64,000 nt of DNA from Halalkaliarchaeum sp. AArc-CO. GTDB lineage: Archaea; Halobacteriota; Halobacteria; Halobacteriales; Haloferacaceae. Below, in pieces: positions 1 to 64,000 of the stretch. The number at the start of each line of letters is the position of its first letter. Positions within the stretch are counted from its first letter, which is position 1. A program made the position numbers and the translations under genes. The DNA is taken from contig NZ_CP087723.1 in assembly GCF_024972735.1 (NCBI RefSeq), positions 1-64,000 on the forward strand, in the 5' to 3' direction. The notes below the pieces were generated by a model. That model saw nothing but the letters and a program-made list of their open reading frames with translations, did no database searches and was not told the origin of the DNA.

Positions 1-76
1 GGTGCGAATCGAACCTCCGAGAATTCGGGCCGACGGCCGGGGAACCCGTCGTGTTCCGGTTCGCGCACCGATGTCC

Positions 77-96
77 TCCAGTCGAAACGAAGGGGT
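77..96 (+). promoter_or_regulatory. Origin recognition box-like element upstream of orc1
   Basis: The motif CCAGTCGAAACGAAGGGGT lies directly upstream of the orc1 start. It recurs without mismatch at 3261-3280 and, in inverted form with three mismatches, at 3203-3222. It has the layout remembered for haloarchaeal origin boxes: a TCCAGT-GAAAC core followed by a run of G. The G-run also sits where a Shine-Dalgarno sequence for orc1 would be. No AT-rich unwinding element is visible in the first 100 bases, so that part of the origin would lie before base 1. Confidence 0.6.
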
Positions 97-101
97 GCAA
101 T

Positions 102-1895
102 ATGGACGAGGACGACACGAAGCCAGTCGACGACGGCGACAGCAGGGACGACGAACCGTCGGTATCTTCCGAAAGGGTCCGAACGGACGACTCGAAGGCG
201 ATCGCCAATCCGGACGGGAAAGGAAACCCGGACGAAATAACCGGCTCTCGGGACGCTACTGATTCGAACTCCGGCGATGTCGACGACGTGTTGGCGGCCG
301 GAACGACTGGGCAGACGTCGGACGGAGGGGGAAGCGAACCGACGAGCCGCGATCGGTCTTCGCCGGAGGTCGACATCGGGAGCATGGTGCTCGACGACGA
401 GGGTGAAGACGACAAGGGGTTGTTCGACGACCTGTTGTCCGGCGAACCGATCTTCGAGAACAAGGAGGTGCTCCGACCGTCGTACACGCCTCACAAACTC
501 CCGCATCGTTCGGATCAGATCAACCAGATGGCGACGATCCTCGTGTCTGCGCTTCGGGGGGAGACGCCGTCGAACATTCTGATCTACGGGAAAACCGGAA
601 CCGGGAAAACCGCGAGCGCCAAGTTCGTCTCACAGGAACTCGAATCGACGTCCCAGAAGTACGACGTCCCCTGTGATGTCGAATACATAAACTGTGAAGT
701 GACGGACACCCAGTATCGGGTGCTCGCACAACTGGCGAACAAGTTCATCGAGAAGAACCAGAACCGAATTCAGGGACAGCTCGAACGTCTTCGAGAGCTC
801 CGTTCGGACGTCGTTCGGGACGGCGACCTCCAGCAATCCATGGACGGACAGTCGGCGGGTTTGGGCGGACAGTCGGCGGGTTCGGACGAACAAACAGCGG
901 GTTCGGACGGACAACCGGCGGATTCAGAAGAGATCACCGTCTCGGAGTTCGACAGCGTCGAGGAACTCGACGAGCGGATCGAGGGTCTCGAAGCAGATGC
1001 CGAGGGGATGAAGGAAGTTCCGATGACGGGGTGGCCGACCGATCGCGTGTATTCGACGTTCTTCGAGGCGATCGACTACCGCGAGCGCGTCGTCGTCATC
1101 ATGCTGGACGAAATCGACAAACTCGTCGAAAAGTCGGGTGACGACACGCTGTACAACCTTTCGCGTATGAACTCCGAGCTCGACAACTCCCGGATCTCTA
1201 TCATGGGGATCTCGAACGATCTGAAGTTCACCGACTTCCTGGATCCCCGCGTCAAGTCGAGCCTCGGCGAGGAGGAGATCGTCTTCCCGCCGTACGACGC
1301 GAACCAGCTCCGGGACATCCTCCAGCATCGCGCGGACGTCGCGTTCAAGTCCGACGCGCTCACCGAAGACGTGATTCCGCTGTGTGCGGCGTTTGCGGCT
1401 CAGGAACACGGCGACGCCAGGCGCGCGCTCGATCTCCTCCGAACGGCGGGGGAACTCGCCGAGCGCAGTCAGGCGGATCTGGTCCGCGAGGAGCACGTCA
1501 GACAGGCACAGGACAAGATCGAACTCGACAGGGTCGTCGAGGTCGTCCGGACGCTACCTACCCAGAGTAAGATCGTTCTGTTTTCGATAATCCTGCTCGA
1601 GAAAAACGGCGTTCACAACATCAACACCGGCGAGGTGTTCAACATCTACAAGCGACTCTGTGAGGAGATCGACGCAGACGTGCTCACCCAGCGCCGCGTT
1701 ACGGATCTGATTTCCGAACTCGACATGCTCGGGATCGTCAACGCCGTCGTCGTCTCGAAGGGTCGGTACGGAAGGACCAAGGAGATGAACCTCTCGGTGC
1801 CGATCGAGGAGACGGAGGCAGTCCTCCTTTCCGACTCTCGGCTCGGCGACATCGAAAACGCACAGCCGTTCGTTCAGGCGCGCTTCGACAACTGA
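102..1895 (+). CDS. orc1: Orc1/Cdc6 replication initiator
   Basis: A 597-residue AAA+ origin-binding ATPase that marks origins and loads the MCM helicase. Visible motifs are Walker A (GKTGTGKT, near residue 167), Walker B (VVIMLDEIDK, near residue 335) and a C-terminal region typical of the winged helix. An acidic N-terminal extension of about 110 residues precedes the AAA+ core. Between Walker A and B there is an insert with four copies of a 7-residue repeat of the type GQSAGSD, so the protein is longer than the roughly 400 residues usual for archaeal Orc1. The ATG at 102 is chosen over an in-frame start at 51 because it is preceded by AGGGGTG and the acidic reading begins there. The neighbours are sec11 and PolD small subunit, the arrangement remembered for Haloferax oriC1. 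Confidence 0.95.
   Translation: MDEDDTKPVDDGDSRDDEPSVSSERVRTDDSKAIANPDGKGNPDEITGSRDATDSNSGDVDDVLAAGTTGQTSDGGGSEPTSRDRSSPEVDIGSMVLDDEGEDDKGLFDDLLSGEPIFENKEVLRPSYTPHKLPHRSDQINQMATILVSALRGETPSNILIYGKTGTGKTASAKFVSQELESTSQKYDVPCDVEYINCEVTDTQYRVLAQLANKFIEKNQNRIQGQLERLRELRSDVVRDGDLQQSMDGQSAGLGGQSAGSDEQTAGSDGQPADSEEITVSEFDSVEELDERIEGLEADAEGMKEVPMTGWPTDRVYSTFFEAIDYRERVVVIMLDEIDKLVEKSGDDTLYNLSRMNSELDNSRISIMGISNDLKFTDFLDPRVKSSLGEEEIVFPPYDANQLRDILQHRADVAFKSDALTEDVIPLCAAFAAQEHGDARRALDLLRTAGELAERSQADLVREEHVRQAQDKIELDRVVEVVRTLPTQSKIVLFSIILLEKNGVHNINTGEVFNIYKRLCEEIDADVLTQRRVTDLISELDMLGIVNAVVVSKGRYGRTKEMNLSVPIEETEAVLLSDSRLGDIENAQPFVQARFDN
846..929 (+). repeat. 21-bp in-frame tandem repeat in orc1
   Basis: Four consecutive degenerate 21-base units encode GQSAGLG, GQSAGSD, EQTAGSD and GQPADSE. 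They fall in the linker between the Walker A and Walker B segments, so they lengthen a surface loop without disturbing the ATPase core. Confidence 0.8.
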
Positions 1896-1929
1896 CTCCC
1901 GATCCTCTCGGTTTCGCTGAACCGGAACG

Positions 1930-2868
1930 CTAGTTGCGCCGATTCATCCAGCCCGCGTTGCGCCCGACAGCCACTGCGCTCGCCCCGGACGCGACAAGCA
2001 CGGTTTCGGGGTCGAGAGGAACGGCGGGTAGCGTTCCGGCGAACGGCCCGGCTTCGCCGGTGAAGATCAGGCGGATCCACCCCAGCATCGGAACACGGAG
2101 GCGAGCCACGCCGGTCACCCAGTCCTCGTGGACCACCGGGGCGATGCCGTTGTGTTCGTAGTCCTGATCGTACCACCTGTTGTGATCGCCCTTGGTAATG
2201 AACCCGTCATAGGGGGCGGGACAGGTCGCGAGTTCCTCGCAGCTGTCGGCGTTCATCGCGTCCTGGTCCACCCGGTCGTACCAGTTCTCCCCCTCTTCGA
2301 CGTGGTGGTGGGCGCGGTGGATGATCGGTGATCCGGCACGGTCGGGCGGATCAAAGACGATCACGGATCCGGGCATGCCGAACGTTTCATAGCCCACCTC
2401 GGCACCCTGTTCGTAGGTCACGACCCCGGTTCCGGGGACGGCGACGTCAGGAGCGTACCGCCCGGGTTCGGTAACGAGCACGAGGTCGCCCATGTTCATG
2501 TTCGGCTCCATGCTCGTGCTCTCGACGGCGACGAGGGGCGGCCATACTCCACTTATGGCAAACAGCACCAGGCCGATCGCGACTACAACCACGACGCTCA
2601 GCAACACCTCCCGGACGACCATATACGGGCCGTCCTGGTCGTTCAGGAATCGATCCAACGGGGTTCGATTGTCCTGCCTGGCGTCGGGTTCGCCGCCGAG
2701 ATCCGGCTCGGCGTCGTTACTGGTTTCGTCACTGCTGGTTTCGTCGCTACCGAGATCAACACTATCGGACCAGCCACTATCGGCCTCGTGGCCATCGCCT
2801 TCGTCTGGCGGAACGGGATCGCCAGCGTCGGTGTCGTCGTCGGTAGGGGGCCGCTCCCCGGATGTCAT
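1930..2868 (-). CDS. Signal peptidase I (archaeal Sec11 type)
   Basis: A 312-residue S26-family membrane protease that removes signal peptides from Sec-exported proteins. The acidic N-terminal cytoplasmic part (about 110 residues) is followed by a membrane segment (VVVVVAIGLVLFAISGVW) and then the catalytic serine region VESTSMEPNMNMGDLV. The second conserved box, with a His in place of the bacterial Lys, is GSPIIHRAHHH; a further conserved block is FITKGDHNRWYD. A short hydrophobic stretch near the C-terminus may be a second membrane anchor. The ATG at 2868 is preferred to a longer upstream reading because that extension is basic and runs into the divergent polymerase promoter region. It faces the polymerase gene divergently. 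Confidence 0.9.
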   Translation of the reverse strand: MTSGERPPTDDDTDAGDPVPPDEGDGHEADSGWSDSVDLGSDETSSDETSNDAEPDLGGEPDARQDNRTPLDRFLNDQDGPYMVVREVLLSVVVVVAIGLVLFAISGVWPPLVAVESTSMEPNMNMGDLVLVTEPGRYAPDVAVPGTGVVTYEQGAEVGYETFGMPGSVIVFDPPDRAGSPIIHRAHHHVEEGENWYDRVDQDAMNADSCEELATCPAPYDGFITKGDHNRWYDQDYEHNGIAPVVHEDWVTGVARLRVPMLGWIRLIFTGEAGPFAGTLPAVPLDPETVLVASGASAVAVGRNAGWMNRRN

Positions 2869-2979
2869 CGGAGAGTATTCGTCACCTCGTCGTTTCAACC
2901 TTCTGGGTTCGAAACGATGTGGAATTCGGCCCCGGAGCGCTCCGGCACGCTTTTGAGCGATCGAATCCATCCGGGAGAC

Positions 2980-4599
2980 GTGCCGCTGGAGACGCCCTCG
3001 CGTATCGTCCAGGAGCTGGCGAGCCGGGGCTACAACGCTGAACGCGAGGCCGTCACGCTGATCGCCGGCGCGTCGAACCCGGGTGCGGTCCTCGAGGCGA
3101 CAGTCGATCGCACTCCCGGTGACGCGCTCCGGATCACCGCTGACACCGTTCGTGAGGTCCTCGAAGCCGACCCGAACAGCCGGGACCGAACCCCGAACGA
3201 CAACCCCTCTGTTTCAACTGGAACCACCACCGAGAATCCACCCGACGATGGCCAGTCGTCTCCAGTCGAAACGAAGGGGTCTTCGGATCGGGGGAGCGGA
3301 CGGTCCAGCCGAGATCCCTCCAAAAGCGGAGATGCCTCCAAAAGCCGAGATGCCTCCAAAAGCCGAGATGCCTCCAAAAGCCGAGATCCCTCCAAACGAT
3401 CCATTGAGGTCGCCGGAGACATCACGGGACAGTCGACCGGGACGGGAACGTACGACGATTTCGTCGCAGTGTTCCGGGACCGGTTCGAGAAACTCTCGAA
3501 GAAGCTCCGAAACCGGGTCAACCATCGGCCCGCGGAGACGATTTCCGCGATGTCGGGCGGAACCGACGTCGAACTCATCGGTCTGGTGAACGAGATCCGG
3601 TCGACCTCTGGGGGACACTGGATCGTGGAACTGGAGGACACGACCGGCACCTTTCCGTGCCTGGTGATGAACGACAGGGACATCGTGGAACTCGTCGACG
3701 ACCTCCTGTTAGACGAGTGTATCGCCGTCTCCGGGACGCTCTCGGACGATGGCGAGATCGTGTTCGTCGACTCCATCCACTTCCCCGATGTTCCGCGGAG
3801 TTACCGCCCGTCGACGGCGGATCGTCAGGTCCAGGCCGCATTGATTTCGGACGTTCACGTCGGCAGCCAGGAGTTCGCCGCCGACGCGTGGCACCGGTTC
3901 ACCGACTGGCTCCACTCCGAGGAAGCGGCGTCCGTCGAGTACCTGCTGATCGCTGGCGACATGGTCGAAGGCGTCGGCGTTTATCCGAACCAGGACGAGG
4001 AGCTTTCGATCGTCGACATCTACGACCAGTACGAACGGTTCGCGGAGTGTCTCAAGGAGGTTCCAGGGGACATGGAGATCGTTATGATCCCCGGAAACCA
4101 CGACGCAGTCAGGCTCGCGGAACCCCAGCCCGGCTTCGACGAGGAGCTTCGGGAGATCATGTCGGCACACGACGCCCGGATCTACGGCAACCCGGCGTCT
4201 GTAACGATCGAGGGGGTCACCGTGCTCATGTACCACGGTGTCTCGCTGGACGAACTCATCGCCGAACTCCCCGAGGAGAAAGCAAGCTACGAGGAACCAC
4301 ATCGGGCGATGTATCAGCTTCTCAAAAAGCGACACGTCGCGCCACAGTACGGCGGCCATATGCGTCTCGCCCCCGAAACGGAGGATTACCTCGTGATCGA
4401 AGAGATTCCGGACGTGTTCCATACCGGCCACGTTCACAAACTGGGGTGGGGGAAGTACCACAACGTTCTCGCGGTGAACTCCGGCTGCTGGCAGGAGCAG
4501 ACTGCCTTCCAGAAGTCCGTGAACATCGAACCCGACTACGGCTACGCCCCGATCCTCGATCTCGACACGCTCGAGTTGGCGGTCCGGAAATTCGTGTAG
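2980..4599 (+). CDS. polB: DNA polymerase D small (exonuclease/phosphoesterase) subunit DP1
   Basis: A 539-residue subunit of archaeal replicative polymerase D. The metallophosphatase motifs of the 3'-5' exonuclease are intact: DVHVGS, GDMVEG, PGNHD, and the later YHG and GHVH boxes. They are preceded by an OB-fold region (residues about 170-275). The GTG at 2980 gives the N-terminus VPLETPSRIVQELASRGYNAEREA, which looks like the family start, and it sits about 25 bases after a TATA-like CTTTTGAG. An ATG at 2917 would add 21 residues and cannot be excluded. The linker (residues about 60-150) is low-complexity, carries an 18-base repeat, and encodes two origin-box-like sequences. The large subunit is not in the window. 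Confidence 0.93.
   Translation: MPLETPSRIVQELASRGYNAEREAVTLIAGASNPGAVLEATVDRTPGDALRITADTVREVLEADPNSRDRTPNDNPSVSTGTTTENPPDDGQSSPVETKGSSDRGSGRSSRDPSKSGDASKSRDASKSRDASKSRDPSKRSIEVAGDITGQSTGTGTYDDFVAVFRDRFEKLSKKLRNRVNHRPAETISAMSGGTDVELIGLVNEIRSTSGGHWIVELEDTTGTFPCLVMNDRDIVELVDDLLLDECIAVSGTLSDDGEIVFVDSIHFPDVPRSYRPSTADRQVQAALISDVHVGSQEFAADAWHRFTDWLHSEEAASVEYLLIAGDMVEGVGVYPNQDEELSIVDIYDQYERFAECLKEVPGDMEIVMIPGNHDAVRLAEPQPGFDEELREIMSAHDARIYGNPASVTIEGVTVLMYHGVSLDELIAELPEEKASYEEPHRAMYQLLKKRHVAPQYGGHMRLAPETEDYLVIEEIPDVFHTGHVHKLGWGKYHNVLAVNSGCWQEQTAFQKSVNIEPDYGYAPILDLDTLELAVRKFV
3203..3222 (-). promoter_or_regulatory. Origin recognition box-like element (inverted) within polD small subunit gene
   Basis: Read on the minus strand this is TCCAGTTGAAACAGAGGGGT, which matches the box upstream of orc1 at 17 of 20 positions. 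It points towards the box at 3261-3280, leaving 38 bases between the two. Both lie in the disordered-linker part of the coding sequence. Confidence 0.55.
3261..3280 (+). promoter_or_regulatory. Origin recognition box-like element within polD small subunit gene
   Basis: An exact 20-base copy of the element at 77-96, about 3.2 kb away; one further base on its 5' side also matches. It forms an inverted pair with the element at 3203-3222. The reading frame here encodes PVETKGSS in a low-complexity linker, so the DNA could be conserved for protein binding rather than for its peptide. Confidence 0.6.
3313..3399 (+). repeat. 18-bp in-frame tandem repeat in polD small subunit
   Basis: Nearly five units of 18 bases (core GATGCCTCCAAAAGCCGA) encode repeated DASKSR. 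Three central units are identical, which suggests recent slippage. The repeat lies directly after the origin-box pair, in the linker before the OB-fold. Confidence 0.9.
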
Positions 4600-4631
4600 C
4601 CACCTGTCTGGACGATGCGTTCCGTGACGGG

Positions 4632-4641
4632 TTCCTTATGA
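4632..4641 (+). promoter_or_regulatory. TATA-like element for engB
   Basis: TTCCTTATGA lies 23-32 bases before the ATG at 4664, the spacing expected for a leaderless archaeal transcript. Confidence 0.5.
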
Positions 4642-4663
4642 ATCCTCCAGCGGTAGGGAAACC

Positions 4664-5284
4664 ATGTTTCAGAACCGGCCGGATCGCGATACTGAAGTCG
4701 TACTCGTGGGACGCTCGAACGTGGGGAAGTCGACCCTCATGCGCGAACTCACGGGACACGACTTCACAACCGGGAAGAAACCCGGCGTCACCCGGAAGCC
4801 GAACCACTACGACTGGGCCGGCGAATCGTTCATGTTCACGGACCTTCCGGGGTTCGGCTTCATGTCCGGTGTAGAAGAAGACCGGCGAGAACAAATAAAA
4901 ACGGACGTAGTCAGGTACATCGAAGAGTACGCCGACAATATCATCGCGTCCGTCCTCGTCGTCGACGGGAAGGCGGTGATCGACATTATCGACCGCCACC
5001 GGGCGGACGGGGAAATCCCACACGACGTCGAACTGTTCCACTTCCTCGAGGACGTCGGCGCCAGTCCGATCGTGGCCGTAAACAAGATGGACAAGGTGGA
5101 CGACCGCGACGACCGACTCGACGAGGTGTGTGATCGACTCGGCCTGTTTCCCCCGTGGCAGCAGTGGCAGGACACCGTCGCGCCTATCTCCGCAAAGCAA
5201 GGACGGATCGAACCACTACTGGAGTGTCTCCGTTCCCGATTCAAGGCGGAAAAGCGGGACGACCTTTTAAAATTCGTCACCTGA
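4664..5284 (+). CDS. engB: EngB-type GTP-binding protein
   Basis: A 206-residue TRAFAC-class GTPase; bacterial EngB/YsxC acts in large ribosomal subunit assembly. The G motifs are clear: G1 GRSNVGKST (residues 17-25), G2 region with PGVTRK, G3 DLPGFG, G4 NKMD, and a G5-like PISAK. Length fits the family (about 200 residues). It follows the polymerase gene by 64 bases but has its own TATA-like element, so it may be transcribed alone. Start is the only ATG near the promoter, and G1 begins at the usual distance from it. Confidence 0.92.
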
Positions 5285-5288
5285 ACCG

Positions 5289-5299
5289 CCGTGTTTTTC
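5289..5299 (+). terminator. T-rich terminator candidate after engB
   Basis: A run of five T (in CCGTGTTTTTCTGG) directly follows the engB stop. Archaeal termination often occurs at such T-runs without a hairpin. Confidence 0.35.
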
Positions 5300-5387
5300 T
5301 GGATCGTTCGCGGAAAAACCTTCCTTCCCTTAAAGACCTAAAACCTGTGTTATCATTCCTCACGATTTGTCATCGATATAGCAATCC

Positions 5388-5395
5388 ACATTAAC
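5388..5395 (+). promoter_or_regulatory. TATA-like element for the flavoprotein oxidoreductase
   Basis: CATTAACC lies 23-30 bases before the ATG at 5418, in a locally AT-rich 130-base gap. Confidence 0.5.
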
Positions 5396-5417
5396 CCCGA
5401 ACACGAAATCTTCGCTC

Positions 5418-6656
5418 ATGAGTGAATCGTTCGTCATCATCGGCGACGGAATCGCTGGCTCGTCGGCGGCAGAGACACTCCGTGAAGAAGCGCCTGACGC
5501 AGACATCACGATCCTCACCGACGAGGGTGAAGCGCTGTACAACCGGATTCTGATAAAGGAGTACGCGAAGGGCAAGCTCCCCGAAGCGCCCGTCTCGATC
5601 CACGAAACGTCGTGGTACGAGGAGCGGGACATCGATCTCCACTTGAACACGCTCGTCACCGACATCGACGTGGAGAACGACCAGGTCGAGACCCACGAGG
5701 GCGAGACATACGGCTACGACAAGCTCCTCGTCTCGATCGGTGGCACTCCCCAGCAGCTTCCGGTTCCGAACTCGGACGCCGAAGGGATCCACCACTTCTG
5801 GACGTTCCAGGACGCACGGGCGATCCGGGAACACGTCGAACAGGCCGAAAGCGGCGTCGTCGTCGGAGCTGGCCTGCTCGGGATCGACCTGGCGGCGATC
5901 TGTGGTGCACAGGACCTTCCGGCCCACTATCTGATGCGCGGCAAGTGCTGGTGGCGGTATGCACTCTCGGAGGAGGGCGCCGAGATCATCCACGACGCGC
6001 TCCGGGACGTGGGTGTCACACCGGTGTTCGAATCCGGCGTCGACCACTTCGAGACGGACGAGGACGGCAAGCTCGTCGCCGCCGTCGATCCGAACGGCGA
6101 ACGGTACGAGGCGGACTTCGGGGGCGTCGCGATCGGCCTCGACTTCAACACCGAGCTGCTCGAGGACACCCCTGTCGAGACGGACACCGGCATCTACGTC
6201 GACGAGTACATGCGGACGGACGTCGACAACATTTTCGCAGCGGGTGACGTCACCGAGTTCCACGACGTCATCCTGGGCGAGCGCGCACAGAACGGCGCGT
6301 GGGGCTCCGCAAAACAGCAGGGGACCATCGCCGCGAAGAACATGATCGACTACGGCAGCGAGGAGTTCCGTTGGGTTTCCTCGTACTCGATCACGCACTT
6401 CGACTTCCCGTTCCTCTCGTTCGGTCACCCGACGCTGGGCGAGGAGACTGTCGAGCGGAAACACTCAGAAAACGAGTGGCGGCGGCTCGCGTTCAAGGAC
6501 GGCAAGATCATCGGCGGCGTCCTGATCGGCGACCTCTCCCCGCAGTCGGCGTACAAGCAGCTGATGCGGGAAGAGCGCATCGTCGCGGACCAGAAGGACG
6601 TCCTGATGCAGGAGGACTTCACGGTGGACGACCTCTCGGCCCCACAAAAGCAGTAA
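5418..6656 (+). CDS. FAD/NAD(P)-dependent oxidoreductase (pyridine nucleotide-disulfide reductase superfamily)
   Basis: A 412-residue two-dinucleotide-fold flavoprotein. The N-terminal FAD motif is VIIGDGIAGSSAAETL (residues 6-21). The NAD(P) motif is VVVGAGLLGIDLA near residue 150, and the second FAD contact is NIFAAGDVTEF near residue 275. No redox CxxxxC pair is visible, so it is not a thioredoxin or glutathione reductase type. It resembles the rubredoxin/ferredoxin reductase and NirB N-terminal group. The electron partner is unknown, and no ferredoxin or rubredoxin gene is adjacent. Substrate specificity cannot be read from the sequence. Confidence 0.85.
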   Translation: MSESFVIIGDGIAGSSAAETLREEAPDADITILTDEGEALYNRILIKEYAKGKLPEAPVSIHETSWYEERDIDLHLNTLVTDIDVENDQVETHEGETYGYDKLLVSIGGTPQQLPVPNSDAEGIHHFWTFQDARAIREHVEQAESGVVVGAGLLGIDLAAICGAQDLPAHYLMRGKCWWRYALSEEGAEIIHDALRDVGVTPVFESGVDHFETDEDGKLVAAVDPNGERYEADFGGVAIGLDFNTELLEDTPVETDTGIYVDEYMRTDVDNIFAAGDVTEFHDVILGERAQNGAWGSAKQQGTIAAKNMIDYGSEEFRWVSSYSITHFDFPFLSFGHPTLGEETVERKHSENEWRRLAFKDGKIIGGVLIGDLSPQSAYKQLMREERIVADQKDVLMQEDFTVDDLSAPQKQ

Positions 6657-6748
6657 GCCGGCGACCGATCACAGATCGCGCGGCGTAGAACGTCGACGGA
6701 GCGAGGGAAAGCGAAGCGGTTTTCGGCGCAGCCCGGTTTCTCTCCGGT

Positions 6749-7165
6749 ATGGACCCCGGTTCCAGCGACATGACGCTGGCGTTCGAGCTCGAGGCGCTCA
6801 AAGAGCTTGCGGATCCGAACGCGGTCATCAACGACGCCCGGCAGTGGACGAAATATCTCGGCGTAGTCAGCGAGAAACCGACCTACGTCGTCACGAACTT
6901 CACGCGGAAACACCGGATCCGTCAGGACTTCTTTTCGGGCCCCCGTGGCGTAACAGAGAGCCTCGAGAACGTCAAGGATCAGTTCGACACTGAACGATAC
7001 GTACTCGTCGGAAACTCCGAGGACGCCGAAGAGATCGCAGAGAACGTCGGGTGGGAGTATCTCCCCTTGTCCGACGCGGCAGAGGCGGCCGACTGGCAGA
7101 TCGCGGCCGACGACGGGAACGACGTCGATCCGTTCCAGGAGGACGGACGCGACGACTGGCCCTGA
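6749..7165 (+). CDS. Conserved haloarchaeal protein of unknown function (DUF7124-like, number from memory)
   Basis: A soluble, acidic 138-residue protein without a signal peptide or membrane segment. The core (residues about 8-105) alternates helices and strands ([37 protein letters not shown]), and the C-terminus is an acidic tail ending DDWP. An internal ATG at 6770 ([10 protein letters not shown]) is a possible alternative start. I recognise it as a protein often seen in haloarchaea but know no function. It sits between the flavoprotein and mptA. Confidence 0.75.
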
Positions 7166-7257
7166 CCGCCGATTTCTGCGTTTCGGCCGTCCCGCGACTA
7201 CCGTCATGGACGACGGCATGGAAAGGTCTAACAGCGCAGACTCCCTCATTTCGGGAG

Positions 7258-8193
7258 ATGAGTCACCAGCTGCCAGACGTTCAGGCGAGTCGTCCGGACG
7301 TGACCGTCGGCCTCTCTCAGGTCGGTGTTACCGGAGTTCAAAAGCTCGTCAAACTCTCGCGCGGATCGCTGCGTCCGATCGTTCTGATGGCGGAGTTCGA
7401 AGTGTTCGTCGATCTGCCTGCCGGCCGAAAAGGGATCGACATGAGCCGAAACATGGAGGTCATCGACGAGATCCTCGAAGACATCACCCGCGAGGAGGCG
7501 TACCGGGTCGAGGACGTCTGTGGAGACGCTGCAGAGCGCCTCCTCGAGAAGCACGACTACACGTCGACGGCCGAAGTCCGGATGACCGCAGACTACATGG
7601 TCCGGGATCGAACCCCTGCGAGCGAACGCCCTACGCAAAACACCGCGGAAATCATCGCTAGTGCGGTCGCGACCGACGAGGAAACCCGATCGGAGATCGG
7701 GGCTGAAGTCACCGGGATCACCGTCTGTCCCTGTTCACAGGGGATGTCTGAATCCCGTGCTCGCGAGCAACTCGAGGACCTCGGGGTCGACGAGGAAACG
7801 ATCGATCAGTTCCTCGATCGTGTTCCGCAGCCGGGACACTCACAGCGCGGTCACGCGACGCTTACCGTCTCCGACGAAGGGTCACCCGACGTCGACCTGG
7901 TTGAACTGATCGACATCGCGCGGGACGCGATGAGCGCCAGGATCTACAACCTGGCGAAACGACCAGACGAGGACCACATGACCTACCACGCCCACGCGAA
8001 CGCGAAGTTCGTCGAGGACTGCGTCCGGTCGCTGGCGGAGGACGTCGTCGACCAGCTCGATCACCTCCCCGACGAAGCAGTCATTCGGATGAAACAGTCC
8101 AACGACGAGTCGATCCACCAGCACAACGCCCACGCCGAGCGGGAGGTCACGATGGGACAGCTGCGCGAGGAGCTCGCCGGAAACGGCGTCTGA
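7258..8193 (+). CDS. mptA: GTP cyclohydrolase MptA (FolE2 family)
   Basis: A 311-residue enzyme that converts GTP to 7,8-dihydroneopterin 2',3'-cyclic phosphate, the first step of archaeal tetrahydromethanopterin/folate-type pterin synthesis. The family signature is present: the metal-binding cysteine region [18 protein letters not shown] (near residue 160), the [13 protein letters not shown] segment with histidines, and [14 protein letters not shown] near the C-terminus. The ATG at 7258 follows GGGAG and starts [23 protein letters not shown], the usual N-terminus; the upstream in-frame extension overlaps the previous gene and is discarded. Confidence 0.93.
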
Positions 8194-8242
8194 CTGCGGA
8201 TATTCGAAATCCGATCACGGAGTTTCGCGATCTCGCTCTCGT

Positions 8243-9046
8243 CTACAGATTCAGCGGTTTCGCGTTCTCCCATCGGGGCTCGAACGACTCTCGGACGTCG
8301 CCGGCGAACTCCGGATCCTTCAGATCGATCATCGCGAACGCTTCGCCCGGATCCAGGGGATTCGACACTTCGATGCAGACCTCGACGTCGTCGATCAACT
8401 CGAAGGTGCCCTGTAAACCGGTGGCGACGCGGACGGAGAAGTTCTCCCGGTCGGCGAGCCGTTCGGTGTACCGTCGGCCCACGCTCCGAGGGAGCCCGTC
8501 GACGACGTCGGGCGAGAGAAGCAGGGAGACGGAGACGCCGCGTTCGAGCGCTTTCTCGAGCTCGTCGGTGATCTGTTCGCCGATCTCGCCGAGGTCCAGC
8601 CCTGCGGCGGGTGCGCCCGCCACCATGACGATCTCCCGTTCGGCCGTCGAGATCCGTTCGAGCAGCAGATCCAGCGTTTCGTCGGGTCCGACCGCCGCAG
8701 TCCAGAAGTGGCCGTCGACCGGTTCGGCGGTCTCCAGTTCCTGTGAGAGCTCGTCGACGACGTCCTCGTACTGTTCGGCCTTCCGTTCGAGCTCCGCTTT
8801 CCTGTCCGCGAGCAGGCGATCGAGCCCCGCATCGGGCTCGACGGCGACGTACTTCTTCGGCCGGCTCGCTGCCTGGCTCCGAACCAGGCTGTACTGCTCG
8901 AGACTGTTCAACACGTCGTAGATCCGTCCCATCGGGACTTCGCTCGCCCGCGACAGCTCCTTTGCCGTCGTCGGGCCGAGACGCAGAAGTGACCGATAGG
9001 CCCGGGCCTCGTACTCCGAGAGCCCGAGATCGCGGAGGCTCGCCAT
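8243..9046 (-). CDS. TrmB-type sugar-sensing transcriptional regulator
   Basis: A 267-residue regulator. Residues 1-70 form the winged helix typical of TrmB proteins (LGLSEYEARAYRSLLRLGPTTAKELSRASEVPMGRIYDVLNSLE). A short coiled coil follows (residues 85-115) and then an effector-binding domain related to PLD-like TrmB sensors (DETLDLLLERISTAEREIVMV). Known relatives respond to sugars or phosphorylated intermediates and regulate gluconeogenic or transport genes; the target here is unknown. It is divergent from minD4 and has its own TATA-like element. The ATG at 9046 is used; the longer reading to 9160 passes through that promoter. Confidence 0.88.
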   Translation of the reverse strand: MASLRDLGLSEYEARAYRSLLRLGPTTAKELSRASEVPMGRIYDVLNSLEQYSLVRSQAASRPKKYVAVEPDAGLDRLLADRKAELERKAEQYEDVVDELSQELETAEPVDGHFWTAAVGPDETLDLLLERISTAEREIVMVAGAPAAGLDLGEIGEQITDELEKALERGVSVSLLLSPDVVDGLPRSVGRRYTERLADRENFSVRVATGLQGTFELIDDVEVCIEVSNPLDPGEAFAMIDLKDPEFAGDVRESFEPRWENAKPLNL

Positions 9047-9069
9047 GCCCGAACGTTGCCGCGTCAGAG

Positions 9070-9077
9070 TATAAACG
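9070..9077 (-). promoter_or_regulatory. TATA-like element for the TrmB-type regulator
   Basis: On the minus strand CGTTTATA lies 24-31 bases upstream of the ATG at 9046, fitting a leaderless transcript. Confidence 0.6.
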
Positions 9078-9287
9078 CACCGAAAGTTTATGGAATGTTG
9101 GAACGTCCAGTCGCCGCATATCTCCGGGAATCTGGCGTCGTTTCCGTTTCGAGACGACAACCGACTGGCCCGGATCGGGGCGGTGCCAACTTTCGACTCG
9201 TTTTTCCCGTGACGGACGGCGGTTTCCCCCCGTCGACAGCGGCTTCTCCCGAGTTCGCTCCGGTTTGCACCCCTTCGACGCCTGTAC

Positions 9288-9296
9288 TTTTATATT
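9288..9296 (+). promoter_or_regulatory. TATA-like element for minD4
   Basis: TTTTATATT lies 23-31 bases before the ATG at 9319. A further 13 bases upstream of it (9265-9277) match in reverse complement the 3' part of the orc1 origin-box region; the shared stretch is short. Confidence 0.6.
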
Positions 9297-9318
9297 CTCC
9301 ACCGAATTCGTCGAACAC

Positions 9319-11034
9319 ATGAGCAAATCGTTCACGGTTGCCAGCGCGAAGGGTGGCGTTGGCAAAACGACGACGACGGCGAACCTGGGGGCGGCGCTCG
9401 CGGCGGCCGGTCACGACGTAGTGCTCGTCGATGCGGACATCGGCATGGCGAACCTCGGGGCGATGCTTGGAATCGTTCCGGAGGGGCCCACACTCCACGA
9501 CGTGTTATCGGGTGACGCGAACCTCGAGGAGGCGCTTTACGATGGTCCCTGTGGAATGCGCGTTGTTCCGGGGAGCGTCGAACTCGAGGCGTACGCGGGC
9601 GTCGACCCGGCGAAGTTGCGGGAGGTCGTCGAGACCCTGTCGGAATTCGACGGCTACGTCCTCGTCGACAGCAGTGCTGGATTGAGTCACGACAGTTCGC
9701 TGCCGCTCGCGCTCGGCGACGGGACGCTTCTCGTTTCGACGCCGGACCGGGCGTCGCTTCTGGACACCGAGAAAACACGCGAGCTGACTTCCCGACTCGG
9801 CGGCTCGGTACTCGGCGTTGCCCTGACGCGAGTCGAGCCGGACCACCCGATGCTGCAGTCGGCACCGGAGGTACTGGGCGCCGACGTGATCGGAGAGATC
9901 CCCGAAGACGAAGCGGTGACCGCGGCTGCTGCCGCACAGGAACCACTGGAGGTTCACGCGCCGCAGTCTCCGGCTGCGGTTTCCTACCGCGAACTCGCCA
10001 GGGAGCTCACCGGCGAAGCGATCCCCGAACCGGAACCGGAGACGGAGCCAGAATCTGTCGCCATTTCGGGCGGTGGTTCAGAACCCGAAGACGAATCCAT
10101 TTCGGATTCGGGGGAGGAGGCGGAGGAGGCTGCCGTGGCTTCGGGACCGGAGCAGGAGGCGGCGTCCGATGCGGAACCTGAAGACCTGGAGTTAGACGAG
10201 GAGTTGGGTGAGGAGACGGATGAGTCAGAGGAGCTGGAGTTAGACGAGGAGTTAGAGGAGGAGTCGGACGAGTCAGAGGAGCTGGAGTTAGACGAGGAGT
10301 TAGAGGGGGAGTCGGATGAGTCAGAGGAGCTGGAGTTAGGCGAGGAGTCGGATGAGTCAGAGGAGCTGGAGTTAGGCGAGGAGTCGGATGAGTCAGAGGA
10401 GCTGGAGTTAGGCGAGGAGTCGGATGAGTCAGAGGAGCTGGAGTTAGGCGAGGAGTCGGATGAGTCGGAGGAGCTGGAGTTAGGCGAGGAGACGGATGAG
10501 TCAGAGGAGTTGGAGTTAGGCGAGGAGTCGGATGAGTCGGAGGACTTGGAGTTAGAGGAGGAGTTGGGTGAGGAGACGGATGAGTCAGAGGACTTGGAGT
10601 TAGACGAGGAGCCGGAAAACCCGGAACCGGATACTCGTGAAGACGAGGAAGGTTCCGAAGACGAGATCGAACTCGAAGAGCCGATTCAGGAGGCTGGCTC
10701 CGGGAAAAAAGACGAATCGGCGGCGGCCGAAACCACAGCAGAGTCGAACGAAGAAGAACCGGCAGAATCCGGCGGTGAGTTGGCGGAACCCATCCCCGAC
10801 GCAGAGCCGTCTGACGCCCAGGAGGACAGTCCTGACGCGGACGAGGAGTCGGACGAGAACGAACACGACGAAGGCGACGGGAAAACTGCAGAGGACGAAG
10901 CTGACGACGAAGAAGCAGAGGGAGCGGAGGAACCGGAGGAACCGGAGGAACCGGAGGAACCGGAGGAATCTGACGAAGCTGACGAAGAAAAAGAAGAGAA
11001 GAGCGGTTTCTTCAGCAGACTGTTCGGCCGTTAG
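9319..11034 (+). CDS. minD4: MinD4-like ParA/MinD ATPase with long acidic repeat tail
   Basis: A 571-residue protein. Residues 1-235 are a complete MinD/ParA ATPase with deviant Walker A (AKGGVGKTTT, residues 10-19), switch region DADIGMANLG and a Walker B-like YVLVDSSAG. Residues about 240-560 are an extremely acidic low-complexity tail with 12-residue repeats (ELELGEESDESE). The protein ends in a small basic-hydrophobic tip (GFFSRLFGR). In Haloferax volcanii a MinD homologue with a long C-terminal extension, MinD4, was reported to position archaella and chemosensory arrays; this domain layout matches, which is the basis for the name. Gene order around the ATP synthase differs, so orthology is inferred. 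ATG 9319 is placed by the P-loop and promoter. Confidence 0.85.
   Translation: MSKSFTVASAKGGVGKTTTTANLGAALAAAGHDVVLVDADIGMANLGAMLGIVPEGPTLHDVLSGDANLEEALYDGPCGMRVVPGSVELEAYAGVDPAKLREVVETLSEFDGYVLVDSSAGLSHDSSLPLALGDGTLLVSTPDRASLLDTEKTRELTSRLGGSVLGVALTRVEPDHPMLQSAPEVLGADVIGEIPEDEAVTAAAAAQEPLEVHAPQSPAAVSYRELARELTGEAIPEPEPETEPESVAISGGGSEPEDESISDSGEEAEEAAVASGPEQEAASDAEPEDLELDEELGEETDESEELELDEELEEESDESEELELDEELEGESDESEELELGEESDESEELELGEESDESEELELGEESDESEELELGEESDESEELELGEETDESEELELGEESDESEDLELEEELGEETDESEDLELDEEPENPEPDTREDEEGSEDEIELEEPIQEAGSGKKDESAAAETTAESNEEEPAESGGELAEPIPDAEPSDAQEDSPDADEESDENEHDEGDGKTAEDEADDEEAEGAEEPEEPEEPEEPEESDEADEEKEEKSGFFSRLFGR
10190..10610 (+). repeat. 36-bp tandem repeat array in minD4 tail
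   Basis: Successive 36-base units built on GAGGAGCTGGAGTTAGGCGA encode ELELGEESDESE-type repeats. The central units (about 10320-10500) are almost identical at DNA level, while flanking units diverge (LDEELEEESDES). Near-identity at synonymous positions points to recent copy-number change. Confidence 0.9.
10927..10966 (+). repeat. 9-bp tandem repeat in minD4 tail
   Basis: The 9-base unit GAACCGGAG is repeated four times or more, encoding EPEEPEEPEEPEE. This is a second, independent slippage array in the same acidic tail. Confidence 0.85.
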
Positions 11035-11058
11035 CAGGGTCGGCGGGACTGTTTGGCC

Positions 11059-11691
11059 CTACGTTTCGAACAGCCCGCTCACGTCGTCGCGTTTCCGTCG
11101 TCGTCGACGAATCCGGGCAGCCAACTGGTCGTAGACGAACTCCCGAGACGGATCCTCGCCGGCGACGAAATCGAAAAGCAGCGTCGTGATCGCCGCGCGG
11201 CCATCCGCCTGTTCTTCCCGGGCGACTTCGATTGCCTCGGCCAGTATGTCTCCCTCGTAGGTCTCGTACTCCTCGGCCAGCGCGTCGACCGCCGGTACGA
11301 GTTCCTCGAATGGGAGATCCGTCACCTCGAGAACGTCTTCCCGGTACGAGATCGGATCCGGGGGTCCCCGCTCGATCCGCTCGGGATCGCGTGCGAGCGC
11401 GTTCAGGAACGCGACGGCGTCTCCGACGGCCACGCCGCGATACCGGTTCGGAAGGTCGTCGAGATACTCGCGACCGCTCTCGGCTAGCCCCACCGCACCA
11501 CTCCAGTTGCGGTTTCGGGCGTGGTGTATCGCCGCAGTCAACTGTATCAATCCGTGAAACAGCTTCTCGTCGTCGGTTCCGGTCTCGAGTTCCAGCCAGA
11601 CCTCCTCCCAGGGGTCGTGTGCAGCGTGATACTCCCCAGTTGCGTACAGCACGAGTCCGGCCCGAAGCGGCCCGCCGATCGACACGTCCAT
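11059..11691 (-). CDS. DUF309 domain protein
   Basis: A 210-residue helical protein. The N-terminal 100 residues carry the DUF309 signature: RAGLVLYATGEYHAAHDPWEEVWLE, followed by FHGLIQLTAAIHHARNRNWSGA. The family's conserved His/Glu pattern (HAAHDPWEE) is intact. The C-terminal half is a further helical acidic region with a basic end (RRRRRKRDD). The family's function is unknown. It is convergent with minD4 (24 bases apart) and lies downstream of the oxidoreductase at 11725-13644 on the same strand, with which it could be co-transcribed. Confidence 0.85.
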   Translation of the reverse strand: MDVSIGGPLRAGLVLYATGEYHAAHDPWEEVWLELETGTDDEKLFHGLIQLTAAIHHARNRNWSGAVGLAESGREYLDDLPNRYRGVAVGDAVAFLNALARDPERIERGPPDPISYREDVLEVTDLPFEELVPAVDALAEEYETYEGDILAEAIEVAREEQADGRAAITTLLFDFVAGEDPSREFVYDQLAARIRRRRRKRDDVSGLFET

Positions 11692-11724
11692 GACGTTACG
11701 TTTGGCGTCCGATCCCGACAGCGC

Positions 11725-13644
11725 TCAGACGGCCATCTCGTTGGTGACGCCGATCTCCTCGGCGACGTCGGGGATATCCAGTTGGGAGAGCGTCTCCCGG
11801 AGCGGGACGCCCTGGGTGTCCCACCCGCGGACGGCGTAGTACCGATCGAGTTCCCGTTCGTACTCCGCTTCGTCGATGAATGCGCCCTGACTTGGCCCGT
11901 CCGGGACCGTCTCGGTGAACCGCGGGGGGAGGCGATCGTCCTCGCGACTGAATCCTTCCCGCACGTTGTACGCCTTCGAGAGGTTGTACATCCGCTCGCC
12001 CGCGGTGAGGAACTCCGACCGGGAGAGGTCGAAGCCGGTCATCGCGTTGACCAACTCACGGACACCCTCCGAGAGAGTGATGCCGCGGGTGAACTTGCAG
12101 ACGCCGGTGATGTCGTAGACCGCCATCAGGTCTTCCATCTCCTTGAGTGCGATCGCCTTGCCCTCCATCTTCGTGCGATCGTAGTTCTCGAAGTCCCAGA
12201 AGTCCCCGCCCATCTCGAGGGCGTACAGACAGGACGTGAGGTGGTCGGCACCGCGGGGTGAGACCCCGAACGCCAGCGCCATTCCCTTGATTCCGCGTGC
12301 CTCGAACCCGGCGGGAGCCTGGTTTTTCACGTGGACGGCGAACTCCTCGCCGGCGCCGGCCCGCTGTGCGGCCCGGACGTGACCGTCCATCAGCAGCTGT
12401 CCGAGTTCGCCCTCGCCGCTGGCCATCCGACGCAACAGCTCCAGCAGCGCGTCGGCGTTCCCGAACTCGAGGTCGACGTCCTCGTCTCCGACGTCGATTA
12501 TGTCCTTTTCGGCTGCCTCCATCGCCCACGCGATCGCGTTGCCGGCGTCGATCGTGTCCAATCCGAGCCGGTCGCAGATCTCGTTTGCCTTCGCGACCGC
12601 CTCGATGTCGTCGACCTCGACGTTTCCGCCCAGCGCGTACTGAGTCTCGTACTCCGGGCCGTCGACGGCGATGTCGCCGTACTTCGTGTCTTCGGCCTCG
12701 AAGAACTGGCTGCACGGTTTCGTACAGTACGGACACGGTCGCTTGGTGTCGACGTACTCCTCGGTCCAGTATCGCGGATCGAGCGACACGCGATCCTCCT
12801 CGGGATCTTCGAGTTTGTCGTACGCCCGCTTGAAGAAGCCGGACTGCCAGTTCCGCGTCGGGAAGATGCCGAGCGCGGTGTTTTTCGCGTCGAACGCCTC
12901 GCCGGTACCGTACTGGACGTCGACTGTGGGGTTCCCGGTTCCGGTGATGTCGGTGCCGCCCCGCCCGGTCGTCTCCAGACGCCACTTCTTGTTGAGCTCC
13001 TCCAGTTCCTCGGGACGGGCGACAGGGATGTCCTTCGTCCCCTTGACCGCGATCCCCTTCAGGCGCTTCGAGCCCATCACGGCGCCGGGTCCGCCGCGAC
13101 CCGCCTGCCGGTCTTCGCATTCGATCATCGAGATCCGGGACTCGTTTTCCCCGGCCGGTCCGATGACTGCCGTCCGGAAGCCGGAGCCGTACGTCTCCTT
13201 GAGCTTCTCTCCGGTCTCCCAGGTGTCGAGCCCCCACAGGTCCTCGGCGGACTCGACGCGGACGTCGTCGTCCTCGATGACGAGCGTCGACGGCTCCTCG
13301 CAGGCGCCCCGCACGATCAGCGCGTCGTAGCCGGCCCGTTTGAGCTGGTCGCCCATCTTCGCTCCCACGATCGACTTGCCGTATCCGCCGGTGAGCGGAG
13401 ACTTGAATCCGAACGTCGTCTTCGACCCCGTCGGAACCGACGGGCCGACCAGCAGCCCCGGTGCGATCGCGAGCACGTTTTCGGGATCCAGTGGATCGAC
13501 CTCCGGACCGACCTCGTCGTAGAGAATCCGGGTGGTGAATCCAGATCCACCGAGATACTTCTGGACGTAGTCGTCGGACAGTTCTACTGTCCGGTGTTCT
13601 CCAGTTGTCAGATCGACATCGAGAAGCCGTTTCCAGTAACCCAT
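11725..13644 (-). CDS. Aldehyde:ferredoxin oxidoreductase family protein (tungsten enzyme)
   Basis: A 639-residue member of the AOR family; relatives oxidise aldehydes to acids with a tungstopterin and a 4Fe-4S cluster, using ferredoxin. The cluster ligands are visible as CPYCTKPC (residues about 301-308) and a distal Cys in DITGVCKF (near residue 528). The pterin-binding regions include GGSGF near the N-terminus, RQAGRGGPGAVMGSK and AFGVSPRGADHLTS. Length is normal for the family (about 600-640). The specific aldehyde is not readable. It is divergent from the radical SAM gene with a 120-base intergenic region. Confidence 0.92.
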   Translation of the reverse strand: MGYWKRLLDVDLTTGEHRTVELSDDYVQKYLGGSGFTTRILYDEVGPEVDPLDPENVLAIAPGLLVGPSVPTGSKTTFGFKSPLTGGYGKSIVGAKMGDQLKRAGYDALIVRGACEEPSTLVIEDDDVRVESAEDLWGLDTWETGEKLKETYGSGFRTAVIGPAGENESRISMIECEDRQAGRGGPGAVMGSKRLKGIAVKGTKDIPVARPEELEELNKKWRLETTGRGGTDITGTGNPTVDVQYGTGEAFDAKNTALGIFPTRNWQSGFFKRAYDKLEDPEEDRVSLDPRYWTEEYVDTKRPCPYCTKPCSQFFEAEDTKYGDIAVDGPEYETQYALGGNVEVDDIEAVAKANEICDRLGLDTIDAGNAIAWAMEAAEKDIIDVGDEDVDLEFGNADALLELLRRMASGEGELGQLLMDGHVRAAQRAGAGEEFAVHVKNQAPAGFEARGIKGMALAFGVSPRGADHLTSCLYALEMGGDFWDFENYDRTKMEGKAIALKEMEDLMAVYDITGVCKFTRGITLSEGVRELVNAMTGFDLSRSEFLTAGERMYNLSKAYNVREGFSREDDRLPPRFTETVPDGPSQGAFIDEAEYERELDRYYAVRGWDTQGVPLRETLSQLDIPDVAEEIGVTNEMAV

Positions 13645-13672
13645 AACAGTACGTTACTCGTTTCGGGAGCAG

Positions 13673-13679
13673 CATAACA
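13673..13679 (-). promoter_or_regulatory. TATA-like element for the AOR family gene
   Basis: On the minus strand TGTTATG lies 29-35 bases upstream of the ATG at 13644. Placement is approximate. Confidence 0.4.
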
Positions 13680-13731
13680 GTTGTTCTGTTTCTCGGTCGT
13701 TGCTCACGTTGCCACGCTACCCTACCGATCG

Positions 13732-13738
13732 ATTTTAC
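13732..13738 (+). promoter_or_regulatory. TATA-like element for the radical SAM gene
   Basis: ATTTTAC lies 27-33 bases before the ATG at 13765. A second AT element, GTATATAC (13751-13758), is too close to the start to act as its TATA box. Confidence 0.5.
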
Positions 13739-13764
13739 CGTCTCCAGCCGGTATATACCGTTAC

Positions 13765-15597
13765 ATGGCGGATTCGGATCTCGAAGTCACTATCGTCGAC
13801 GGCTACGTCGACGAACCGGCACACTTCGGCGTCCCGCCGTACATTTCGACGTATCCCCGGTTCACGGCGGGGGCGCTGGTCGACGCCGGCGTCGCTCCCG
13901 GCGACGTCACCTATCACACGATCGATGCGCTCCGGGACGACAGGAACCGGTGGCGGGACGTAGCGGGGGCCGACCTCCTGGTGTACGTCGGCGGGATGAC
14001 CGTCCCCGGGAAGTACGTCGGCGGCACGCCCGCCGAACCCGAAGAGGTCCGGGAACTCGCGTGGACCGCCCGCGGGACGACCCTCCTCGGGGGGCCGGTC
14101 CGGTTCGGCGTCGGCGAGGAGAACGCCGGCGCACAGGAAACCCGCCGCGAGGATCTGGATTTCGATTTCGTCGCGAAAGGTGACGTCGAGGCGGCCGCCC
14201 ACGATCTCGTCGCGAACGACCTGGAGGGGTTCAACGACCGAATGCGCGACAACGACGAACTCGACCGGTGGGCAGCGGCCGGCGCGTTCGTCGTCGAGGG
14301 GCATCCGAACCATCCCGACTACCTGATCGCAGAGTTGGAAACCTCCCGCGGCTGTGCCTACCGGTGTTCGTTCTGTACCGAGCCACTGTACGGCAACCCG
14401 TCCTTCCGGACGCCGGAGTCCGTCGTCGAGGAAGTCCGGGCACTCGCCGACGCCGGCGTCCGACACTTCCGGCTCGGGCGGCAGGCGGACATCCTCGCGT
14501 TCGGCGGCGACGGCGAGGCCCCCAATCCCGGGGCGCTGTCCCGGCTGTACGGTGGGATCCGCGAGGCGGTCCCGGACCTCGGCACGCTGCATCTCGACAA
14601 CATGAACCCGGTGACGATCGTCGAGTACCCCGAGCGCTCCCGGGAGGCGATCCGCATCATCGCCGAACACAACACGCCGGGGGACACCGCCGCGTTCGGC
14701 CTCGAATCCGCCGACCCGGTGGTGCAAGAGGAGAACAATCTACTCGTCACTGCCGAGGAGTGTCTCGAGGCGGTACGGGTCGTCAACGAGGTCGGCGGAT
14801 GGCGTCCCGGCGACGATTCGGGGCCGGAGACCGGCGATCCGGACGGTGACGGTCGGCGGTACGGCCCGTCGACAGATCCCGCCCCGGGCCAGAATCTCCC
14901 GAAACTTCTTCCGGGCATAAACCTGGTCCACGGGCTCCAGGGCGAACGCGAGGAGACGTTCGAACACAACAGACGGTTCCTCGAGCGGGTCCTCGAGGAG
15001 GGGCTGATGGTTCGGCGGATCAACATTCGGCAGGTGATGTCCTTCGAGGGGACGGAGATGTCCGACGTCGGCGCTGACATCGCCCGCGACCACAAAAAGC
15101 AGTTCAAACAGTACAAACAGGAGGTTCGGGAGACGATCGATCGACCGATGCTGCGGCGCGTTGCCCCGCCGGGGACGGTGTTGCCGGACGTCCACCTCGA
15201 GTACCATCGCGACGGGAAGACGTTCGGCCGGCAACTCGGTACGTACCCGCTGCTCGTCGGGTTGCCGGGCGAACGACAGCTCGGGGACAGCGTCGACGTC
15301 GCGATCGTGGACCACGGCTACCGGTCGGTGACGGGGATCCCCTTCCCGCTGGACGTCAACGCGGCTTCGATGGACGAACTCACGGCGATACCGGGAATCG
15401 GGCGCTCCCGGGCCGGAGACCTCGTCGTGAACCGACCACACGAAACGCTCCCCGAACTGGACGACGGGAGTGTCGGCGGGGCCGACGTCGACCTGTCGGC
15501 GTTTCTCACCGTCCGAACCGACGCTGGCGGTTCTGAAAATCCAGAAGTGCCCGGAGATAGTCCCGCTTCCGGAAGTCCCGCCAGTTCACGTCGGTGA
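13765..15597 (+). CDS. Radical SAM protein with C-terminal helix-hairpin-helix (COG1031 type)
   Basis: A 610-residue protein. The radical SAM cluster motif is CAYRCSFC (near residue 200). A cobalamin-binding-like Rossmann region precedes it ([25 protein letters not shown]). The C-terminal HhH is [25 protein letters not shown] (near residue 530-555), the defining combination of COG1031. The substrate is unknown; HhH suggests contact with nucleic acid. An acidic, glycine-rich insert (residues about 350-375) interrupts the barrel region. The last 31 codons overlap the convergent cis-prenyltransferase-like gene by 92 bases, and the tail there ([12 protein letters not shown]) looks non-conserved. 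Confidence 0.88.
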
Positions 15598-16126
15598 AGT
15601 ACAGCTCCGCGTAGACGGACTGCCAGATCAGAAAGTCCGAAAGTCGCTCGGCGCCGGTTTTGATGAGCAGGTCCGGCTCGTCGGGGAAGACCAGCCGTTC
15701 GCTCACGTCCGCCTCGTCGATACTGTCCGGATCCAGCGTTCCAGCCTCCACGTCGGCGGCGATCTCGCGCACCGCCCGAGCGAACTCCTGTTTCCCGCCG
15801 AGACCGATGTTAACCGTGATCGGCGCGTTCGCGGGCTCCGTAGACTCGGGCGTCCTGACTGCGACCGGACGCGGAGCGTCGACGTCGCGAAGTTCCCGTT
15901 CCAGGGTCGGCACCACGACCTCGTCGAGCACGCTTACCGTAATCGTCACCTGCTGGCCGCCGTACTCGAACGCCCAGCCGAGAAACGATTCGAGCGTGTC
16001 GTACGCGCCCTGTTCCAGCAGGTCGCGCTCGGTGATCGCGACGGCGACGTGGCGCGGCGGCTCCGCGTCGTGTAGCCGGTGGCGGACGGCGAGGTACCGA
16101 TCGTACAGCCCCACGTCGCCCTCCAC
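15506..16126 (-). CDS. Divergent cis-prenyltransferase (undecaprenyl diphosphate synthase-like) protein
   Basis: A 206-residue protein whose C-terminal half is clearly UppS-like: [31 protein letters not shown], ending [12 protein letters not shown]. The N-terminal catalytic block is altered. Where canonical enzymes have an Asp-Gly-Asn triad after the HVA strand, this protein reads [21 protein letters not shown], so the Mg-binding Asp is missing. The protein may therefore be a non-catalytic partner subunit, like Nus1/NgBR in eukaryotes, or may use another residue. GTG at 16126 is taken; a GTG at 16114 is better spaced from a TATA-like CTTTTTGATC. It is divergent from the DUF92 gene. Confidence 0.82.
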
Positions 16127-16173
16127 GGGGTGTGGATCAAAAAGGACGCCGTTTCGGGGGCGATGTCGGGAGC

Positions 16174-16180
16174 GTTAAGT
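16174..16180 (+). promoter_or_regulatory. TATA-like element for the DUF92 gene
   Basis: GTTAAGT lies 24-30 bases before the GTG at 16204, in the short divergent region shared with the cis-prenyltransferase-like gene. Confidence 0.5.
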
Positions 16181-16203
16181 GCGCGTCGGGGATACCTCGT
16201 GAC

Positions 16204-17523
16204 GTGACGAACAGGCTCCGCCGTGCCGGGGGATTCGCTGCGGTTTCGTCGCTCGCACTCGCGGCCCCCGAACTCGGACAGGCGGCCGCTGTCCCCTTCG
16301 CGGCTATCGCGGTACTGGCGGCGTTCGTCGTCGACGACGGTCCCCTTTTCGAGCTGTTCGCCCGTCCGAGCGACCGACAGGAGGGTCGCCTGTACGGGCT
16401 CGCCGGCTTTTCGCTCGCGGCAGCGGGACTGGCGGTGTTCGCGACGATCCCGACTGTTCCGATGTCCGAGAGCGTCTTCGCCGCCGCCGTGGTCGTCGTC
16501 GGGTTCGGCAACCTCGGCCGCGCGCTGGTCGCCGAACTCTCCACCGAGGAGTTTCTCGAGGTCGCCGGGTTCGTTGCGGCGGGCTTTCTTGCGGCGACGG
16601 CCGCCCAGGCGATCGTCGCCACGCAGCTTCCGGGGCGGGTCGACCTCTCGCTTTTCGCTTTCCTCGCTGCAGTCGCGGCGCTGGTCGCCGCGTTGTTGCG
16701 ATCCATGTTGTTCCCGCGGGACGATCCGCTGGTGATGCTCTCGGTGGGCCTCGTCCTCTGGCTGTTCGCCGAACTCGTGCTCGCGGTGTCCCCGATACTG
16801 GTCGGAGCCGGACTCGCGATCACCGTCGTGCTCGGGTACGTCTCGTATGCCCTGGGGACTGCCTCCGTTCCGGGCATGCTCACCGGCGTGCTGCTCGGGC
16901 TGCTCGCGGTCGTACTCGGCGGCGTCGGCTGGTTCCTCGCGCTCATGGCGTTCTTCGCGATCGGCGGGCTCTCCTCGAAGTACCGCTACGAGGAGAAGAA
17001 AGCCCGCGGCGTCGCCGAGGAGAACGAGGGGGCCCGTGGCACCGGGAACGTGCTCGCGAACTCTGCGGTCGCGCTCGCGGCCGTCCTCGGGTTCGCCGCC
17101 ACTGCACACGGCGACGTTCCCGCCTGGCCGCTGGCGCTCGCGTTTGCGGGGTCGGTGGCGACGGCACTGGGGGACACGCTCTCCTCTGAAATCGGCGGGC
17201 TGTACGACGATCCGCGGCTGGTGACGACGCTGGAACCGGTCGAACCGGGAACCGACGGTGCGATCACCTGGCAGGGGGAGTTTGCGGGCCTGGCCGGGGC
17301 GGCCATCGTTGCCGCGATCGCGGCGGCCTCCATGCCGCTCGGATTCCAACCGATTATCGGGGCCGGAATCGTGCTCGCTGCGGGGTTCGTCGGGATGACC
17401 GTCGACTCTCTGCTCGGTGCCGCAGTCGAGGGCGACCTGCTCGGCAACCAGGCGGTCAACTTCGCCGCCACGCTCGCCGGGGCGATCGCCGCCGTCGGGT
17501 TCGGGGTTCTCCTCGCCTGGTGA
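16204..17523 (+). CDS. DUF92 family integral membrane protein
   Basis: A 439-residue very hydrophobic protein with about ten membrane segments. The DUF92 hallmark is in the C-terminal half: an acidic-basic loop SSKYRYEEKKARGVAEENEGARGTGNVLANS, then ATALGDTLSSEIGGLY and MTVDSLLGAAVEG. The plant DUF92 protein VTE6 is a phytyl-phosphate kinase, which suggests an isoprenoid-phosphate kinase role; the divergent cis-prenyltransferase-like neighbour agrees with that but does not prove it. The N-terminal ~200 residues are extra membrane helices beyond the basic domain. The GTG at 16204 fits the TATA-like element. Confidence 0.85.
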   Translation: MTNRLRRAGGFAAVSSLALAAPELGQAAAVPFAAIAVLAAFVVDDGPLFELFARPSDRQEGRLYGLAGFSLAAAGLAVFATIPTVPMSESVFAAAVVVVGFGNLGRALVAELSTEEFLEVAGFVAAGFLAATAAQAIVATQLPGRVDLSLFAFLAAVAALVAALLRSMLFPRDDPLVMLSVGLVLWLFAELVLAVSPILVGAGLAITVVLGYVSYALGTASVPGMLTGVLLGLLAVVLGGVGWFLALMAFFAIGGLSSKYRYEEKKARGVAEENEGARGTGNVLANSAVALAAVLGFAATAHGDVPAWPLALAFAGSVATALGDTLSSEIGGLYDDPRLVTTLEPVEPGTDGAITWQGEFAGLAGAAIVAAIAAASMPLGFQPIIGAGIVLAAGFVGMTVDSLLGAAVEGDLLGNQAVNFAATLAGAIAAVGFGVLLAW

Positions 17524-17584
17524 GTCGCCACGGGCGCGCGAGACGCCTCGCTTTTACCGCTCGATCGCGTATCGGACGACAGCA

Positions 17585-18043
17585 GTGGCTATCACCGACA
17601 AGATCTACGTCAAGAACCACAGACAGCTCGCCTCGCAGCTGGAGACGAATCTGCCGAAGGGAGCGTTCGCGGGAGCGACGCTGGATCTGCTGTTCACCGG
17701 CGACGGGTTGGCCGACCTCGACGAGGCCACCCGGGAGCGGGTGCTCGACTTCGCCGAGGACTTCCTCGATTGCGACTGCGAGAACAACCCGTACTGCGGC
17801 TGCCCGGAACGGAAGTTCATCCGGTACCTGCTCGAACTGCGGGCCCAGGGGATGGGTCCCGACGAGATCGTCGACACGATGACCGCAGAGTACATGGTGT
17901 ACGCGTATCCGGGCGACGTGTTGTCGTTTCTGGACAGCGCGGTCCGGCGGCTCGAGGCGGTCGAGTCGCTTTCGGCGGTCGAGGGAAACGACGAGATGGA
18001 ACGGAAGGCTCGCGAGGCGCGGCAGGCACTCACCCGAGCCTGA
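17585..18043 (+). CDS. Small Cys-cluster protein (DUF5814-like, number from memory)
   Basis: A 152-residue soluble protein starting MAITDKIYVKNHRQLASQLETN (GTG at 17585). Residues about 60-80 hold a compact cysteine cluster CDCENNPYCGCPE, likely a metal site. The remainder is helical. I recall this domain both alone and fused to superfamily 2 helicases in haloarchaea, so a nucleic-acid role is possible; that is inference. It follows DUF92 by 61 bases and its last 14 bases overlap the convergent RHH gene. Confidence 0.75.
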   Translation: MAITDKIYVKNHRQLASQLETNLPKGAFAGATLDLLFTGDGLADLDEATRERVLDFAEDFLDCDCENNPYCGCPERKFIRYLLELRAQGMGPDEIVDTMTAEYMVYAYPGDVLSFLDSAVRRLEAVESLSAVEGNDEMERKAREARQALTRA

Positions 18044-18431
18044 ACGACGGCTCGTCCGGTTCCCCGTCGAGGTCCTCCAGCTGGATGACGTCCTCCTCTT
18101 CGTCCTCGAGCTGTTCGCGGAGGTAGTTCACGTACCGTTTGTGCTCCTCGAGCTGCTCGCGGAGGTGTTCGGCCTCGAGTTCGAGGCGCTCGTGCTCCCG
18201 GATGAAGCTTTTCGGCACCTCGACTTTCGGCGGGAACGACTCCTCGCCGTCCATGTTCTCGAGCTCGTGTTCCGGGACCACTCGAACCTGGCCGCCGTGG
18301 GCAACGAGGGTGTCCACGTAGTCGCGGAACACCGCCGACAGAGAGATGTCGCGCTCCTCGGCGATCTCGCGGAGCGTCTCGAACGCGTCCTCGTTGACGC
18401 GAAACGAGATGGTCTTGTTCTTGTTGCCCAT
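18030..18431 (-). CDS. Ribbon-helix-helix (CopG-like) DNA-binding protein with coiled-coil tail
   Basis: A 133-residue regulator. Residues 1-45 fit an RHH fold: strand KTISFRVNEDAFETL, helix LREIAEERD, then ISLSAVFRDYVDTLVAHG. Residues 60-115 predict a coiled coil (IREHERLELEAEHLREQLEEHKRYVNYLREQLEDEEED), which may mediate oligomerisation. ATG 18431 is preferred; a GTG four codons upstream is possible. TTAAGTAAT on the minus strand near 18455-18463 is a plausible TATA element. Target genes are unknown; hutH starts about 100 bases away on the other strand. Confidence 0.82.
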   Translation of the reverse strand: MGNKNKTISFRVNEDAFETLREIAEERDISLSAVFRDYVDTLVAHGGQVRVVPEHELENMDGEESFPPKVEVPKSFIREHERLELEAEHLREQLEEHKRYVNYLREQLEDEEEDVIQLEDLDGEPDEPSFRLG

Positions 18432-18530
18432 CGTATTACCCACTCTACGCCCCGATTACTTAACGGTTTGTCAGACGCTCGCCGTTTTTCGACCCGAATA
18501 CCCTTTGCGACATGGTCTCATGCAGGACAC

Positions 18531-20117
18531 ATGACTGTCGCACTCGACGGCGACTCCCTCGAAGTTGCCGACGTCGTTGCGGTGGCCCGGCACGGGGAGC
18601 CAGTTTCGATCGCTCCCGCCGCCCGGGAGGCCGTCCGGGAGGCACGAACGCGGGTCGAGGACGTCGTTTCGGTCGGCGATCCTGTTTACGGGGTAAACAC
18701 CGGCTTCGGCGAACTCGTGGACCAACGGATCCCACCGGAACGGCTCGAGGAACTCCAGTCGAACCTCCTGCGGAGCCACGCCGCCGGTACCGGACGCGAA
18801 CTCGATCGCGAGGAAGTCCGGGCGATGCTTCTCACAAGGCTGAACGCGCTTCTTTCCGGTTACTCCGGGGTGCGGATCGACGTCGTCGACGCGCTCGCGG
18901 CCCTCCTGAACGAAGGCGTCCATCCGGTGGTCCCGTCGCGGGGGAGCCTCGGAGCGTCCGGCGACCTCGCACCGCTGGCCCATCTTGCGCTCGTACTCGT
19001 GGGAGAAGGTGAGGCCGACGTCGACATCGACGGCAGCGCTGACGGGACACGACGACTCCCCGGCGACGAGGCGCTTGCCACTGCGGGACTCGAGCCGCTC
19101 TCGTTGCGAGCGAAAGAGGGGTTGGCACTGATAAACGGGACACAGCTCACTCTCGGATTGGCGGCGCTTTTCGTCCACGACGCCGAGCGGCTCTGCCGGG
19201 CGGCCGACGCGGCGGGGGCGCTCACGACGGAGGTGACGATGGGAACGACCGCCTCCTGTGCGCCGGCGGTCCACGACGCCCGGCCTCACCCCGGTAGTGC
19301 CGAAAGCGCCCGCGTGGTCCGACAGCTCACTGTCGAATCGGAGGTGGTCGAATCCCACCGGAACTGCGACCGGGTGCAGGACGCCTACTCGATCCGGTGT
19401 CTCCCGCAGGTTCACGGCGCCGTTCGCGACGCCGTCTCCCACCTCCGGGACGCCGTCGAGGTCGAACTCGACAGCGCGACCGACAACCCGCTGGTGTTCC
19501 CCCGCGAGATGGTCGACGACCGGGCGTCCGGAACCGGGCGGGCCGCGGTGGTCTCCGCCGGCAATTTCCACGGGGAACCGCTGGCCTTGCCGCTGGACTA
19601 CGCGGTCGGCGCGCTCACGGAACTCGCGTCGATCTCGGAACGCCGCGTCGACCGGCTTCTCAACCCGGCGCTCCAGGAGCCGTACCTCCCGCCGTTTCTC
19701 GCGCGCGAGCCGGGCGTCGAATCCGGGCTGATGATCGCACAGTACACCGCCGCGTCGCTCGTCAACGAGTGTCGAAACGTCGGCCGCGCCGCGACGGACA
19801 ACGTCCCCGTCTCGGGCAACCAGGAGGATCACGTCTCCATGGGTGCGACCGCCGCACTCGGAGCCCGGCGGACCCTCGATCGCGCCCGGCGGGTCGTCGC
19901 CACCGAGCTCCTGTGTGGCGTCGAAGCGACCGAGTACCTCGACCCGGAGCTGTCGCTGGGGGATGGAACCGAATCCGTCCGACAGCTCGTTCGGGACGTC
20001 GTCCCGCCGCTTTCGGGCGACCGTCGGCTCGACGGCGACCTCGAGGCGGTCGCCTCGCTGATCGCGGAGGGGCTCTTGGACGAGGTCGTTCGCGAAACGG
20101 CTGTGGAGTCCGATTAG
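18531..20117 (+). CDS. hutH: Histidine ammonia-lyase
   Basis: A 528-residue lyase that deaminates L-histidine to urocanate, the first step of histidine degradation. The self-forming MIO electrophile triad Ala-Ser-Gly is intact in SRGSLGASGDLAPLAH (near residue 145). Other family blocks are YGVNTGFGELVD near the N-terminus, NGTQLTLGLAALF, QDAYSIRCLPQVHGAVRDA and VSGNQEDHVSMG. Length is typical. No hutU, hutI or hutG is adjacent, so the rest of the pathway must lie elsewhere. The ATG at 18531 gives the usual N-terminus. Confidence 0.95.
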   Translation: MTVALDGDSLEVADVVAVARHGEPVSIAPAAREAVREARTRVEDVVSVGDPVYGVNTGFGELVDQRIPPERLEELQSNLLRSHAAGTGRELDREEVRAMLLTRLNALLSGYSGVRIDVVDALAALLNEGVHPVVPSRGSLGASGDLAPLAHLALVLVGEGEADVDIDGSADGTRRLPGDEALATAGLEPLSLRAKEGLALINGTQLTLGLAALFVHDAERLCRAADAAGALTTEVTMGTTASCAPAVHDARPHPGSAESARVVRQLTVESEVVESHRNCDRVQDAYSIRCLPQVHGAVRDAVSHLRDAVEVELDSATDNPLVFPREMVDDRASGTGRAAVVSAGNFHGEPLALPLDYAVGALTELASISERRVDRLLNPALQEPYLPPFLAREPGVESGLMIAQYTAASLVNECRNVGRAATDNVPVSGNQEDHVSMGATAALGARRTLDRARRVVATELLCGVEATEYLDPELSLGDGTESVRQLVRDVVPPLSGDRRLDGDLEAVASLIAEGLLDEVVRETAVESD

Positions 20118-20136
20118 GTCCGTCCGTCAGGAGGCG

Positions 20137-20763
20137 CTATACCCCTGCGTCCGCCGTCGGCTCGGAGTCGAGTTCGTCCGACCCCTCGGTTTCCTCGAGG
20201 CTCTCGAGCGCCGCGATGGCGGCGTCCCTGTACTCCTCGACTGGGAGGTCGTACTCCTCGCGGGCCATCCGGGCGTATTCGTTGCCCTCATCGTCGAAGG
20301 CGGCGATGCGGTCGATCGTCCGTTCGGCGGTCTCGACGACCCACCGGTCGCGGGTCTCGGCGTCGACCTCGGTGATCGCCTCCGGGCGGACGGAGACGTT
20401 GACGGTGCCGTCGTCGGTTTCGAACGTGCGCGGTTTGCCGACCACCGAGACGTACGCCGGCGGCTCCAGATCCCGGAGGACGCTTGCCGCCTCCGGCTGG
20501 TACTGTCCGGCGTACACGAAGAACGTTCCCGTCGGGTCGACGATTCGACCGCGCCAGTACTCGTTGTCCTCGCCGACGTCCTCCTTCTCGGTGAGGGTGC
20601 CGACCAGGAACACCCGGTTCGCCTGCTCTCCTGTCGGGAGCAGCAGGTAGACGGGCGCGCGCTCGTCCTCGGATTCCTTGAACGTGTAACCGGCGTCGTT
20701 GAACTCGCCTGCGAAGACGCGCCGGGCGACCTCTCGCGTGGGTGTCGTTTGGCTTTGACTCAT
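20137..20763 (-). CDS. rpap: RPA-associated protein
   Basis: A 208-residue protein of the archaeal RPA-associated family (COG3390). A central OB-fold-like region reads ANRVFLVGTLTEKEDVGEDNEYWRGRIVDPTGTFFVYAGQYQP, followed by VVGKPRTF and an acidic C-terminus. In Haloferax such proteins are encoded with, and bind, their cognate RPA and take part in DNA repair. The gene begins 10 bases after the rpa stop. A GTG at 20772 is possible, but the ATG at 20763 is preceded by GAGGTGA at proper spacing. Confidence 0.9.
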   Translation of the reverse strand: MSQSQTTPTREVARRVFAGEFNDAGYTFKESEDERAPVYLLLPTGEQANRVFLVGTLTEKEDVGEDNEYWRGRIVDPTGTFFVYAGQYQPEAASVLRDLEPPAYVSVVGKPRTFETDDGTVNVSVRPEAITEVDAETRDRWVVETAERTIDRIAAFDDEGNEYARMAREEYDLPVEEYRDAAIAALESLEETEGSDELDSEPTADAGV

Positions 20764-20769
20764 CGTGTT

Positions 20770-20776
20770 CACCTCA
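20770..20776 (-). promoter_or_regulatory. Ribosome binding site of rpap
   Basis: On the minus strand GAGGTGA precedes the ATG at 20763 by about 6 bases and overlaps the rpa stop codon, supporting translation coupled to rpa. Confidence 0.5.
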
Positions 20777-21703
20777 AAGCGATCGCGCCCTCACGAGCGC
20801 CTGTTCGGGGTCGACCGCCCCCGGCGATTCCTGTTCGTCGACGAGGAGATACCGGCCGAGCATCGGTCCGCTCACCCGGTAGTACTTTCCGAGCACTCGT
20901 CCGGCCATCTCGTCGGCGACCACGGTCGTGTCCAGCGCGTCCATCGCCATCTCCTTGGCCTCCTCGAGGGCGATCCCGGTGAGCTCCTCGGTGGCCTCCT
21001 TGTCGAAGATGACCTCCTGGGTCTCGACGCCGTCGTCGAGGACGCCCTTGATCCGGAGGTCGAACTCGCCTTCGACGTCGCCGTGCTCGGAACATCGGCC
21101 GTTCTGGAGCACGCGCGTACAGCCGTCCTCCGGGCATCGCTTTATCAGGCCCGAGCCGGACTGGATGTCCACGAGCGCGCCTTCGACGGTTTCTGCGTCG
21201 TCGCCGACCTCGATCTCCTCGTCGAGTTCGGTGATCTCGGTCGTGCGGTTGAGCTTCACCGAGTAGCGCCCCTGGTACTCGTCGGTGACGACGTTCGAGA
21301 GCGCGTACGTCTTCCCCTCCTCGAGGTGGTCGAGGTCGGAGGTTTCGAAGGCGACGAACTTGATCGTCCCCGACTCGTCGCCCAGGAGCCCGACCTGCGC
21401 GATCGAATCGCTTCTGGGCTCCCACAGGTCGACGACCTTCACTCGTAGGTCGACCCACTGTTCGTCCTCCTCGATGTCGCTTGTCTGCATCTGCTGGCTC
21501 CCGCCGCGACTGGTGACGTCGTCGCGTTCGAGCCCTGCTTCGTCGAGGTAACTGTTGTAGACGCTGCGCCGTGCTTCGTCGACCGGCACGCGGTATTCGC
21601 TCACGAGGTTGTCGAGCCGCTCTTCGACCTCGTCTACGTCCACGTCCAGGTGATCCGAGAACTGTTCGGCTATCTCCGCTGCGTGTTGCCGCAACTCTGT
21701 CAT
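20774..21703 (-). CDS. rpa: Replication protein A (single-strand DNA-binding, single OB-fold plus zinc finger)
   Basis: A 309-residue ssDNA-binding protein. An N-terminal helical domain (residues 1-60) is followed by one OB-fold (WVDLRVKVVDLWEPRSDSIAQVGLLGDESGTIKFVAFE) and then a zinc finger of form CPEDGCTRVLQNGRCSEHG (near residue 195). A C-terminal domain follows. The single-OB plus finger layout and the paired associated gene match Haloferax RPA3 rather than the multi-OB RPA1. ATG 21703 follows GGAGGCGGG; an upstream GTG at 21742 is less likely. Transcription probably starts from a TATA element at 21762-21771. Confidence 0.92.
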   Translation of the reverse strand: MTELRQHAAEIAEQFSDHLDVDVDEVEERLDNLVSEYRVPVDEARRSVYNSYLDEAGLERDDVTSRGGSQQMQTSDIEEDEQWVDLRVKVVDLWEPRSDSIAQVGLLGDESGTIKFVAFETSDLDHLEEGKTYALSNVVTDEYQGRYSVKLNRTTEITELDEEIEVGDDAETVEGALVDIQSGSGLIKRCPEDGCTRVLQNGRCSEHGDVEGEFDLRIKGVLDDGVETQEVIFDKEATEELTGIALEEAKEMAMDALDTTVVADEMAGRVLGKYYRVSGPMLGRYLLVDEQESPGAVDPEQALVRARSL

Positions 21704-21761
21704 AGGGTATCCCGCCTCCACTTCGTTTTCAATGGGAGGCACACGGTGGTTGGTGCGTCAT

Positions 21762-21771
21762 AGCTTAAAAG
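21762..21771 (-). promoter_or_regulatory. TATA-like element of the rpa-rpap operon
   Basis: On the minus strand CTTTTAAGCT lies about 60 bases upstream of the rpa ATG, giving a short leader that contains GGAGG. Confidence 0.55.
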
Positions 21772-21849
21772 CCATCGCCAGCGGACCGGAAGTGAATCGG
21801 GCGGTCACACTGACCGTAGCGGACTTGATCCACTCGAACAGTTTCCAAC

Positions 21850-21858
21850 ATATAAAAG
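21850..21858 (+). promoter_or_regulatory. TATA-like element of the degenerate ParA-like gene
   Basis: ATATAAAAG lies 36-44 bases before the ATG at 21894 and is followed by the inverted-repeat cluster at 21860-21880. Confidence 0.55.
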
Positions 21859-21859
21859 A

Positions 21860-21880
21860 AGATTTTTAATCTAAAAGATT
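21860..21880. promoter_or_regulatory. Overlapping inverted repeats (operator candidate)
   Basis: The sequence reads AGATT-TTT-AATCT-AAA-AGATT, that is three five-base half-sites in alternating orientation with three-base spacers. It lies between the TATA-like element and the ATG of the ParA-like gene, where a bound protein would block initiation. Confidence 0.45.
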
Positions 21881-21893
21881 TTGAAATAAACGC

Positions 21894-22808
21894 ATGACGG
21901 ACACCGACGACGGAGACGGATCGCTCGTGGCGCTCGTCGGGGCGACGGGTGGTGCAGGGACGACGCGGACGAGTGTCGAGCTGGCAACGACACTGGCACG
22001 GGGTGGTCGGTCGGCGGTCGTGGTCGACGCGGCGTTCGCCACCCAGGGGCTCTCGGAGTACGTCGCCGGACGGATCGCCCCCGACGTGACCGCCCTCGTC
22101 ACCGACGAGACGAACGTGCCGGTTCGCTCGGCGACCGTCGAACTGGCCGACGCTCCCCTCGACGACGAGGCACAGCACTCGTTCGGCAGCGTCGAACTGC
22201 TCCCGGCCTACGCCCCGTTCGAACGGCTGGCGCGTGCGAAGACGCCCGCGGCCGCAGAGCGGTTCGAGGAGCTGCTCGCTGGCGCGGCTGACGCGTTCGA
22301 TCACGCGATCGTCGACGTGCCGCCGGTGGCGTCGAACCAGGCGATTGCGGCGGTGTCGGCCGCAGACACGGTCGTCGCGGTGACGCCGGCCGACGACCAC
22401 GGAACCGATTCCCTCGTCCGCCTTCGCGATCGGCTGGCGGATCTCGACGTTCCGGTCGACGCCGCCGTCGGCGTTGGCGGGGAGCTGCCGGTCGCGGGTT
22501 CGTCGACCGAGAGTTCGTCGACCGAGAGTTCGTCGACCGAGAGTTCGTCGACCGAGAGTTCGTCGACCGAGAGTTCGTCGTTCGTTAATTCTTCGACGAT
22601 GAATCTGTCGCTTCCCGGGACCGATCCGTCTCCGCACGACGCCCCGTCCTGTCTCGAGGACGACCGCTACGGAGAGGCGCTCGTCGAACTCGCCGAATCG
22701 ACGATCGGCGTTACCCTTTCGATCGCGTTCGAGCCCGAGAGCGTGCGCGACCGTGTGGCTGCCGCCGTCACGGATCGCGTGGGACCGAACGCGACGGACG
22801 GCTCCTGA
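21894..22808 (+). CDS. ParA-like protein with degenerate P-loop
   Basis: A 304-residue protein with the ParA/MinD fold order. Where an active ATPase has the KGGxGKT motif this one has GATGGAGTTRTSVELA, so both signature lysines are absent. The downstream features remain: VVVDAAFATQGLSEY in switch I position and HAIVDVPPVASNQA in Walker B position. An Ser-Thr-Glu repeat linker (five SSTES units, residues about 203-228) separates the core from a short C-terminal segment. It may bind but not hydrolyse nucleotide, or serve as a partner of the genuine ParA at 24443-25099. It is divergent from rpa and convergent with a TFB gene. Confidence 0.78.
   Translation: MTDTDDGDGSLVALVGATGGAGTTRTSVELATTLARGGRSAVVVDAAFATQGLSEYVAGRIAPDVTALVTDETNVPVRSATVELADAPLDDEAQHSFGSVELLPAYAPFERLARAKTPAAAERFEELLAGAADAFDHAIVDVPPVASNQAIAAVSAADTVVAVTPADDHGTDSLVRLRDRLADLDVPVDAAVGVGGELPVAGSSTESSSTESSSTESSSTESSSTESSSFVNSSTMNLSLPGTDPSPHDAPSCLEDDRYGEALVELAESTIGVTLSIAFEPESVRDRVAAAVTDRVGPNATDGS
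22499..22576 (+). repeat. 15-bp tandem repeat in the ParA-like gene
   Basis: Five identical copies of TTCGTCGACCGAGAG encode SSTES repeats. Perfect identity indicates recent expansion by slippage. Confidence 0.92.
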
Positions 22809-22850
22809 ACGAATCGTCACTACTTCGGTTCCGGAGTCCACCCAGAACGC

Positions 22851-23714
22851 TCACTCCAGGAGGTCGTGGAACGTGTTCCGGATCGTCACCGGCGTCACGT
22901 CGGCGACGTCGGCTGCCGCCCGCTGTGTGAGATCCGACGATCCGTGCACGTGTGCGGCGGTGTACAGACAGGCGGCGGCGACGCCGCTGGGATCGCGCCC
23001 GACGTCGACTCCGTTCTCGCGTGCGCGATCGGCCAGCTTCCGGGCTCGCCGTTCGATTTCGGGCCCGACGTCCAGCTGTGACGCGAACCGGGGGAGATAC
23101 TCCGCCGGCGGAACCGGACCGACCGGAAGGCCGAGTTCGCGGTTCATCGCGTCGTAGGCCGCCTCGTGCTCGTTCGGTGTTGCTTTGGCGACGTCGACGA
23201 CTTCCTCTACGGTCCTGGCGAGTCCGGCGACCCGACACGCCGCGTACAGACACGCCGAGGCGAACCCCTCGATCGACCGGCCACGGAGCAGCGACTCCCC
23301 TTGTGCGGAGTCGAAGAGGGTACACGCCTGATCGCGCACGTGCTCGGGCAACCCCAGCACGTCCGTCATTCGCCGGATCTCCGTGAAGCCGTACACCTGG
23401 TTCCGTTCCCGCTTCGATCGGATCTTGGTCCGGTCGTGCTGCCGGCGGAGACGGGCAAACTTGCGGCGCTTGCGTCCCTTGACCCGGGTGTGACCGATCT
23501 CGGTCGAGAGCCCCCGGTCGTGACGCGACCGGGTCAGCGGCGCGCCGGTGCGCTCGGGGTTCGTGTCATCGTCCGCGAACGAGCGCCACTCGGGGCCGCG
23601 ATCGATGCGGTCGGCGTCGACGACCAGTCCACAGTTCGAACAGATCGTCTCGTCGCCGTCGGCGTGCAATTGACCGTCACATTCCGGGCAACCAGCGGCT
23701 CGTGCCTGGCTCAT
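22851..23714 (-). CDS. tfb: Transcription initiation factor TFB (paralogue)
   Basis: A 287-residue archaeal TFIIB. The zinc ribbon is CPECDG-x-CSNCG (residues 9-28) and is followed by the B-finger/reader region with EWRSFADDDTNPERTGAPLT. Two cyclin repeats follow (residues about 105-190 and 200-287) with GRSIEGFASACLYAACR and DPSGVAAACLYTAAHV. Haloarchaea carry several TFBs with different promoter preferences. The C-terminus ends soon after the second cyclin fold. The start is fixed by a TATA element 25-30 bases upstream. Confidence 0.94.
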   Translation of the reverse strand: MSQARAAGCPECDGQLHADGDETICSNCGLVVDADRIDRGPEWRSFADDDTNPERTGAPLTRSRHDRGLSTEIGHTRVKGRKRRKFARLRRQHDRTKIRSKRERNQVYGFTEIRRMTDVLGLPEHVRDQACTLFDSAQGESLLRGRSIEGFASACLYAACRVAGLARTVEEVVDVAKATPNEHEAAYDAMNRELGLPVGPVPPAEYLPRFASQLDVGPEIERRARKLADRARENGVDVGRDPSGVAAACLYTAAHVHGSSDLTQRAAADVADVTPVTIRNTFHDLLE

Positions 23715-23735
23715 ACGTGAAGGTTGGTCGCGATG

Positions 23736-23747
23736 GTTTACTTAAAC
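23736..23747 (-). promoter_or_regulatory. TATA-like element for tfb
   Basis: On the minus strand GTTTAAGTAAAC, nearly palindromic, lies 22-33 bases upstream of the ATG at 23714. Confidence 0.6.
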
Positions 23748-23847
23748 GGGGGACGAACGGCGACGAGAACCCCGGAACTACCGCGTCGAACCTACCGGTT
23801 ACCGGTGTGTTCGGAGGGCGAACCGGAGATCTTCGTGACGAATACGG

Positions 23848-23856
23848 ATATTTAAC
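23848..23856 (+). promoter_or_regulatory. TATA-like element for the gene at 23881
   Basis: ATATTTAAC lies 25-33 bases before the GTG at 23881 and supports that start. Confidence 0.6.
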
Positions 23857-23880
23857 TGGGATGAGCAGACAGTCGTTCAC

Positions 23881-24402
23881 GTGACGCTGTCGGACATCGC
23901 ATCGGGACTGGAGGTGACGACGAGCCAGCGCGAGGCGGAGAGTCATGGCGTCGCGACCGTCGACGGGACGGAAGCGACGTTGCGAGAGCGGATCGAACCG
24001 CACGCCGACGAGCTTCCCTGTACCGCAAGCGCCGCCGCCACAGTACTCGAGTCGTACGAATGCGGCACGAGCGTCGGGGAGAGCGCACGCGAGGCGGCGG
24101 TCGCGCCGATGACGGCCGCGAAGGCGCTCCACCGGTGTGGCGTCTCGGGGATCTGTCCGCTGGCGCCGACGAAACGCCGGATCGTCCGGGACTGGCTCGA
24201 CGGCGAACTCTCCCGGAGCGAGGCACAGTCACTTTCCGGTGCCGACGAGGCCGAGTTCGCGCTGGCAACGTACGTCGAAACCCACGATCCGATTCCGGAG
24301 CTGGTGGACGCGGTCGCGACCGCCGGCCGCGGTCGAGATCCCGCGGTCGAAAAGCGGGACGCGCTCGCGGGGACGATGAGCGACGCGACGGAACTCCGAT
24401 AG
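23881..24402 (+). CDS. Haloarchaeal protein of unknown function facing the ParA cluster (DUF7858-like, number from memory)
   Basis: A 173-residue soluble protein that starts with GTG after a well-spaced TATA element. Its centre (residues about 50-110) is helical and includes MTAAKALHRCGVSGICPLAPTKRRIVRDWLDGELSRSEA, which looks like a helix-turn-helix or another small all-helical DNA-binding fold. Two cysteines lie at CGVSGIC. It ends 40 bases from the convergent ParA gene. No function is known to me; position suggests it belongs to the cluster on the opposite strand. Confidence 0.7.
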   Translation: MTLSDIASGLEVTTSQREAESHGVATVDGTEATLRERIEPHADELPCTASAAATVLESYECGTSVGESAREAAVAPMTAAKALHRCGVSGICPLAPTKRRIVRDWLDGELSRSEAQSLSGADEAEFALATYVETHDPIPELVDAVATAGRGRDPAVEKRDALAGTMSDATELR

Positions 24403-24442
24403 TGATCTTCCTTCGCTGACCCGTTTTCGATCCGGACGGTTT

Positions 24443-25099
24443 TCACCGACAGGAGTCTGCCGCTCTCGCGAGTTCTCGGATCCGTTCGGCGGCCGTACTT
24501 TTCGGCGCGGAGTCGGTGATCGGCGTCTCCGTACGGACCGACCGCCCCAGTCGCGGATCCGCTGGTACCGGCGTCACCGGCCCGCCCAGCGCCGACGCCA
24601 TCGACTCCGTCGGCGGTGGATCCACGACACGGTTGCACGCCGCGCCGACCAGTCCGGCATCGAGCTCCCGTGCGAGCTCGCGGGTCCGAACGGCGTTCGC
24701 GAGCGCGAACGGCTGGGGTGAGACGACGAGCAGACACGCGTCCGCAAGCGCCAGTGGAACGCCCACGTCGGTGCGCAGTCCCGCCGGACAGTCGACCACG
24801 AGCGTCCCCCGTTCTCGTTCGAGCGTTTCGAGCACGTCCCGCAGTCGGCTCAGATCCGACGCCCGCGCACCGGAAAGCGATCGGCCACAGGGGACGAGCG
24901 TGACCGGTCCCTCGTGGACACACTCGGTCGGTGCCGCGCGCCCGGCGAGCGCGTCGTGGAGGTCCGGTCCCCGGCCCGCCGGGAGGTCGGCCATCCCGAG
25001 ATCCGCATCGACGGCGACGGCGTCGAGCGCGGCAGCGAGGTTGTACGCGACCGTCGTCTTGCCGACGCCGCCCTTCCCGCCAGCGACCGCGAGGATCAC
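24443..25099 (-). CDS. MinD/ParA family ATPase
   Basis: A 218-residue ATPase with a complete deviant Walker A (GGKGGVGKTTVAYN, residues 7-20), switch I DADLGMADLP and Walker B-like TLVVDCPAGL. It is shorter than canonical MinD and shows no clear C-terminal membrane-targeting helix. GTG at 25099 overlaps the stop of the upstream gene (GTGA), so it is translationally coupled to it. It is the last gene of the cluster beginning at 27104. Partition, positioning or complex assembly are all possible roles for this family. Confidence 0.88.
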   Translation of the reverse strand: MILAVAGGKGGVGKTTVAYNLAAALDAVAVDADLGMADLPAGRGPDLHDALAGRAAPTECVHEGPVTLVPCGRSLSGARASDLSRLRDVLETLERERGTLVVDCPAGLRTDVGVPLALADACLLVVSPQPFALANAVRTRELARELDAGLVGAACNRVVDPPPTESMASALGGPVTPVPADPRLGRSVRTETPITDSAPKSTAAERIRELARAADSCR

Positions 25100-25860
25100 G
25101 CGAACCGCTCCAGTGTGTCGACCGGAAGTTCGACAGATCGTGCCCGGTCGGCTCGCGACTGTGCCCGGGCTGCGTCCTCCAGGGCCTGCTCTGCGGCTCG
25201 ACGCAGCCGATCTGCTCTCGAACGGAGCCGCGATGCGTACCCCTCGAGGATCTCGGCGTCCTCCTCCAGTGCCCTGTCGAGCACTCTCGCGATTTCGATT
25301 CCTGTATGGCCGACGGGAGCCGTTTCGTCCCCGACGAGAGCTGTCTCTGCGAGTTCCTCCAGTACGTCTGCTGCCCCTTCGACGCCCGTCGTTTCCAGCC
25401 GTTCTCCGAGCTCGATCCGTCGGACCGCCCGATCGATGTCGTCGCTATGCTCCGGTGGGTCGTTCCGGCTCTCCGCGACCGATTCGCCTGCTCCAGTCGT
25501 CTCCGGTTCGGTGACGGCCATTCGGGGCGGCCGAAACGTTCCGAGAGAGCGTCTCGCGCGGGATTCCGTGTCGTCCTCCGGAGCTGGCCCTCGGCCGGTG
25601 GACTCGATTTCGACGGCAGGATCCTCCGGCGGCGAGGAACAGGCGTATCCGATCCCGATCGTCTTTCCGGCGGGAACCGTGATCGTGACTCCCGTTTCGT
25701 CCCAGCCACGCTTCGGAACGCCGTTTTTCCGTGGCGGCAACACGGTACCGCCGAGCCGGTTTTCCAGTCTGGCGTGCCGTATCACGGGTGCGGGGTTGTG
25801 CACGCTCGCCGTTACGAACGTCACCCCGTCCCGTCGTTCGACGTCGTGCTCCAGGTTCAC
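25096..25860 (-). CDS. Uncharacterised cluster protein with N-terminal beta domain and C-terminal coiled coil (DUF7857-like, number from memory)
   Basis: A 254-residue protein starting with GTG. Residues 1-75 are strand-rich (VTFVTASVHNPAPVIRHARLENRLGG, GVTITVPAGKTIGIGYACSS) and resemble an immunoglobulin-like sandwich. An acidic linker follows (residues 80-140). The C-terminal 100 residues are helical with a coiled coil (RLRSRADRLRRAAEQALEDAARAQSRADRAR). No signal peptide or membrane segment is present. It overlaps the ParA gene by 4 bases. Such a layout could make it the partner of the ParA ATPase; no function is known. Confidence 0.75.
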   Translation of the reverse strand: MNLEHDVERRDGVTFVTASVHNPAPVIRHARLENRLGGTVLPPRKNGVPKRGWDETGVTITVPAGKTIGIGYACSSPPEDPAVEIESTGRGPAPEDDTESRARRSLGTFRPPRMAVTEPETTGAGESVAESRNDPPEHSDDIDRAVRRIELGERLETTGVEGAADVLEELAETALVGDETAPVGHTGIEIARVLDRALEEDAEILEGYASRLRSRADRLRRAAEQALEDAARAQSRADRARSVELPVDTLERFA

Positions 25861-25890
25861 GCCGACGAGTGCTTCCTCTTCCGGTTTGAA

Positions 25891-26769
25891 TCATTCCTCG
25901 CAGAGCCAGACGTCGACCTCCAGGATGTGGGCCGCCCGCCCGGCGTCGCCGATGGCGGTCTCGCTGGCGTCGACCACGATCGGCACCTCGAGGTCCGCGA
26001 GCGCGACGGCGGCCAGCTGTGATGCCGTTCCCCCGAACTCCGATCCGATCGTCCCGTTCGAATCTCCGTCGACGAGCGATCCAGCGCGCTTCCGGGCTGC
26101 ATGGAACTCCTCGGACAGCGCGTCTGCGAGGGTCGCTCTCGCCTCCCGTCGCCGGTTCTCGAGGCGGTCCTGCAGCTTCAATCGCCGATTCCGAACGCTC
26201 CGCGCCTTTCGAGCATCCCGCTTTGCCGCCTCGAGCGCCTGCTCGGCCGCGATCCGCTCGGTCGACGCCTCCGACAGCTCTGCGACCGCCGCTTCGAGCG
26301 CCTCGGTTGTTTCCTCGGTCGACTCGCCGAGCTCCCGCTCCGTTCGTAGCCGGCCGCGAAGCGCCGCGATCCGCTCTCGCAGCTCCGCCTCGTTCCTCGA
26401 GACCTCGACGATCTTCCGTTTCGCCGCTTCGAGCTCCCGTTCGGGATCCGGCAGCTCGATCGAGGAAAGCTCCGCTTCGAGATCTCGTATCACGTCGTCG
26501 TGTGTGGTCGTCAGTCCACGTGTCCGTGCTGCGGCGGCCACCAGCCGCCGGACGGTCGTCTCGGGTTTTCCGGCCGGGCCGAGCACGTCGTATGCCTCCG
26601 GGTCGCCCGGACGCTGTTTGCCTCCCTCCGAAGTTATTCGAGCGGTGGCGACCAGCTCGTCGATCCTCTTCCCGTCCCGGATCGCGGCGTGAGCGGCAGC
26701 CGGTGACACGCCGAGGTCGCGTAGATCCCGCCCACACGTTCCGGCGGACCATCCACGTCCCCTGCTCAA
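25891..26769 (-). CDS. Long coiled-coil protein of the ParA cluster (DUF7856-like, number from memory)
   Basis: A 292-residue protein. The N-terminal 100 residues are a small domain (GRDLRDLGVSPAAAHAAIRDGKRIDELV, GPAGKPETTVRRLVAAAARTRGL). Residues about 105-225 form a continuous Arg/Glu-rich coiled coil. The C-terminus (QLAAVALADLEVPIVVDAS, then HILEVDVWLCEE) has a strand-helix pattern slightly like the end of SMC/Rad50-type ATPase heads, but there is no Walker A at the N-terminus, so that comparison is weak. Start is an unusual TTG that overlaps the upstream stop as TTGA; a GTG at 26709 would remove 20 residues. Confidence 0.75.
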   Translation of the reverse strand: MSRGRGWSAGTCGRDLRDLGVSPAAAHAAIRDGKRIDELVATARITSEGGKQRPGDPEAYDVLGPAGKPETTVRRLVAAAARTRGLTTTHDDVIRDLEAELSSIELPDPERELEAAKRKIVEVSRNEAELRERIAALRGRLRTERELGESTEETTEALEAAVAELSEASTERIAAEQALEAAKRDARKARSVRNRRLKLQDRLENRRREARATLADALSEEFHAARKRAGSLVDGDSNGTIGSEFGGTASQLAAVALADLEVPIVVDASETAIGDAGRAAHILEVDVWLCEE

Positions 26770-27104
26770 AGCTCTCGCCCCCGGAGTTCGTCCGGATCCG
26801 GAAGTTCGGTACCGGCGGCGAACTTGGCGTACGGCGTGTTCTGTTCCCTCCGTTCCTCGTAGGCTCTCGCCGCCGTTCGAATCCGCTCGGAAACGTCTGC
26901 GAACTCGTTGAACGGCTCGGTTCGCTCGATCTGGACGTCCTCACCGTGCTTGTACCGCATCCGTAGCGCCAGGAACCCCGCAAACGCAGTCTCTACGAAC
27001 AGGACCGCCCGTCCGAACCGCTGGACGACGACGTCCGCGTGTGACCGACAAACGTTTCGCAACGTCGTCCGCGCCTCCTGCGAATACGTCGCCACGAACA
27101 ACAT
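26766..27104 (-). CDS. First gene of the ParA cluster, unknown function (DUF7855-like, number from memory)
   Basis: A 112-residue soluble protein beginning MLFVATYSQEARTTLRNVCRSHADVVVQRFGRAVLFVETAF. It is probably an alpha/beta fold. A charged C-terminal half includes RERRxQNTPYAKFAAGTELPDPDELRG-like sequence. The ATG at 27104 is chosen because a TATA-like AT-rich element lies 24-31 bases upstream; an earlier in-frame start at 27125 would cut into that promoter. Its stop overlaps the next gene by 4 bases. Confidence 0.75.
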   Translation of the reverse strand: MLFVATYSQEARTTLRNVCRSHADVVVQRFGRAVLFVETAFAGFLALRMRYKHGEDVQIERTEPFNEFADVSERIRTAARAYEERREQNTPYAKFAAGTELPDPDELRGREL

Positions 27105-27127
27105 ATATTCGAAGAATTCCGACACTC

Positions 27128-27135
27128 AAATATAT
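27128..27135 (-). promoter_or_regulatory. Promoter of the ParA cluster
   Basis: On the minus strand ATATATTT lies 24-31 bases upstream of the ATG at 27104. The surrounding 70 bases (27105-27175) are the most AT-rich non-coding stretch in this part of the window. Confidence 0.6.
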
Positions 27136-27175
27136 CTTTCGAGAATAGATACAACAATAATATCTGTGGAATATA

Positions 27176-27454
27176 TTACACTCGTTCGAGGTCGATTTCG
27201 TCGTGGTCACAGTCGAGGTCGCGGAGGGTACCGATCCGTTCGGCCGCTGCCGGGGCGGAGGGGGCCACGACCACGGCACCGGCGGCGGCGTCGGGGGCGG
27301 TCGCCCGGAACAGCGTCTCCTCACCCTCGAAGTCGGTCGCGTACGTCCGGAGGACGCCGACCACGCGCTCCTCGGTCGTCGCGAGGTCCGCCTCGCCCGC
27401 CTCGAACGCGCGCAGCGCTTCCTCTACGTTCCTGAGCGCGGAGATCCGATCCAT
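27176..27454 (-). CDS. Small protein downstream of mcm (DUF7854-like, number from memory)
   Basis: A 92-residue acidic protein. The N-terminal half is helical (MDRISALRNVEEALRAFEAGEADLATTEERVVGVLRTYATDF), and the C-terminal half is Ala-rich with possible strands (AGAVVVAPSAPAAAERI). ATG 27454 is two bases after the mcm stop; a GTG at 27460 would overlap it. It is probably co-transcribed and coupled with mcm, and so may be replication-linked. No function is known to me. Confidence 0.72.
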   Translation of the reverse strand: MDRISALRNVEEALRAFEAGEADLATTEERVVGVLRTYATDFEGEETLFRATAPDAAAGAVVVAPSAPAAAERIGTLRDLDCDHDEIDLERV

Positions 27455-27456
27455 CC

Positions 27457-30400
27457 TCACGTGGTCCGGAGGTGGTTCTGCCGCGGTTCGTACACCTCGC
27501 CTTTCGCGCGGAGCTTCTCGATTTCGTCTTCAGCCTTGGTGGGATCCATCCCCACCTCGTCGGCCCGCTCGAGAACTTCGTCGACCGGCGCGCCCTCCTC
27601 GAACTCGTCTTCGAGCTCCTCGATGAGTCCCTTCAGGCTCTTGATCCGGTCGCGCTGGCTCTTCGAGGTGCCGGTCTCGATCACGTCGGCGTCGAACTGG
27701 CCGGTTTCGGGGTCGACGCCGATGTCCTGGAGACTCGACTCGACGATGTCGATCACCCGCTCGGCGTCCTCGCGGTCGACGGTGTCGGACAGCCGGACGC
27801 GGGCGCTCGCCTCCGAGAGCCGCACCAGCGCCTCCAGCTTCCGGGCGGTCACGGGGACTGGGGCGTCCTCGTCGGCGCCCTGGGCACGCAGGTCGACGTA
27901 GAAGTCTCGGATCGCTTCCCGCGCCTCGTCGGTCATCGTCGGGAAGCAGTTGCGCTTCGCGTAGGCGATGTACTTTCGCAACAGCTCCTGGTCGAGCACC
28001 GGCTCCACCTCCTGGGTGGCCTGCTGGACCTCCGATTCGGTGAACTCCGAGGTGGCGAGCCGCTCGCGCTGGGTGTTCATCTCCCCGGCGTAGTTCGTCG
28101 TCAGGATGTGATCGGCCAGCCGGGCGTCGTGGTCGGGATCCGGCTGGTCGGTGACGGTGAAGATGAGGTCGAACCGCGAGATCAGCGCCGGCTCCAGGTC
28201 GATCTGCTCGCCCAGTGGTTCGTACTGGTCGAACCGGCCGTACTTGGGGTTCGCGGCGCCCAGCAGCGAACAGCGGGACTTGAGGGTGGCATTTATTCCG
28301 GCCTTTGAAATGCTGATAGAATTGTGGAGCACGACGCCCTTGCTGACGAACGTGTTCGTCGGTTCTACGGTGACGTCGTACACCCAGTCGCAGGCGTTTT
28401 CGCCCTCGTTCGGGATCCGTTCGACGTTCCTGATTCGGTAATACCGCAGGTCGCCGTTTCCGTCGGAGCGGTCAGAGCGTTCGGGCTCCCCGGTAGCGAT
28501 CTTATTCGGCGTGTCCTCCACGACGGCGTCGACGAACCGACCGACGGAGTCGCCCATGACGTACACCTTCCAGGAATCTTCGGCGGTGTCGTGGTGGGTC
28601 CGCGACGCGACGCCGATCTTCGAGAGCGCGTCCGCGTAGTCTTCGGCGAGCCCGGGGGACGCCGTCGAGAATGACATCGCTTCGCTCTCGACGCCGCCGT
28701 CCCCGGCGAACGCGCCCACGAGGAACCGTCGGATTTCCTCCTGTGAGGCCGCGAGCACCTTCGCCGGGATTCGCTTGTCCCTGGCCGTGTTCAAAAGCTC
28801 CGGAAAGTTCGACTCGAACCATCGGTAGAGCTTCGTCGAAATCAACGCCATCGTAATCGTACCGGCCGCATTCGCATGATCCGCGGTCGACATACCGAAG
28901 AGGTCGTCGACGAGTTTCCCGACTCGATCGAGCAGTCGCTGGTCCTGGTTCGAGAACCCGATTTCGTGGGTGCGACCCACGTACGAGTGTCCCTCCGCGA
29001 CGAGGAATCCAAGGAACTCCGCGAGTTTCGGGCTCATCTCGTCAGGCAACGTCACGTCCGTTTCCTTTCCGACGTGAGGCGCCTCCGCCAGTTCGACCGC
29101 CGCGGCCGAATTCGGCAACTGTCGCGGTGCCGGAACGAACTCGTCGACGTCGACGTCGCGTGCGGGGACGGTTTTCGTCTCCCCGTCCCTCGAAACGAAC
29201 ATGGGGTGCTCGGGGGTCACGGTGACGCTGCGGCCGTTGGAGAACGTCACCCGGACGAACTCCTCGGGGGCTTCGTGGCGGCTGACTCGATCGACGGGGA
29301 CCTTTCGCGTCTCGTTCGTTTCGAGATCCGTCGAGTGGACCGAGACGTCGTCGACGGGAAGGATCTCGCAGTCTACGCCGTCTGTGACCTCGTCGTTTCG
29401 CTCCGAGAAGAGCCGGTCGACGAACGGACCGATCTCCACGCGCCTGCCGTCCGCGAGCAGTACCTCCGTTTCCGGGTGGTATGACTGCTGTTCCAGCGCT
29501 TCGTGCATCGCAGACCGGTCCTCCGATCGCATCTTGTCCAATTCGTCGACTGCCGCGATCCCCTTGTCCGCGAGCACGAGCGCGCCGGCCTCCAGCGTCC
29601 ACTGCTGGCCGTCGCCGAAGTCGTCGCGTACAGCTGCAGCCGTAAGCCCTGCCGAACTGCTTCCCTTCCCCGAGGTGTACACCGATCTCGGGGCGATGTT
29701 TTGGATGTAGGAGAGCAATTGGGAGTTGTGTGAGACGATCCCGTTCGAGAGGTAGTTGTGAGTCCCCTTGACCTCAAGATCGTAGACCCATTCATATGAT
29801 GGGTCGATCTCTTCGATTCGTTCTATTTTATCCCACTGAACCTGATTCTCGACGAGATTTGTAAGGGACTGGATACGCTCGCCGATTCCTCGTCCACCGT
29901 CTGTGAGAGATCGACTTTGAACTGGTTCTCTTTCGTCAAACGTGTTTTTGAACTGCGAAACGACGGTTCGAAGGCTGGTTCTACTTGGATTTCGGTCTCC
30001 CCGTTCGTAGTGCTGGTACGTTGTACGGGGTATGCCACACTCCCTCTGCGTTAACTCAAGACTTTCCCGCAGGTCACGCAATACATCTCCCATGCTAGGA
30101 ACGACATCGGTGTTGGTATTGCTCCGTACCTCTTTAAATCGGGACGCTGTTTTTGATTTCCGTTCCGAGATGAATCCGATTTCATTAATATATCTCGCAG
30201 CATCGTTTCCGGATATTCTGAGACGATAGCTTCCATTGTCTCTTTCGCGTAATTGGCTGTATATACCGAAAAATAGCAACAAGTGTTGGACATCTTCGAG
30301 CAGCTCTTTGCTCATTGAGGCAACAGTAATTTCACGTTGCGTCGTCGAAACGTGACTCTCGCCCTCGATATACGCCTTTAAGAATTCCCGTTTCGTTCGT

Positions 30401-32145
30401 CGATTTGCTAACTGGATTGCAGCCGGCACTCGCTGGGCAGCAGAGCCTTCGAGTAGTCTTTGATCTATGTTTTCGAGTAGACTGGCTAATTGTCCAGACG
30501 ATGCAATAACTTCACGCGCAGATTTGCCTCTGTGAGGATCTCGTTCAAAGTAATTGACGTTGATTCTGTCTAACGCATCTTTCACATCTGAGAGTATCTC
30601 CTCATCGTTATTACAAATCGAAATAAACCCGGTGTTATCGTCCCTCCGTTCAACGTACCCTTCGGCAATGATATATCCGAGTAATCGTGCGAGGGATGGG
30701 GTCCATTCCTCGGGAAGTTCGAGCGGTTGTGAATTGGCCGACCGCGAACGTCTATACTCTCCAGGGAACGTGTCGTCTCCTTTCGTATCTAGGGTCCTTG
30801 GCGTTGCTATAAACGTTCCCTCGGTGAGATCATCTGCAACAACCGGCGACGGTTCTCCGCCCGATTGGACATACAACGGATGCGACGGTGTGGCCTCGAT
30901 TTCCTTTCCCGATGCTGTCCGAATACGGATCATTCGTTCTGGTGCCTCACGTTTCCATACTCTCGTGGCATATCCAGCATTGAATGTCCCGTCACGATTC
31001 ATCGAGGGAAGACATATATCGACCTCGTCGTACACTCCGTCGTCGACCGGCTTTGGGTCGTCGAGGGTATCCTCGACCAGTTCGCGTATTGGCACCCGAC
31101 GGCCGTCCGCCAGCGTCACCATCGTATCCCCGGCGACGCATTTCCCCGTGCCAGGATCTCCGATCAACAGCATGTGCAGGTCTCCCCGGATCCGGGAGCC
31201 GTCCGGGAGGTGTTTGGTGACGCCGGAGAACAGCTGGAGGATCATCGCGAGTTTCTCCTGTTCGTAGCCGTAGATCGACGGCGCCACCGAATCGACCATC
31301 TGCTGATAGATGTCGTCCTCGCTCGAGCGTTCGATGATGTCCTGGACGTCGTCCTGGGTGATGTCCATGTCCTCGAACTCCTCGTCCTCGATCGAGATGG
31401 AGACGCCGTCCATGTACAGGTCGAAGACGGGAGTCTTCTCGTTGCCGTCGGTCATCTGCTCGATGTGTAACACGCCGGCGACGGTGACGTGGTCGCCGGG
31501 CGTCACCTTGCCAGTAATGTCGTCTTCGACGTCGACGTCGATCGCCTGGGGTGTCTGTCCCCCGCGCAGCCCCTCGGGCGACTCCTGAACCCGAAGCTTC
31601 TGGGAGTCGATGAACTCCGATTGATCGTGGTTGACGCGGAACGGACCCTGTCGCTCACAGCCCTGACACTCGTGGGGCTCCTGAAAGCCCGAATCCGACT
31701 GGGGGATGTAGGTCATCGTCCCGCAGCGCTGGCACTCGAAGGCGGCTTCGGTGATCTTCGGGCGGACGTCGGTCGCCTTCCGGACGATCCCCTGGACGGC
31801 GATCATCCGGCCGATGTGGTCGTCCTGGACACGGATCCCGCGAATGTCGATCGTTTTCGATCGCGGGAGGTTCTCGACCCGAACGTGAGCCTGTCCGAGA
31901 CTCACGTCCGCCGGAAGGTCGTACAGCCGCAGCGCCTCCTCGGCGTACTCGCGGAACTGTTCCGGCTTTGCCAGGTAGTCCTCCGCGAGGTCGGGATCGA
32001 ACGTGTACAGGTCGTCGTAGTCGACGTACAGCGACCGCTGTTCGTTGGGGTATCGCTGGGCGAGCTGCCCGATCTGCTCGCGGTAGTAGTTGCGGTAAAA
32101 CTGGATGAATCGCTCGGTGAGGTCGTCCGTTCCAGCCGTGGCCAT
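27457..32145 (-). CDS. mcm: MCM replicative helicase precursor with two inteins
   Basis: A precursor of 1562 residues; removing two inteins (472 and 388 residues) leaves a 702-residue MCM, the normal haloarchaeal size. Extein features: a four-Cys zinc site CQRCG and CQGC (near residue 140-165), Walker A GDPGTGKS split by intein 1 between Lys and Ser, Walker B AAVDELDKM, sensor/hairpin region MHEALEQQSISISKAG split by intein 2, arginine finger region LISRFDLIF, and a C-terminal winged helix. MCM is the ring helicase that unwinds DNA at forks. ATG 32145 (MATAGTDDLTERFIQFYRNYYRE) matches homologues; an ATG at 32166 with GAGGT upstream is an alternative. Confidence 0.96.
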   Translation of the reverse strand: MATAGTDDLTERFIQFYRNYYREQIGQLAQRYPNEQRSLYVDYDDLYTFDPDLAEDYLAKPEQFREYAEEALRLYDLPADVSLGQAHVRVENLPRSKTIDIRGIRVQDDHIGRMIAVQGIVRKATDVRPKITEAAFECQRCGTMTYIPQSDSGFQEPHECQGCERQGPFRVNHDQSEFIDSQKLRVQESPEGLRGGQTPQAIDVDVEDDITGKVTPGDHVTVAGVLHIEQMTDGNEKTPVFDLYMDGVSISIEDEEFEDMDITQDDVQDIIERSSEDDIYQQMVDSVAPSIYGYEQEKLAMILQLFSGVTKHLPDGSRIRGDLHMLLIGDPGTGKCVAGDTMVTLADGRRVPIRELVEDTLDDPKPVDDGVYDEVDICLPSMNRDGTFNAGYATRVWKREAPERMIRIRTASGKEIEATPSHPLYVQSGGEPSPVVADDLTEGTFIATPRTLDTKGDDTFPGEYRRSRSANSQPLELPEEWTPSLARLLGYIIAEGYVERRDDNTGFISICNNDEEILSDVKDALDRINVNYFERDPHRGKSAREVIASSGQLASLLENIDQRLLEGSAAQRVPAAIQLANRRTKREFLKAYIEGESHVSTTQREITVASMSKELLEDVQHLLLFFGIYSQLRERDNGSYRLRISGNDAARYINEIGFISERKSKTASRFKEVRSNTNTDVVPSMGDVLRDLRESLELTQRECGIPRTTYQHYERGDRNPSRTSLRTVVSQFKNTFDEREPVQSRSLTDGGRGIGERIQSLTNLVENQVQWDKIERIEEIDPSYEWVYDLEVKGTHNYLSNGIVSHNSQLLSYIQNIAPRSVYTSGKGSSSAGLTAAAVRDDFGDGQQWTLEAGALVLADKGIAAVDELDKMRSEDRSAMHEALEQQSYHPETEVLLADGRRVEIGPFVDRLFSERNDEVTDGVDCEILPVDDVSVHSTDLETNETRKVPVDRVSRHEAPEEFVRVTFSNGRSVTVTPEHPMFVSRDGETKTVPARDVDVDEFVPAPRQLPNSAAAVELAEAPHVGKETDVTLPDEMSPKLAEFLGFLVAEGHSYVGRTHEIGFSNQDQRLLDRVGKLVDDLFGMSTADHANAAGTITMALISTKLYRWFESNFPELLNTARDKRIPAKVLAASQEEIRRFLVGAFAGDGGVESEAMSFSTASPGLAEDYADALSKIGVASRTHHDTAEDSWKVYVMGDSVGRFVDAVVEDTPNKIATGEPERSDRSDGNGDLRYYRIRNVERIPNEGENACDWVYDVTVEPTNTFVSKGVVLHNSISISKAGINATLKSRCSLLGAANPKYGRFDQYEPLGEQIDLEPALISRFDLIFTVTDQPDPDHDARLADHILTTNYAGEMNTQRERLATSEFTESEVQQATQEVEPVLDQELLRKYIAYAKRNCFPTMTDEAREAIRDFYVDLRAQGADEDAPVPVTARKLEALVRLSEASARVRLSDTVDREDAERVIDIVESSLQDIGVDPETGQFDADVIETGTSKSQRDRIKSLKGLIEELEDEFEEGAPVDEVLERADEVGMDPTKAEDEIEKLRAKGEVYEPRQNHLRTT
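28321..29484 (-). other. Intein 2 of MCM, with LAGLIDADG endonuclease
   Basis: A 388-residue insert between EALEQQ and SISISKAG. It starts with Ser rather than Cys (SYHPETEVLLADGRRVEIG) and ends SKGVVLHN before an extein Ser. The block B motif is VTPEHPMFV. Endonuclease motifs are LAEFLGFLVAEG and FLVGAFAGDGGVE, each with a retained acidic residue, so it may be active. The DNA composition is as GC-rich as the host gene. Confidence 0.93.
29725..31140 (-). other. Intein 1 of MCM (Walker A site), with LAGLIDADG endonuclease and HTH domain
   Basis: A 472-residue insert after the Walker A lysine. It begins with Cys (CVAGDTMVTLADGRRVPIREL) and ends SNGIVSHN before an extein Ser, so both splice junctions are intact. 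The block B motif is ATPSHPLYV. Endonuclease motifs are LARLLGYIIAEG and FLKAYIEGESHV, both retaining an acidic residue. Between the second motif and the C-terminal splicing block lies a Cro/C1-type helix-turn-helix (DLRESLELTQRECGIPRTTYQHYERG). Much of the DNA is AT-richer than its surroundings (one sampled line, 30121-30180, has 28 G+C of 60). Confidence 0.95.
29950..30090 (-). other. Cro/C1-type HTH within intein 1
   Basis: Intein residues about 350-397 read MGDVLRDLRESLELTQRECG, then IPRTTYQHYERGDRNPSRTS, the typical XRE-family five-helix pattern. In an intein it most likely helps the homing endonuclease bind its target DNA. Confidence 0.8.
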
Positions 32146-32328
32146 CGCGCCGGGATACGTCGGCATCACGTATGAACCTCATGCTCGCGGGGCGGAACTG
32201 AACAGTTGCAAACCACATGACAACTTCCTGCCGTCGGTCGGGATGTCGAAGGCGCAATTGTTTCGGTGGTCTCTACAGAATATGACCGTATGCAGGTGCT
32301 GGGTGACGCTGGCTATCCTGGCGGGGGG

Positions 32329-33477
32329 ATGGATGCGACAGTGACTGATCCCGGGGTTGGATCTGGATTCCCACAGTTCGCCCCACCGGTACCAATACCG
32401 GCACAGACGCCGACGCCGTCCGGGGAGTTCGAACTCCTCGCCGGACTCCCCACGTGGGCCCAGGTGCTCGTGATCCTCGCGGGCGCGGTCATCGCGGCGA
32501 AACTCATCGAACTCGCGGGGAAGTGGCTCGTCCGGTCGATCGGGGACGGTGGATCACTCAGAACCGTCTTCTTCGAGGAGATCACCCTCCCGCTGTACGT
32601 GTCTGTGTTCCTGTGGGGCGTCCTCGAGAGCCTCGCGCTCGTCGAACTGGAACTGGCGGTCGGCGGAGTTCGGAACGTGATTCTGACAGTGATCCTCGTG
32701 ATGTGGACCCGGGCGGGGATCCGGATCGGAAACCGATCGCTGAGCCAGTTGAAGGATCGCGACAAGAGCTACGAGTTCGCGCCGATGCTGAAAAACATCT
32801 GGTCGGTCGCGGTCGTGTCGATCGCGTTCGTCTCGCTGTTGTCGATCTGGCAGATCGACGTCACGCCGCTTCTTGCCTCAGCGGGGGTGCTCGGGATCGT
32901 CATCGGCTTTGCCGCCAGGGACGCTGTCGCGAACTTCATCGGAGGGATCGCGCTGTACTTCGACGACACCTACAAACTGGGTGATTTCATCGTGCTCGAA
33001 TCCGGTGAGAGGGGCACCGTCGTCGACATCGGGCTCAGATCGACGACCCTCCTCACCCGGGATCGGGTGATGGTGACGGTTCCGAACTCCGTGCTCAACT
33101 CCTCGCAGGTCGTAAACGAGTCGGCGCCACAGCGGTACAAGCGCGTTCGGGTTCCCGTACAGGTCGCGTACGGCTCCGACATCGACACGGTGGAGTCGAT
33201 ACTCGACAGTGTCGCCGAGGACCTCGACCTCGTAATCGATACCCCCTCCCACGAGGTCAGGTTTCTGGAATTCGGCGACAGCGGTCTCGAATACGAATTA
33301 CGCGGGTTCATCCCACATCCTGCGCGTGAACCCCGGGCGGTTCACCGGATAAACCAGGAGATCTACCGACGATTCGGCGAGAACGACGTCGAAATTCCGT
33401 ACCCACAGCGCGACGTCCATTTCCCCGAAGGCTCTCACGAGGTCCCTGAAGAGGCTGTGAACCAATCGATCGACTGA
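32329..33477 (+). CDS. mscS: MscS-family mechanosensitive channel
   Basis: A 382-residue membrane protein. Membrane segments are visible at AQVLVILAGAVIAAKLIEL, LYVSVFLWGVLESLALV, RNVILTVILVMWTRAG and SVAVVSIAFVSLLSIW. The pore helix is PLLASAGVLGIVIGFAARDAVANFIGG, which corresponds to TM3 of MscS. The cytoplasmic beta and alpha/beta domains follow (YKLGDFIVL, GTVVDIGLRSTTLLTRDRVMVTVPNS). It releases osmolytes under membrane tension. The N-terminus is uncertain: ATG 32329 follows a G-rich tract, while ATG 32290 or 32266 would add 13 or 21 residues. Confidence 0.92.
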   Translation: MDATVTDPGVGSGFPQFAPPVPIPAQTPTPSGEFELLAGLPTWAQVLVILAGAVIAAKLIELAGKWLVRSIGDGGSLRTVFFEEITLPLYVSVFLWGVLESLALVELELAVGGVRNVILTVILVMWTRAGIRIGNRSLSQLKDRDKSYEFAPMLKNIWSVAVVSIAFVSLLSIWQIDVTPLLASAGVLGIVIGFAARDAVANFIGGIALYFDDTYKLGDFIVLESGERGTVVDIGLRSTTLLTRDRVMVTVPNSVLNSSQVVNESAPQRYKRVRVPVQVAYGSDIDTVESILDSVAEDLDLVIDTPSHEVRFLEFGDSGLEYELRGFIPHPAREPRAVHRINQEIYRRFGENDVEIPYPQRDVHFPEGSHEVPEEAVNQSID

Positions 33478-33521
33478 GCCGCGTCGCCGCTTCCGGACGG
33501 TACGTCCCGGTTTCGCAAACA

Positions 33522-33529
33522 CCTTATAC
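33522..33529 (+). promoter_or_regulatory. TATA-like element of the ATP synthase operon
   Basis: CCTTATAC lies 29-36 bases before the ATG at 33558, the first gene of the operon. Confidence 0.55.
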
Positions 33530-33557
33530 GCCGATTTGCATGATGTACACGACGAAT

Positions 33558-33890
33558 ATGGCGAGACCCGAAGTTCTCGAACGAGTGAAAGCCGCCGAGC
33601 GCGAGGCCGACCAGATCGTCGAGGAGGCCAGCGCCGAAGCCGACAAGATCATCGAGGAGGCCCGAAGCGAGGCCGACCGAATCCGGAGTGAGGCACAACA
33701 GGAGGCCGAGGAGGCGGCCCAGACGCGACTCGAGGAGGCCCGCGAGGAGATCGAAACCGAACGGGAAGAGATCCTCGAGTCGGGCGGGGAAGATCGGGCC
33801 GAACTCGAAGAGCGAGCACGCGACCGGTTCGACGAGGTTGTCGACCTCGCGCTGGAACGGTTCGAGGAGGCGGTATATGCTCAGACCTGA
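33558..33890 (+). CDS. atpH: A-type ATP synthase subunit H
   Basis: A 110-residue, almost wholly coiled-coil protein (ERVKAAEREADQIVEEASAEADKIIEEARSEADRIRSEAQQEAEEAAQTRLEEA). In archaeal A-ATP synthases subunit H pairs with E to form the peripheral stalk that links A1 to Ao. Two in-frame ATGs upstream (33540, 33543) are possible, but 33558 gives the usual N-terminus MARPEVLERV. Its end overlaps atpI by 14 bases. Confidence 0.9.
   Translation: MARPEVLERVKAAEREADQIVEEASAEADKIIEEARSEADRIRSEAQQEAEEAAQTRLEEAREEIETEREEILESGGEDRAELEERARDRFDEVVDLALERFEEAVYAQT
33866..33870 (+). promoter_or_regulatory. Ribosome binding site of atpI
   Basis: GGAGG inside the end of atpH precedes the ATG at 33877 by 6 bases, which selects this start over the ATG at 33895. 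Confidence 0.5.
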
Positions 33891-35970
33891 GCGGATGAGC
33901 AAGGTCTCGGTGACGGGATCCAAGCGGGTACTGGACGACGTCATCGAGGCCGTACACGACCTCAACCTGCTCCACATCAGCGAGTACGACGGCTCCTGGG
34001 AGGGGTTCTCCCCAGGCAATCCGATCGACGGGGCCGAGGAGACGTCCGAAAAGCTGGTGACCGTTCGCGCTCTCGAGAGCGTTCTCGATCTCGATCCCGA
34101 GGACGCCGGCGTGCGAAAAGCCCTCTCGGACGACGACATCGAGGCGGAACTCGAGGAGGTCCGCGAGCGGGTAAACGAACTCGACGACAGGCGGGAGGAA
34201 CTGAAAGACGAGCTCCGGGAGATCGACGAGGAGATCGACGCGATGGAGCCGTTCGCCGACCTGGGTATCGAACTGGACCTGCTGTCGGGCTACGACACCC
34301 TCGCGGTGGCGGTCGGGCTCGGCAAACCCAAGGACGTCGAGGAAGCGCTCTCGGGGGCGGAGTCGATCGGTCCGTTCGAGCTGTTTTCCGGCGACCGGAC
34401 GGTCGCCGTGTTCGCCCGGTCGGAGACGGACTCGGAGGACCCGATCGCGGACGCGCTCGTCGGCATCGACTTCCAGCCGATCGACGTCCCGGCAGCCGAG
34501 GGGAGTCCCGAGGATTACGTCCGTGAGCTCCGCTCGCGACGGCGCCAGCTCGACTCGAAGCTCGACAACGTCGAAAGCGAACTCGAGGTCGTAAAGCGGG
34601 AAGCGGCAGACTTCCTGCTCGCAGCCGAAGAGGAACTCTCGATCGACGCACAGAAGCGCGACGCACCGCTTTCGTTTGCGACGACCGCCAACGCGTTCGT
34701 CGCCGAGGGATGGATCCCGACCGAGCGCTACGAGGAGTTCGAGGGGGCCATCCGCGATGCGGTCGGCGACCACGCGGAAGTCGAGGAGATCGAGCGGGCG
34801 GCGTTTACTCCCGACGGCGATCACCACAACGAAGCAGTCGGCGAGGCTGCGGCCGACGGTGGCTACGAGACGAGCAGCGAGAAACCGCCGGTCGTTCAGG
34901 ACAACCCGACGATCGCCTCGCCGTTCGAGACCCTCGTCAATGCGGTTTCCCGGCCGAAGTACTCGGAGTTCGATCCGACGTTGCTGGTGTTTCTCACGTT
35001 CCCGCTGATGTTCGGGTTCATGATCTCGGACATCGGCTACGGAATCCTCTACGTCGCGATGGGCTACTACTTCTGGAAGACGTACGACACGGCCGGGATG
35101 AAAAACGTCGGCGCTGTCGCGATGTGGGCCGGCGCCTTCACGATCTTCTTCGGGTTCCCCTTCGGCGGGGACGTCTTCGGTCACCACCTCCTGGACACGG
35201 AGATGGCGAAAGGCGTCGCTCCAGGCTACACGAGCTGGGCCCAGGCCTGGCTGGTCGTGACAGTGCTGTTCGGGGTGCTCCACCTCAACATCGGCTACGT
35301 GCTGTCGTTCGTGAGTACGATCCAGCACCACGACCTCAAACATGCCATGTACGAGGCCGGCTCGTGGCTGCTCCTGCTGAACGGCCTGTGGGTGTGGGTG
35401 TTCAGTTCCCACTACTACGAGGCCAAACCGGAGATCCTGTTTGCGGCGTTCGAGACGACGCTCGGGATACAGACGCAGGGGCTCCCCGAGATCGTCGGCC
35501 TCCTCGGCCTCGTTGCCGTGGTCGTCGGCGCAGTACTGCTCGCCGTCGGCGAGCCTCAGGAACTGCCCGAGGTGCTGTCGCCGCTCGTGAACGCGGTCTC
35601 CTACACGCGGATGACTGCTGTGCTCCTCGCGAAAGGTGGGATGGCGGTCGCCGCGAACCTGCTCGCGTTCGGCGCCTACATCGAGGACGGCAGCTTCGTC
35701 TTCATGTTCACTCCCTCGAACCTCGCTGAGGCGCAGGCAGCCGGCCAGGACATCGTCTTCGCAGGGCTGACGACGCAGGGTGCCGTCGGCATCGTCGGTG
35801 GCATCCTGGTGGCGATCCTGGGTCACATCGTCGTGTTGATGCTCGGAATCACTGCCGCCGGCATTCAGGGGATCCGTCTCGAATACGTCGAGTTCTTCAA
35901 CAAGTTCTACGAGGGCGGCGGCCGGAAGTACGACCCGTTCGGCTACGTCCGCCGGTTCACGAGAGGCTGA
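33877..35970 (+). CDS. atpI: A-type ATP synthase subunit I (a)
   Basis: A 697-residue membrane subunit with a long cytoplasmic N-terminal half rich in coiled coil (LEEVRERVNELDDRREELKDELREIDEEID; EDYVRELRSRRRQLDSKLDNVESELEVVKREAADF). The C-terminal half has about seven or eight membrane helices, with PLMFGFMISDIGYGILY, SFVSTIQHHDLKHAMYEAGSWLLLLNG and a late VSYTRMTAVLLAKGGMA region. The Arg in SYTRM is the likely proton-path arginine. It forms the ion channel half-paths with the K ring. Its DNA overlaps atpH. Confidence 0.95.
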   Translation: MLRPERMSKVSVTGSKRVLDDVIEAVHDLNLLHISEYDGSWEGFSPGNPIDGAEETSEKLVTVRALESVLDLDPEDAGVRKALSDDDIEAELEEVRERVNELDDRREELKDELREIDEEIDAMEPFADLGIELDLLSGYDTLAVAVGLGKPKDVEEALSGAESIGPFELFSGDRTVAVFARSETDSEDPIADALVGIDFQPIDVPAAEGSPEDYVRELRSRRRQLDSKLDNVESELEVVKREAADFLLAAEEELSIDAQKRDAPLSFATTANAFVAEGWIPTERYEEFEGAIRDAVGDHAEVEEIERAAFTPDGDHHNEAVGEAAADGGYETSSEKPPVVQDNPTIASPFETLVNAVSRPKYSEFDPTLLVFLTFPLMFGFMISDIGYGILYVAMGYYFWKTYDTAGMKNVGAVAMWAGAFTIFFGFPFGGDVFGHHLLDTEMAKGVAPGYTSWAQAWLVVTVLFGVLHLNIGYVLSFVSTIQHHDLKHAMYEAGSWLLLLNGLWVWVFSSHYYEAKPEILFAAFETTLGIQTQGLPEIVGLLGLVAVVVGAVLLAVGEPQELPEVLSPLVNAVSYTRMTAVLLAKGGMAVAANLLAFGAYIEDGSFVFMFTPSNLAEAQAAGQDIVFAGLTTQGAVGIVGGILVAILGHIVVLMLGITAAGIQGIRLEYVEFFNKFYEGGGRKYDPFGYVRRFTRG

Positions 35971-35975
35971 CTGCC

Positions 35976-36035
35976 GTTCGTCGGCTCTTTCCCTCGACTG
36001 TTTCCAGTTCGTCGGCTCTTTCCCTCGACTGTTTC
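35976..36035 (+). repeat. 31-bp-period tandem duplication between atpI and atpK
   Basis: A 29-base sequence beginning GTTCGTCGGCTCTTTCCCTC occurs at 35976-36004 and again at 36007-36035 without mismatch, with two bases between the copies. It begins five bases after the atpI stop. The T/C-rich strand could affect termination or mRNA processing within the operon. Confidence 0.9.
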
Positions 36036-36174
36036 GACAGCCGATTCCCTGGCGACCACGTTCGCTTCGGTCGATTTCTCCCTTTTCAAAACCCGTCACT
36101 CCTGTGCACGCACTTTACACATTCGATCTCGGAGAAAACAGCCGGTTCGGGCCCTGCGACGAACGTCTTTGGGA

Positions 36175-36184
36175 AGCTTTATGG
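36175..36184 (+). promoter_or_regulatory. Internal TATA-like element before atpK
   Basis: AGCTTTATGG lies about 70 bases before the atpK ATG, in the 280-base gap between atpI and atpK. It would allow separate transcription of the proteolipid, which is needed in many copies. Confidence 0.4.
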
Positions 36185-36250
36185 CACTTCTGGCAGCAAT
36201 AAGTTACTGTTCGGAGAGCGGCGAACACTACTCGAAGTGGATTGATACAA

Positions 36251-36529
36251 ATGATCGAAATCGCACACGAACTCGGAAATTTCGTACTGCAGAACGGTGC
36301 TGAGACTGGCGGATGGGACCCGGAGGCTGCCCAACACCTCGCGAGCGCGGCGGCGGCGATCGCCGTCGGCCTCGCCGCGCTCGGATCGGGATACGCCGAA
36401 CGTGGCATCGGTGCCGCCGCGGTCGGCGCAATGGCCGAAGACGAGGACTTGTTCGTCCGTGGCCTGATTCTGACAGTCATCCCGGAAACGCTCGTCATCC
36501 TCGCGCTGGTCGTCGTGTTCCTGGTCTAA
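36251..36529 (+). CDS. atpK: A-type ATP synthase subunit K (proteolipid, c ring)
   Basis: A 92-residue two-helix proteolipid. Helix 1 is SAAAAIAVGLAALGSGYAERGIGAA; helix 2 is LILTVIPETLVILALVVVFLV with the ion-binding Glu in PETL. It forms the rotor ring. ATG 36251 is used; the three codons upstream begin with TTG. The N-terminal 30 residues are polar and slightly long for the family. Confidence 0.94.
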   Translation: MIEIAHELGNFVLQNGAETGGWDPEAAQHLASAAAAIAVGLAALGSGYAERGIGAAAVGAMAEDEDLFVRGLILTVIPETLVILALVVVFLV

Positions 36530-36547
36530 CCGACCTACCTTTCACAA

Positions 36548-37126
36548 ATGAGTCTGGACACTGTCGTTGAGGACATTCGAGAGGAAGCCCGCGCGCGTGC
36601 GGACGAACTCATCGAGGACGCCGAGGCGGAGGCCGAGGAGATCGTCTCCAGTGCCGAGGAGGACGCCGAGCGCATCCGACAGGAGCGAAAGGCGGAGGTC
36701 GAGCGCACGATCGAGCAGGAGCGCGACCGATCGCTCTCGAGCGCCAAACTCGAGGCGAAACAGGAACGGCTCGAGGCTCGTCGCGACCTCCTCTCGGAGG
36801 TCCGGGAGGAGACTGAAGGTGCGCTGACTGAACTGGACGGTGACCGTCGCGAGGAGCTCACCGAGGCGCTGCTGGAGTCGGCTCTCGCCGAGTTCGACGA
36901 CGAAACCGTCGTCGTTCGCGGCCGCGAGGAGGACGGCGAGCTGCTCGAGGCGCTGTTGTCGGACGTCGAGGACGCCAGCGTGGGCGACGCCTACGACTGT
37001 CTGGGCGGCGTCGTCGTCGAGGGCGAGGGCTCGCGGGTGAAAGTGAACAATACGTTCGACTCGCTGCTCGAAGAGGTCTGGAACCGGCATCTCAAAGAGC
37101 TGAGCGACAAACTGTTCGAGCAATGA
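36548..37126 (+). CDS. atpE: A-type ATP synthase subunit E
   Basis: A 192-residue peripheral stalk subunit. The N-terminal half is a highly charged coiled coil (VVEDIREEARARADELIEDAEAEAEEIV) and the C-terminal half is a globular alpha/beta domain (GDAYDCLGGVVVEGEGSRVKVNNTFDSLLEE), which is characteristic of subunit E. It overlaps atpC by 4 bases (ATGA). Confidence 0.94.
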   Translation: MSLDTVVEDIREEARARADELIEDAEAEAEEIVSSAEEDAERIRQERKAEVERTIEQERDRSLSSAKLEAKQERLEARRDLLSEVREETEGALTELDGDRREELTEALLESALAEFDDETVVVRGREEDGELLEALLSDVEDASVGDAYDCLGGVVVEGEGSRVKVNNTFDSLLEEVWNRHLKELSDKLFEQ

Positions 37127-38169
37127 GCACCGCCGGGAGTTCGAACACGGAGTACGTGGTCGCCAGAGTCCGCGCCCGCCGCGGAAGCCTCTACTCCGAC
37201 GAGGAGTACCGGAAGCTCATCCGCATGACGCCGGCGGAGATCGCCCGGTTCATGGAGGAGTCGACGTACAAACCCGAGATCAACGCGCTCGGGACGCGGT
37301 ACTCCGGGGTCGACCTCATCGAGTACGCGCTCAACCGGAACCTGGCAAAGCAGTTTAACACCATTCTCGGCTGGGCAGAGGGTCGGCTGTACGACCTTCT
37401 GGCGCGATATCTCCGGAAGTTCGACGCCTGGAACGCCAAGACTGTACTCCGGGGAATCTACACGGACGCTTCCCGCGAGGCAATCGAGTCGGACCTCATC
37501 CGTGCCGGCGAGTTCGACGACCGGCTGATCTCCCGGCTGCTGGAAGCCGGGACGATCGAGGCTGCCGTCGACGTGCTCGAGGACACGCTGTTCGGCGATG
37601 ATCTCGCCGCGGCGTTTGCCGATTACGAGGAGACCGACGTGCTGGTACCGCTCGAGAACGCGATCGATCGGGCGTACTACGACCACCTGATCGCCGACAT
37701 CGGTGGCGACGAACCCACCACCCAGTACCGGGAGTTCCTCCAGGCGGAGATCGACTTCCGGAACGCCAGAAACGCCCTCCGACTCGCGCGATCGACGGCC
37801 GCCATCGACCCCGCCGAGTACTACATCGCCGGGGGGAAGCTGTTTACGGAGTCACAGCTCGCCCAGCTCGCGAACAACCTCGACGAGCTGGTCGGCTACA
37901 TCCGGGAGAGCCAGTACGCTGACGAGCTGTCCGACGCACTCGGGCAGCTGGAGGAGGCCGACAGCCTCATCGCGTTCGAGCACGCCGTCGACGCCGCCCT
38001 ACTGGAGTACTCGGACCGTCTCGGGTACGTGTATCCGGTGTCGATCACACCGATCGCCTCGTACATCCTCGCGAAGGAGCGCGAGGTCGAGAACATCCGT
38101 GCGATCGCCCGCGGCAAGGAAGCGGGACTGTCCGAGGAAGAGATCGAACGGGAGCTGGTGATCATATGA
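37123..38169 (+). CDS. atpC: A-type ATP synthase subunit C
   Basis: A 348-residue helical subunit of the V-ATPase d/A-ATPase C family, which couples the central stalk to the K ring. Family blocks include [23 protein letters not shown], the repeated helical domains with [24 protein letters not shown]-like sequence, and the C-terminal [24 protein letters not shown]. It overlaps its neighbours by 4 bases at each end. Confidence 0.95.
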
Positions 38170-38492
38170 GCCAGGAAATCGCCGTCATCGGCAGTCCGGA
38201 GTTCACTACCGGATTCCGCCTGGCCGGCGTCAGAAAGTTCGAGAACGTCCCGGAAGAGGACAAAGACGAGCAGCTCGACGACGCGGTCGAACGGACCCTC
38301 GCGGACGACGACGTCGGCATCATCGTGATGCACGACGAGGACATGGAGCATCTCTCCCGTGGCGTCCGGGAGTCCGTCGAGACGAGCATCGAACCGACGC
38401 TCGTGACGCTGGGCGGCAGCGCCGGCAGCGGCGGACTACGAAACCAGATCAAACGCGCCATCGGCATCGATCTGATGGAGGAGGAAGACTAA
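38166..38492 (+). CDS. atpF: A-type ATP synthase subunit F
   Basis: A 108-residue central stalk subunit with a Rossmann-like fold: [25 protein letters not shown], then [25 protein letters not shown]. It binds the D subunit in the rotor. It overlaps atpC by 4 bases and ends 2 bases before atpA. Confidence 0.95.
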
Positions 38493-38494
38493 TC

Positions 38495-40255
38495 ATGAGT
38501 CAAGCGACACAACAGGAGACCACCGACACCGGTGTCATCCAGCGAGTCAGCGGACCGGTCGTGGTCGCCCGCGATCTCGACGCCCGCATGAACGACGTCG
38601 TCTACGTCGGCGACGAAGGGTTGATGGGGGAAGTCATCGAGATCGAAGGCGAGACCACGACCATACAGGTGTACGAAGAGACCTCGGGCGTCAGCCCCGG
38701 CGAACCCGTCGAGAACACGGGCGAGCCGCTGACGGTCGACCTCGGTCCGGGAATGCTCGACGCCATCTACGACGGCGTCCAGCGTCCCCTGGACGTCCTC
38801 GAAGAGAAGATGGGGAGCCCATACCTCGACCGCGGGGTCGACGCCCCCGGCATCGACCTCGAGGAGACCTGGGAGTTCGAGCCCACCGTCGAGGAAGGAG
38901 AGGAAGTCGAGGCCGGTGACGTCGTCGGGATCGTCGAGGAGACGGTCACTGTCGATCACAAGGTGATGGTCCCGCCCGACTTCGAGGGCGGCGAGGTGAC
39001 CGCCGTCGAGGCCGGCACCTTCACCGTCGACGAGACGGTCGTCGAACTCGACACCGGCGAGGAAGTGACGATGCACCAGGAGTGGCCGGTCCGGGAGCCG
39101 CGTCCGACCGTCGAAAAGCGGACGCCCCGGACGCCGCTGGTGTCGGGCCAGCGGATCCTCGATGGCCTGTTCCCGATCGCGAAGGGTGGGACGGCCGCGA
39201 TTCCGGGACCCTTCGGGAGCGGGAAAACTGTCACCCAACATTCACTTGCCAAGTGGGCCGACGCAGACATCGTCGTGTACGTCGGCTGCGGCGAGCGCGG
39301 AAACGAGATGACCGAGGTGATCGAGGACTTCCCCGAACTGGAGGACCCGAAGACCGGCAACCCGCTGATGGCCCGAACCTCACTCATCGCCAACACCTCG
39401 AACATGCCGGTGGCGGCCCGCGAATCCTGCGTGTACACCGGGATCACGATCGCGGAGTTCTACCGCGACATGGGCTACGACGTGGCACTGATGGCCGACT
39501 CCACCTCCCGGTGGGCCGAGGCGATGCGGGAGATCTCGTCCCGTCTCGAGGAAATGCCCGGCGAGGAGGGGTATCCAGCCTATCTGGCCGCACGGCTCGC
39601 GCAGTTCTACGAGCGCGCCGGCTACTTCGAGAACGTCAACGGCACCGAGGGGTCGGTGTCGGTCATCGGCGCGGTGTCGCCGCCGGGCGGCGACTTCTCC
39701 GAGCCGGTCACCCAGAACACCCTGCGGATCGTGAAAACGTTCTGGGCGCTGGACGCCGACCTCGCCGAGCGCCGGCACTTCCCGGCGATCAACTGGAACG
39801 AGTCGTATTCGCTGTACCGCGAACAGCTGGATCCCTGGTTCACCGAGAACGTCGCCGAGGACTGGGCGGAGATCCGCCAGTGGGCGATCGACACCCTCGA
39901 CGAGGAGGGCGAGCTCCAGGAGATCGTCCAGCTGGTCGGCAAGGACGCGCTGCCGGAAGACCAGCAGCTCACCCTCGAGGTGGCACGCTACCTCCGGGAG
40001 GCGTACCTCCAGCAGAACGCGTTCCACGACGTCGACACCTACTGTGAACCGACGAAGACGTACCGCATTCTCGTCGCCATCAAGGCGTTCAACGACGAGG
40101 CGTTCTCTGCCCTCGACGCTGGAGTGCCGGTCGAGGAGGTCATCGACGTCGACGCCGCACCGCGACTCAACCGAATCGCGGTCCAGGAGGAGTACGAAGA
40201 GTACGTCGACGAGCTCGTCGACGAGCTCACCGAACAGCTCCGTGCGCTCTACTGA
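38495..40255 (+). CDS. atpA: A-type ATP synthase catalytic subunit A
   Basis: A 586-residue catalytic subunit. It has the P-loop [17 protein letters not shown] (near residue 234), the non-homologous region (residues about 115-190) that separates A from B subunits, and the catalytic region [31 protein letters not shown] and [20 protein letters not shown] are conserved. No intein is present in this gene, although A subunits are a known intein host. Confidence 0.97.
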
Positions 40256-40258
40256 ACC

Positions 40259-41683
40259 ATGAAAGAGTACCAGACTATCACCGAAATCAGCGGCCCGCTG
40301 GTGTTCGCCGAGGTCGACGAGGCGATCGGCTACGACGAGATCGTCGAGATCGAGACCCCACAGGGGGAGATCAAGCGGGGCCAGGTGCTGGAGTCCTCGG
40401 AGGGCCTCGTGGCCATCCAGGTGTTCGAAGGCACCTCCGGTATCGACCAGAACGCGTCCGTCCGATTCATGGGCGAGACGCTGAAGATGCCCGTCACCGA
40501 GGATCTGCTCGGTCGGGTGATGGACGGCTCGGGACAGCCGATCGACGGCGGGCCCGAGATCGTCCCCGACGAGCGGCGGGACATCGTCGGTGCGGCGATC
40601 AACCCCTACTCCCGGGAGTATCCCGAGGAGTTCATCCAGACGGGCGTATCCGCCATCGACGGGATGAACACGCTCGTTCGGGGCCAGAAGCTGCCGATCT
40701 TCTCCGGATCGGGCCTCCCGCACAACGAACTCGCGCTCCAGATCGCCCGCCAGTCGACGGTTCCCGAAGAGGACGCCGCCGCCGAGGAGGGAGAGGGGTC
40801 CGAGTTCGCAGTGATCTTCGGTGCGATGGGGATCACCCAGGAGGAGGCAAACGAGTTCATGGCCGACTTCGAGCGCACCGGCGCGCTGGAGCGGTCGGTC
40901 GTGTTCATGAACACGGCCGACGACCCCGCAGTCGAGCGGACGGTCACGCCGCGGCTGGCGCTTACGACCGCGGAGTACCTCGCGTTCGACAAGGGGTACC
41001 ACGTGCTCGTGATCCTCACGGACATGACCAACTACTGTGAGGCGCTGCGGGAGATCGGCGCAGCCCGCGAAGAGGTGCCGGGCCGTCGTGGCTACCCTGG
41101 CTACATGTACACCGACCTGGCGACGCTGTACGAGCGCGCCGGCCGGATCCAGGGTCGGGAAGGCTCGGTTACCCAGATCCCGATCCTCACGATGCCGGGC
41201 GACGACGACACCCACCCGATCCCCGACCTGACGGGGTACATCACCGAGGGGCAGATCTACGTCGACCGCGACCTCAACTCCCAGGGGATCCAGCCGCCGA
41301 TCAACGTGCTGCCGAGCCTGTCGCGACTGATGGACGACGGGATCGGCGAGGGGCTCACCCGCGCGGATCACGCAGACGTCTCCGATCAGATGTACGCCGC
41401 CTACGCAGAGGGGGAGGACCTCCGCGACCTGGTGAACATCGTGGGTCGCGAGGCGCTCTCCGAGCGTGACAACAAGTATCTCGACTTCGCGGACGCGTTC
41501 GAAAGCGAGTTCGCCCAGCAGGGGTACCAGACGAACCGCGACATCGACGAGACGATCGAAATCGGCTGGGACCTGCTGTCGGAACTCCCGAAGGAGGAGC
41601 TCAACCGGATCGACGAGGACCTGATCGAACAGCACTACCGCGAGGACGAGACCGACCGCCAGGTCGTCGAGGCGGCGGAGTAA
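40259..41683 (+). CDS. atpB: A-type ATP synthase subunit B
   Basis: A 474-residue non-catalytic nucleotide-binding subunit of the A3B3 head. It lacks a canonical P-loop and has [19 protein letters not shown] at that place, as expected. Other blocks are [62 protein letters not shown] and [12 protein letters not shown] small acidic insert ([12 protein letters not shown]) lies near residue 178-189. Confidence 0.97.
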
Positions 41684-41689
41684 CTACCC

Positions 41690-42385
41690 ATGGCCGAGGA
41701 CGTCAAACCCACGCGGAAGAACCTCATGGCGATCGAGGACCGGATCGAGCTCTCCGAGCGCGGTCACGACACGCTCGAGCAGAAGCGCGACGGGCTCATC
41801 ATGGAGTTCATGGACATCCTCGATCAGGCCAAGGACGTCCGATCCCAGCTCGACGACGACTACGAGACGGCCCAGCGAAAGATCAACATGGCGCGGGCCA
41901 TGGAGGGCGACGTCGCGGTCCGTGGCGCGGCGGCAGCGCTCAAGGAGTACCCTGAGATCACGACCCAGTCGAAGAACATCATGGGTGTGGTCGTTCCGCA
42001 GATCGAGTCGACAAAGGTCCGAAAGGACCTCGAGGAACGCGGCTACGGGGTGCTCGGCTCGTCGGCACGGATCGACGAAACCGCCGACGCCTACGAGCAA
42101 CTGCTGGAGACGATCATCCTTGCGGCCGAGGTCGAGACGGCGATGAAGAAGATGCTCGAAGAGATCGAGACCACGAAGCGCCGCGTCAACGCCCTCGAGT
42201 TCAAGCTGTTGCCCGAACTGCACGACAACAAGGAGTACATCGAGCAGAAGCTCGAGGAACAGGAACGCGAGGAGATCTTCCGGCTCAAGAAGATCAAAGC
42301 AAAAAAAGAGGAGGAAGAAGCCGAGGAGAGGGCCGAAGCGAACGCCGAGGCGGCCCGCCTCCAACAGGCCGACTCCGAGCAGTAA
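41690..42385 (+). CDS. atpD: A-type ATP synthase subunit D
   Basis: A 231-residue central rotor shaft. The two terminal helices of the coiled coil are [35 protein letters not shown] and [47 protein letters not shown] short central region carries the F-binding part. An acidic, alanine-rich C-terminal extension follows. It abuts the next gene directly. Confidence 0.95.
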
Positions 42386-42784
42386 ATGACTGCCGTGCCC
42401 TGTTCCCGATGTGAGGCGCCGACCGTCGCGTTCGCCGTCCCGACGTCCCTTCGAGAGCACGTCGACGGTGCGACGACGGCGTCGATCTGTACCGACTGCC
42501 TGTTGCTCGAGTCACTGGACGACACCGTCGAGCCTGCCGTGCCGGAACACGCCGATTTCGACCCGCTGCCGTTTCCGGACGGCGAGGCCGGGGCCGCGAC
42601 GGCCCTCGCGGTCGGGCTGCTCGACTCGCTCGCGCTCAATCGTCCGGCGATCGCGGCGTCTCTCGAGTACGCCGAACGCAACGGTGCAGACGTCTTCCTC
42701 GCACTCGATCGGCTCGCCGAGAGTGACGTGAACCCGTCGTTCGATCCGGCCAAACGAAAAGCGCAGCTCGAAAACCTTCTGTAG
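42386..42784 (+). CDS. Small zinc-ribbon-like protein at the end of the ATP synthase operon (DUF6276-like, number from memory)
   Basis: A 132-residue protein beginning directly after the atpD stop, so it is likely translated from the same message. Two Cys pairs, CSRCEAPT (residues 6-9) and CTDC (residues 35-38), form a probable zinc ribbon. The second half is helical (ALAVGLLDSLALNRPAIAASLEYAERNGADVFLALDRLAESD). Its link to ATP synthase function is unknown. Confidence 0.8.
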   Translation: MTAVPCSRCEAPTVAFAVPTSLREHVDGATTASICTDCLLLESLDDTVEPAVPEHADFDPLPFPDGEAGAATALAVGLLDSLALNRPAIAASLEYAERNGADVFLALDRLAESDVNPSFDPAKRKAQLENLL

Positions 42785-42809
42785 TCGGTTTGGGAACTTA
42801 CCCGGCCGG

Positions 42810-43763
42810 TCAGCCCGCAAGCAACTCGACGAGGAGTGCCTTCTGTGCGTGGAGCCTGTTTTCCGCCTGGTCCCAGACCAGCACCCGGTCCGACTCCATC
42901 ACTGCGTCGGTGATCTCCTCGCCGCGGTGGGCCGGCAGGCAGTGCATCACCTTCGCGTCGGTTCCCGCCAGCAGCTCTTCGTTCACCTGGAAGCCGTCGA
43001 ACGCGGAGAGTTTCTGTTCGCGTTCGTCCTCCTGGCCCATGCTCACCCACACATCGGTGTAGACGACGTCTGCGCCGTCGACGGCAGCCTCCGGATCCGT
43101 CGTCACGGCCGGCGCCGGACCGAGTTCGCCGGCACGTTCGATCACCTGTGGTTCCATCCCGTACCCCGTCGGCGTCGCGACCGTTACGTCGATCCCTGCC
43201 ATCGCCGCCCCGAGAAGGAACGACTGGCCGACGTTGTTTCCGTCGCCGATCCACGCGAGTGAGACGTCGTCGTCGAACTGCTCGCGCAGTGTGAGCAGGT
43301 CGGCGAGCGTCTGGCACGGATGTGCCTCGTCGGTGAGTCCGTTTACCACCGGACAGTCGGCGTACTCCGCGAGCGTCACCACGTCCTCGTGGTCGAACAG
43401 CCGTGCCATCACGACGTCGACGTACCGTCCCAGCACCCGTGCGGTGTCACGAAGCGGCTCCCCGTGTCCCAGCTGGATGTCGTCGGGACCGAGGAACATC
43501 GCGTGGCCGCCCAGCTGCGTCATCCCGGTCTCGAAGGAGATTCGAGTACGCGTACTGGGCTTTTCGAACAGCATCCCGAGGGTGGCGTCCGCCAGCCGCG
43601 TGTCGTCCTCGCCGGCCTTCATCGCGGCGGCTCGCTCGAGGATTCGCTGTAGCTCCGCCGACGAGAGGTCGTCGACGTCGACGAAGTCGGTCGCCTCGAT
43701 CCCGGAGGGGATTCCCTCCGACGGTTCTCCGGCCGTGCTGTCGGGGTCTTCTTGATCGGTCAT
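42810..43763 (-). CDS. argF: Ornithine carbamoyltransferase
   Basis: A 317-residue enzyme that makes citrulline from ornithine and carbamoyl phosphate. Motifs: carbamoyl phosphate loop EKPSTRTRISFE (near residue 63), DEAHPCQTLADLLT, and the ornithine loop VMHCLPAHRGEEI. An acidic 20-residue N-terminal extension precedes the core. ATG 43763 is chosen over the longer upstream reading, which overlaps lysK. It is the last gene of the arginine operon. Confidence 0.96.
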   Translation of the reverse strand: MTDQEDPDSTAGEPSEGIPSGIEATDFVDVDDLSSAELQRILERAAAMKAGEDDTRLADATLGMLFEKPSTRTRISFETGMTQLGGHAMFLGPDDIQLGHGEPLRDTARVLGRYVDVVMARLFDHEDVVTLAEYADCPVVNGLTDEAHPCQTLADLLTLREQFDDDVSLAWIGDGNNVGQSFLLGAAMAGIDVTVATPTGYGMEPQVIERAGELGPAPAVTTDPEAAVDGADVVYTDVWVSMGQEDEREQKLSAFDGFQVNEELLAGTDAKVMHCLPAHRGEEITDAVMESDRVLVWDQAENRLHAQKALLVELLAG

Positions 43764-43783
43764 CGTCTGTCTCTCGTTCGGGT

Positions 43784-44974
43784 TCAGTCGTCGCCCGATA
43801 CGCACCGTTTACACACCGCAGTCAATACGCGCACGCCCCGGTCGAACTCCGAAAGCGACAGGTGTTCGTCGGGGGCGTGGTCCAGTGCCGAGTCGCCGGG
43901 GCCGTACGTCACCATCGGGCGGTCCCAGGCGTCGGCGTAGAGGTTGACGTCGCTGGTTCCGGTTTTTCGGAGCAACCGCGGATCGCCCCCCTCACCGCGG
44001 ATCGCCACCCGGAAGGCCCGGGCCAGCTCCCCCCGTGGATCACTCATGGTCGGCGGGATCGGCTCCTTCCAGGAGACGGTCCCGCCGTCGAGCTCCGCCT
44101 CGGCGCGCTCCCGAACCGCCTCTACAGTGCTCGAGGGAGGGACGCGAAGCTGGACGTCGACGGTCGCCTCCACCGAGAGGCCGTCGGCCGAGAGCCCGCC
44201 GTCGAAGCCGACGGGCTTTGTCGTCACCTGCTCGAAAACCGGCGTCCACTCGTCGGGGTCGAACGCCGCCTCGATCCGGTTCCACCACGCGATCGCGTCC
44301 TGGATGGCGTTCGGTTCCGGCCGGGAGGTGTGGCCGGACTCGCTCGTGGTGACGTACGTTCCGGACAGAAAGCCCCGGTAGCCGAGTGTAATGCCGTCCC
44401 AGCCGGAGGGCTCGCCGTTGATCACCGCCTCCGGGGGGGAGCGGTCCTCGACGAGGTAGCGGGCACCCCGGGAGTCGGTCTCCTCGCCGACGACGCCGAC
44501 GAACGAGGCGCCGGTACGGACGGCCGCGACAGCCATCGCGGCGAGCGGTCCCGTCGCGTCGACGCTCCCTCGCCCCCACAGTTCGTGGTCGTTTCCCCCG
44601 TCGACAACGTCACCGTCGCCACCGTCGTCATCGACGGCAGCCTCGTCACCGCTATCACCGCCGGCTTCCGTCTCCGCGGTCCGGATCTCGACGGGCACCT
44701 CGCCCGGGACGGTGTCGACGTGGGAGGTAAGGAGCACGGCGTCGTTCCCGGGAGCCCGGACGTTGCCGACGTCGTCGAGAAACACCTCCCGATCGTTTGC
44801 CTCGAAGAAGGCGGCGAGCCGTTCGGCCGCTACCTGCTCGTCACCGGAGGGCGACGGGATCGACACCAGATCGTACAGTAGGCCCCGTCCGACCGTGTTC
44901 AGGGCAGTGTGGTGGCGTTCGTCGCTGGCTTCGGGTATGTCAGTCACGTTCTCGGCGCTTTCGGAGACACTCAT
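43784..44974 (-). CDS. lysK: LysW-amino-group carrier hydrolase (LysK/ArgE type deacylase)
   Basis: A 396-residue M20-family metallohydrolase that releases ornithine (or lysine) from the LysW carrier. Metal-site motifs are LLTSHVDTVPGE, SVDATGPLAAMA and VGEETDSRGARYLVE; the C-terminal DHAPDEHLSLSEFDRG is also conserved. An acidic, Gly/Asp-rich insert (about residues 103-130) lengthens the loop between the first two motifs and is absent from most relatives. ATG at 44974 overlaps the argD stop (ATGA). No intact N-acetyl cycle genes are seen nearby. Confidence 0.9.
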   Translation of the reverse strand: MSVSESAENVTDIPEASDERHHTALNTVGRGLLYDLVSIPSPSGDEQVAAERLAAFFEANDREVFLDDVGNVRAPGNDAVLLTSHVDTVPGEVPVEIRTAETEAGGDSGDEAAVDDDGGDGDVVDGGNDHELWGRGSVDATGPLAAMAVAAVRTGASFVGVVGEETDSRGARYLVEDRSPPEAVINGEPSGWDGITLGYRGFLSGTYVTTSESGHTSRPEPNAIQDAIAWWNRIEAAFDPDEWTPVFEQVTTKPVGFDGGLSADGLSVEATVDVQLRVPPSSTVEAVRERAEAELDGGTVSWKEPIPPTMSDPRGELARAFRVAIRGEGGDPRLLRKTGTSDVNLYADAWDRPMVTYGPGDSALDHAPDEHLSLSEFDRGVRVLTAVCKRCVSGDD

Positions 44975-46110
44975 CACGAGAGAACCTCCGTGACGGCGTC
45001 GACGACCCGGTCGGCGTGGGACTGTTCGACGACGAGCGGCGGCAGGAACCGAACGACCGTCCGACCGGCCGGCAGCGCGAGCACCTGCTGGTCGATCGCG
45101 AGATCCCGGAGCACGCGGTTCGCCCCGCGTTTCACCTCGATTCCGACGAGCAGTCCATTGCCGCGCACGTCACGTACTGGAAGGTCGTGTTTCTCGGCGG
45201 CCGCCTCAAGTTCTTCCCGGAAGTACGTCCCGATCTCGCCGGCGTGAGACGGGAGGTCCGCCTCGACGATTGTCTCCAGGGTCGCGTTTGCGGCCGCACA
45301 CACGACCGGGCCGCCGGAGAACGTCGAACCGTGGTCGCCGGCGTCCTCGGCGATCCAGTCGGCACACAGCGTCGCCGCCGCGGGGAGCCCGTTTGCCAGT
45401 CCTTTCGCCGTCGTGAGCATGTCCGGGACGACGCCCGCGGCCTCGCAGGCCCACAGCGTTCCCGTCCGACCGAGGCCGGTCTGGATCTCGTCGAAGACGA
45501 GCGCTGCCCCCGCCTCCGTGGTGATCTCGCGGGCACTCTCGAGATAGCTTCGGGAGGCGGGGTGGATCCCGCCTTCCCCCTGGACGGGTTCGAGAAACAG
45601 CGCCGCCGTTTCCTCGTCTACGGCCGACTCGAGAGCCTCGGCGTCGCCGTACTCGACGAACTCGATCCCGCCGGCGAGCGGTTCGAACGGTGCCTTGTAC
45701 TTCTGTTTCCAGGTCATCGCGAGCGCTCCCATCGTCCGGCCGTGGAACGCCCGCTTCGTGGCGACGATCTTCCCACGGCCGGTCGCGCTCCGAGCGAACT
45801 TCATGGCCGCCTCGTTGGCCTCGGTGCCGGAATTGCACAGCCAGACGTTCGAGAGGTCGCCCGGCGCGACAGTCGCCAGCCGATCGTACAGTTCCGTCCG
45901 GACCTCGACTGGATACGACGCCTGGACGTACGTCAGCGTCGCGGCCTGTGTCTGGATCGCGTCCACAACCGCGGGATGGGAGTGCCCCAGCGGCGTCACC
46001 GCATACGAGGCGCCGAAGTCGAGGTAGTCGGTGCCGTCTGCGGATTGTAAGTACACGCCGTCTCCCGATTCGATCCGGATGGGCTTTTCCGAGAAGACGA
46101 ACCCGCTCAT
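44974..46110 (-). CDS. argD: Acetylornithine / LysW-aminoadipate semialdehyde aminotransferase
   Basis: A 378-residue class III PLP aminotransferase. The PLP lysine lies in TTAKGLANGLPAAA (near residue 233), the Asp contact in LVFDEIQTGLGRTG, and the N-terminal pocket in CNSGTEANEAAMKFAR. It transfers the amino group to the carrier-bound semialdehyde. ATG at 46110 lies two bases before the argB stop. The longer upstream reading is basic and non-conserved. Confidence 0.94.
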   Translation of the reverse strand: MSGFVFSEKPIRIESGDGVYLQSADGTDYLDFGASYAVTPLGHSHPAVVDAIQTQAATLTYVQASYPVEVRTELYDRLATVAPGDLSNVWLCNSGTEANEAAMKFARSATGRGKIVATKRAFHGRTMGALAMTWKQKYKAPFEPLAGGIEFVEYGDAEALESAVDEETAALFLEPVQGEGGIHPASRSYLESAREITTEAGAALVFDEIQTGLGRTGTLWACEAAGVVPDMLTTAKGLANGLPAAATLCADWIAEDAGDHGSTFSGGPVVCAAANATLETIVEADLPSHAGEIGTYFREELEAAAEKHDLPVRDVRGNGLLVGIEVKRGANRVLRDLAIDQQVLALPAGRTVVRFLPPLVVEQSHADRVVDAVTEVLS

Positions 46111-46111
46111 C

Positions 46112-47065
46112 TCACGCCTCCGTCTCCGACTTCGTCTCGGGTTCGGCGTCCGCGTCGGCTTCGGACGTAGGGTCGACGCCGAGTACGCCCGGGTCGATCC
46201 GGGTGCCGGCCCCGCCGAGCGCGGCGACGACCGGGTCACGGAGGTTGGCGTCCGACACCGTCACGCCGGCGGCGCCTCCCTCCAGGGCCTCGACTGCGGC
46301 CATCACCTTCTTCGTCATGAACCCCTCGGCTGCGGACTCGAGCGCTTCGAGTTCCGCAGGCGAGGCAACCGACCCGATCAGCGTCTCCGGATCCTCCGGA
46401 TCCGCGTATATTCCGTCGACGTCGGTCAAAAGCACCAGTTCGGCGCCGATTTCGGCGGCGATCGCCCCCGCGGCGCGGTCGGCGTCGGTGTTGACGGGCG
46501 TGACTCCGCCGTCGGACTCCTCGCCGGCCATCGGCGGGGAGACGACCGGGACGTAGCCCGCCTCCAACAGCAGCGACAACAGCTCGCCGTTGACCGACTC
46601 GAGCTTTCCGGAGTGCTCGCCGCGTTTGATCTTCTTCTTGCCGTTCTCGCGCACTCGGACCGCCGACTTGCGCGGGCCCGAAAGGAGCCCCCCGTCCACG
46701 CCCGAGAGCCCGACGGCGTCGACGCCGGACTCCTGCAGGAGCGCGACCAGGTCCGTGTTGAGTTTGCCGGGCAACACCATCGAGAACACGTCCATCGTCT
46801 CGGCGTCGGTAAACCGTCCGGAGACGCCCGAGGGCGTCTCGACGTAGGTCGGTTCCTTGCCGAGCCGTTCCAGCGTGTCGTCGACTGCCGTCGAACCGCC
46901 GTGGACGACGACTACCTCGCGCGCGTTGGCGACGAGGTGGGCAACGTCGCCGACCGCCCCGGCTGGATCGACGGCCTTCGCGCCGCCGATCTTCACGACG
47001 ACGGGTGCCTCTCCGTCCGTCGACTCCGATACCTCTCCCTGTGTGGATGGTTCGTCCTCGTTCAT
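46112..47065 (-). CDS. argB: Amino-acid kinase of the LysW-carrier pathway (ArgB/LysZ)
   Basis: A 317-residue kinase that phosphorylates the carrier-linked glutamate (or aminoadipate). The N-terminal VVVKIGGAKAVDP and VVVVHGGSTAVDDTLERLG are ATP and substrate loops; VNTDADRAAGAIAAEIGAELVLLTDVDGIY is the second half. An acidic N-terminal tail and an acidic C-terminal tail (EADADAEPETKSETEA) are additions. ATG at 47065 overlaps the argC stop (ATGA). Confidence 0.93.
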   Translation of the reverse strand: MNEDEPSTQGEVSESTDGEAPVVVKIGGAKAVDPAGAVGDVAHLVANAREVVVVHGGSTAVDDTLERLGKEPTYVETPSGVSGRFTDAETMDVFSMVLPGKLNTDLVALLQESGVDAVGLSGVDGGLLSGPRKSAVRVRENGKKKIKRGEHSGKLESVNGELLSLLLEAGYVPVVSPPMAGEESDGGVTPVNTDADRAAGAIAAEIGAELVLLTDVDGIYADPEDPETLIGSVASPAELEALESAAEGFMTKKVMAAVEALEGGAAGVTVSDANLRDPVVAALGGAGTRIDPGVLGVDPTSEADADAEPETKSETEA

Positions 47066-48111
47066 GGCGATCCCACGGGGTGAAGTCCCCGGAACTCCAG
47101 GCCGGCGGTCTCCTCGAACCCGAGAGCGACGTTGGCAGCGTGGACTGCCTGTCCGGCAGATCCTTTCATCATGTTGTCGATCGCAGAGAACGTCACGACC
47201 CGGCCGTTTCCGGGATCGAGTTCGAAGCCGACCTCCGCGTGGTTCGTTCCGGCGACGGCCTTGGGCTCCGGATAGCGATACACGCCTGAGCCGCCGGCGA
47301 CGAGCCGGACGAACGGTTCCTCCTCGTACGCCTCGCGGTAGGCCGACCAGAGGTCGCCCTTCGAGACCGGCTCCGGGAAGACGTGACCCGTCGCCGACGC
47401 GCCCCGAACCATGTCCACCGCGTGAACCGTGAAGGCGACATCGAGACCGAGGAATTCCTCGATCTCGGCCTCGTGGCGGTGGCCCGTCGGAGCGTACGGC
47501 CGCACGACCCCGGACCGCTCGGGATGGGAGGAGGCGACGCCTCCACCCGCCCCGCCCTCCGAGGAACCGACCTTCACGTCGACGACGATCCGATCGTCCT
47601 CGCCGAGCAGTCCGGCGTCGACGAGCGGTTGCAACCCGAGGATCGTCGCCGTCGCGTTGCACCCCCCCGAAGCGATCAGGTCGGCGCCAGGGAGCTGCTC
47701 CCTGGTGAGTTCAGGCAGGGCGTACACCGCCCTGTCGAGGTACTCCGGCGCGTCGTGGCCGTCGTACCACTCCTCGTACGCCTCGACGGTGTTCAACCGG
47801 AAGTCCGCCGAGAGATCGACGACAGTGTCTGCGGCCTCGAAGAACTCGTCGATCCGGCCCATCGACACGCCGTGGGGCGTCGCCGCGAACAGGATGTCGA
47901 CGCTCTCGAGGTCCGTCGGGTCGGTAAACCGCAGATCGAGCCCCCGGAGGTTCGGGTGGACTGCACCGACCGTCTTGCGGTCGTACGAGCGGGAGGTCGC
48001 CTGCACGATCTCGAAGCCTGGATGGCCCGAAAGCAGGCGGAGCAGCTCCCCGCCCGTAAACCCGGAGCCACCGACGACAGCGGCGGTGAGTGCGTCGTGT
48101 GCCTCGCTCAT
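47062..48111 (-). CDS. argC: N-acetyl-gamma-glutamyl-phosphate reductase / LysW reductase (ArgC/LysY)
   Basis: A 349-residue reductase of the aspartate-semialdehyde dehydrogenase fold. The NADP motif is VVGGSGFTGGELLRLL (residues 13-28). The active-site Cys is in IASGGCNATATILGLQPL (near residue 154), and a distal His is in VHAVDMVRGA. It reduces the carrier-bound acyl phosphate to the semialdehyde. It overlaps the lysX stop by 4 bases. Confidence 0.95.
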   Translation of the reverse strand: MSEAHDALTAAVVGGSGFTGGELLRLLSGHPGFEIVQATSRSYDRKTVGAVHPNLRGLDLRFTDPTDLESVDILFAATPHGVSMGRIDEFFEAADTVVDLSADFRLNTVEAYEEWYDGHDAPEYLDRAVYALPELTREQLPGADLIASGGCNATATILGLQPLVDAGLLGEDDRIVVDVKVGSSEGGAGGGVASSHPERSGVVRPYAPTGHRHEAEIEEFLGLDVAFTVHAVDMVRGASATGHVFPEPVSKGDLWSAYREAYEEEPFVRLVAGGSGVYRYPEPKAVAGTNHAEVGFELDPGNGRVVTFSAIDNMMKGSAGQAVHAANVALGFEETAGLEFRGLHPVGSP

Positions 48112-49040
48112 ACGGCCGATACCTCTGTGTCGCCGGCGTCGACTTCGCCGCCGGAGCCTTCCGTTCTCTCGGCGGCTGCGTCGGCTTTCGTCTCGAGCCA
48201 GTCGACGACCGCCGCGGGCACGTCGACATCGACGGTCTCGTTCAGCGCCTTGAACTCCACCGTGTGGTTCACCTCGTGGACCGTGTATTCGCCGGACTTT
48301 GCGCCGCCGACCTCCATCAGGTCGACGCCGAGCAACCCGCCGCCGACGGCGTCGCTGGCCCGCTCGACGAGATCCAGCGCCGTCTCGTCGAGCTCGAACG
48401 CCGCGGTATCGCTGCCTTTCGCGGCGTTCGTGAGCCAGTGGTCCGACGTCCGGGTCATCGCCGCGATCGGTTCGCCGTCGGCCGCGAGCACGCGCACGTC
48501 ACGACCCGGTTTATCGACGAACTCCTGGACGTAGAACACCTTGTGCTCGTAGTGGCCCAGCGTCGCCTTGTGCTCGAGAATCGCCTCGGCGGCCGACCGG
48601 GAGTCGACCTTCGCCATCAGGCGCCCCCACGAGCCGACGACCGGCTTGAGCACGCACGGATAGCCGAACTTCTCGATCGTCTCGAGGGCGGCGTCTGTCG
48701 TGAACGCTACCTCGGTCTCGGGCGTGGGGACGTCCGCGTTCGACAGCGCGAGGGAATTTTTCACCTTGTTCGCGCAGACGTCGGCTGTCTCCGGGCCGTT
48801 GACCACCGGGACACCGTAGCTGTCGAGGAACCGGGTTGCATACAGCGACCGGCTCGTCGCGAGACAGCGATCGACGACGAGATCGAGCCCGTCGACGGGC
48901 GCAGAGGTCTCTTCGAGCCCGAACTGGTGTTTCCGAACGTCGATCTTCTCTACCTCGTGGCCGCGGTCGCGCAGCTCCGAGAGGAGTAATTTCTCGTCCT
49001 TGCGGATCCGGGAGTAGAGGATGCCGAACTGCAATTTCAC
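48108..49040 (-). CDS. lysX: LysW ligase (LysX/ArgX), RimK-type ATP-grasp
   Basis: A 310-residue ATP-grasp ligase that joins glutamate (or aminoadipate) to the C-terminal Glu of LysW. Motifs: FGILYSRIRKDEKLL at the N-terminus, PCVLKPVVGSWGRLMAKVDS for ATP binding, VQEFVDKPGRDVRV, and GVDLMEVGG then EVNHTVEFK for metal binding. GTG start at 49040 overlaps the LysW stop (GTGA). An acidic C-terminal extension (GSGGEVDAGDTEVSAV) is present. Because argF, argG and argH are nearby, glutamate/arginine is the likelier route here. Confidence 0.93.
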   Translation of the reverse strand: MKLQFGILYSRIRKDEKLLLSELRDRGHEVEKIDVRKHQFGLEETSAPVDGLDLVVDRCLATSRSLYATRFLDSYGVPVVNGPETADVCANKVKNSLALSNADVPTPETEVAFTTDAALETIEKFGYPCVLKPVVGSWGRLMAKVDSRSAAEAILEHKATLGHYEHKVFYVQEFVDKPGRDVRVLAADGEPIAAMTRTSDHWLTNAAKGSDTAAFELDETALDLVERASDAVGGGLLGVDLMEVGGAKSGEYTVHEVNHTVEFKALNETVDVDVPAAVVDWLETKADAAAERTEGSGGEVDAGDTEVSAV

Positions 49041-49207
49041 TCCCCCCAGTCCTCTTCGAGCTCCGGGGCTCGGTCGAGGACTGGCGGGTTGACGTCGAGT
49101 ACCTCCAGCTCCGCACCGCAGGTGTCACAGTCGAGTATCTCTCCAGCCTCCAGGTCGTCGTACAGGGTCACGTCGGCCCCGCATTCGACGCATTCTGCCT
49201 GGCTCAT
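49037..49207 (-). CDS. lysW: LysW/ArgW amino-group carrier protein
   Basis: A 56-residue zinc-ribbon carrier too short for most automatic calls. It begins MSQAECVECGADVT, has a second cysteine pair in DCDTCGAELE, and ends EEDWGE. That EDWGE terminus supplies the glutamate to which the substrate is attached. The gene heads the operon and its stop overlaps the lysX GTG. A TATA-like element lies 28-38 bases upstream. Confidence 0.95.
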   Translation of the reverse strand: MSQAECVECGADVTLYDDLEAGEILDCDTCGAELEVLDVNPPVLDRAPELEEDWGE

Positions 49208-49234
49208 GTGTGTAGATGATGCTATGGGGGAGAA

Positions 49235-49245
49235 CCTACATAAGG
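49235..49245 (-). promoter_or_regulatory. TATA-like element of the lysW-argF operon
   Basis: On the minus strand CCTTATGTAGG lies 28-38 bases upstream of the lysW ATG. A second AT-rich tract (TACTTTATTTTC, about 49251-49262) lies further up. Confidence 0.5.
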
Positions 49246-49356
49246 GTTGCGAAAATAAAGTAATTCTTACAATTTCCCAAGCCCGGAGCTAAGCGCCAAT
49301 TAGCTGCAAACCGCCGCCGTTAGAAATCCAGTGTCAGATTCCGTTAGTGTATTGTT

Positions 49357-49372
49357 GTCCCCTCGCGGGGAC
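49357..49372. terminator. Hairpin between lysW and argH
   Basis: GTCCCC-TCGC-GGGGAC forms a perfect six-base stem with a four-base loop. It lies about 70 bases beyond the argH stop in the direction of transcription and could end the argGH message before the lysW promoter. No T-run follows. Confidence 0.4.
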
Positions 49373-49444
49373 GGCGGCGGAATCGGAACGCCGACGGGTC
49401 GTCGCGCTCGTCGGGATCGGACGTCGTCTCTTCGGGATCGTCGC

Positions 49445-50914
49445 TCACACATAGGTCGCTACCTCCGTTGCCAGCGTTTCTCTCGCGGTTTCGATCCGAT
49501 CGCGGCGCTCGCGTGCCGCGGCTTCGTCGTCGCCAATCGCCTCCGTCGCCGTCGCGATCGCGGCGGTCACTTCGGGTTCGGCGGGACCGCCCACGGAGTC
49601 GCGGCTCGCGACGCTTTCGGCGGGATCGAGCGCGGCCTTGACCTCCTCGCGGCTCACGTGGGCAAACAGCGACTCCCCGGTCACCTCTTCGGCGACTGCG
49701 TCAATGTTTGCCGCGGAGACGTCGGTTTCGAACCGTTCGGCGGCCGTCGCGACCACCTCGTGGGCTGTCCGGAACGGGACGCCCGCCATCGCAAGCAGGT
49801 CGGCAACGCCGGTCGCCGTCGAGAACCCCTCGCCCGCGGCGTCGGCAAGCGCCGTCTCGTCCCACGACGCGGTGGCGACCGCGCCCCCGGCGACGTCGGT
49901 CGCGTCGACCACCGCGTCGACCGCGTCGAAGGCGTGGGGGTGAACGCGCTGGAGATCGCGGTTGTACGCCCGGGGGAGCCCTTTCAGGCTCGACAGCGTC
50001 GCCGTGGCGGCGCCGACGGCGTCGCCTGCGACGCCCCGAACGAGTTCCAGCGTGTCGGGGTTTTTCTTCTGGGGCATGATCGAAGAGGTCGACGCGTAGT
50101 CGTCGTCGAGTTCGAGGAATCCCCGATTCGAGAACAGCACCAGATCTTCTGCAAGTCCCGAGAGCGTGACTGCATGGGTTGCGAGCGCTCCCGTCGCTTC
50201 AGCGAGGAAGTCGCGGGCGGAGGCGGCGTCCATCGAGTTGCGGACGATCCCGTCGAAGCCCAGCAGAGCTGCGGTCCGGTCGCGGTCGACGTCAAAGGGT
50301 GTCCCCGCGAACGCAGCGGCGCCCAGCGGCGACCGGTTCGTCCGGTCGTACGCGTCCAGCAGCCGGGCGGTGTCGCGCGCGACCGCCGACTCGTAGGACA
50401 GCAGGTAGTGGCCGACGGTCGTCGGCTGGGCCGGCTGGAGGTGGGTGTACCCGGGCATCACCGTCCCGGTGTGATCGGCTGCGGTGGAACACAGCGCCTC
50501 CCGGAGCGCGATCGTCGCGTCGATCGCGTCCAGCAGGTCCGAACGCAGCCGATACCGGATGCACGTCGCCACCTCGTCGTTGCGCGAGCGGGCGGTGTGC
50601 ATCTTCCCGCCGTCGGGACCGATCCGGTCGATGACGGCGGTTTCGATCGCCTCGTGGACGTCTTCGCCCGCCGGGAGTCCCTCGTGGCCCGACGCCTCGA
50701 CGTCGTCGAGCGCCGCGAGGATCTCGCCTGCGGTCTCCTCTTCGACGATCCCCTGTTCGGCGAGCATCGCCACGTGGGCGCGATCGACCGCGAGGTCGGC
50801 CGCGAAGATGCGCCGGTCGGCGGCGAGACTCGAGAGGAACTCTCTTGCAGGACCGCCGCTGAAGCGGTCGCGGCGAACTGCCGTCCCATCGCGATCCTCC
50901 CCGGCTCCGGTCAT
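49445..50914 (-). CDS. argH: Argininosuccinate lyase
   Basis: A 489-residue lyase of the fumarase/aspartase superfamily that cleaves argininosuccinate to arginine and fumarate. The signature loop is TSSIMPQKKNPDTLELVRG (near residue 283). Other motifs are KMHTARSRNDEVATCIR and GYTHLQPAQPTTVGHYLLSY. A polar N-terminal tail of about 15 residues is present. It starts one base after the argG stop, so the two are one unit. Confidence 0.96.
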   Translation of the reverse strand: MTGAGEDRDGTAVRRDRFSGGPAREFLSSLAADRRIFAADLAVDRAHVAMLAEQGIVEEETAGEILAALDDVEASGHEGLPAGEDVHEAIETAVIDRIGPDGGKMHTARSRNDEVATCIRYRLRSDLLDAIDATIALREALCSTAADHTGTVMPGYTHLQPAQPTTVGHYLLSYESAVARDTARLLDAYDRTNRSPLGAAAFAGTPFDVDRDRTAALLGFDGIVRNSMDAASARDFLAEATGALATHAVTLSGLAEDLVLFSNRGFLELDDDYASTSSIMPQKKNPDTLELVRGVAGDAVGAATATLSSLKGLPRAYNRDLQRVHPHAFDAVDAVVDATDVAGGAVATASWDETALADAAGEGFSTATGVADLLAMAGVPFRTAHEVVATAAERFETDVSAANIDAVAEEVTGESLFAHVSREEVKAALDPAESVASRDSVGGPAEPEVTAAIATATEAIGDDEAAARERRDRIETARETLATEVATYV

Positions 50915-50915
50915 G

Positions 50916-52202
50916 TCACTCGTGAGTGTCGTTCGATCCGTCGACGGATCCGTCGATCGTTTCGCCGGCGGTTCCGCCGCCCAGGTTGCCGCCGTCGGCG
51001 GCCAGCTCCGCTTTCGACTCGGCTACGTTCTTCGCGACCTCGTTGGCGAGCCGGCTCTGGAACCCGTGGTACTTGGCGACGCCGGTAGCGTCGCCCTGCT
51101 CGATGCCGTCGACCGTCTCGGTGTTGAAGGAGGCGGCCGACTCGGAGTACACCGCGTAGTCGCTTTTGCGACCGACTACGCGCGCCTGTCCTCCTTCGAG
51201 TTTGATCGTCACCGTGCCGGTCACCTTCGTCTGCGTCTCGTCGATGAATCCCTCCAGGGCGTTGACGAGTGGTGCGTCGACGAGTCCCTCGTAGCCCTTC
51301 TGGGCCCACTCGTTGTCGACGGTCGTTTTGAAGTCCAGTTCCTCTTTGGTCAACACCAGCTGTTCGAGTCCCGCGTGGGCGTTCAAAAGCACCGTCGCCG
51401 CGGGATGTTCGTAGTTCTCGCGCACTTTCAGACCGAGCATCCGATCTTCCATCATGTCGGTCCGGCCGACGCCGTGGGCGCCGGCGATCTCGTTGAGGTG
51501 CTCGATCAGTTCGACGGAGTCGTACTCCTCGCCGTCGACGGCGACCGGATAGCCGTCTTCGAAGGTGATCTCGAGCAGTTCGGTGTCGCCGGTCGGGGGC
51601 TGGGTCCACTCGTAGATCTCCTCGGGCGGGACGTAGCCGGGATCCTCGAGCTTGCCCCCCTCGACCGACCGGCTCCAGAGGTTCGTGTCGATCGACCAGA
51701 CGCCCTCGTTGCCGCTCTCGACGGGAAGCCCCTTCTTTTCGGCGTACTCGATCTCCCACTCGCGGGTGAGCCCCAGGTCGCGAACGGGTGCGGCGACCTC
51801 CATGTCGGAGGCGCGCCACACTGCCTCGAACCGGAGCTGGTCGTTGCCCTTGCCGGTACAGCCGTGTGCGAGCGCCCCGCAGTTCTGTTCTTTCGCCACA
51901 TCGAGGATCGCCTTCGCGATCACCGGGCGGGCGAGGGCGGTCCCCAGCGGGTAGCCCTGATACGTGGCGTTCGCGCGGACACTCTCGAGACACTGGTTTG
52001 CAAACTCCGCTCGCGCGTCCACGACGTAATGTTCGACCCCGAGCGCCTCGGCGGTCTCTGCGGCCTCCTCGAACTCCGCCTCGGGCTGGCCGACGTCGAC
52101 CGTGACGCCGATGACTTCGTCGTATCCGTACTCCTCCTTTAGCAGCGGGACACACACCGTGGTGTCGAGTCCGCCGCTGAACGCGAGTGCCGCGCGTGTC
52201 AT
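50916..52202 (-). CDS. argG: Argininosuccinate synthase
   Basis: A 428-residue enzyme that joins citrulline and aspartate using ATP. The PP-loop is LAFSGGLDTTVCVPLLKEEYGYDEVIGVTVDVGQPEAE at the N-terminus; ALAHGCTGKGNDQLRFE and GGKLEDPGYVPPEEIYEWTQPP follow. An acidic C-terminal extension (GGTAGETIDGSVDGSNDTHE) is added. ATG 52202 fits a leaderless start; a further-upstream GTG is ignored. Confidence 0.96.
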   Translation of the reverse strand: MTRAALAFSGGLDTTVCVPLLKEEYGYDEVIGVTVDVGQPEAEFEEAAETAEALGVEHYVVDARAEFANQCLESVRANATYQGYPLGTALARPVIAKAILDVAKEQNCGALAHGCTGKGNDQLRFEAVWRASDMEVAAPVRDLGLTREWEIEYAEKKGLPVESGNEGVWSIDTNLWSRSVEGGKLEDPGYVPPEEIYEWTQPPTGDTELLEITFEDGYPVAVDGEEYDSVELIEHLNEIAGAHGVGRTDMMEDRMLGLKVRENYEHPAATVLLNAHAGLEQLVLTKEELDFKTTVDNEWAQKGYEGLVDAPLVNALEGFIDETQTKVTGTVTIKLEGGQARVVGRKSDYAVYSESAASFNTETVDGIEQGDATGVAKYHGFQSRLANEVAKNVAESKAELAADGGNLGGGTAGETIDGSVDGSNDTHE

Positions 52203-52227
52203 GTGTCTCACTCTGTGGCCTTGTGGG

Positions 52228-52236
52228 ACTTAAATT
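52228..52236 (-). promoter_or_regulatory. TATA-like element of argGH
   Basis: On the minus strand AATTTAAGT lies 26-34 bases upstream of the ATG at 52202. Confidence 0.6.
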
Positions 52237-52529
52237 CGTCGCTTTTGTTTGTGAAATTAAATGAAAGGGATGACTCTCGGGACGCGAAACGCGTGGAAAC
52301 TGGGGAACATACGGCAGCCGACGACGGGGGTGTTTATAAGTGGCCTCAAAGGGCCGGTCGTCGTCGGGCCGGGCCGATCGGTCGGCCCGGTCGCGACGCT
52401 CGTCGCTCTCGGAGAAGGGCGGAACTGCGACGAGCGGTCGCCATCATTGGTGTGTCGTAGCGTCGGAACCGTACTAAAAGCTTTCGAGAGTCGAGCGGCG
52501 CCCCGACGTGCAGGCGATCCGGAGTGGTG
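52237..52529. other. Intergenic region between argG and upp with a strong GC hairpin
   Basis: With the argG promoter this forms a 327-base gap without a supportable gene. A TATA-like TTTATAAG at 52333-52340 can be read on the plus strand, and about 30 bases later CCGGGCCGA-TCGG-TCGGCCCGG (52369-52390) forms a nine-base-pair stem. A second AT element (CTAAAAGCTTT, about 52474-52484) lies nearer upp. Short plus-strand reading frames across it look like chance. A small RNA or an upp terminator are both possible. Confidence 0.4.
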
Positions 52530-55036
<2,507 letters not shown>

Positions 55037-55037
<1 letters not shown>

Positions 55038-55954
55038 TGGTCGACCCCGGGCCGTTCATCGAGGAGGCGATCGAGGAGATCGAAGCCGAGATCGACGACG
55101 CCAACGCCGTAATCGCGCTGTCCGGCGGCGTCGACTCGTCGGTGTCTGCGACGCTCGCCTACCGGGCGATCGGCGACCAGCTGACGCCGGTGTACGTCGA
55201 CACCGGACTGATGCGGAAAGGCGAGACCGAGGAGATCCGGGAGACGTTCTCGTTCATGGATAGCCTCCGGATCGTCGACGCACAGGATCGGTTCCTGGAC
55301 GCGCTCTCGGGCGTCACCGATCCCGAGGAGAAGCGGCACGTCATCGGCGAGGAGTTCATCCGTGTCCTCGAACAGGAGGCGCGGGAAGCGGGCGCGGACT
55401 ACCTCGTCCAGGGGACCATCTATCCCGACCGCATCGAGTCGGAGGGCGGGATCAAATCCCACCACAACGTCGGTGGACTCCCGGACGTCGTCGACTTCGA
55501 GGGGATCGTCGAACCGGTGCGGGACCTCTACAAGGACGAGGTCCGCGAACTCGCTCGGGAGCTGGGGCTGGAATCGGTGATCGCAGAGCGGATGCCGTTC
55601 CCCGGCCCGGGACTCGCGGTTCGGGTGGTCGGCGAGGTCACCCGCGAGAAGGTCGAGGTGGCACGCGAGGCGTGTCACGTCGTCGAGGAGGAGCTGGAAC
55701 CGTACGAGCCGTGGCAGGCGTTCGCCGCCGTGGTCGGCAAGGGCACCGGCGTCAAGGGAGACAACCGGGTCCACGGCTGGATCGTCGCGGTGCGGTCGGT
55801 CGACTCCCGTGACGGGATGACTGCCCAGGCGCAGGAACTCGACTGGGAGACGCTCCAGCGGATCCAGTCGCGGATCACGAGCCAGCTCGACAACGTCTCT
55901 CGAGTCGTCTACGACGTGACTCACAAACCACCCGCGACGATCGAATACGAGTGA
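55037..55954 (+). CDS. guaAb: GMP synthase subunit B (ATP pyrophosphatase)
   Basis: A 305-residue ATP-PPase subunit that aminates XMP using ammonia from a separate glutaminase. The PP-loop is [18 protein letters not shown] (near residue 28-40). Later blocks are [31 protein letters not shown] and the C-terminal [14 protein letters not shown]. Archaea split GuaA in two; subunit A is not in this window. It is transcribed with pyrG. Confidence 0.95.
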
Positions 55955-55981
55955 CGACGCGAGCGAAATCCAGGAAAACCC

Positions 55982-56347
55982 ATGACATCTACTGATGCGG
56001 ACGCAGGCGAACTGAACCAGACGAACGCGCGCGTGATCGTCGCCGGCCCCGACGAACACGGGCTCGCCGCCGAACTCGAGTCTCGAGGGGCGACGGTCGC
56101 CCGGATCCCCGGAATCGTCAACGGCGAAACGCTCGCGGAGGCGGGAATCGAGTCGGCGGCGATCCTGGTGTTGACGGATCTGGGGGAGGCGTCGGCGATC
56201 CCGGTCGCAAAGGAGGTCAATCCCGATCTGCGGGCGGTGTCGTACAGCCACCAGTCGCTGCCGGAGTACGCGAAGGCACAGGCGGATCTGGCCGTCGATC
56301 CCGATCTCCTTTCGCCGGACGTCGTCGCCGAGGAACTGCTCGAGTAG
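55982..56347 (+). CDS. Small TrkA-N/Rossmann-like protein (DUF7126-like, number from memory)
   Basis: A 121-residue protein. After a polar N-terminal tail it reads ARVIVAGPDEHGLAAELESRGATVARIPGIVNGETLAEAGIESAAILVLTDLGEASAIPVAKEVNP, the strand-helix pattern of an NAD-binding TrkA-N or receiver-like half-domain, but without a full GxGxxG loop. It starts 27 bases after guaAb and is probably in the pyrG operon. In some genomes it is annotated as CTP synthetase by position; nothing catalytic supports that. Confidence 0.75.
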   Translation: MTSTDADAGELNQTNARVIVAGPDEHGLAAELESRGATVARIPGIVNGETLAEAGIESAAILVLTDLGEASAIPVAKEVNPDLRAVSYSHQSLPEYAKAQADLAVDPDLLSPDVVAEELLE

Positions 56348-56539
56348 TTCCGTTCTCGCCTTCGGCGCGCGCAAGCCGAACGAACAGTCGGAATTCGGTC
56401 CGGCCCCTCGTCGTTCCGAAACCGCCGGATAGACCCGAGTTAATCCGACTTAATTGGACGGTAGGTGGGAGTAAACCCCCTGAATCCGGGTTTGCTACGT
56501 CCACGGTTCAAGTGGGTCTCCACGAAAGGATCGATCGCA

Positions 56540-57127
56540 ATGAACGCAAAAACGCTACTCGCGATCGCCACCGCGGTCGCGGTGCTGTTCGCCGGCCTCG
56601 GCGCAGTTGGCGCCGCTGCGGCCGACCAGACTCCCGAACAGCCAGTTGACGAGGAACTCCCCGAATCTACCGACGACGCTGCCGACCGCGATCGCGACGC
56701 CGATCGCGCAAACGAGTCCGAGCGTGATCGGGTTCGCGAACACGTAAACGAGACCGACGGCGAGTTCGGCCCGCACCACGACAACGTTACTGACGGCGAG
56801 TACGGTCCGCACCACGCCGGTGACGGCCACGGCCAGCACCACGCTGACGGCCACGGCCCGCACTATGCCGACGAGAACGCACCGGCTGCGGACGACCGGC
56901 CCGGATTCGCCGGTCCGATGTGGGGTGTTGCCGACAACGTGCCGGACGACATTCCGACGAACGTGACGCACATGCACGAGGTCATGCAGTCGCATTTTGA
57001 CGACGAGGAGCCACCCTACCGGTTCGGTGAGACGATCCGTTCGATCGCCGGCGGCGAGCACCCCTGGAGCGACGACCACCCGCGGAACGACCGCGGTGAC
57101 GACCACCGACACGGGAACGGACGATAA
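56540..57127 (+). CDS. Secreted His- and Asp-rich protein
   Basis: A 195-residue exported protein. The N-terminus is a Sec signal peptide (MNAKTLLAIATAVAVLFAGLGAVGAAAA, cleavage near residue 28). The mature part is very hydrophilic, with repeated His clusters (GPHHDNVTDGEYGPHH, GHGQHHADGHGPHY, DDHRHGNGR) that would bind divalent metal ions. ATG 56540 follows AAAGGA, and the signal peptide fixes it. I know no family for it. It lies 3 bases upstream of the Tat lipoprotein gene, so the two are likely expressed together. Confidence 0.8.
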   Translation: MNAKTLLAIATAVAVLFAGLGAVGAAAADQTPEQPVDEELPESTDDAADRDRDADRANESERDRVREHVNETDGEFGPHHDNVTDGEYGPHHAGDGHGQHHADGHGPHYADENAPAADDRPGFAGPMWGVADNVPDDIPTNVTHMHEVMQSHFDDEEPPYRFGETIRSIAGGEHPWSDDHPRNDRGDDHRHGNGR

Positions 57128-57130
57128 CTG

Positions 57131-57868
57131 ATGTACGACAGTAACCACCTGCTCGATCGACGGACGTATCTGAAAGCCACCGGTGGGATCGCCGCCGTCG
57201 GCAGTGCCGGCCTCGCCGGCTGTGTCGGCGACGACGCGTCCGGCGAGGCGACCGGGACGCTCGCGACCCGAGTCACCGACCAGCCCGGCGACATCGGCGA
57301 CTTCGAGTCCTGTATCGTTACGATCGAGGGTCTGTGGGTAAAACCGGCTGGTGTCGACGACGAAGACGACGAGGGCGACGACGACGGGAACGACGAAGAC
57401 GACGAGGGCGACGACGACGAGGAGGAAACTCCTGATCTGAGCGAGGCGCGGGAGTACCACGAATTCGACGAGCCACAGGAGGCCGACCTGGTCCAGCTGC
57501 AGGACGGCGAGACCCAGCTCGTCGACGAGCAGGAGCTTGCGGCCCGCGAATACGAGTTCCTCCAGCTCGAGGTGACCGACGTCGACGGAACCCTGGCCGA
57601 CGGCGGCGACGCCGACGTCTCCACGCCCGGGAACGCGCCCCTGCAGTTCAAACACCGGTTCGAGATCCGCGACGGCCAACGAACCGTCTTCACCGCCGAC
57701 TTCACGCCGGTGAAACGCGGCGCGACCGGAAGTTACCTCCTCCAGCCCGTCGCCCAGGGAACGACGGTAGAGTACGAGGACGTCGAAGACGAGGAGGACG
57801 ATGCGGACGGCGATGGCGACGCCGACGCGGACGGCGATGGCGACGCCGACGCGGACGGCGACCAGTGA
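57131..57868 (+). CDS. Tat lipoprotein with DUF4382-like domain
   Basis: A 245-residue exported lipoprotein. The N-terminus has a twin-arginine motif (LDRRTYLKATGG) and a lipobox (AGLAGC) with lipidated Cys at residue 31. The mature domain (TGTLATRVTDQPGDIGDFESCIVTIEGLWV, then REYEFLQLEVTDVDGTL, and TPVKRGATGSYLLQPV) fits DUF4382. A long Asp/Glu loop interrupts it (residues about 75-100). The C-terminus is DGDADADGDGDADADGDQ, encoded by a tandem repeat, which may bind Ca2+ or simply keep the protein soluble in salt. It follows the His-rich secreted protein. Confidence 0.85.
   Translation: MYDSNHLLDRRTYLKATGGIAAVGSAGLAGCVGDDASGEATGTLATRVTDQPGDIGDFESCIVTIEGLWVKPAGVDDEDDEGDDDGNDEDDEGDDDEEETPDLSEAREYHEFDEPQEADLVQLQDGETQLVDEQELAAREYEFLQLEVTDVDGTLADGGDADVSTPGNAPLQFKHRFEIRDGQRTVFTADFTPVKRGATGSYLLQPVAQGTTVEYEDVEDEEDDADGDGDADADGDGDADADGDQ
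57802..57860 (+). repeat. 24-bp tandem repeat at the end of the lipoprotein gene
   Basis: The unit GCGGACGGCGATGGCGACGC (plus CGAC) occurs twice in full with a partial third copy, encoding ADGDGDAD. Confidence 0.8.
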
Positions 57869-57947
57869 TCACCCTTCGGCCCTCCGTTCGACCGCCAGAC
57901 GACCGTTAACCGGGCGTATTATCCCGACGCGGTGCGCCGTTTCGGCC

Positions 57948-58595
57948 GTGACCGACGACCGCGACCGATGGAACGAACGGTACAGGGACGACGACTTCGA
58001 GCTCCCCGACGATCCCGTTCCCGAACTGGCCCGGCGGATCGACACGCTGCCGGAGGGCCGGGCGCTCGACGTGGCGACGGGAAGCGGCCGGAACGCGATC
58101 TTCCTGGCCGAGCACGGCTACGACGTCGAGGCCGTCGACGTCTCCGACGAGGCGCTCGCCCAGGCGCACACTCGTGCCGACGAACTCGGCCTCGAGGTCG
58201 ACTGGATCCGGGCGGACGTCACCGATTCCGACGGGGAGTTCCAGCTCGAACCCCGAGAGTACGATCTGATCGTCGTGAGCTTCTTTTATGCCCCCGCGCT
58301 GCTGCCGGAGCTCAAGGAGGCGCTCGCTCCGGGTGGCGTGCTCGTGTACGAACACCACCTGCGGTCGAGCGATCCCGTCGAGGTCGGCCCCTCCGACGAC
58401 CGTGTTCGGTTCAGGTCGAACGACCTGCTCCGGTCGTGTCTCGACTTGACGGTGCTTCACTACGCGGAGGCGACACGACACGGGAAAGAGGACGGCAGGC
58501 CCTCGACGATCGCAACCGTCGTCGCCCGCAAGTCCTGCGGCGGTGCCCAGTCGTATCCCCCCGAGCGCGACATGCGTGACGTCCCCCGGGAGTAG
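57948..58595 (+). CDS. SAM-dependent methyltransferase
   Basis: A 215-residue class I methyltransferase. The SAM-binding motif I is ALDVATGSGRNAIFLAEHGYDVEAVDVS, with motif II VDWIRADVTD and motif III APGGVLVYEHHL. The N-terminus DRDRWNERYRDDD resembles the tellurite-resistance TehB-like group; substrate unknown. GTG at 57948 is chosen because the longer reading runs into the end of the lipoprotein gene. Confidence 0.85.
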   Translation: MTDDRDRWNERYRDDDFELPDDPVPELARRIDTLPEGRALDVATGSGRNAIFLAEHGYDVEAVDVSDEALAQAHTRADELGLEVDWIRADVTDSDGEFQLEPREYDLIVVSFFYAPALLPELKEALAPGGVLVYEHHLRSSDPVEVGPSDDRVRFRSNDLLRSCLDLTVLHYAEATRHGKEDGRPSTIATVVARKSCGGAQSYPPERDMRDVPRE

Positions 58596-58633
58596 TCGCC
58601 GGCGGACGGGAGCACCGAAAAGACGAAAGGAAG

Positions 58634-58641
58634 GCTTTACC
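58634..58641 (+). promoter_or_regulatory. TATA-like element of ffh
   Basis: GCTTTACC lies 26-33 bases before the ATG at 58667. Confidence 0.55.
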
Positions 58642-58666
58642 GGCCTGACGGCGTACGGGCCGTCAA

Positions 58667-60073
58667 ATGGTACTCGACGACCTCGGGAGCTCCCTTCGGG
58701 GGACGCTCAACGACCTCCGCGGGAAGTCCCGCATCGACGAGGACGACGTCGGGGAGGTCGTAAAGGAGATCCAGCGCGCCCTCCTGCAGGCGGACGTCGA
58801 GGTCGGGCTGGTTATGGAGCTGTCCGACAGCATCGAACAGCGTGCGCTGTCGGAGGACCCCCCGGCGGGAACGACCGCGCGCGATCACGTCCTGAAGATC
58901 GTCTACGAGGAGCTCGTCGATCTCGTCGGCGAATCCACGGAGCTGCCGCTGGAGCCCCAGACGATCATGCTCGCCGGCCTGCAGGGGTCGGGGAAGACGA
59001 CCACCGCCGCCAAGATGGCGTGGTGGTTCTCGAAGAAGGGACTCCGGCCGGCGGTGATCCAGACGGACACGTTCCGCCCGGGCGCGTACGACCAGGCCAA
59101 GCAGATGTGCGAACGCGCGGAGGTGGAGTTTTACGGCGATCCAGACGAGGACGACCCTATCGAGATCGCCCGTGCGGGAATGGAGGCGACCGCAGACGCC
59201 GACGTCCGGATCGTCGACACTGCCGGCCGACACGCCCTCGAGGACGACCTCATCGAGGAGATCGAGGAGATCGAGGCGACGGTCGCCCCGGACGTCTCCC
59301 TGCTCGTGCTCGACGCCGCGATCGGGCAGGGCGCCAGAGATCAGGCCCGGGAGTTCGAGAGTTCTGTCGGCATCCAGGGTGTCGTCATCACGAAACTCGA
59401 CGGGACTGCGAAAGGTGGCGGGGCGCTGACCGCCGTCAACGAGACCGACTCCTCGATCGCGTTCCTCGGGACGGGGGAGACCGTAAAGGACATCGAGCGG
59501 TTCGAACCCTCCGGGTTCATCTCCCGGCTGCTCGGGATGGGCGATCTCAAGCAGCTCTCCGAGCGGGTCGAACGCGCGATGCAGGAGACCCAACAGGAGG
59601 ACGACGACTGGGAACCCGAGGACCTGCTGGAAGGGGAGTTCACCCTGAAGGACATGCAGCGCCAGATGGAGGCGATGAACCGGATGGGGCCGCTGGACCA
59701 GGTGATGGACATGATCCCCGGACTCGGCGGCGGGCTGATGGATCAGCTGCCCGACGACGCGATGGACGTCACCCAGGACCGGATGCGCCGGTTCGACGTC
59801 GCGATGGACTCGATGACAGACGAGGAACTGGAGAACCCCAGAATCGTCGGCCGATCGCGCGTCGAGCGCATCGCCCGCGGCTCCGGCGTCGACGAGGAGA
59901 CCATCCGGGAACTCCTCGAACAGCACAAGATGATGGAGCGGACGCTCAAACAGTTCCAGGGGATGGGCGAGGGCGACATGCAGCGGATGATGAAGAAGTT
60001 CGGCGGCGGGGGCGGCGCCGGCGGCATGGGCGACCTCGAGGAGCTGGGCGGCGGCAAGGGTCCGTTCGGCTGA
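58667..60073 (+). CDS. ffh: Signal recognition particle GTPase SRP54
   Basis: A 468-residue SRP GTPase that targets ribosome-nascent chains to the membrane with 7S RNA. The N domain (residues 1-90) is followed by the G domain with [48 protein letters not shown] and [14 protein letters not shown]. The C-terminal M domain is Met-rich ([45 protein letters not shown]). A Gly-rich tail follows. The 7S RNA gene is not in the window. Confidence 0.96.
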
Positions 60074-60077
60074 CGCC

Positions 60078-61469
60078 GTGGGCCGAAACCCCGGCGACGG
60101 ACGTGGCGCCAGTCGACGCCTCCGCGACCGCCTCGGAGGGCTCACACGCTTCGACGTCCTCGCGCTGACCGCGGCCATCTGGTTTCTCGGGAAGTTCCTC
60201 CGGTACGCGTTCCCGCCGCTTTTCGAACCGTTTCAGGGGACGTACGGCGTCTCGAACGCGGAAGTCGGCGCAGCGTTCACCGGGTTCATGCTCGTGTACG
60301 CCGCGATGCAGTTCCCCTCCGGCGCGCTCGCGGACCGGCTGGGATCGGTGCGGGTCGTCGTCGCGGGTGCAGCGCTTGCAGCGGTCGGGGCGCTCGCCGT
60401 GGCGGTCGGCTCCGTCGCCGGGGCTGCCGCCGGGTTCGGCGTCCTCGTCGCGACGATGCTCGTGATGGGTGGGGGGACCGGCGCCCACAAGACGGTCGCC
60501 ATCCGGCTGCTCGCCCGCGTCTATCCGGCCCGGACTGGTCGGGCGCTGGGCGCGTTCGATACGGTCGGAACGTTCGGCGGCGTTGTCGCGCCGATCGCCG
60601 TCGTCGCGTTCACCACCGGGCTGCTCTCGGGGCTCCCGGGTGATCCCTGGCGATGGCTCTTCTTTTCGGCGGGACTCGTCGGCGTCGCCCTCGCGGTTGC
60701 GTTCCTCCGGCGGGTTCCCGGTCGACTCCAGGCCGAACACGCCGAGACCGAATCCGCCGTCGCGGAATCACCCGCCGCCGAATCCGCCGTCGGCGAATCA
60801 GCCGACGTCGATTCCGGCGATTCGGTCGACGACGACCGATCCGTCGAGGAGAAGACTGGCTCGAATCCCGCCCTCCGACGATACGTGAGGCTGTTTTCCG
60901 GTCGTCGTCTCGCCGCGTTCGTCGTGGTGACGCTGTCGTTTTCGTTCGCGTACAACGGACTGGTAGCCTTTCTTCCGCTGTATCTCACCCGCGAAGCCGG
61001 GCTTGCGGCGGCGACCGCCGGCGGACTGTACAGCCTGTTGTTTCTGGTCAGTTTTGTCCAGCTGTTCTCGGGGGAGGCGAGCGACCGGGCGGGACAGCTT
61101 CCCGTGATCGTCGCGGCGCTGTCGCTGGCCACGGCCGGCGTGCTCGCGTTGGTGCTGCTCCCGATCGGGGGCACGCCCGGGGGTGCCCTCGGTGTCGCGG
61201 TCGCGGTCGCGGTCGGCGGGATCGGGATGCACGGGTTCAGGCCGGTGCGGGGCTCGTATCTCATGGTCGTCCTGCCCGACGACATCGCCGGCGGCGCGCT
61301 CGGAGTCGTCCGAACCGGATTGATGGGGGCGGGCGCGGTCGCCCCCGTGATAATCGGGGTTATCTCGGACGGAGTCGGCTTCCGCCCCGCATTCGCGCTG
61401 CTCGCGGCCGCGATGGCCACGGCGGCGACGATCGCGGTCGGCCTTTGGCTCACCGCAGAGCGGGCGTGA
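60078..61469 (+). CDS. MFS transporter
   Basis: A 463-residue major facilitator protein with 12 likely membrane helices. The family loop motif between helices 2 and 3 is ALADRLGSVRVVVAGAAL. The central cytoplasmic loop (residues about 213-260) is an acidic, repeat-like insert (ESAVAESPAAESAVGESADVDSGDS). Substrate is unknown. GTG start at 60078, 4 bases after the ffh stop, so it may be read with ffh. Confidence 0.88.
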   Translation: MGRNPGDGRGASRRLRDRLGGLTRFDVLALTAAIWFLGKFLRYAFPPLFEPFQGTYGVSNAEVGAAFTGFMLVYAAMQFPSGALADRLGSVRVVVAGAALAAVGALAVAVGSVAGAAAGFGVLVATMLVMGGGTGAHKTVAIRLLARVYPARTGRALGAFDTVGTFGGVVAPIAVVAFTTGLLSGLPGDPWRWLFFSAGLVGVALAVAFLRRVPGRLQAEHAETESAVAESPAAESAVGESADVDSGDSVDDDRSVEEKTGSNPALRRYVRLFSGRRLAAFVVVTLSFSFAYNGLVAFLPLYLTREAGLAAATAGGLYSLLFLVSFVQLFSGEASDRAGQLPVIVAALSLATAGVLALVLLPIGGTPGGALGVAVAVAVGGIGMHGFRPVRGSYLMVVLPDDIAGGALGVVRTGLMGAGAVAPVIIGVISDGVGFRPAFALLAAAMATAATIAVGLWLTAERA

Positions 61470-61523
61470 TCTCGAAGCGGACGGAACTGGTGTCCTTTTC
61501 ACGCCGCGCCGACCACATCCGGT

Positions 61524-62612
61524 ATGGACGAGGGTACGTTACGGCTCGCGACACGGGGTTCGACCCTCGCGCGCCGACAGGCGACAACCGTCCGCGACTC
61601 GCTGTCGAGCCGACGGCTCGACGTCGAACTCGTGGAGATCGAAACGCGCGGGGATCGAATCACCGACGAGCTGATTCATCGGCTGGGCCGGACGGGGGCG
61701 TTCGTCCGGGCGCTGGACGAGAAGGTGCTCGAGGGGGAGGTCGACGCGGCCGTCCACTCCATGAAGGACATGCCGACGGAGTTCCCCGATGACCTGGTCG
61801 TCGCCGGCGTCCCGGAACGGGCTCCCGCCGGTGACGTGCTCGTCACGCCCGACGGGACCCCGTTCGCGGAGCTTCCCAACGGTGCCACCGTCGGTACGTC
61901 GTCGCTTCGTCGAGGCGCACAGCTATCCAACGCGCGCCCGGATCTCGAGGTCGAACCGCTCCGTGGCAACGTCGACACCCGCCTGGAAAAGCTGCTCGCG
62001 CCGTCGCTGCAGCGGGAGCACGAACGGCGGCTGGAGGCCGAATCGGACGAGGCGTTCGACGAGGACGTCACGTTCGACCGCACCGCCGAGGAGTGGTTCG
62101 ACGACCTGACTGAACTCGAACGGAACGCAATGGAACGGACGGTCGACCCGGAGTACGACGCGATCGTCCTCGCGGAGGCGGGCCTGCGCCGGAGCGGCCT
62201 GTTCGACGACGTCGAGACGGAGCGGCTCGAACGCTCGCAGTTCGTCCCCGCCCCTGGACAGGGAGCGATTGCGGTTACCGCCGCCGACCCGGACGTGATC
62301 GACCTGGTTCGGTCTCGCATCGACCATCCCCCGACGAGGATCACGACGACAGTCGAACGGACCGTCCTCGCGGAGCTGGGTGGCGGCTGCATCGCGCCAA
62401 TCGGCGTCAACGCCATCCTGCAGGGCGAGTACGTCCACGCGCGGGCACAGGTGTCGAGCACCGACGGGGAGACGGTCATAAACGACACCCGGGATCTCCC
62501 GGTCGAATCACACGCGGAGGCGGCTGCAGAGTTCGCCGACGACCTCGCAGATCGGGGCGCAGCCGACCTCATTGACGAGGCCCGCGAACGCGCCGAGGGG
62601 GGAGACGCGTGA
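61524..62612 (+). CDS. hemC: Hydroxymethylbilane synthase (porphobilinogen deaminase)
   Basis: A 362-residue enzyme that condenses four porphobilinogens. The N-terminus LRLATRGSTLARRQA and substrate-binding TRGDR, VHSMKDMPT and GTSSLRRGAQL are conserved. The dipyrromethane cofactor Cys is in ELGGGCIAPIG (near residue 289). An acidic insert of about 45 residues lies between RGNVDTRLEKL and YDAIVLAEAGLRR, where bacterial enzymes have only a short turn. Its stop overlaps the hemD start. Confidence 0.95.
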   Translation: MDEGTLRLATRGSTLARRQATTVRDSLSSRRLDVELVEIETRGDRITDELIHRLGRTGAFVRALDEKVLEGEVDAAVHSMKDMPTEFPDDLVVAGVPERAPAGDVLVTPDGTPFAELPNGATVGTSSLRRGAQLSNARPDLEVEPLRGNVDTRLEKLLAPSLQREHERRLEAESDEAFDEDVTFDRTAEEWFDDLTELERNAMERTVDPEYDAIVLAEAGLRRSGLFDDVETERLERSQFVPAPGQGAIAVTAADPDVIDLVRSRIDHPPTRITTTVERTVLAELGGGCIAPIGVNAILQGEYVHARAQVSSTDGETVINDTRDLPVESHAEAAAEFADDLADRGAADLIDEARERAEGGDA

Positions 62613-63376
62613 GCCCGCCGTCCCGAGTCGCGGTGTTTCGTCCGGACGACGACCGCATCCGGACGGCAGTCGATCTGCTCGAGGAGCTGGGAGTCGAGCC
62701 GATCGCCGATCCGATGCTGGCCGTCGAGCCGACCGGCGCCGCTCCGGCGTCGGCGGAACTCGTCGTCCTCACGAGCAAGACCGGCGTCGAACTCGCCGCC
62801 GAGGCGGGTTGGTCGCCCGAGGAGGCCGGTCCGGACGGCAAGGCGGTCACCCTCGTCGCGATCGGTCCGGCGACGGCGGCGGCGGCCCGCGAGATGGGCT
62901 GGGCTGTCGACGTCGTCCCCGACGAGTACACCTCTTCGGGGCTCGTCGAGGCGCTCGACGGGCGGGTCGACGGCCGTACTGTCGAGGTCGCGCGCAGCGA
63001 TCACGGCAGCCCGGTGCTTCTGGAGGGACTCCGGGAGGCGGGCGCCGACGTCAACGAGACGATTCTTTATAAACTCGTCCGGCCACCAGCGTCCGGGCAG
63101 TCCGCCGAACTCGCCGCCCTCGGCGACCTCGACGCGGCGGCGTTCACGTCGTCGCTGACTGTCGAACACTTCCTGGAGGCGGCCGAGGAGCGGGGCGTTC
63201 GCGAGGACGCCCTCTCGGGACTCGATCGTGCAGTCGTCGGTGCGATCGGCGAGCCGACACGGAACACGGCCGAATCCCGCGGGATCGACGTCGACGTCGT
63301 GCCCGAGGACGCCACCTTCGAGGCGCTCGCCCGTGCGGTCGTCGAGGAAGCGACACGCCGGGCGGAGTCGGAATAG
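62609..63376 (+). CDS. hemD: Uroporphyrinogen-III synthase
   Basis: A 255-residue enzyme that closes hydroxymethylbilane with D-ring inversion. The family is weakly conserved; here VVLTSKTGVELAAEAG, ATGPAT-like AIGPATAAAAREMGW, VEVARSDHGSPVLLEGL and DAAAFTSSLTVEHFLEAA match its usual blocks. GTG at 62609 overlaps the hemC stop (GTGA), confirming coupling. No methyltransferase gene separates hemC and hemD here. Confidence 0.92.
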   Translation: MSPPSRVAVFRPDDDRIRTAVDLLEELGVEPIADPMLAVEPTGAAPASAELVVLTSKTGVELAAEAGWSPEEAGPDGKAVTLVAIGPATAAAAREMGWAVDVVPDEYTSSGLVEALDGRVDGRTVEVARSDHGSPVLLEGLREAGADVNETILYKLVRPPASGQSAELAALGDLDAAAFTSSLTVEHFLEAAEERGVREDALSGLDRAVVGAIGEPTRNTAESRGIDVDVVPEDATFEALARAVVEEATRRAESE

Positions 63377-63394
63377 CTGCCGAGAGACGGGTAG

Positions 63395-64000
63395 TTACCG
63401 GTCGTCTCGGGCCGAAAGCAGCCCTCGTTCCTCGAACACGCGCGCCAGCCGGGACATCGAGGCGACGACGACGTCACAGGCCGGACGGACCGCATCCTTC
63501 GGGAGATACCCCACCGAGAGCCCGGCGACCTCCAGCATCGGAAGGTCGTTCGCGCCGTCGCCGACCGCGACGGTTCTCGCCATCGGGACGCCGATCTCCT
63601 CGGCGAGGTCCTCGAGTGCCTCGTCTTTCGTCCCTTCGACCAGCGGACCGCCGACGTTCCCGTTGAGCTGACCGCCGCGGATCGGCAGCCGGTTCGCGAT
63701 CACGTGGTCGACGTCGACGCCAGCCGAGTCGAGTGCGGCTTCGACGCCCCGATCGAAACCCCCCGTGAGAATTGCTACTTCGTGACCCTCCTCTCGGAGC
63801 CGTTCGATGAGCCGCCCGGCACCCGGGCGAAGGGTCACCTCGCCGTAAGCCGCCGTCACGTCCTTCTCCGGGAGCCCCTCGAGCAAGGCGGCGCGCTCCC
63901 GGAGGCTCTCGGCGTAGCTCAACTCGTCGTTCATCGCCCGCTCGGTGATCTCGGCCACTTCCGATTCGACGTCCGCTCGTCGAGCCAGCAACACGGTCAT
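63395..64000 (-). CDS. serB: Phosphoserine phosphatase (5' end cut by the window edge)
   Basis: At least 201 residues of a HAD-family phosphatase that releases serine from phosphoserine. Visible motifs: motif II TGG in AILTGGFDRG, motif III Lys in EGTKDEALEDL, and motif IV VGDGANDLPMLEVAG. Motif I (DFDGT), expected about 10 residues before the first visible residues MTVLLARRADV, is missing. In relatives that Met is internal, so the true start lies beyond base 64000 and this entry is partial, not broken. It is convergent with hemD. Confidence 0.9.
   Translation of the reverse strand: MTVLLARRADVESEVAEITERAMNDELSYAESLRERAALLEGLPEKDVTAAYGEVTLRPGAGRLIERLREEGHEVAILTGGFDRGVEAALDSAGVDVDHVIANRLPIRGGQLNGNVGGPLVEGTKDEALEDLAEEIGVPMARTVAVGDGANDLPMLEVAGLSVGYLPKDAVRPACDVVVASMSRLARVFEERGLLSARDDR

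Follow-up and report, generated by a model that had tools for sequence, protein, structure and literature searches.

Which of the genes around a haloarchaeal MinD-type ATPase act together with it? ParA/MinD ATPases act together with a hydrolysis-stimulating partner, and several of these partners use a short peptide carried on unrelated domains (PMC7993993). For haloarchaeal MinD proteins, according to a 2024 paper, no clear MinE-equivalent partner has been identified (PMC11621097). The 64,000-nt stretch of Halalkaliarchaeum sp. AArc-CO DNA analysed here in its entirety (the window) carries such an ATPase gene at the end of a run of minus-strand genes located between mcm and tfb. The initial annotation had suggested that this locus could encode a single system composed of an ATPase, a coiled-coil scaffold and a possible DNA-binding protein. 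Our comparison across haloarchaea instead divides it into two gene pairs that travel separately and a bystander.

Organization of the cluster

The five open reading frames assigned to the cluster by the initial annotation are all present, and each has a Pfam match above cut-off (DUF7855, 3.9e-53; DUF7856, 6.8e-53; DUF7857, 5.7e-31; DUF7858, 6.3e-77; and ParA/CbiA for the 218-aa ATPase). Matches are whole-length for all but DUF7857, in which the N-terminal part of the product of 25096-25860 is matched. Pfam records no function for the families DUF7854 to DUF7858, and the literature searched makes no mention of them. The features of the region are as follows.

23881..24402, plus strand: DUF7858 protein (Pfam), 173 aa; bystander, outside the system
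24443..25099, minus strand: minD1, ParA/MinD-type ATPase, 218 aa, KGGVGKT P-loop
25096..25860, minus strand: DUF7857 protein (Pfam), 254 aa; candidate MinD1 partner
25102..25446, minus strand: DUF7857 residues 139-253, optional helical hairpin/coiled coil
25513..25563, minus strand: DUF7857 residues 100-116 (SRARRSLGTFRPPRMAV), motif in the linker and candidate contact peptide for MinD1
25591..25857, minus strand: DUF7857 residues 2-90, Ig-like beta sandwich (AlphaFold2, pLDDT ~95)
25891..26769, minus strand: DUF7856 protein (Pfam), 292 aa, coiled coil at its center; starts with TTG
26769..27104, minus strand: DUF7855 protein (Pfam), 112 aa, ferredoxin-like fold (predicted structure)
27127..27136, minus strand: GATATATTTG, candidate TATA box for transcription from DUF7855 to minD1, at -32 to -23 relative to the start codon
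27176..27460, minus strand: DUF7854 (Pfam), outside the cluster and flanking it, directly after mcm

Both of the 4-base overlaps described earlier are found: the TTG start of DUF7856 overlaps the DUF7855 stop (TTGA), and the DUF7857 stop overlaps the minD1 start (GTGA). The proposed AT-rich promoter upstream of the four minus-strand genes agrees with the AT content across 97 loci, which reaches its maximum (up to 0.88) at about positions -34 to -26 counted from the start codon of DUF7855, as fits a promoter of their own with the TATA box of a leaderless mRNA. DUF7854 overlaps the mcm stop by 4 nt in the window and abuts (gap 0) or overlaps mcm in most loci; it is a member of the mcm unit that flanks the cluster. 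The mcm gene itself (27457-32169, minus strand) carries two inteins, with two Intein_splicing stretches and LAGLIDADG domains, and the first intein contains an HTH domain.

Conservation of this gene order across Halobacteria had been proposed as a check on the cluster. The usual order, mcm-DUF7854-DUF7855-DUF7856-DUF7857-MinD, frequently with tfb next on the opposite strand, recurs in most of the 80 haloarchaeal loci compared besides the window, far beyond chance. Among 197 genomes sampled across the phylum, all DUF7855 matches fall inside the taxonomic order to which the window belongs.

The ATPase is MinD1

Haloferax volcanii MinD1 (HVO_0225) is the orthologue of the window ATPase. When 61 proteins were placed in a tree, every DUF7857-linked MinD fell into a single clade (support 97/96), separate from the remaining MinD paralogues. 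The H. volcanii numbering (mcm, HVO_0220; minD1, HVO_0225; a tfb, HVO_0226) fits the usual gene order, and the interval from mcm to minD1 has room for four genes, as in Haloferax loci. The earlier description of a complete ParA/MinD ATPase is borne out, and a coupled partner gene is conserved beside it in relatives. KGG[VI]GK[ST] is kept in 91 of 94 MinD1 orthologues, and the conserved positions include D31 and D103-x-P-A-G. An apparent P-loop loss in one genus (g25) was an alignment artefact, the P-loop being intact. Two MinD1 proteins (L141 and L142) read KGGVGTS, in which threonine takes the place of the Walker A lysine, and DUF7857 with its linker motif is nevertheless kept in both. The window protein scores 131.5 bits against the NCBIfam model minD_arch (TIGR01969) and does not reach its cut-off of 201.75 bits.

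MinD1 has no C-terminal amphipathic membrane-targeting tail, as judged by eye; nothing follows its last conserved helix (...AAERIRELARAADSCR), the orthologues being alike. The protein would thus be cytosolic, DNA-bound or recruited by a partner. By contrast, a longer MinD paralogue of the window (~9320-11034, plus strand) bears a long acidic repeat tail (repeated ESDESEELELGE) and ends in SGFFSRLFGR, which resembles a membrane-targeting helix. It groups in the tree with the long-ORF MinD of a Haloferax-type genome and is probably MinD4, a protein that in H. volcanii has a long tail.

The initial annotation had considered the system undescribed. This holds for the function and partner of MinD1, of which we found no description in the literature searched, as we found none of the two-module structure or of a relation between a motif and MinD1. 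The ATPase itself, however, has already been named in H. volcanii and deleted in a quadruple minD mutant. That mutant has no reported growth, division or FtsZ-positioning defect (PMC11588486), so that the role of MinD1 is dispensable in the laboratory. It swims like the minD2/4 double mutant; i.e., additional removal of MinD1 and MinD3 did not worsen the motility defect (PMC11621097).

These features bear on the possibility that MinD1 and DUF7857 form a switch controlling not position but an enzyme or transcription, comparable to the FlhG/FleN anti-activators or to cofactor-assembly P-loop proteins. The tail-less ATPase, the lack of a known division, growth or motility phenotype (PMC11588486, PMC11621097), the presence of tfb and mcm among the neighbors and a weak sequence match of MinD1 to FleN are consistent with it. 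However, the nearest solved relatives are archaeal MinD proteins, aligned over nearly the whole length (1hyq, 7.6e-25; 1g3q, 1.3e-17), the paralogues MinD2 and MinD4 act in positioning (PMC11588486, PMC11621097), and the conserved positions of MinD1 include no CxxC-type cofactor site. We consider such a regulatory role unlikely.

DUF7857-MinD1 and DUF7855-DUF7856 are inherited separately

Among 145 haloarchaeal genomes, DUF7857 and MinD1 occur together in 101, DUF7857 alone in 4, MinD1 alone in 1 and neither in 39 (101 of 106 genomes with either gene; Jaccard 0.95), MinD1 being called from the score gap to its paralogues, with best matches of ~126 bits or more. DUF7855 and DUF7856 are likewise coupled (89 of 93; Jaccard 0.96), and cross-pairs between the two sets reach 0.74 to 0.78. 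Shared ancestry inflates such counts, and comparison within genera therefore matters: seven genera mix species with and without DUF7857-MinD1, and each species has both genes or none. DUF7857 and MinD1 overlap by precisely 4 nt at 87 of the 92 loci. No fusions of the two genes were found when looked for.

The DUF7857-MinD1 pair also relocates as a unit away from mcm-DUF7855-DUF7856 (L111-L130, G312, G313, G314 and G316), and both of its genes are gone in G315 and G317. In 19 genomes, DUF7857-MinD1 occurs without DUF7855, and in 10, DUF7855 occurs without MinD1. The four genes thus make up two pairs that travel separately, contrary to the single system first proposed. The same observations bear on the notion that the genes adjoin merely through synteny of the mcm-tfb region, with no functional link. 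In its favor, mcm and tfb still flank the set after internal losses (L117 and L125); against it, DUF7857 and MinD1 stay joined after leaving that region, are jointly present or absent inside the seven genera and conserve their overlap. As an account of DUF7857-MinD1, synteny without function is disfavored, and we regard it as very improbable.

A further alternative is one four-gene machine, in which DUF7855, DUF7856, DUF7857 and MinD1 always act jointly as ATPase, scaffold and adaptor. It is in line with the single conserved promoter, with the order kept in most loci and with the tendency of the DUF7857 helical hairpin to accompany DUF7855/DUF7856. Beyond the genomes with only one of the pairs, it is at odds with hairpin-less DUF7857 proteins that occur alongside DUF7855/DUF7856 (L141, L142 and the genome of L114) and with a long DUF7857 without DUF7855/DUF7856 in L123, which breaks the hairpin link. 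An obligate four-protein assembly thus seems improbable.

Relocated pairs with a short DUF7857 lie near a second MinD-like protein at nine loci (L116, L118, L119, L121, L122, L126 and L128-L130), which in the two scanned (L116 and L119) is a fusion of a MinD-like protein and DUF7125 (KaiC-like). A functional clue was sought in these surroundings; many pairs adjoin a ParA-DUF7125 fusion, but their other neighbors vary. Nearly all haloarchaea carry DUF7125 (140 of 145 genomes), and in the genome of the window it lies beside a small MinD-like gene (C2:1852040-1853354). Its placement beside MinD-like genes suggests that two MinD systems may be linked.

DUF7855 is the best conserved member of the cluster (74% mean column identity). 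Its predicted structure is a ferredoxin-like fold (pLDDT 96), with UreE as the best match in a fold search (Z 7.5; 56 residues, 1.9 A), a common fold. The best match of the DUF7857 sandwich, the delta-COP mu-homology domain (Z 8.2; 84 residues, 2.2 A), is likewise a common, Ig-like fold, and no function could be read from either. PDB profile searches with DUF7855, DUF7856 and DUF7857 returned no significant hit indicating remote homology. In the lineages that carry them, DUF7855 and DUF7856 are candidate cargo.

A linker motif of DUF7857 accompanies MinD1

DUF7857 is modular. AlphaFold2 (58 sequences) places the sandwich at residues 2-90, a short helix at 98-105, a weakly predicted linker and long helices at 139-242. 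The linker contains a 17-residue motif, AVRELGDPRPPRDAV (alignment consensus, AAAVRELGDPRPPRDAV), that is internal or C-terminal depending on the form of the protein. Long forms comprise sandwich, motif and hairpin; short forms (~120-150 aa) lack the hairpin and carry the motif C-terminally, after the sandwich. MinD1 is present with both. The coiled coil is thereby ruled out as the MinD1-binding part. In Natronomonas-type proteins, sandwich and hairpin are kept, the motif is cut out between them, and MinD1 is absent. These proteins are not split into two ORFs; each is one ORF with the linker deleted.

To score the motif, each protein's own motif was left out of the profile, and the threshold was set at the 1% null of shuffled tails. 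The motif exceeded it in 119 of 122 DUF7857 proteins beside MinD1 and in 0 of 6 Natronomonas-type proteins from loci without MinD1, a loss that probably happened once in evolution and is counted six times here, which leaves few independent contrasts for the link between motif and MinD1. The three failures beside MinD1 are L124 and the degenerate L117 and L130; in L124, the motif is missing and the MinD1 P-loop, too, is altered, with E in place of its signature lysine. A clear exception is Haloquadratum L052, which keeps the motif, with no MinD1 found in its assembly. Arginines are frequent in the motif without being strictly conserved (78, 70 and 52 of 104 sequences).

DUF7858 is a bystander

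The convergent 173-residue gene said to close the cluster is indeed present and convergent, but its membership did not hold. In 50 of 50 loci, DUF7858 and tfb form a divergent pair separated by a median of 169 bases, and tfb is nearer than DUF7858 to MinD in 43 of 44, with the window as the only exception. The divergent tfb-DUF7858 pair (22851-24402) is inverted in the window with respect to all 43 relatives compared, and this local inversion accounts for the convergent placing of DUF7858 beside minD1. DUF7858 thus belongs with tfb, and a fifth cluster member is ruled out.

A conserved lysine-less ParA-like protein adjoins tfb-DUF7858. In the window it is a second ParA/MinD-like protein of 304 aa (21894-22808, plus strand), encoded between tfb and rpa, whose P-loop reads TGGAGTT instead of KGGxGKT, with both lysines lost. 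A lysine-less GG[AV]G loop is found in 46 of 48 relatives, and the other two have no such loop.

Discussion

The pairing of minD1 with DUF7857, their stop/start overlap, their joint gain and loss, the tie between motif and MinD1 and the modular build of DUF7857 come directly from the comparison of loci. From these sequence relationships, we lean toward a two-protein ParA/MinD-type switch in which MinD1 would be the ATPase and DUF7857 its dedicated partner, with DUF7855 and DUF7856 as a separable second module. DUF7857 probably contacts MinD1 through the linker motif AVRELGDPRPPRDAV and may stimulate or gate its ATP cycle, while the Ig-like domain, together with the hairpin in many lineages, would hold a cargo or scaffold. 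DUF7855 and DUF7856, usually behind the same promoter, may be the target of the switch or its scaffold. Physical contact, ATPase activation and spatial positioning as the outcome are what we infer from this arrangement.

DUF7857 appears to fit the pattern of an activating partner both by genetics and by motif. The pair would resemble the bacterial MinDE, ParAB, McdAB and PomXZ systems, in which the ATPase has a dedicated partner whose short conserved peptide is attached to an unrelated domain (PMC7993993). The peptide of known activating proteins has an essential Arg/Lys (PMC7993993). Differences are also evident: here the candidate partner is Ig-like and the ATPase lacks a membrane tail, and the activating peptides described so far are N-terminal, whereas the DUF7857 motif is internal or C-terminal. 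No sequence relation of DUF7857 to MinE, ParB, McdB or PomX was detected; for the first three, Pfam, NCBIfam and solved-structure profiles gave no match or significant hit. Among haloarchaeal MinD paralogues, MinD2 of H. volcanii similarly has a conserved same-operon neighbor with predicted contact, HVO_0596 (PMC11588486), the deletion of which gave no phenotype. A bolder version, in which DUF7857 would be a new class of ParA/MinD activator that uses a linker peptide and bridges MinD1 to DUF7855-DUF7856, the whole making up a positioning system of haloarchaea linked to the replication gene neighborhood, strikes us as rather doubtful, if worth stating.

DUF7857 is almost never inherited without MinD1 and is on that ground the strongest candidate to date for the missing MinD1 partner. 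MinD1 now has a named candidate partner and a 17-residue motif to mutate, and Natronomonas offers a natural experiment that removed both MinD1 and the motif. With H. volcanii as a tractable host in which minD1 has already been deleted, the claim can be tested quickly.
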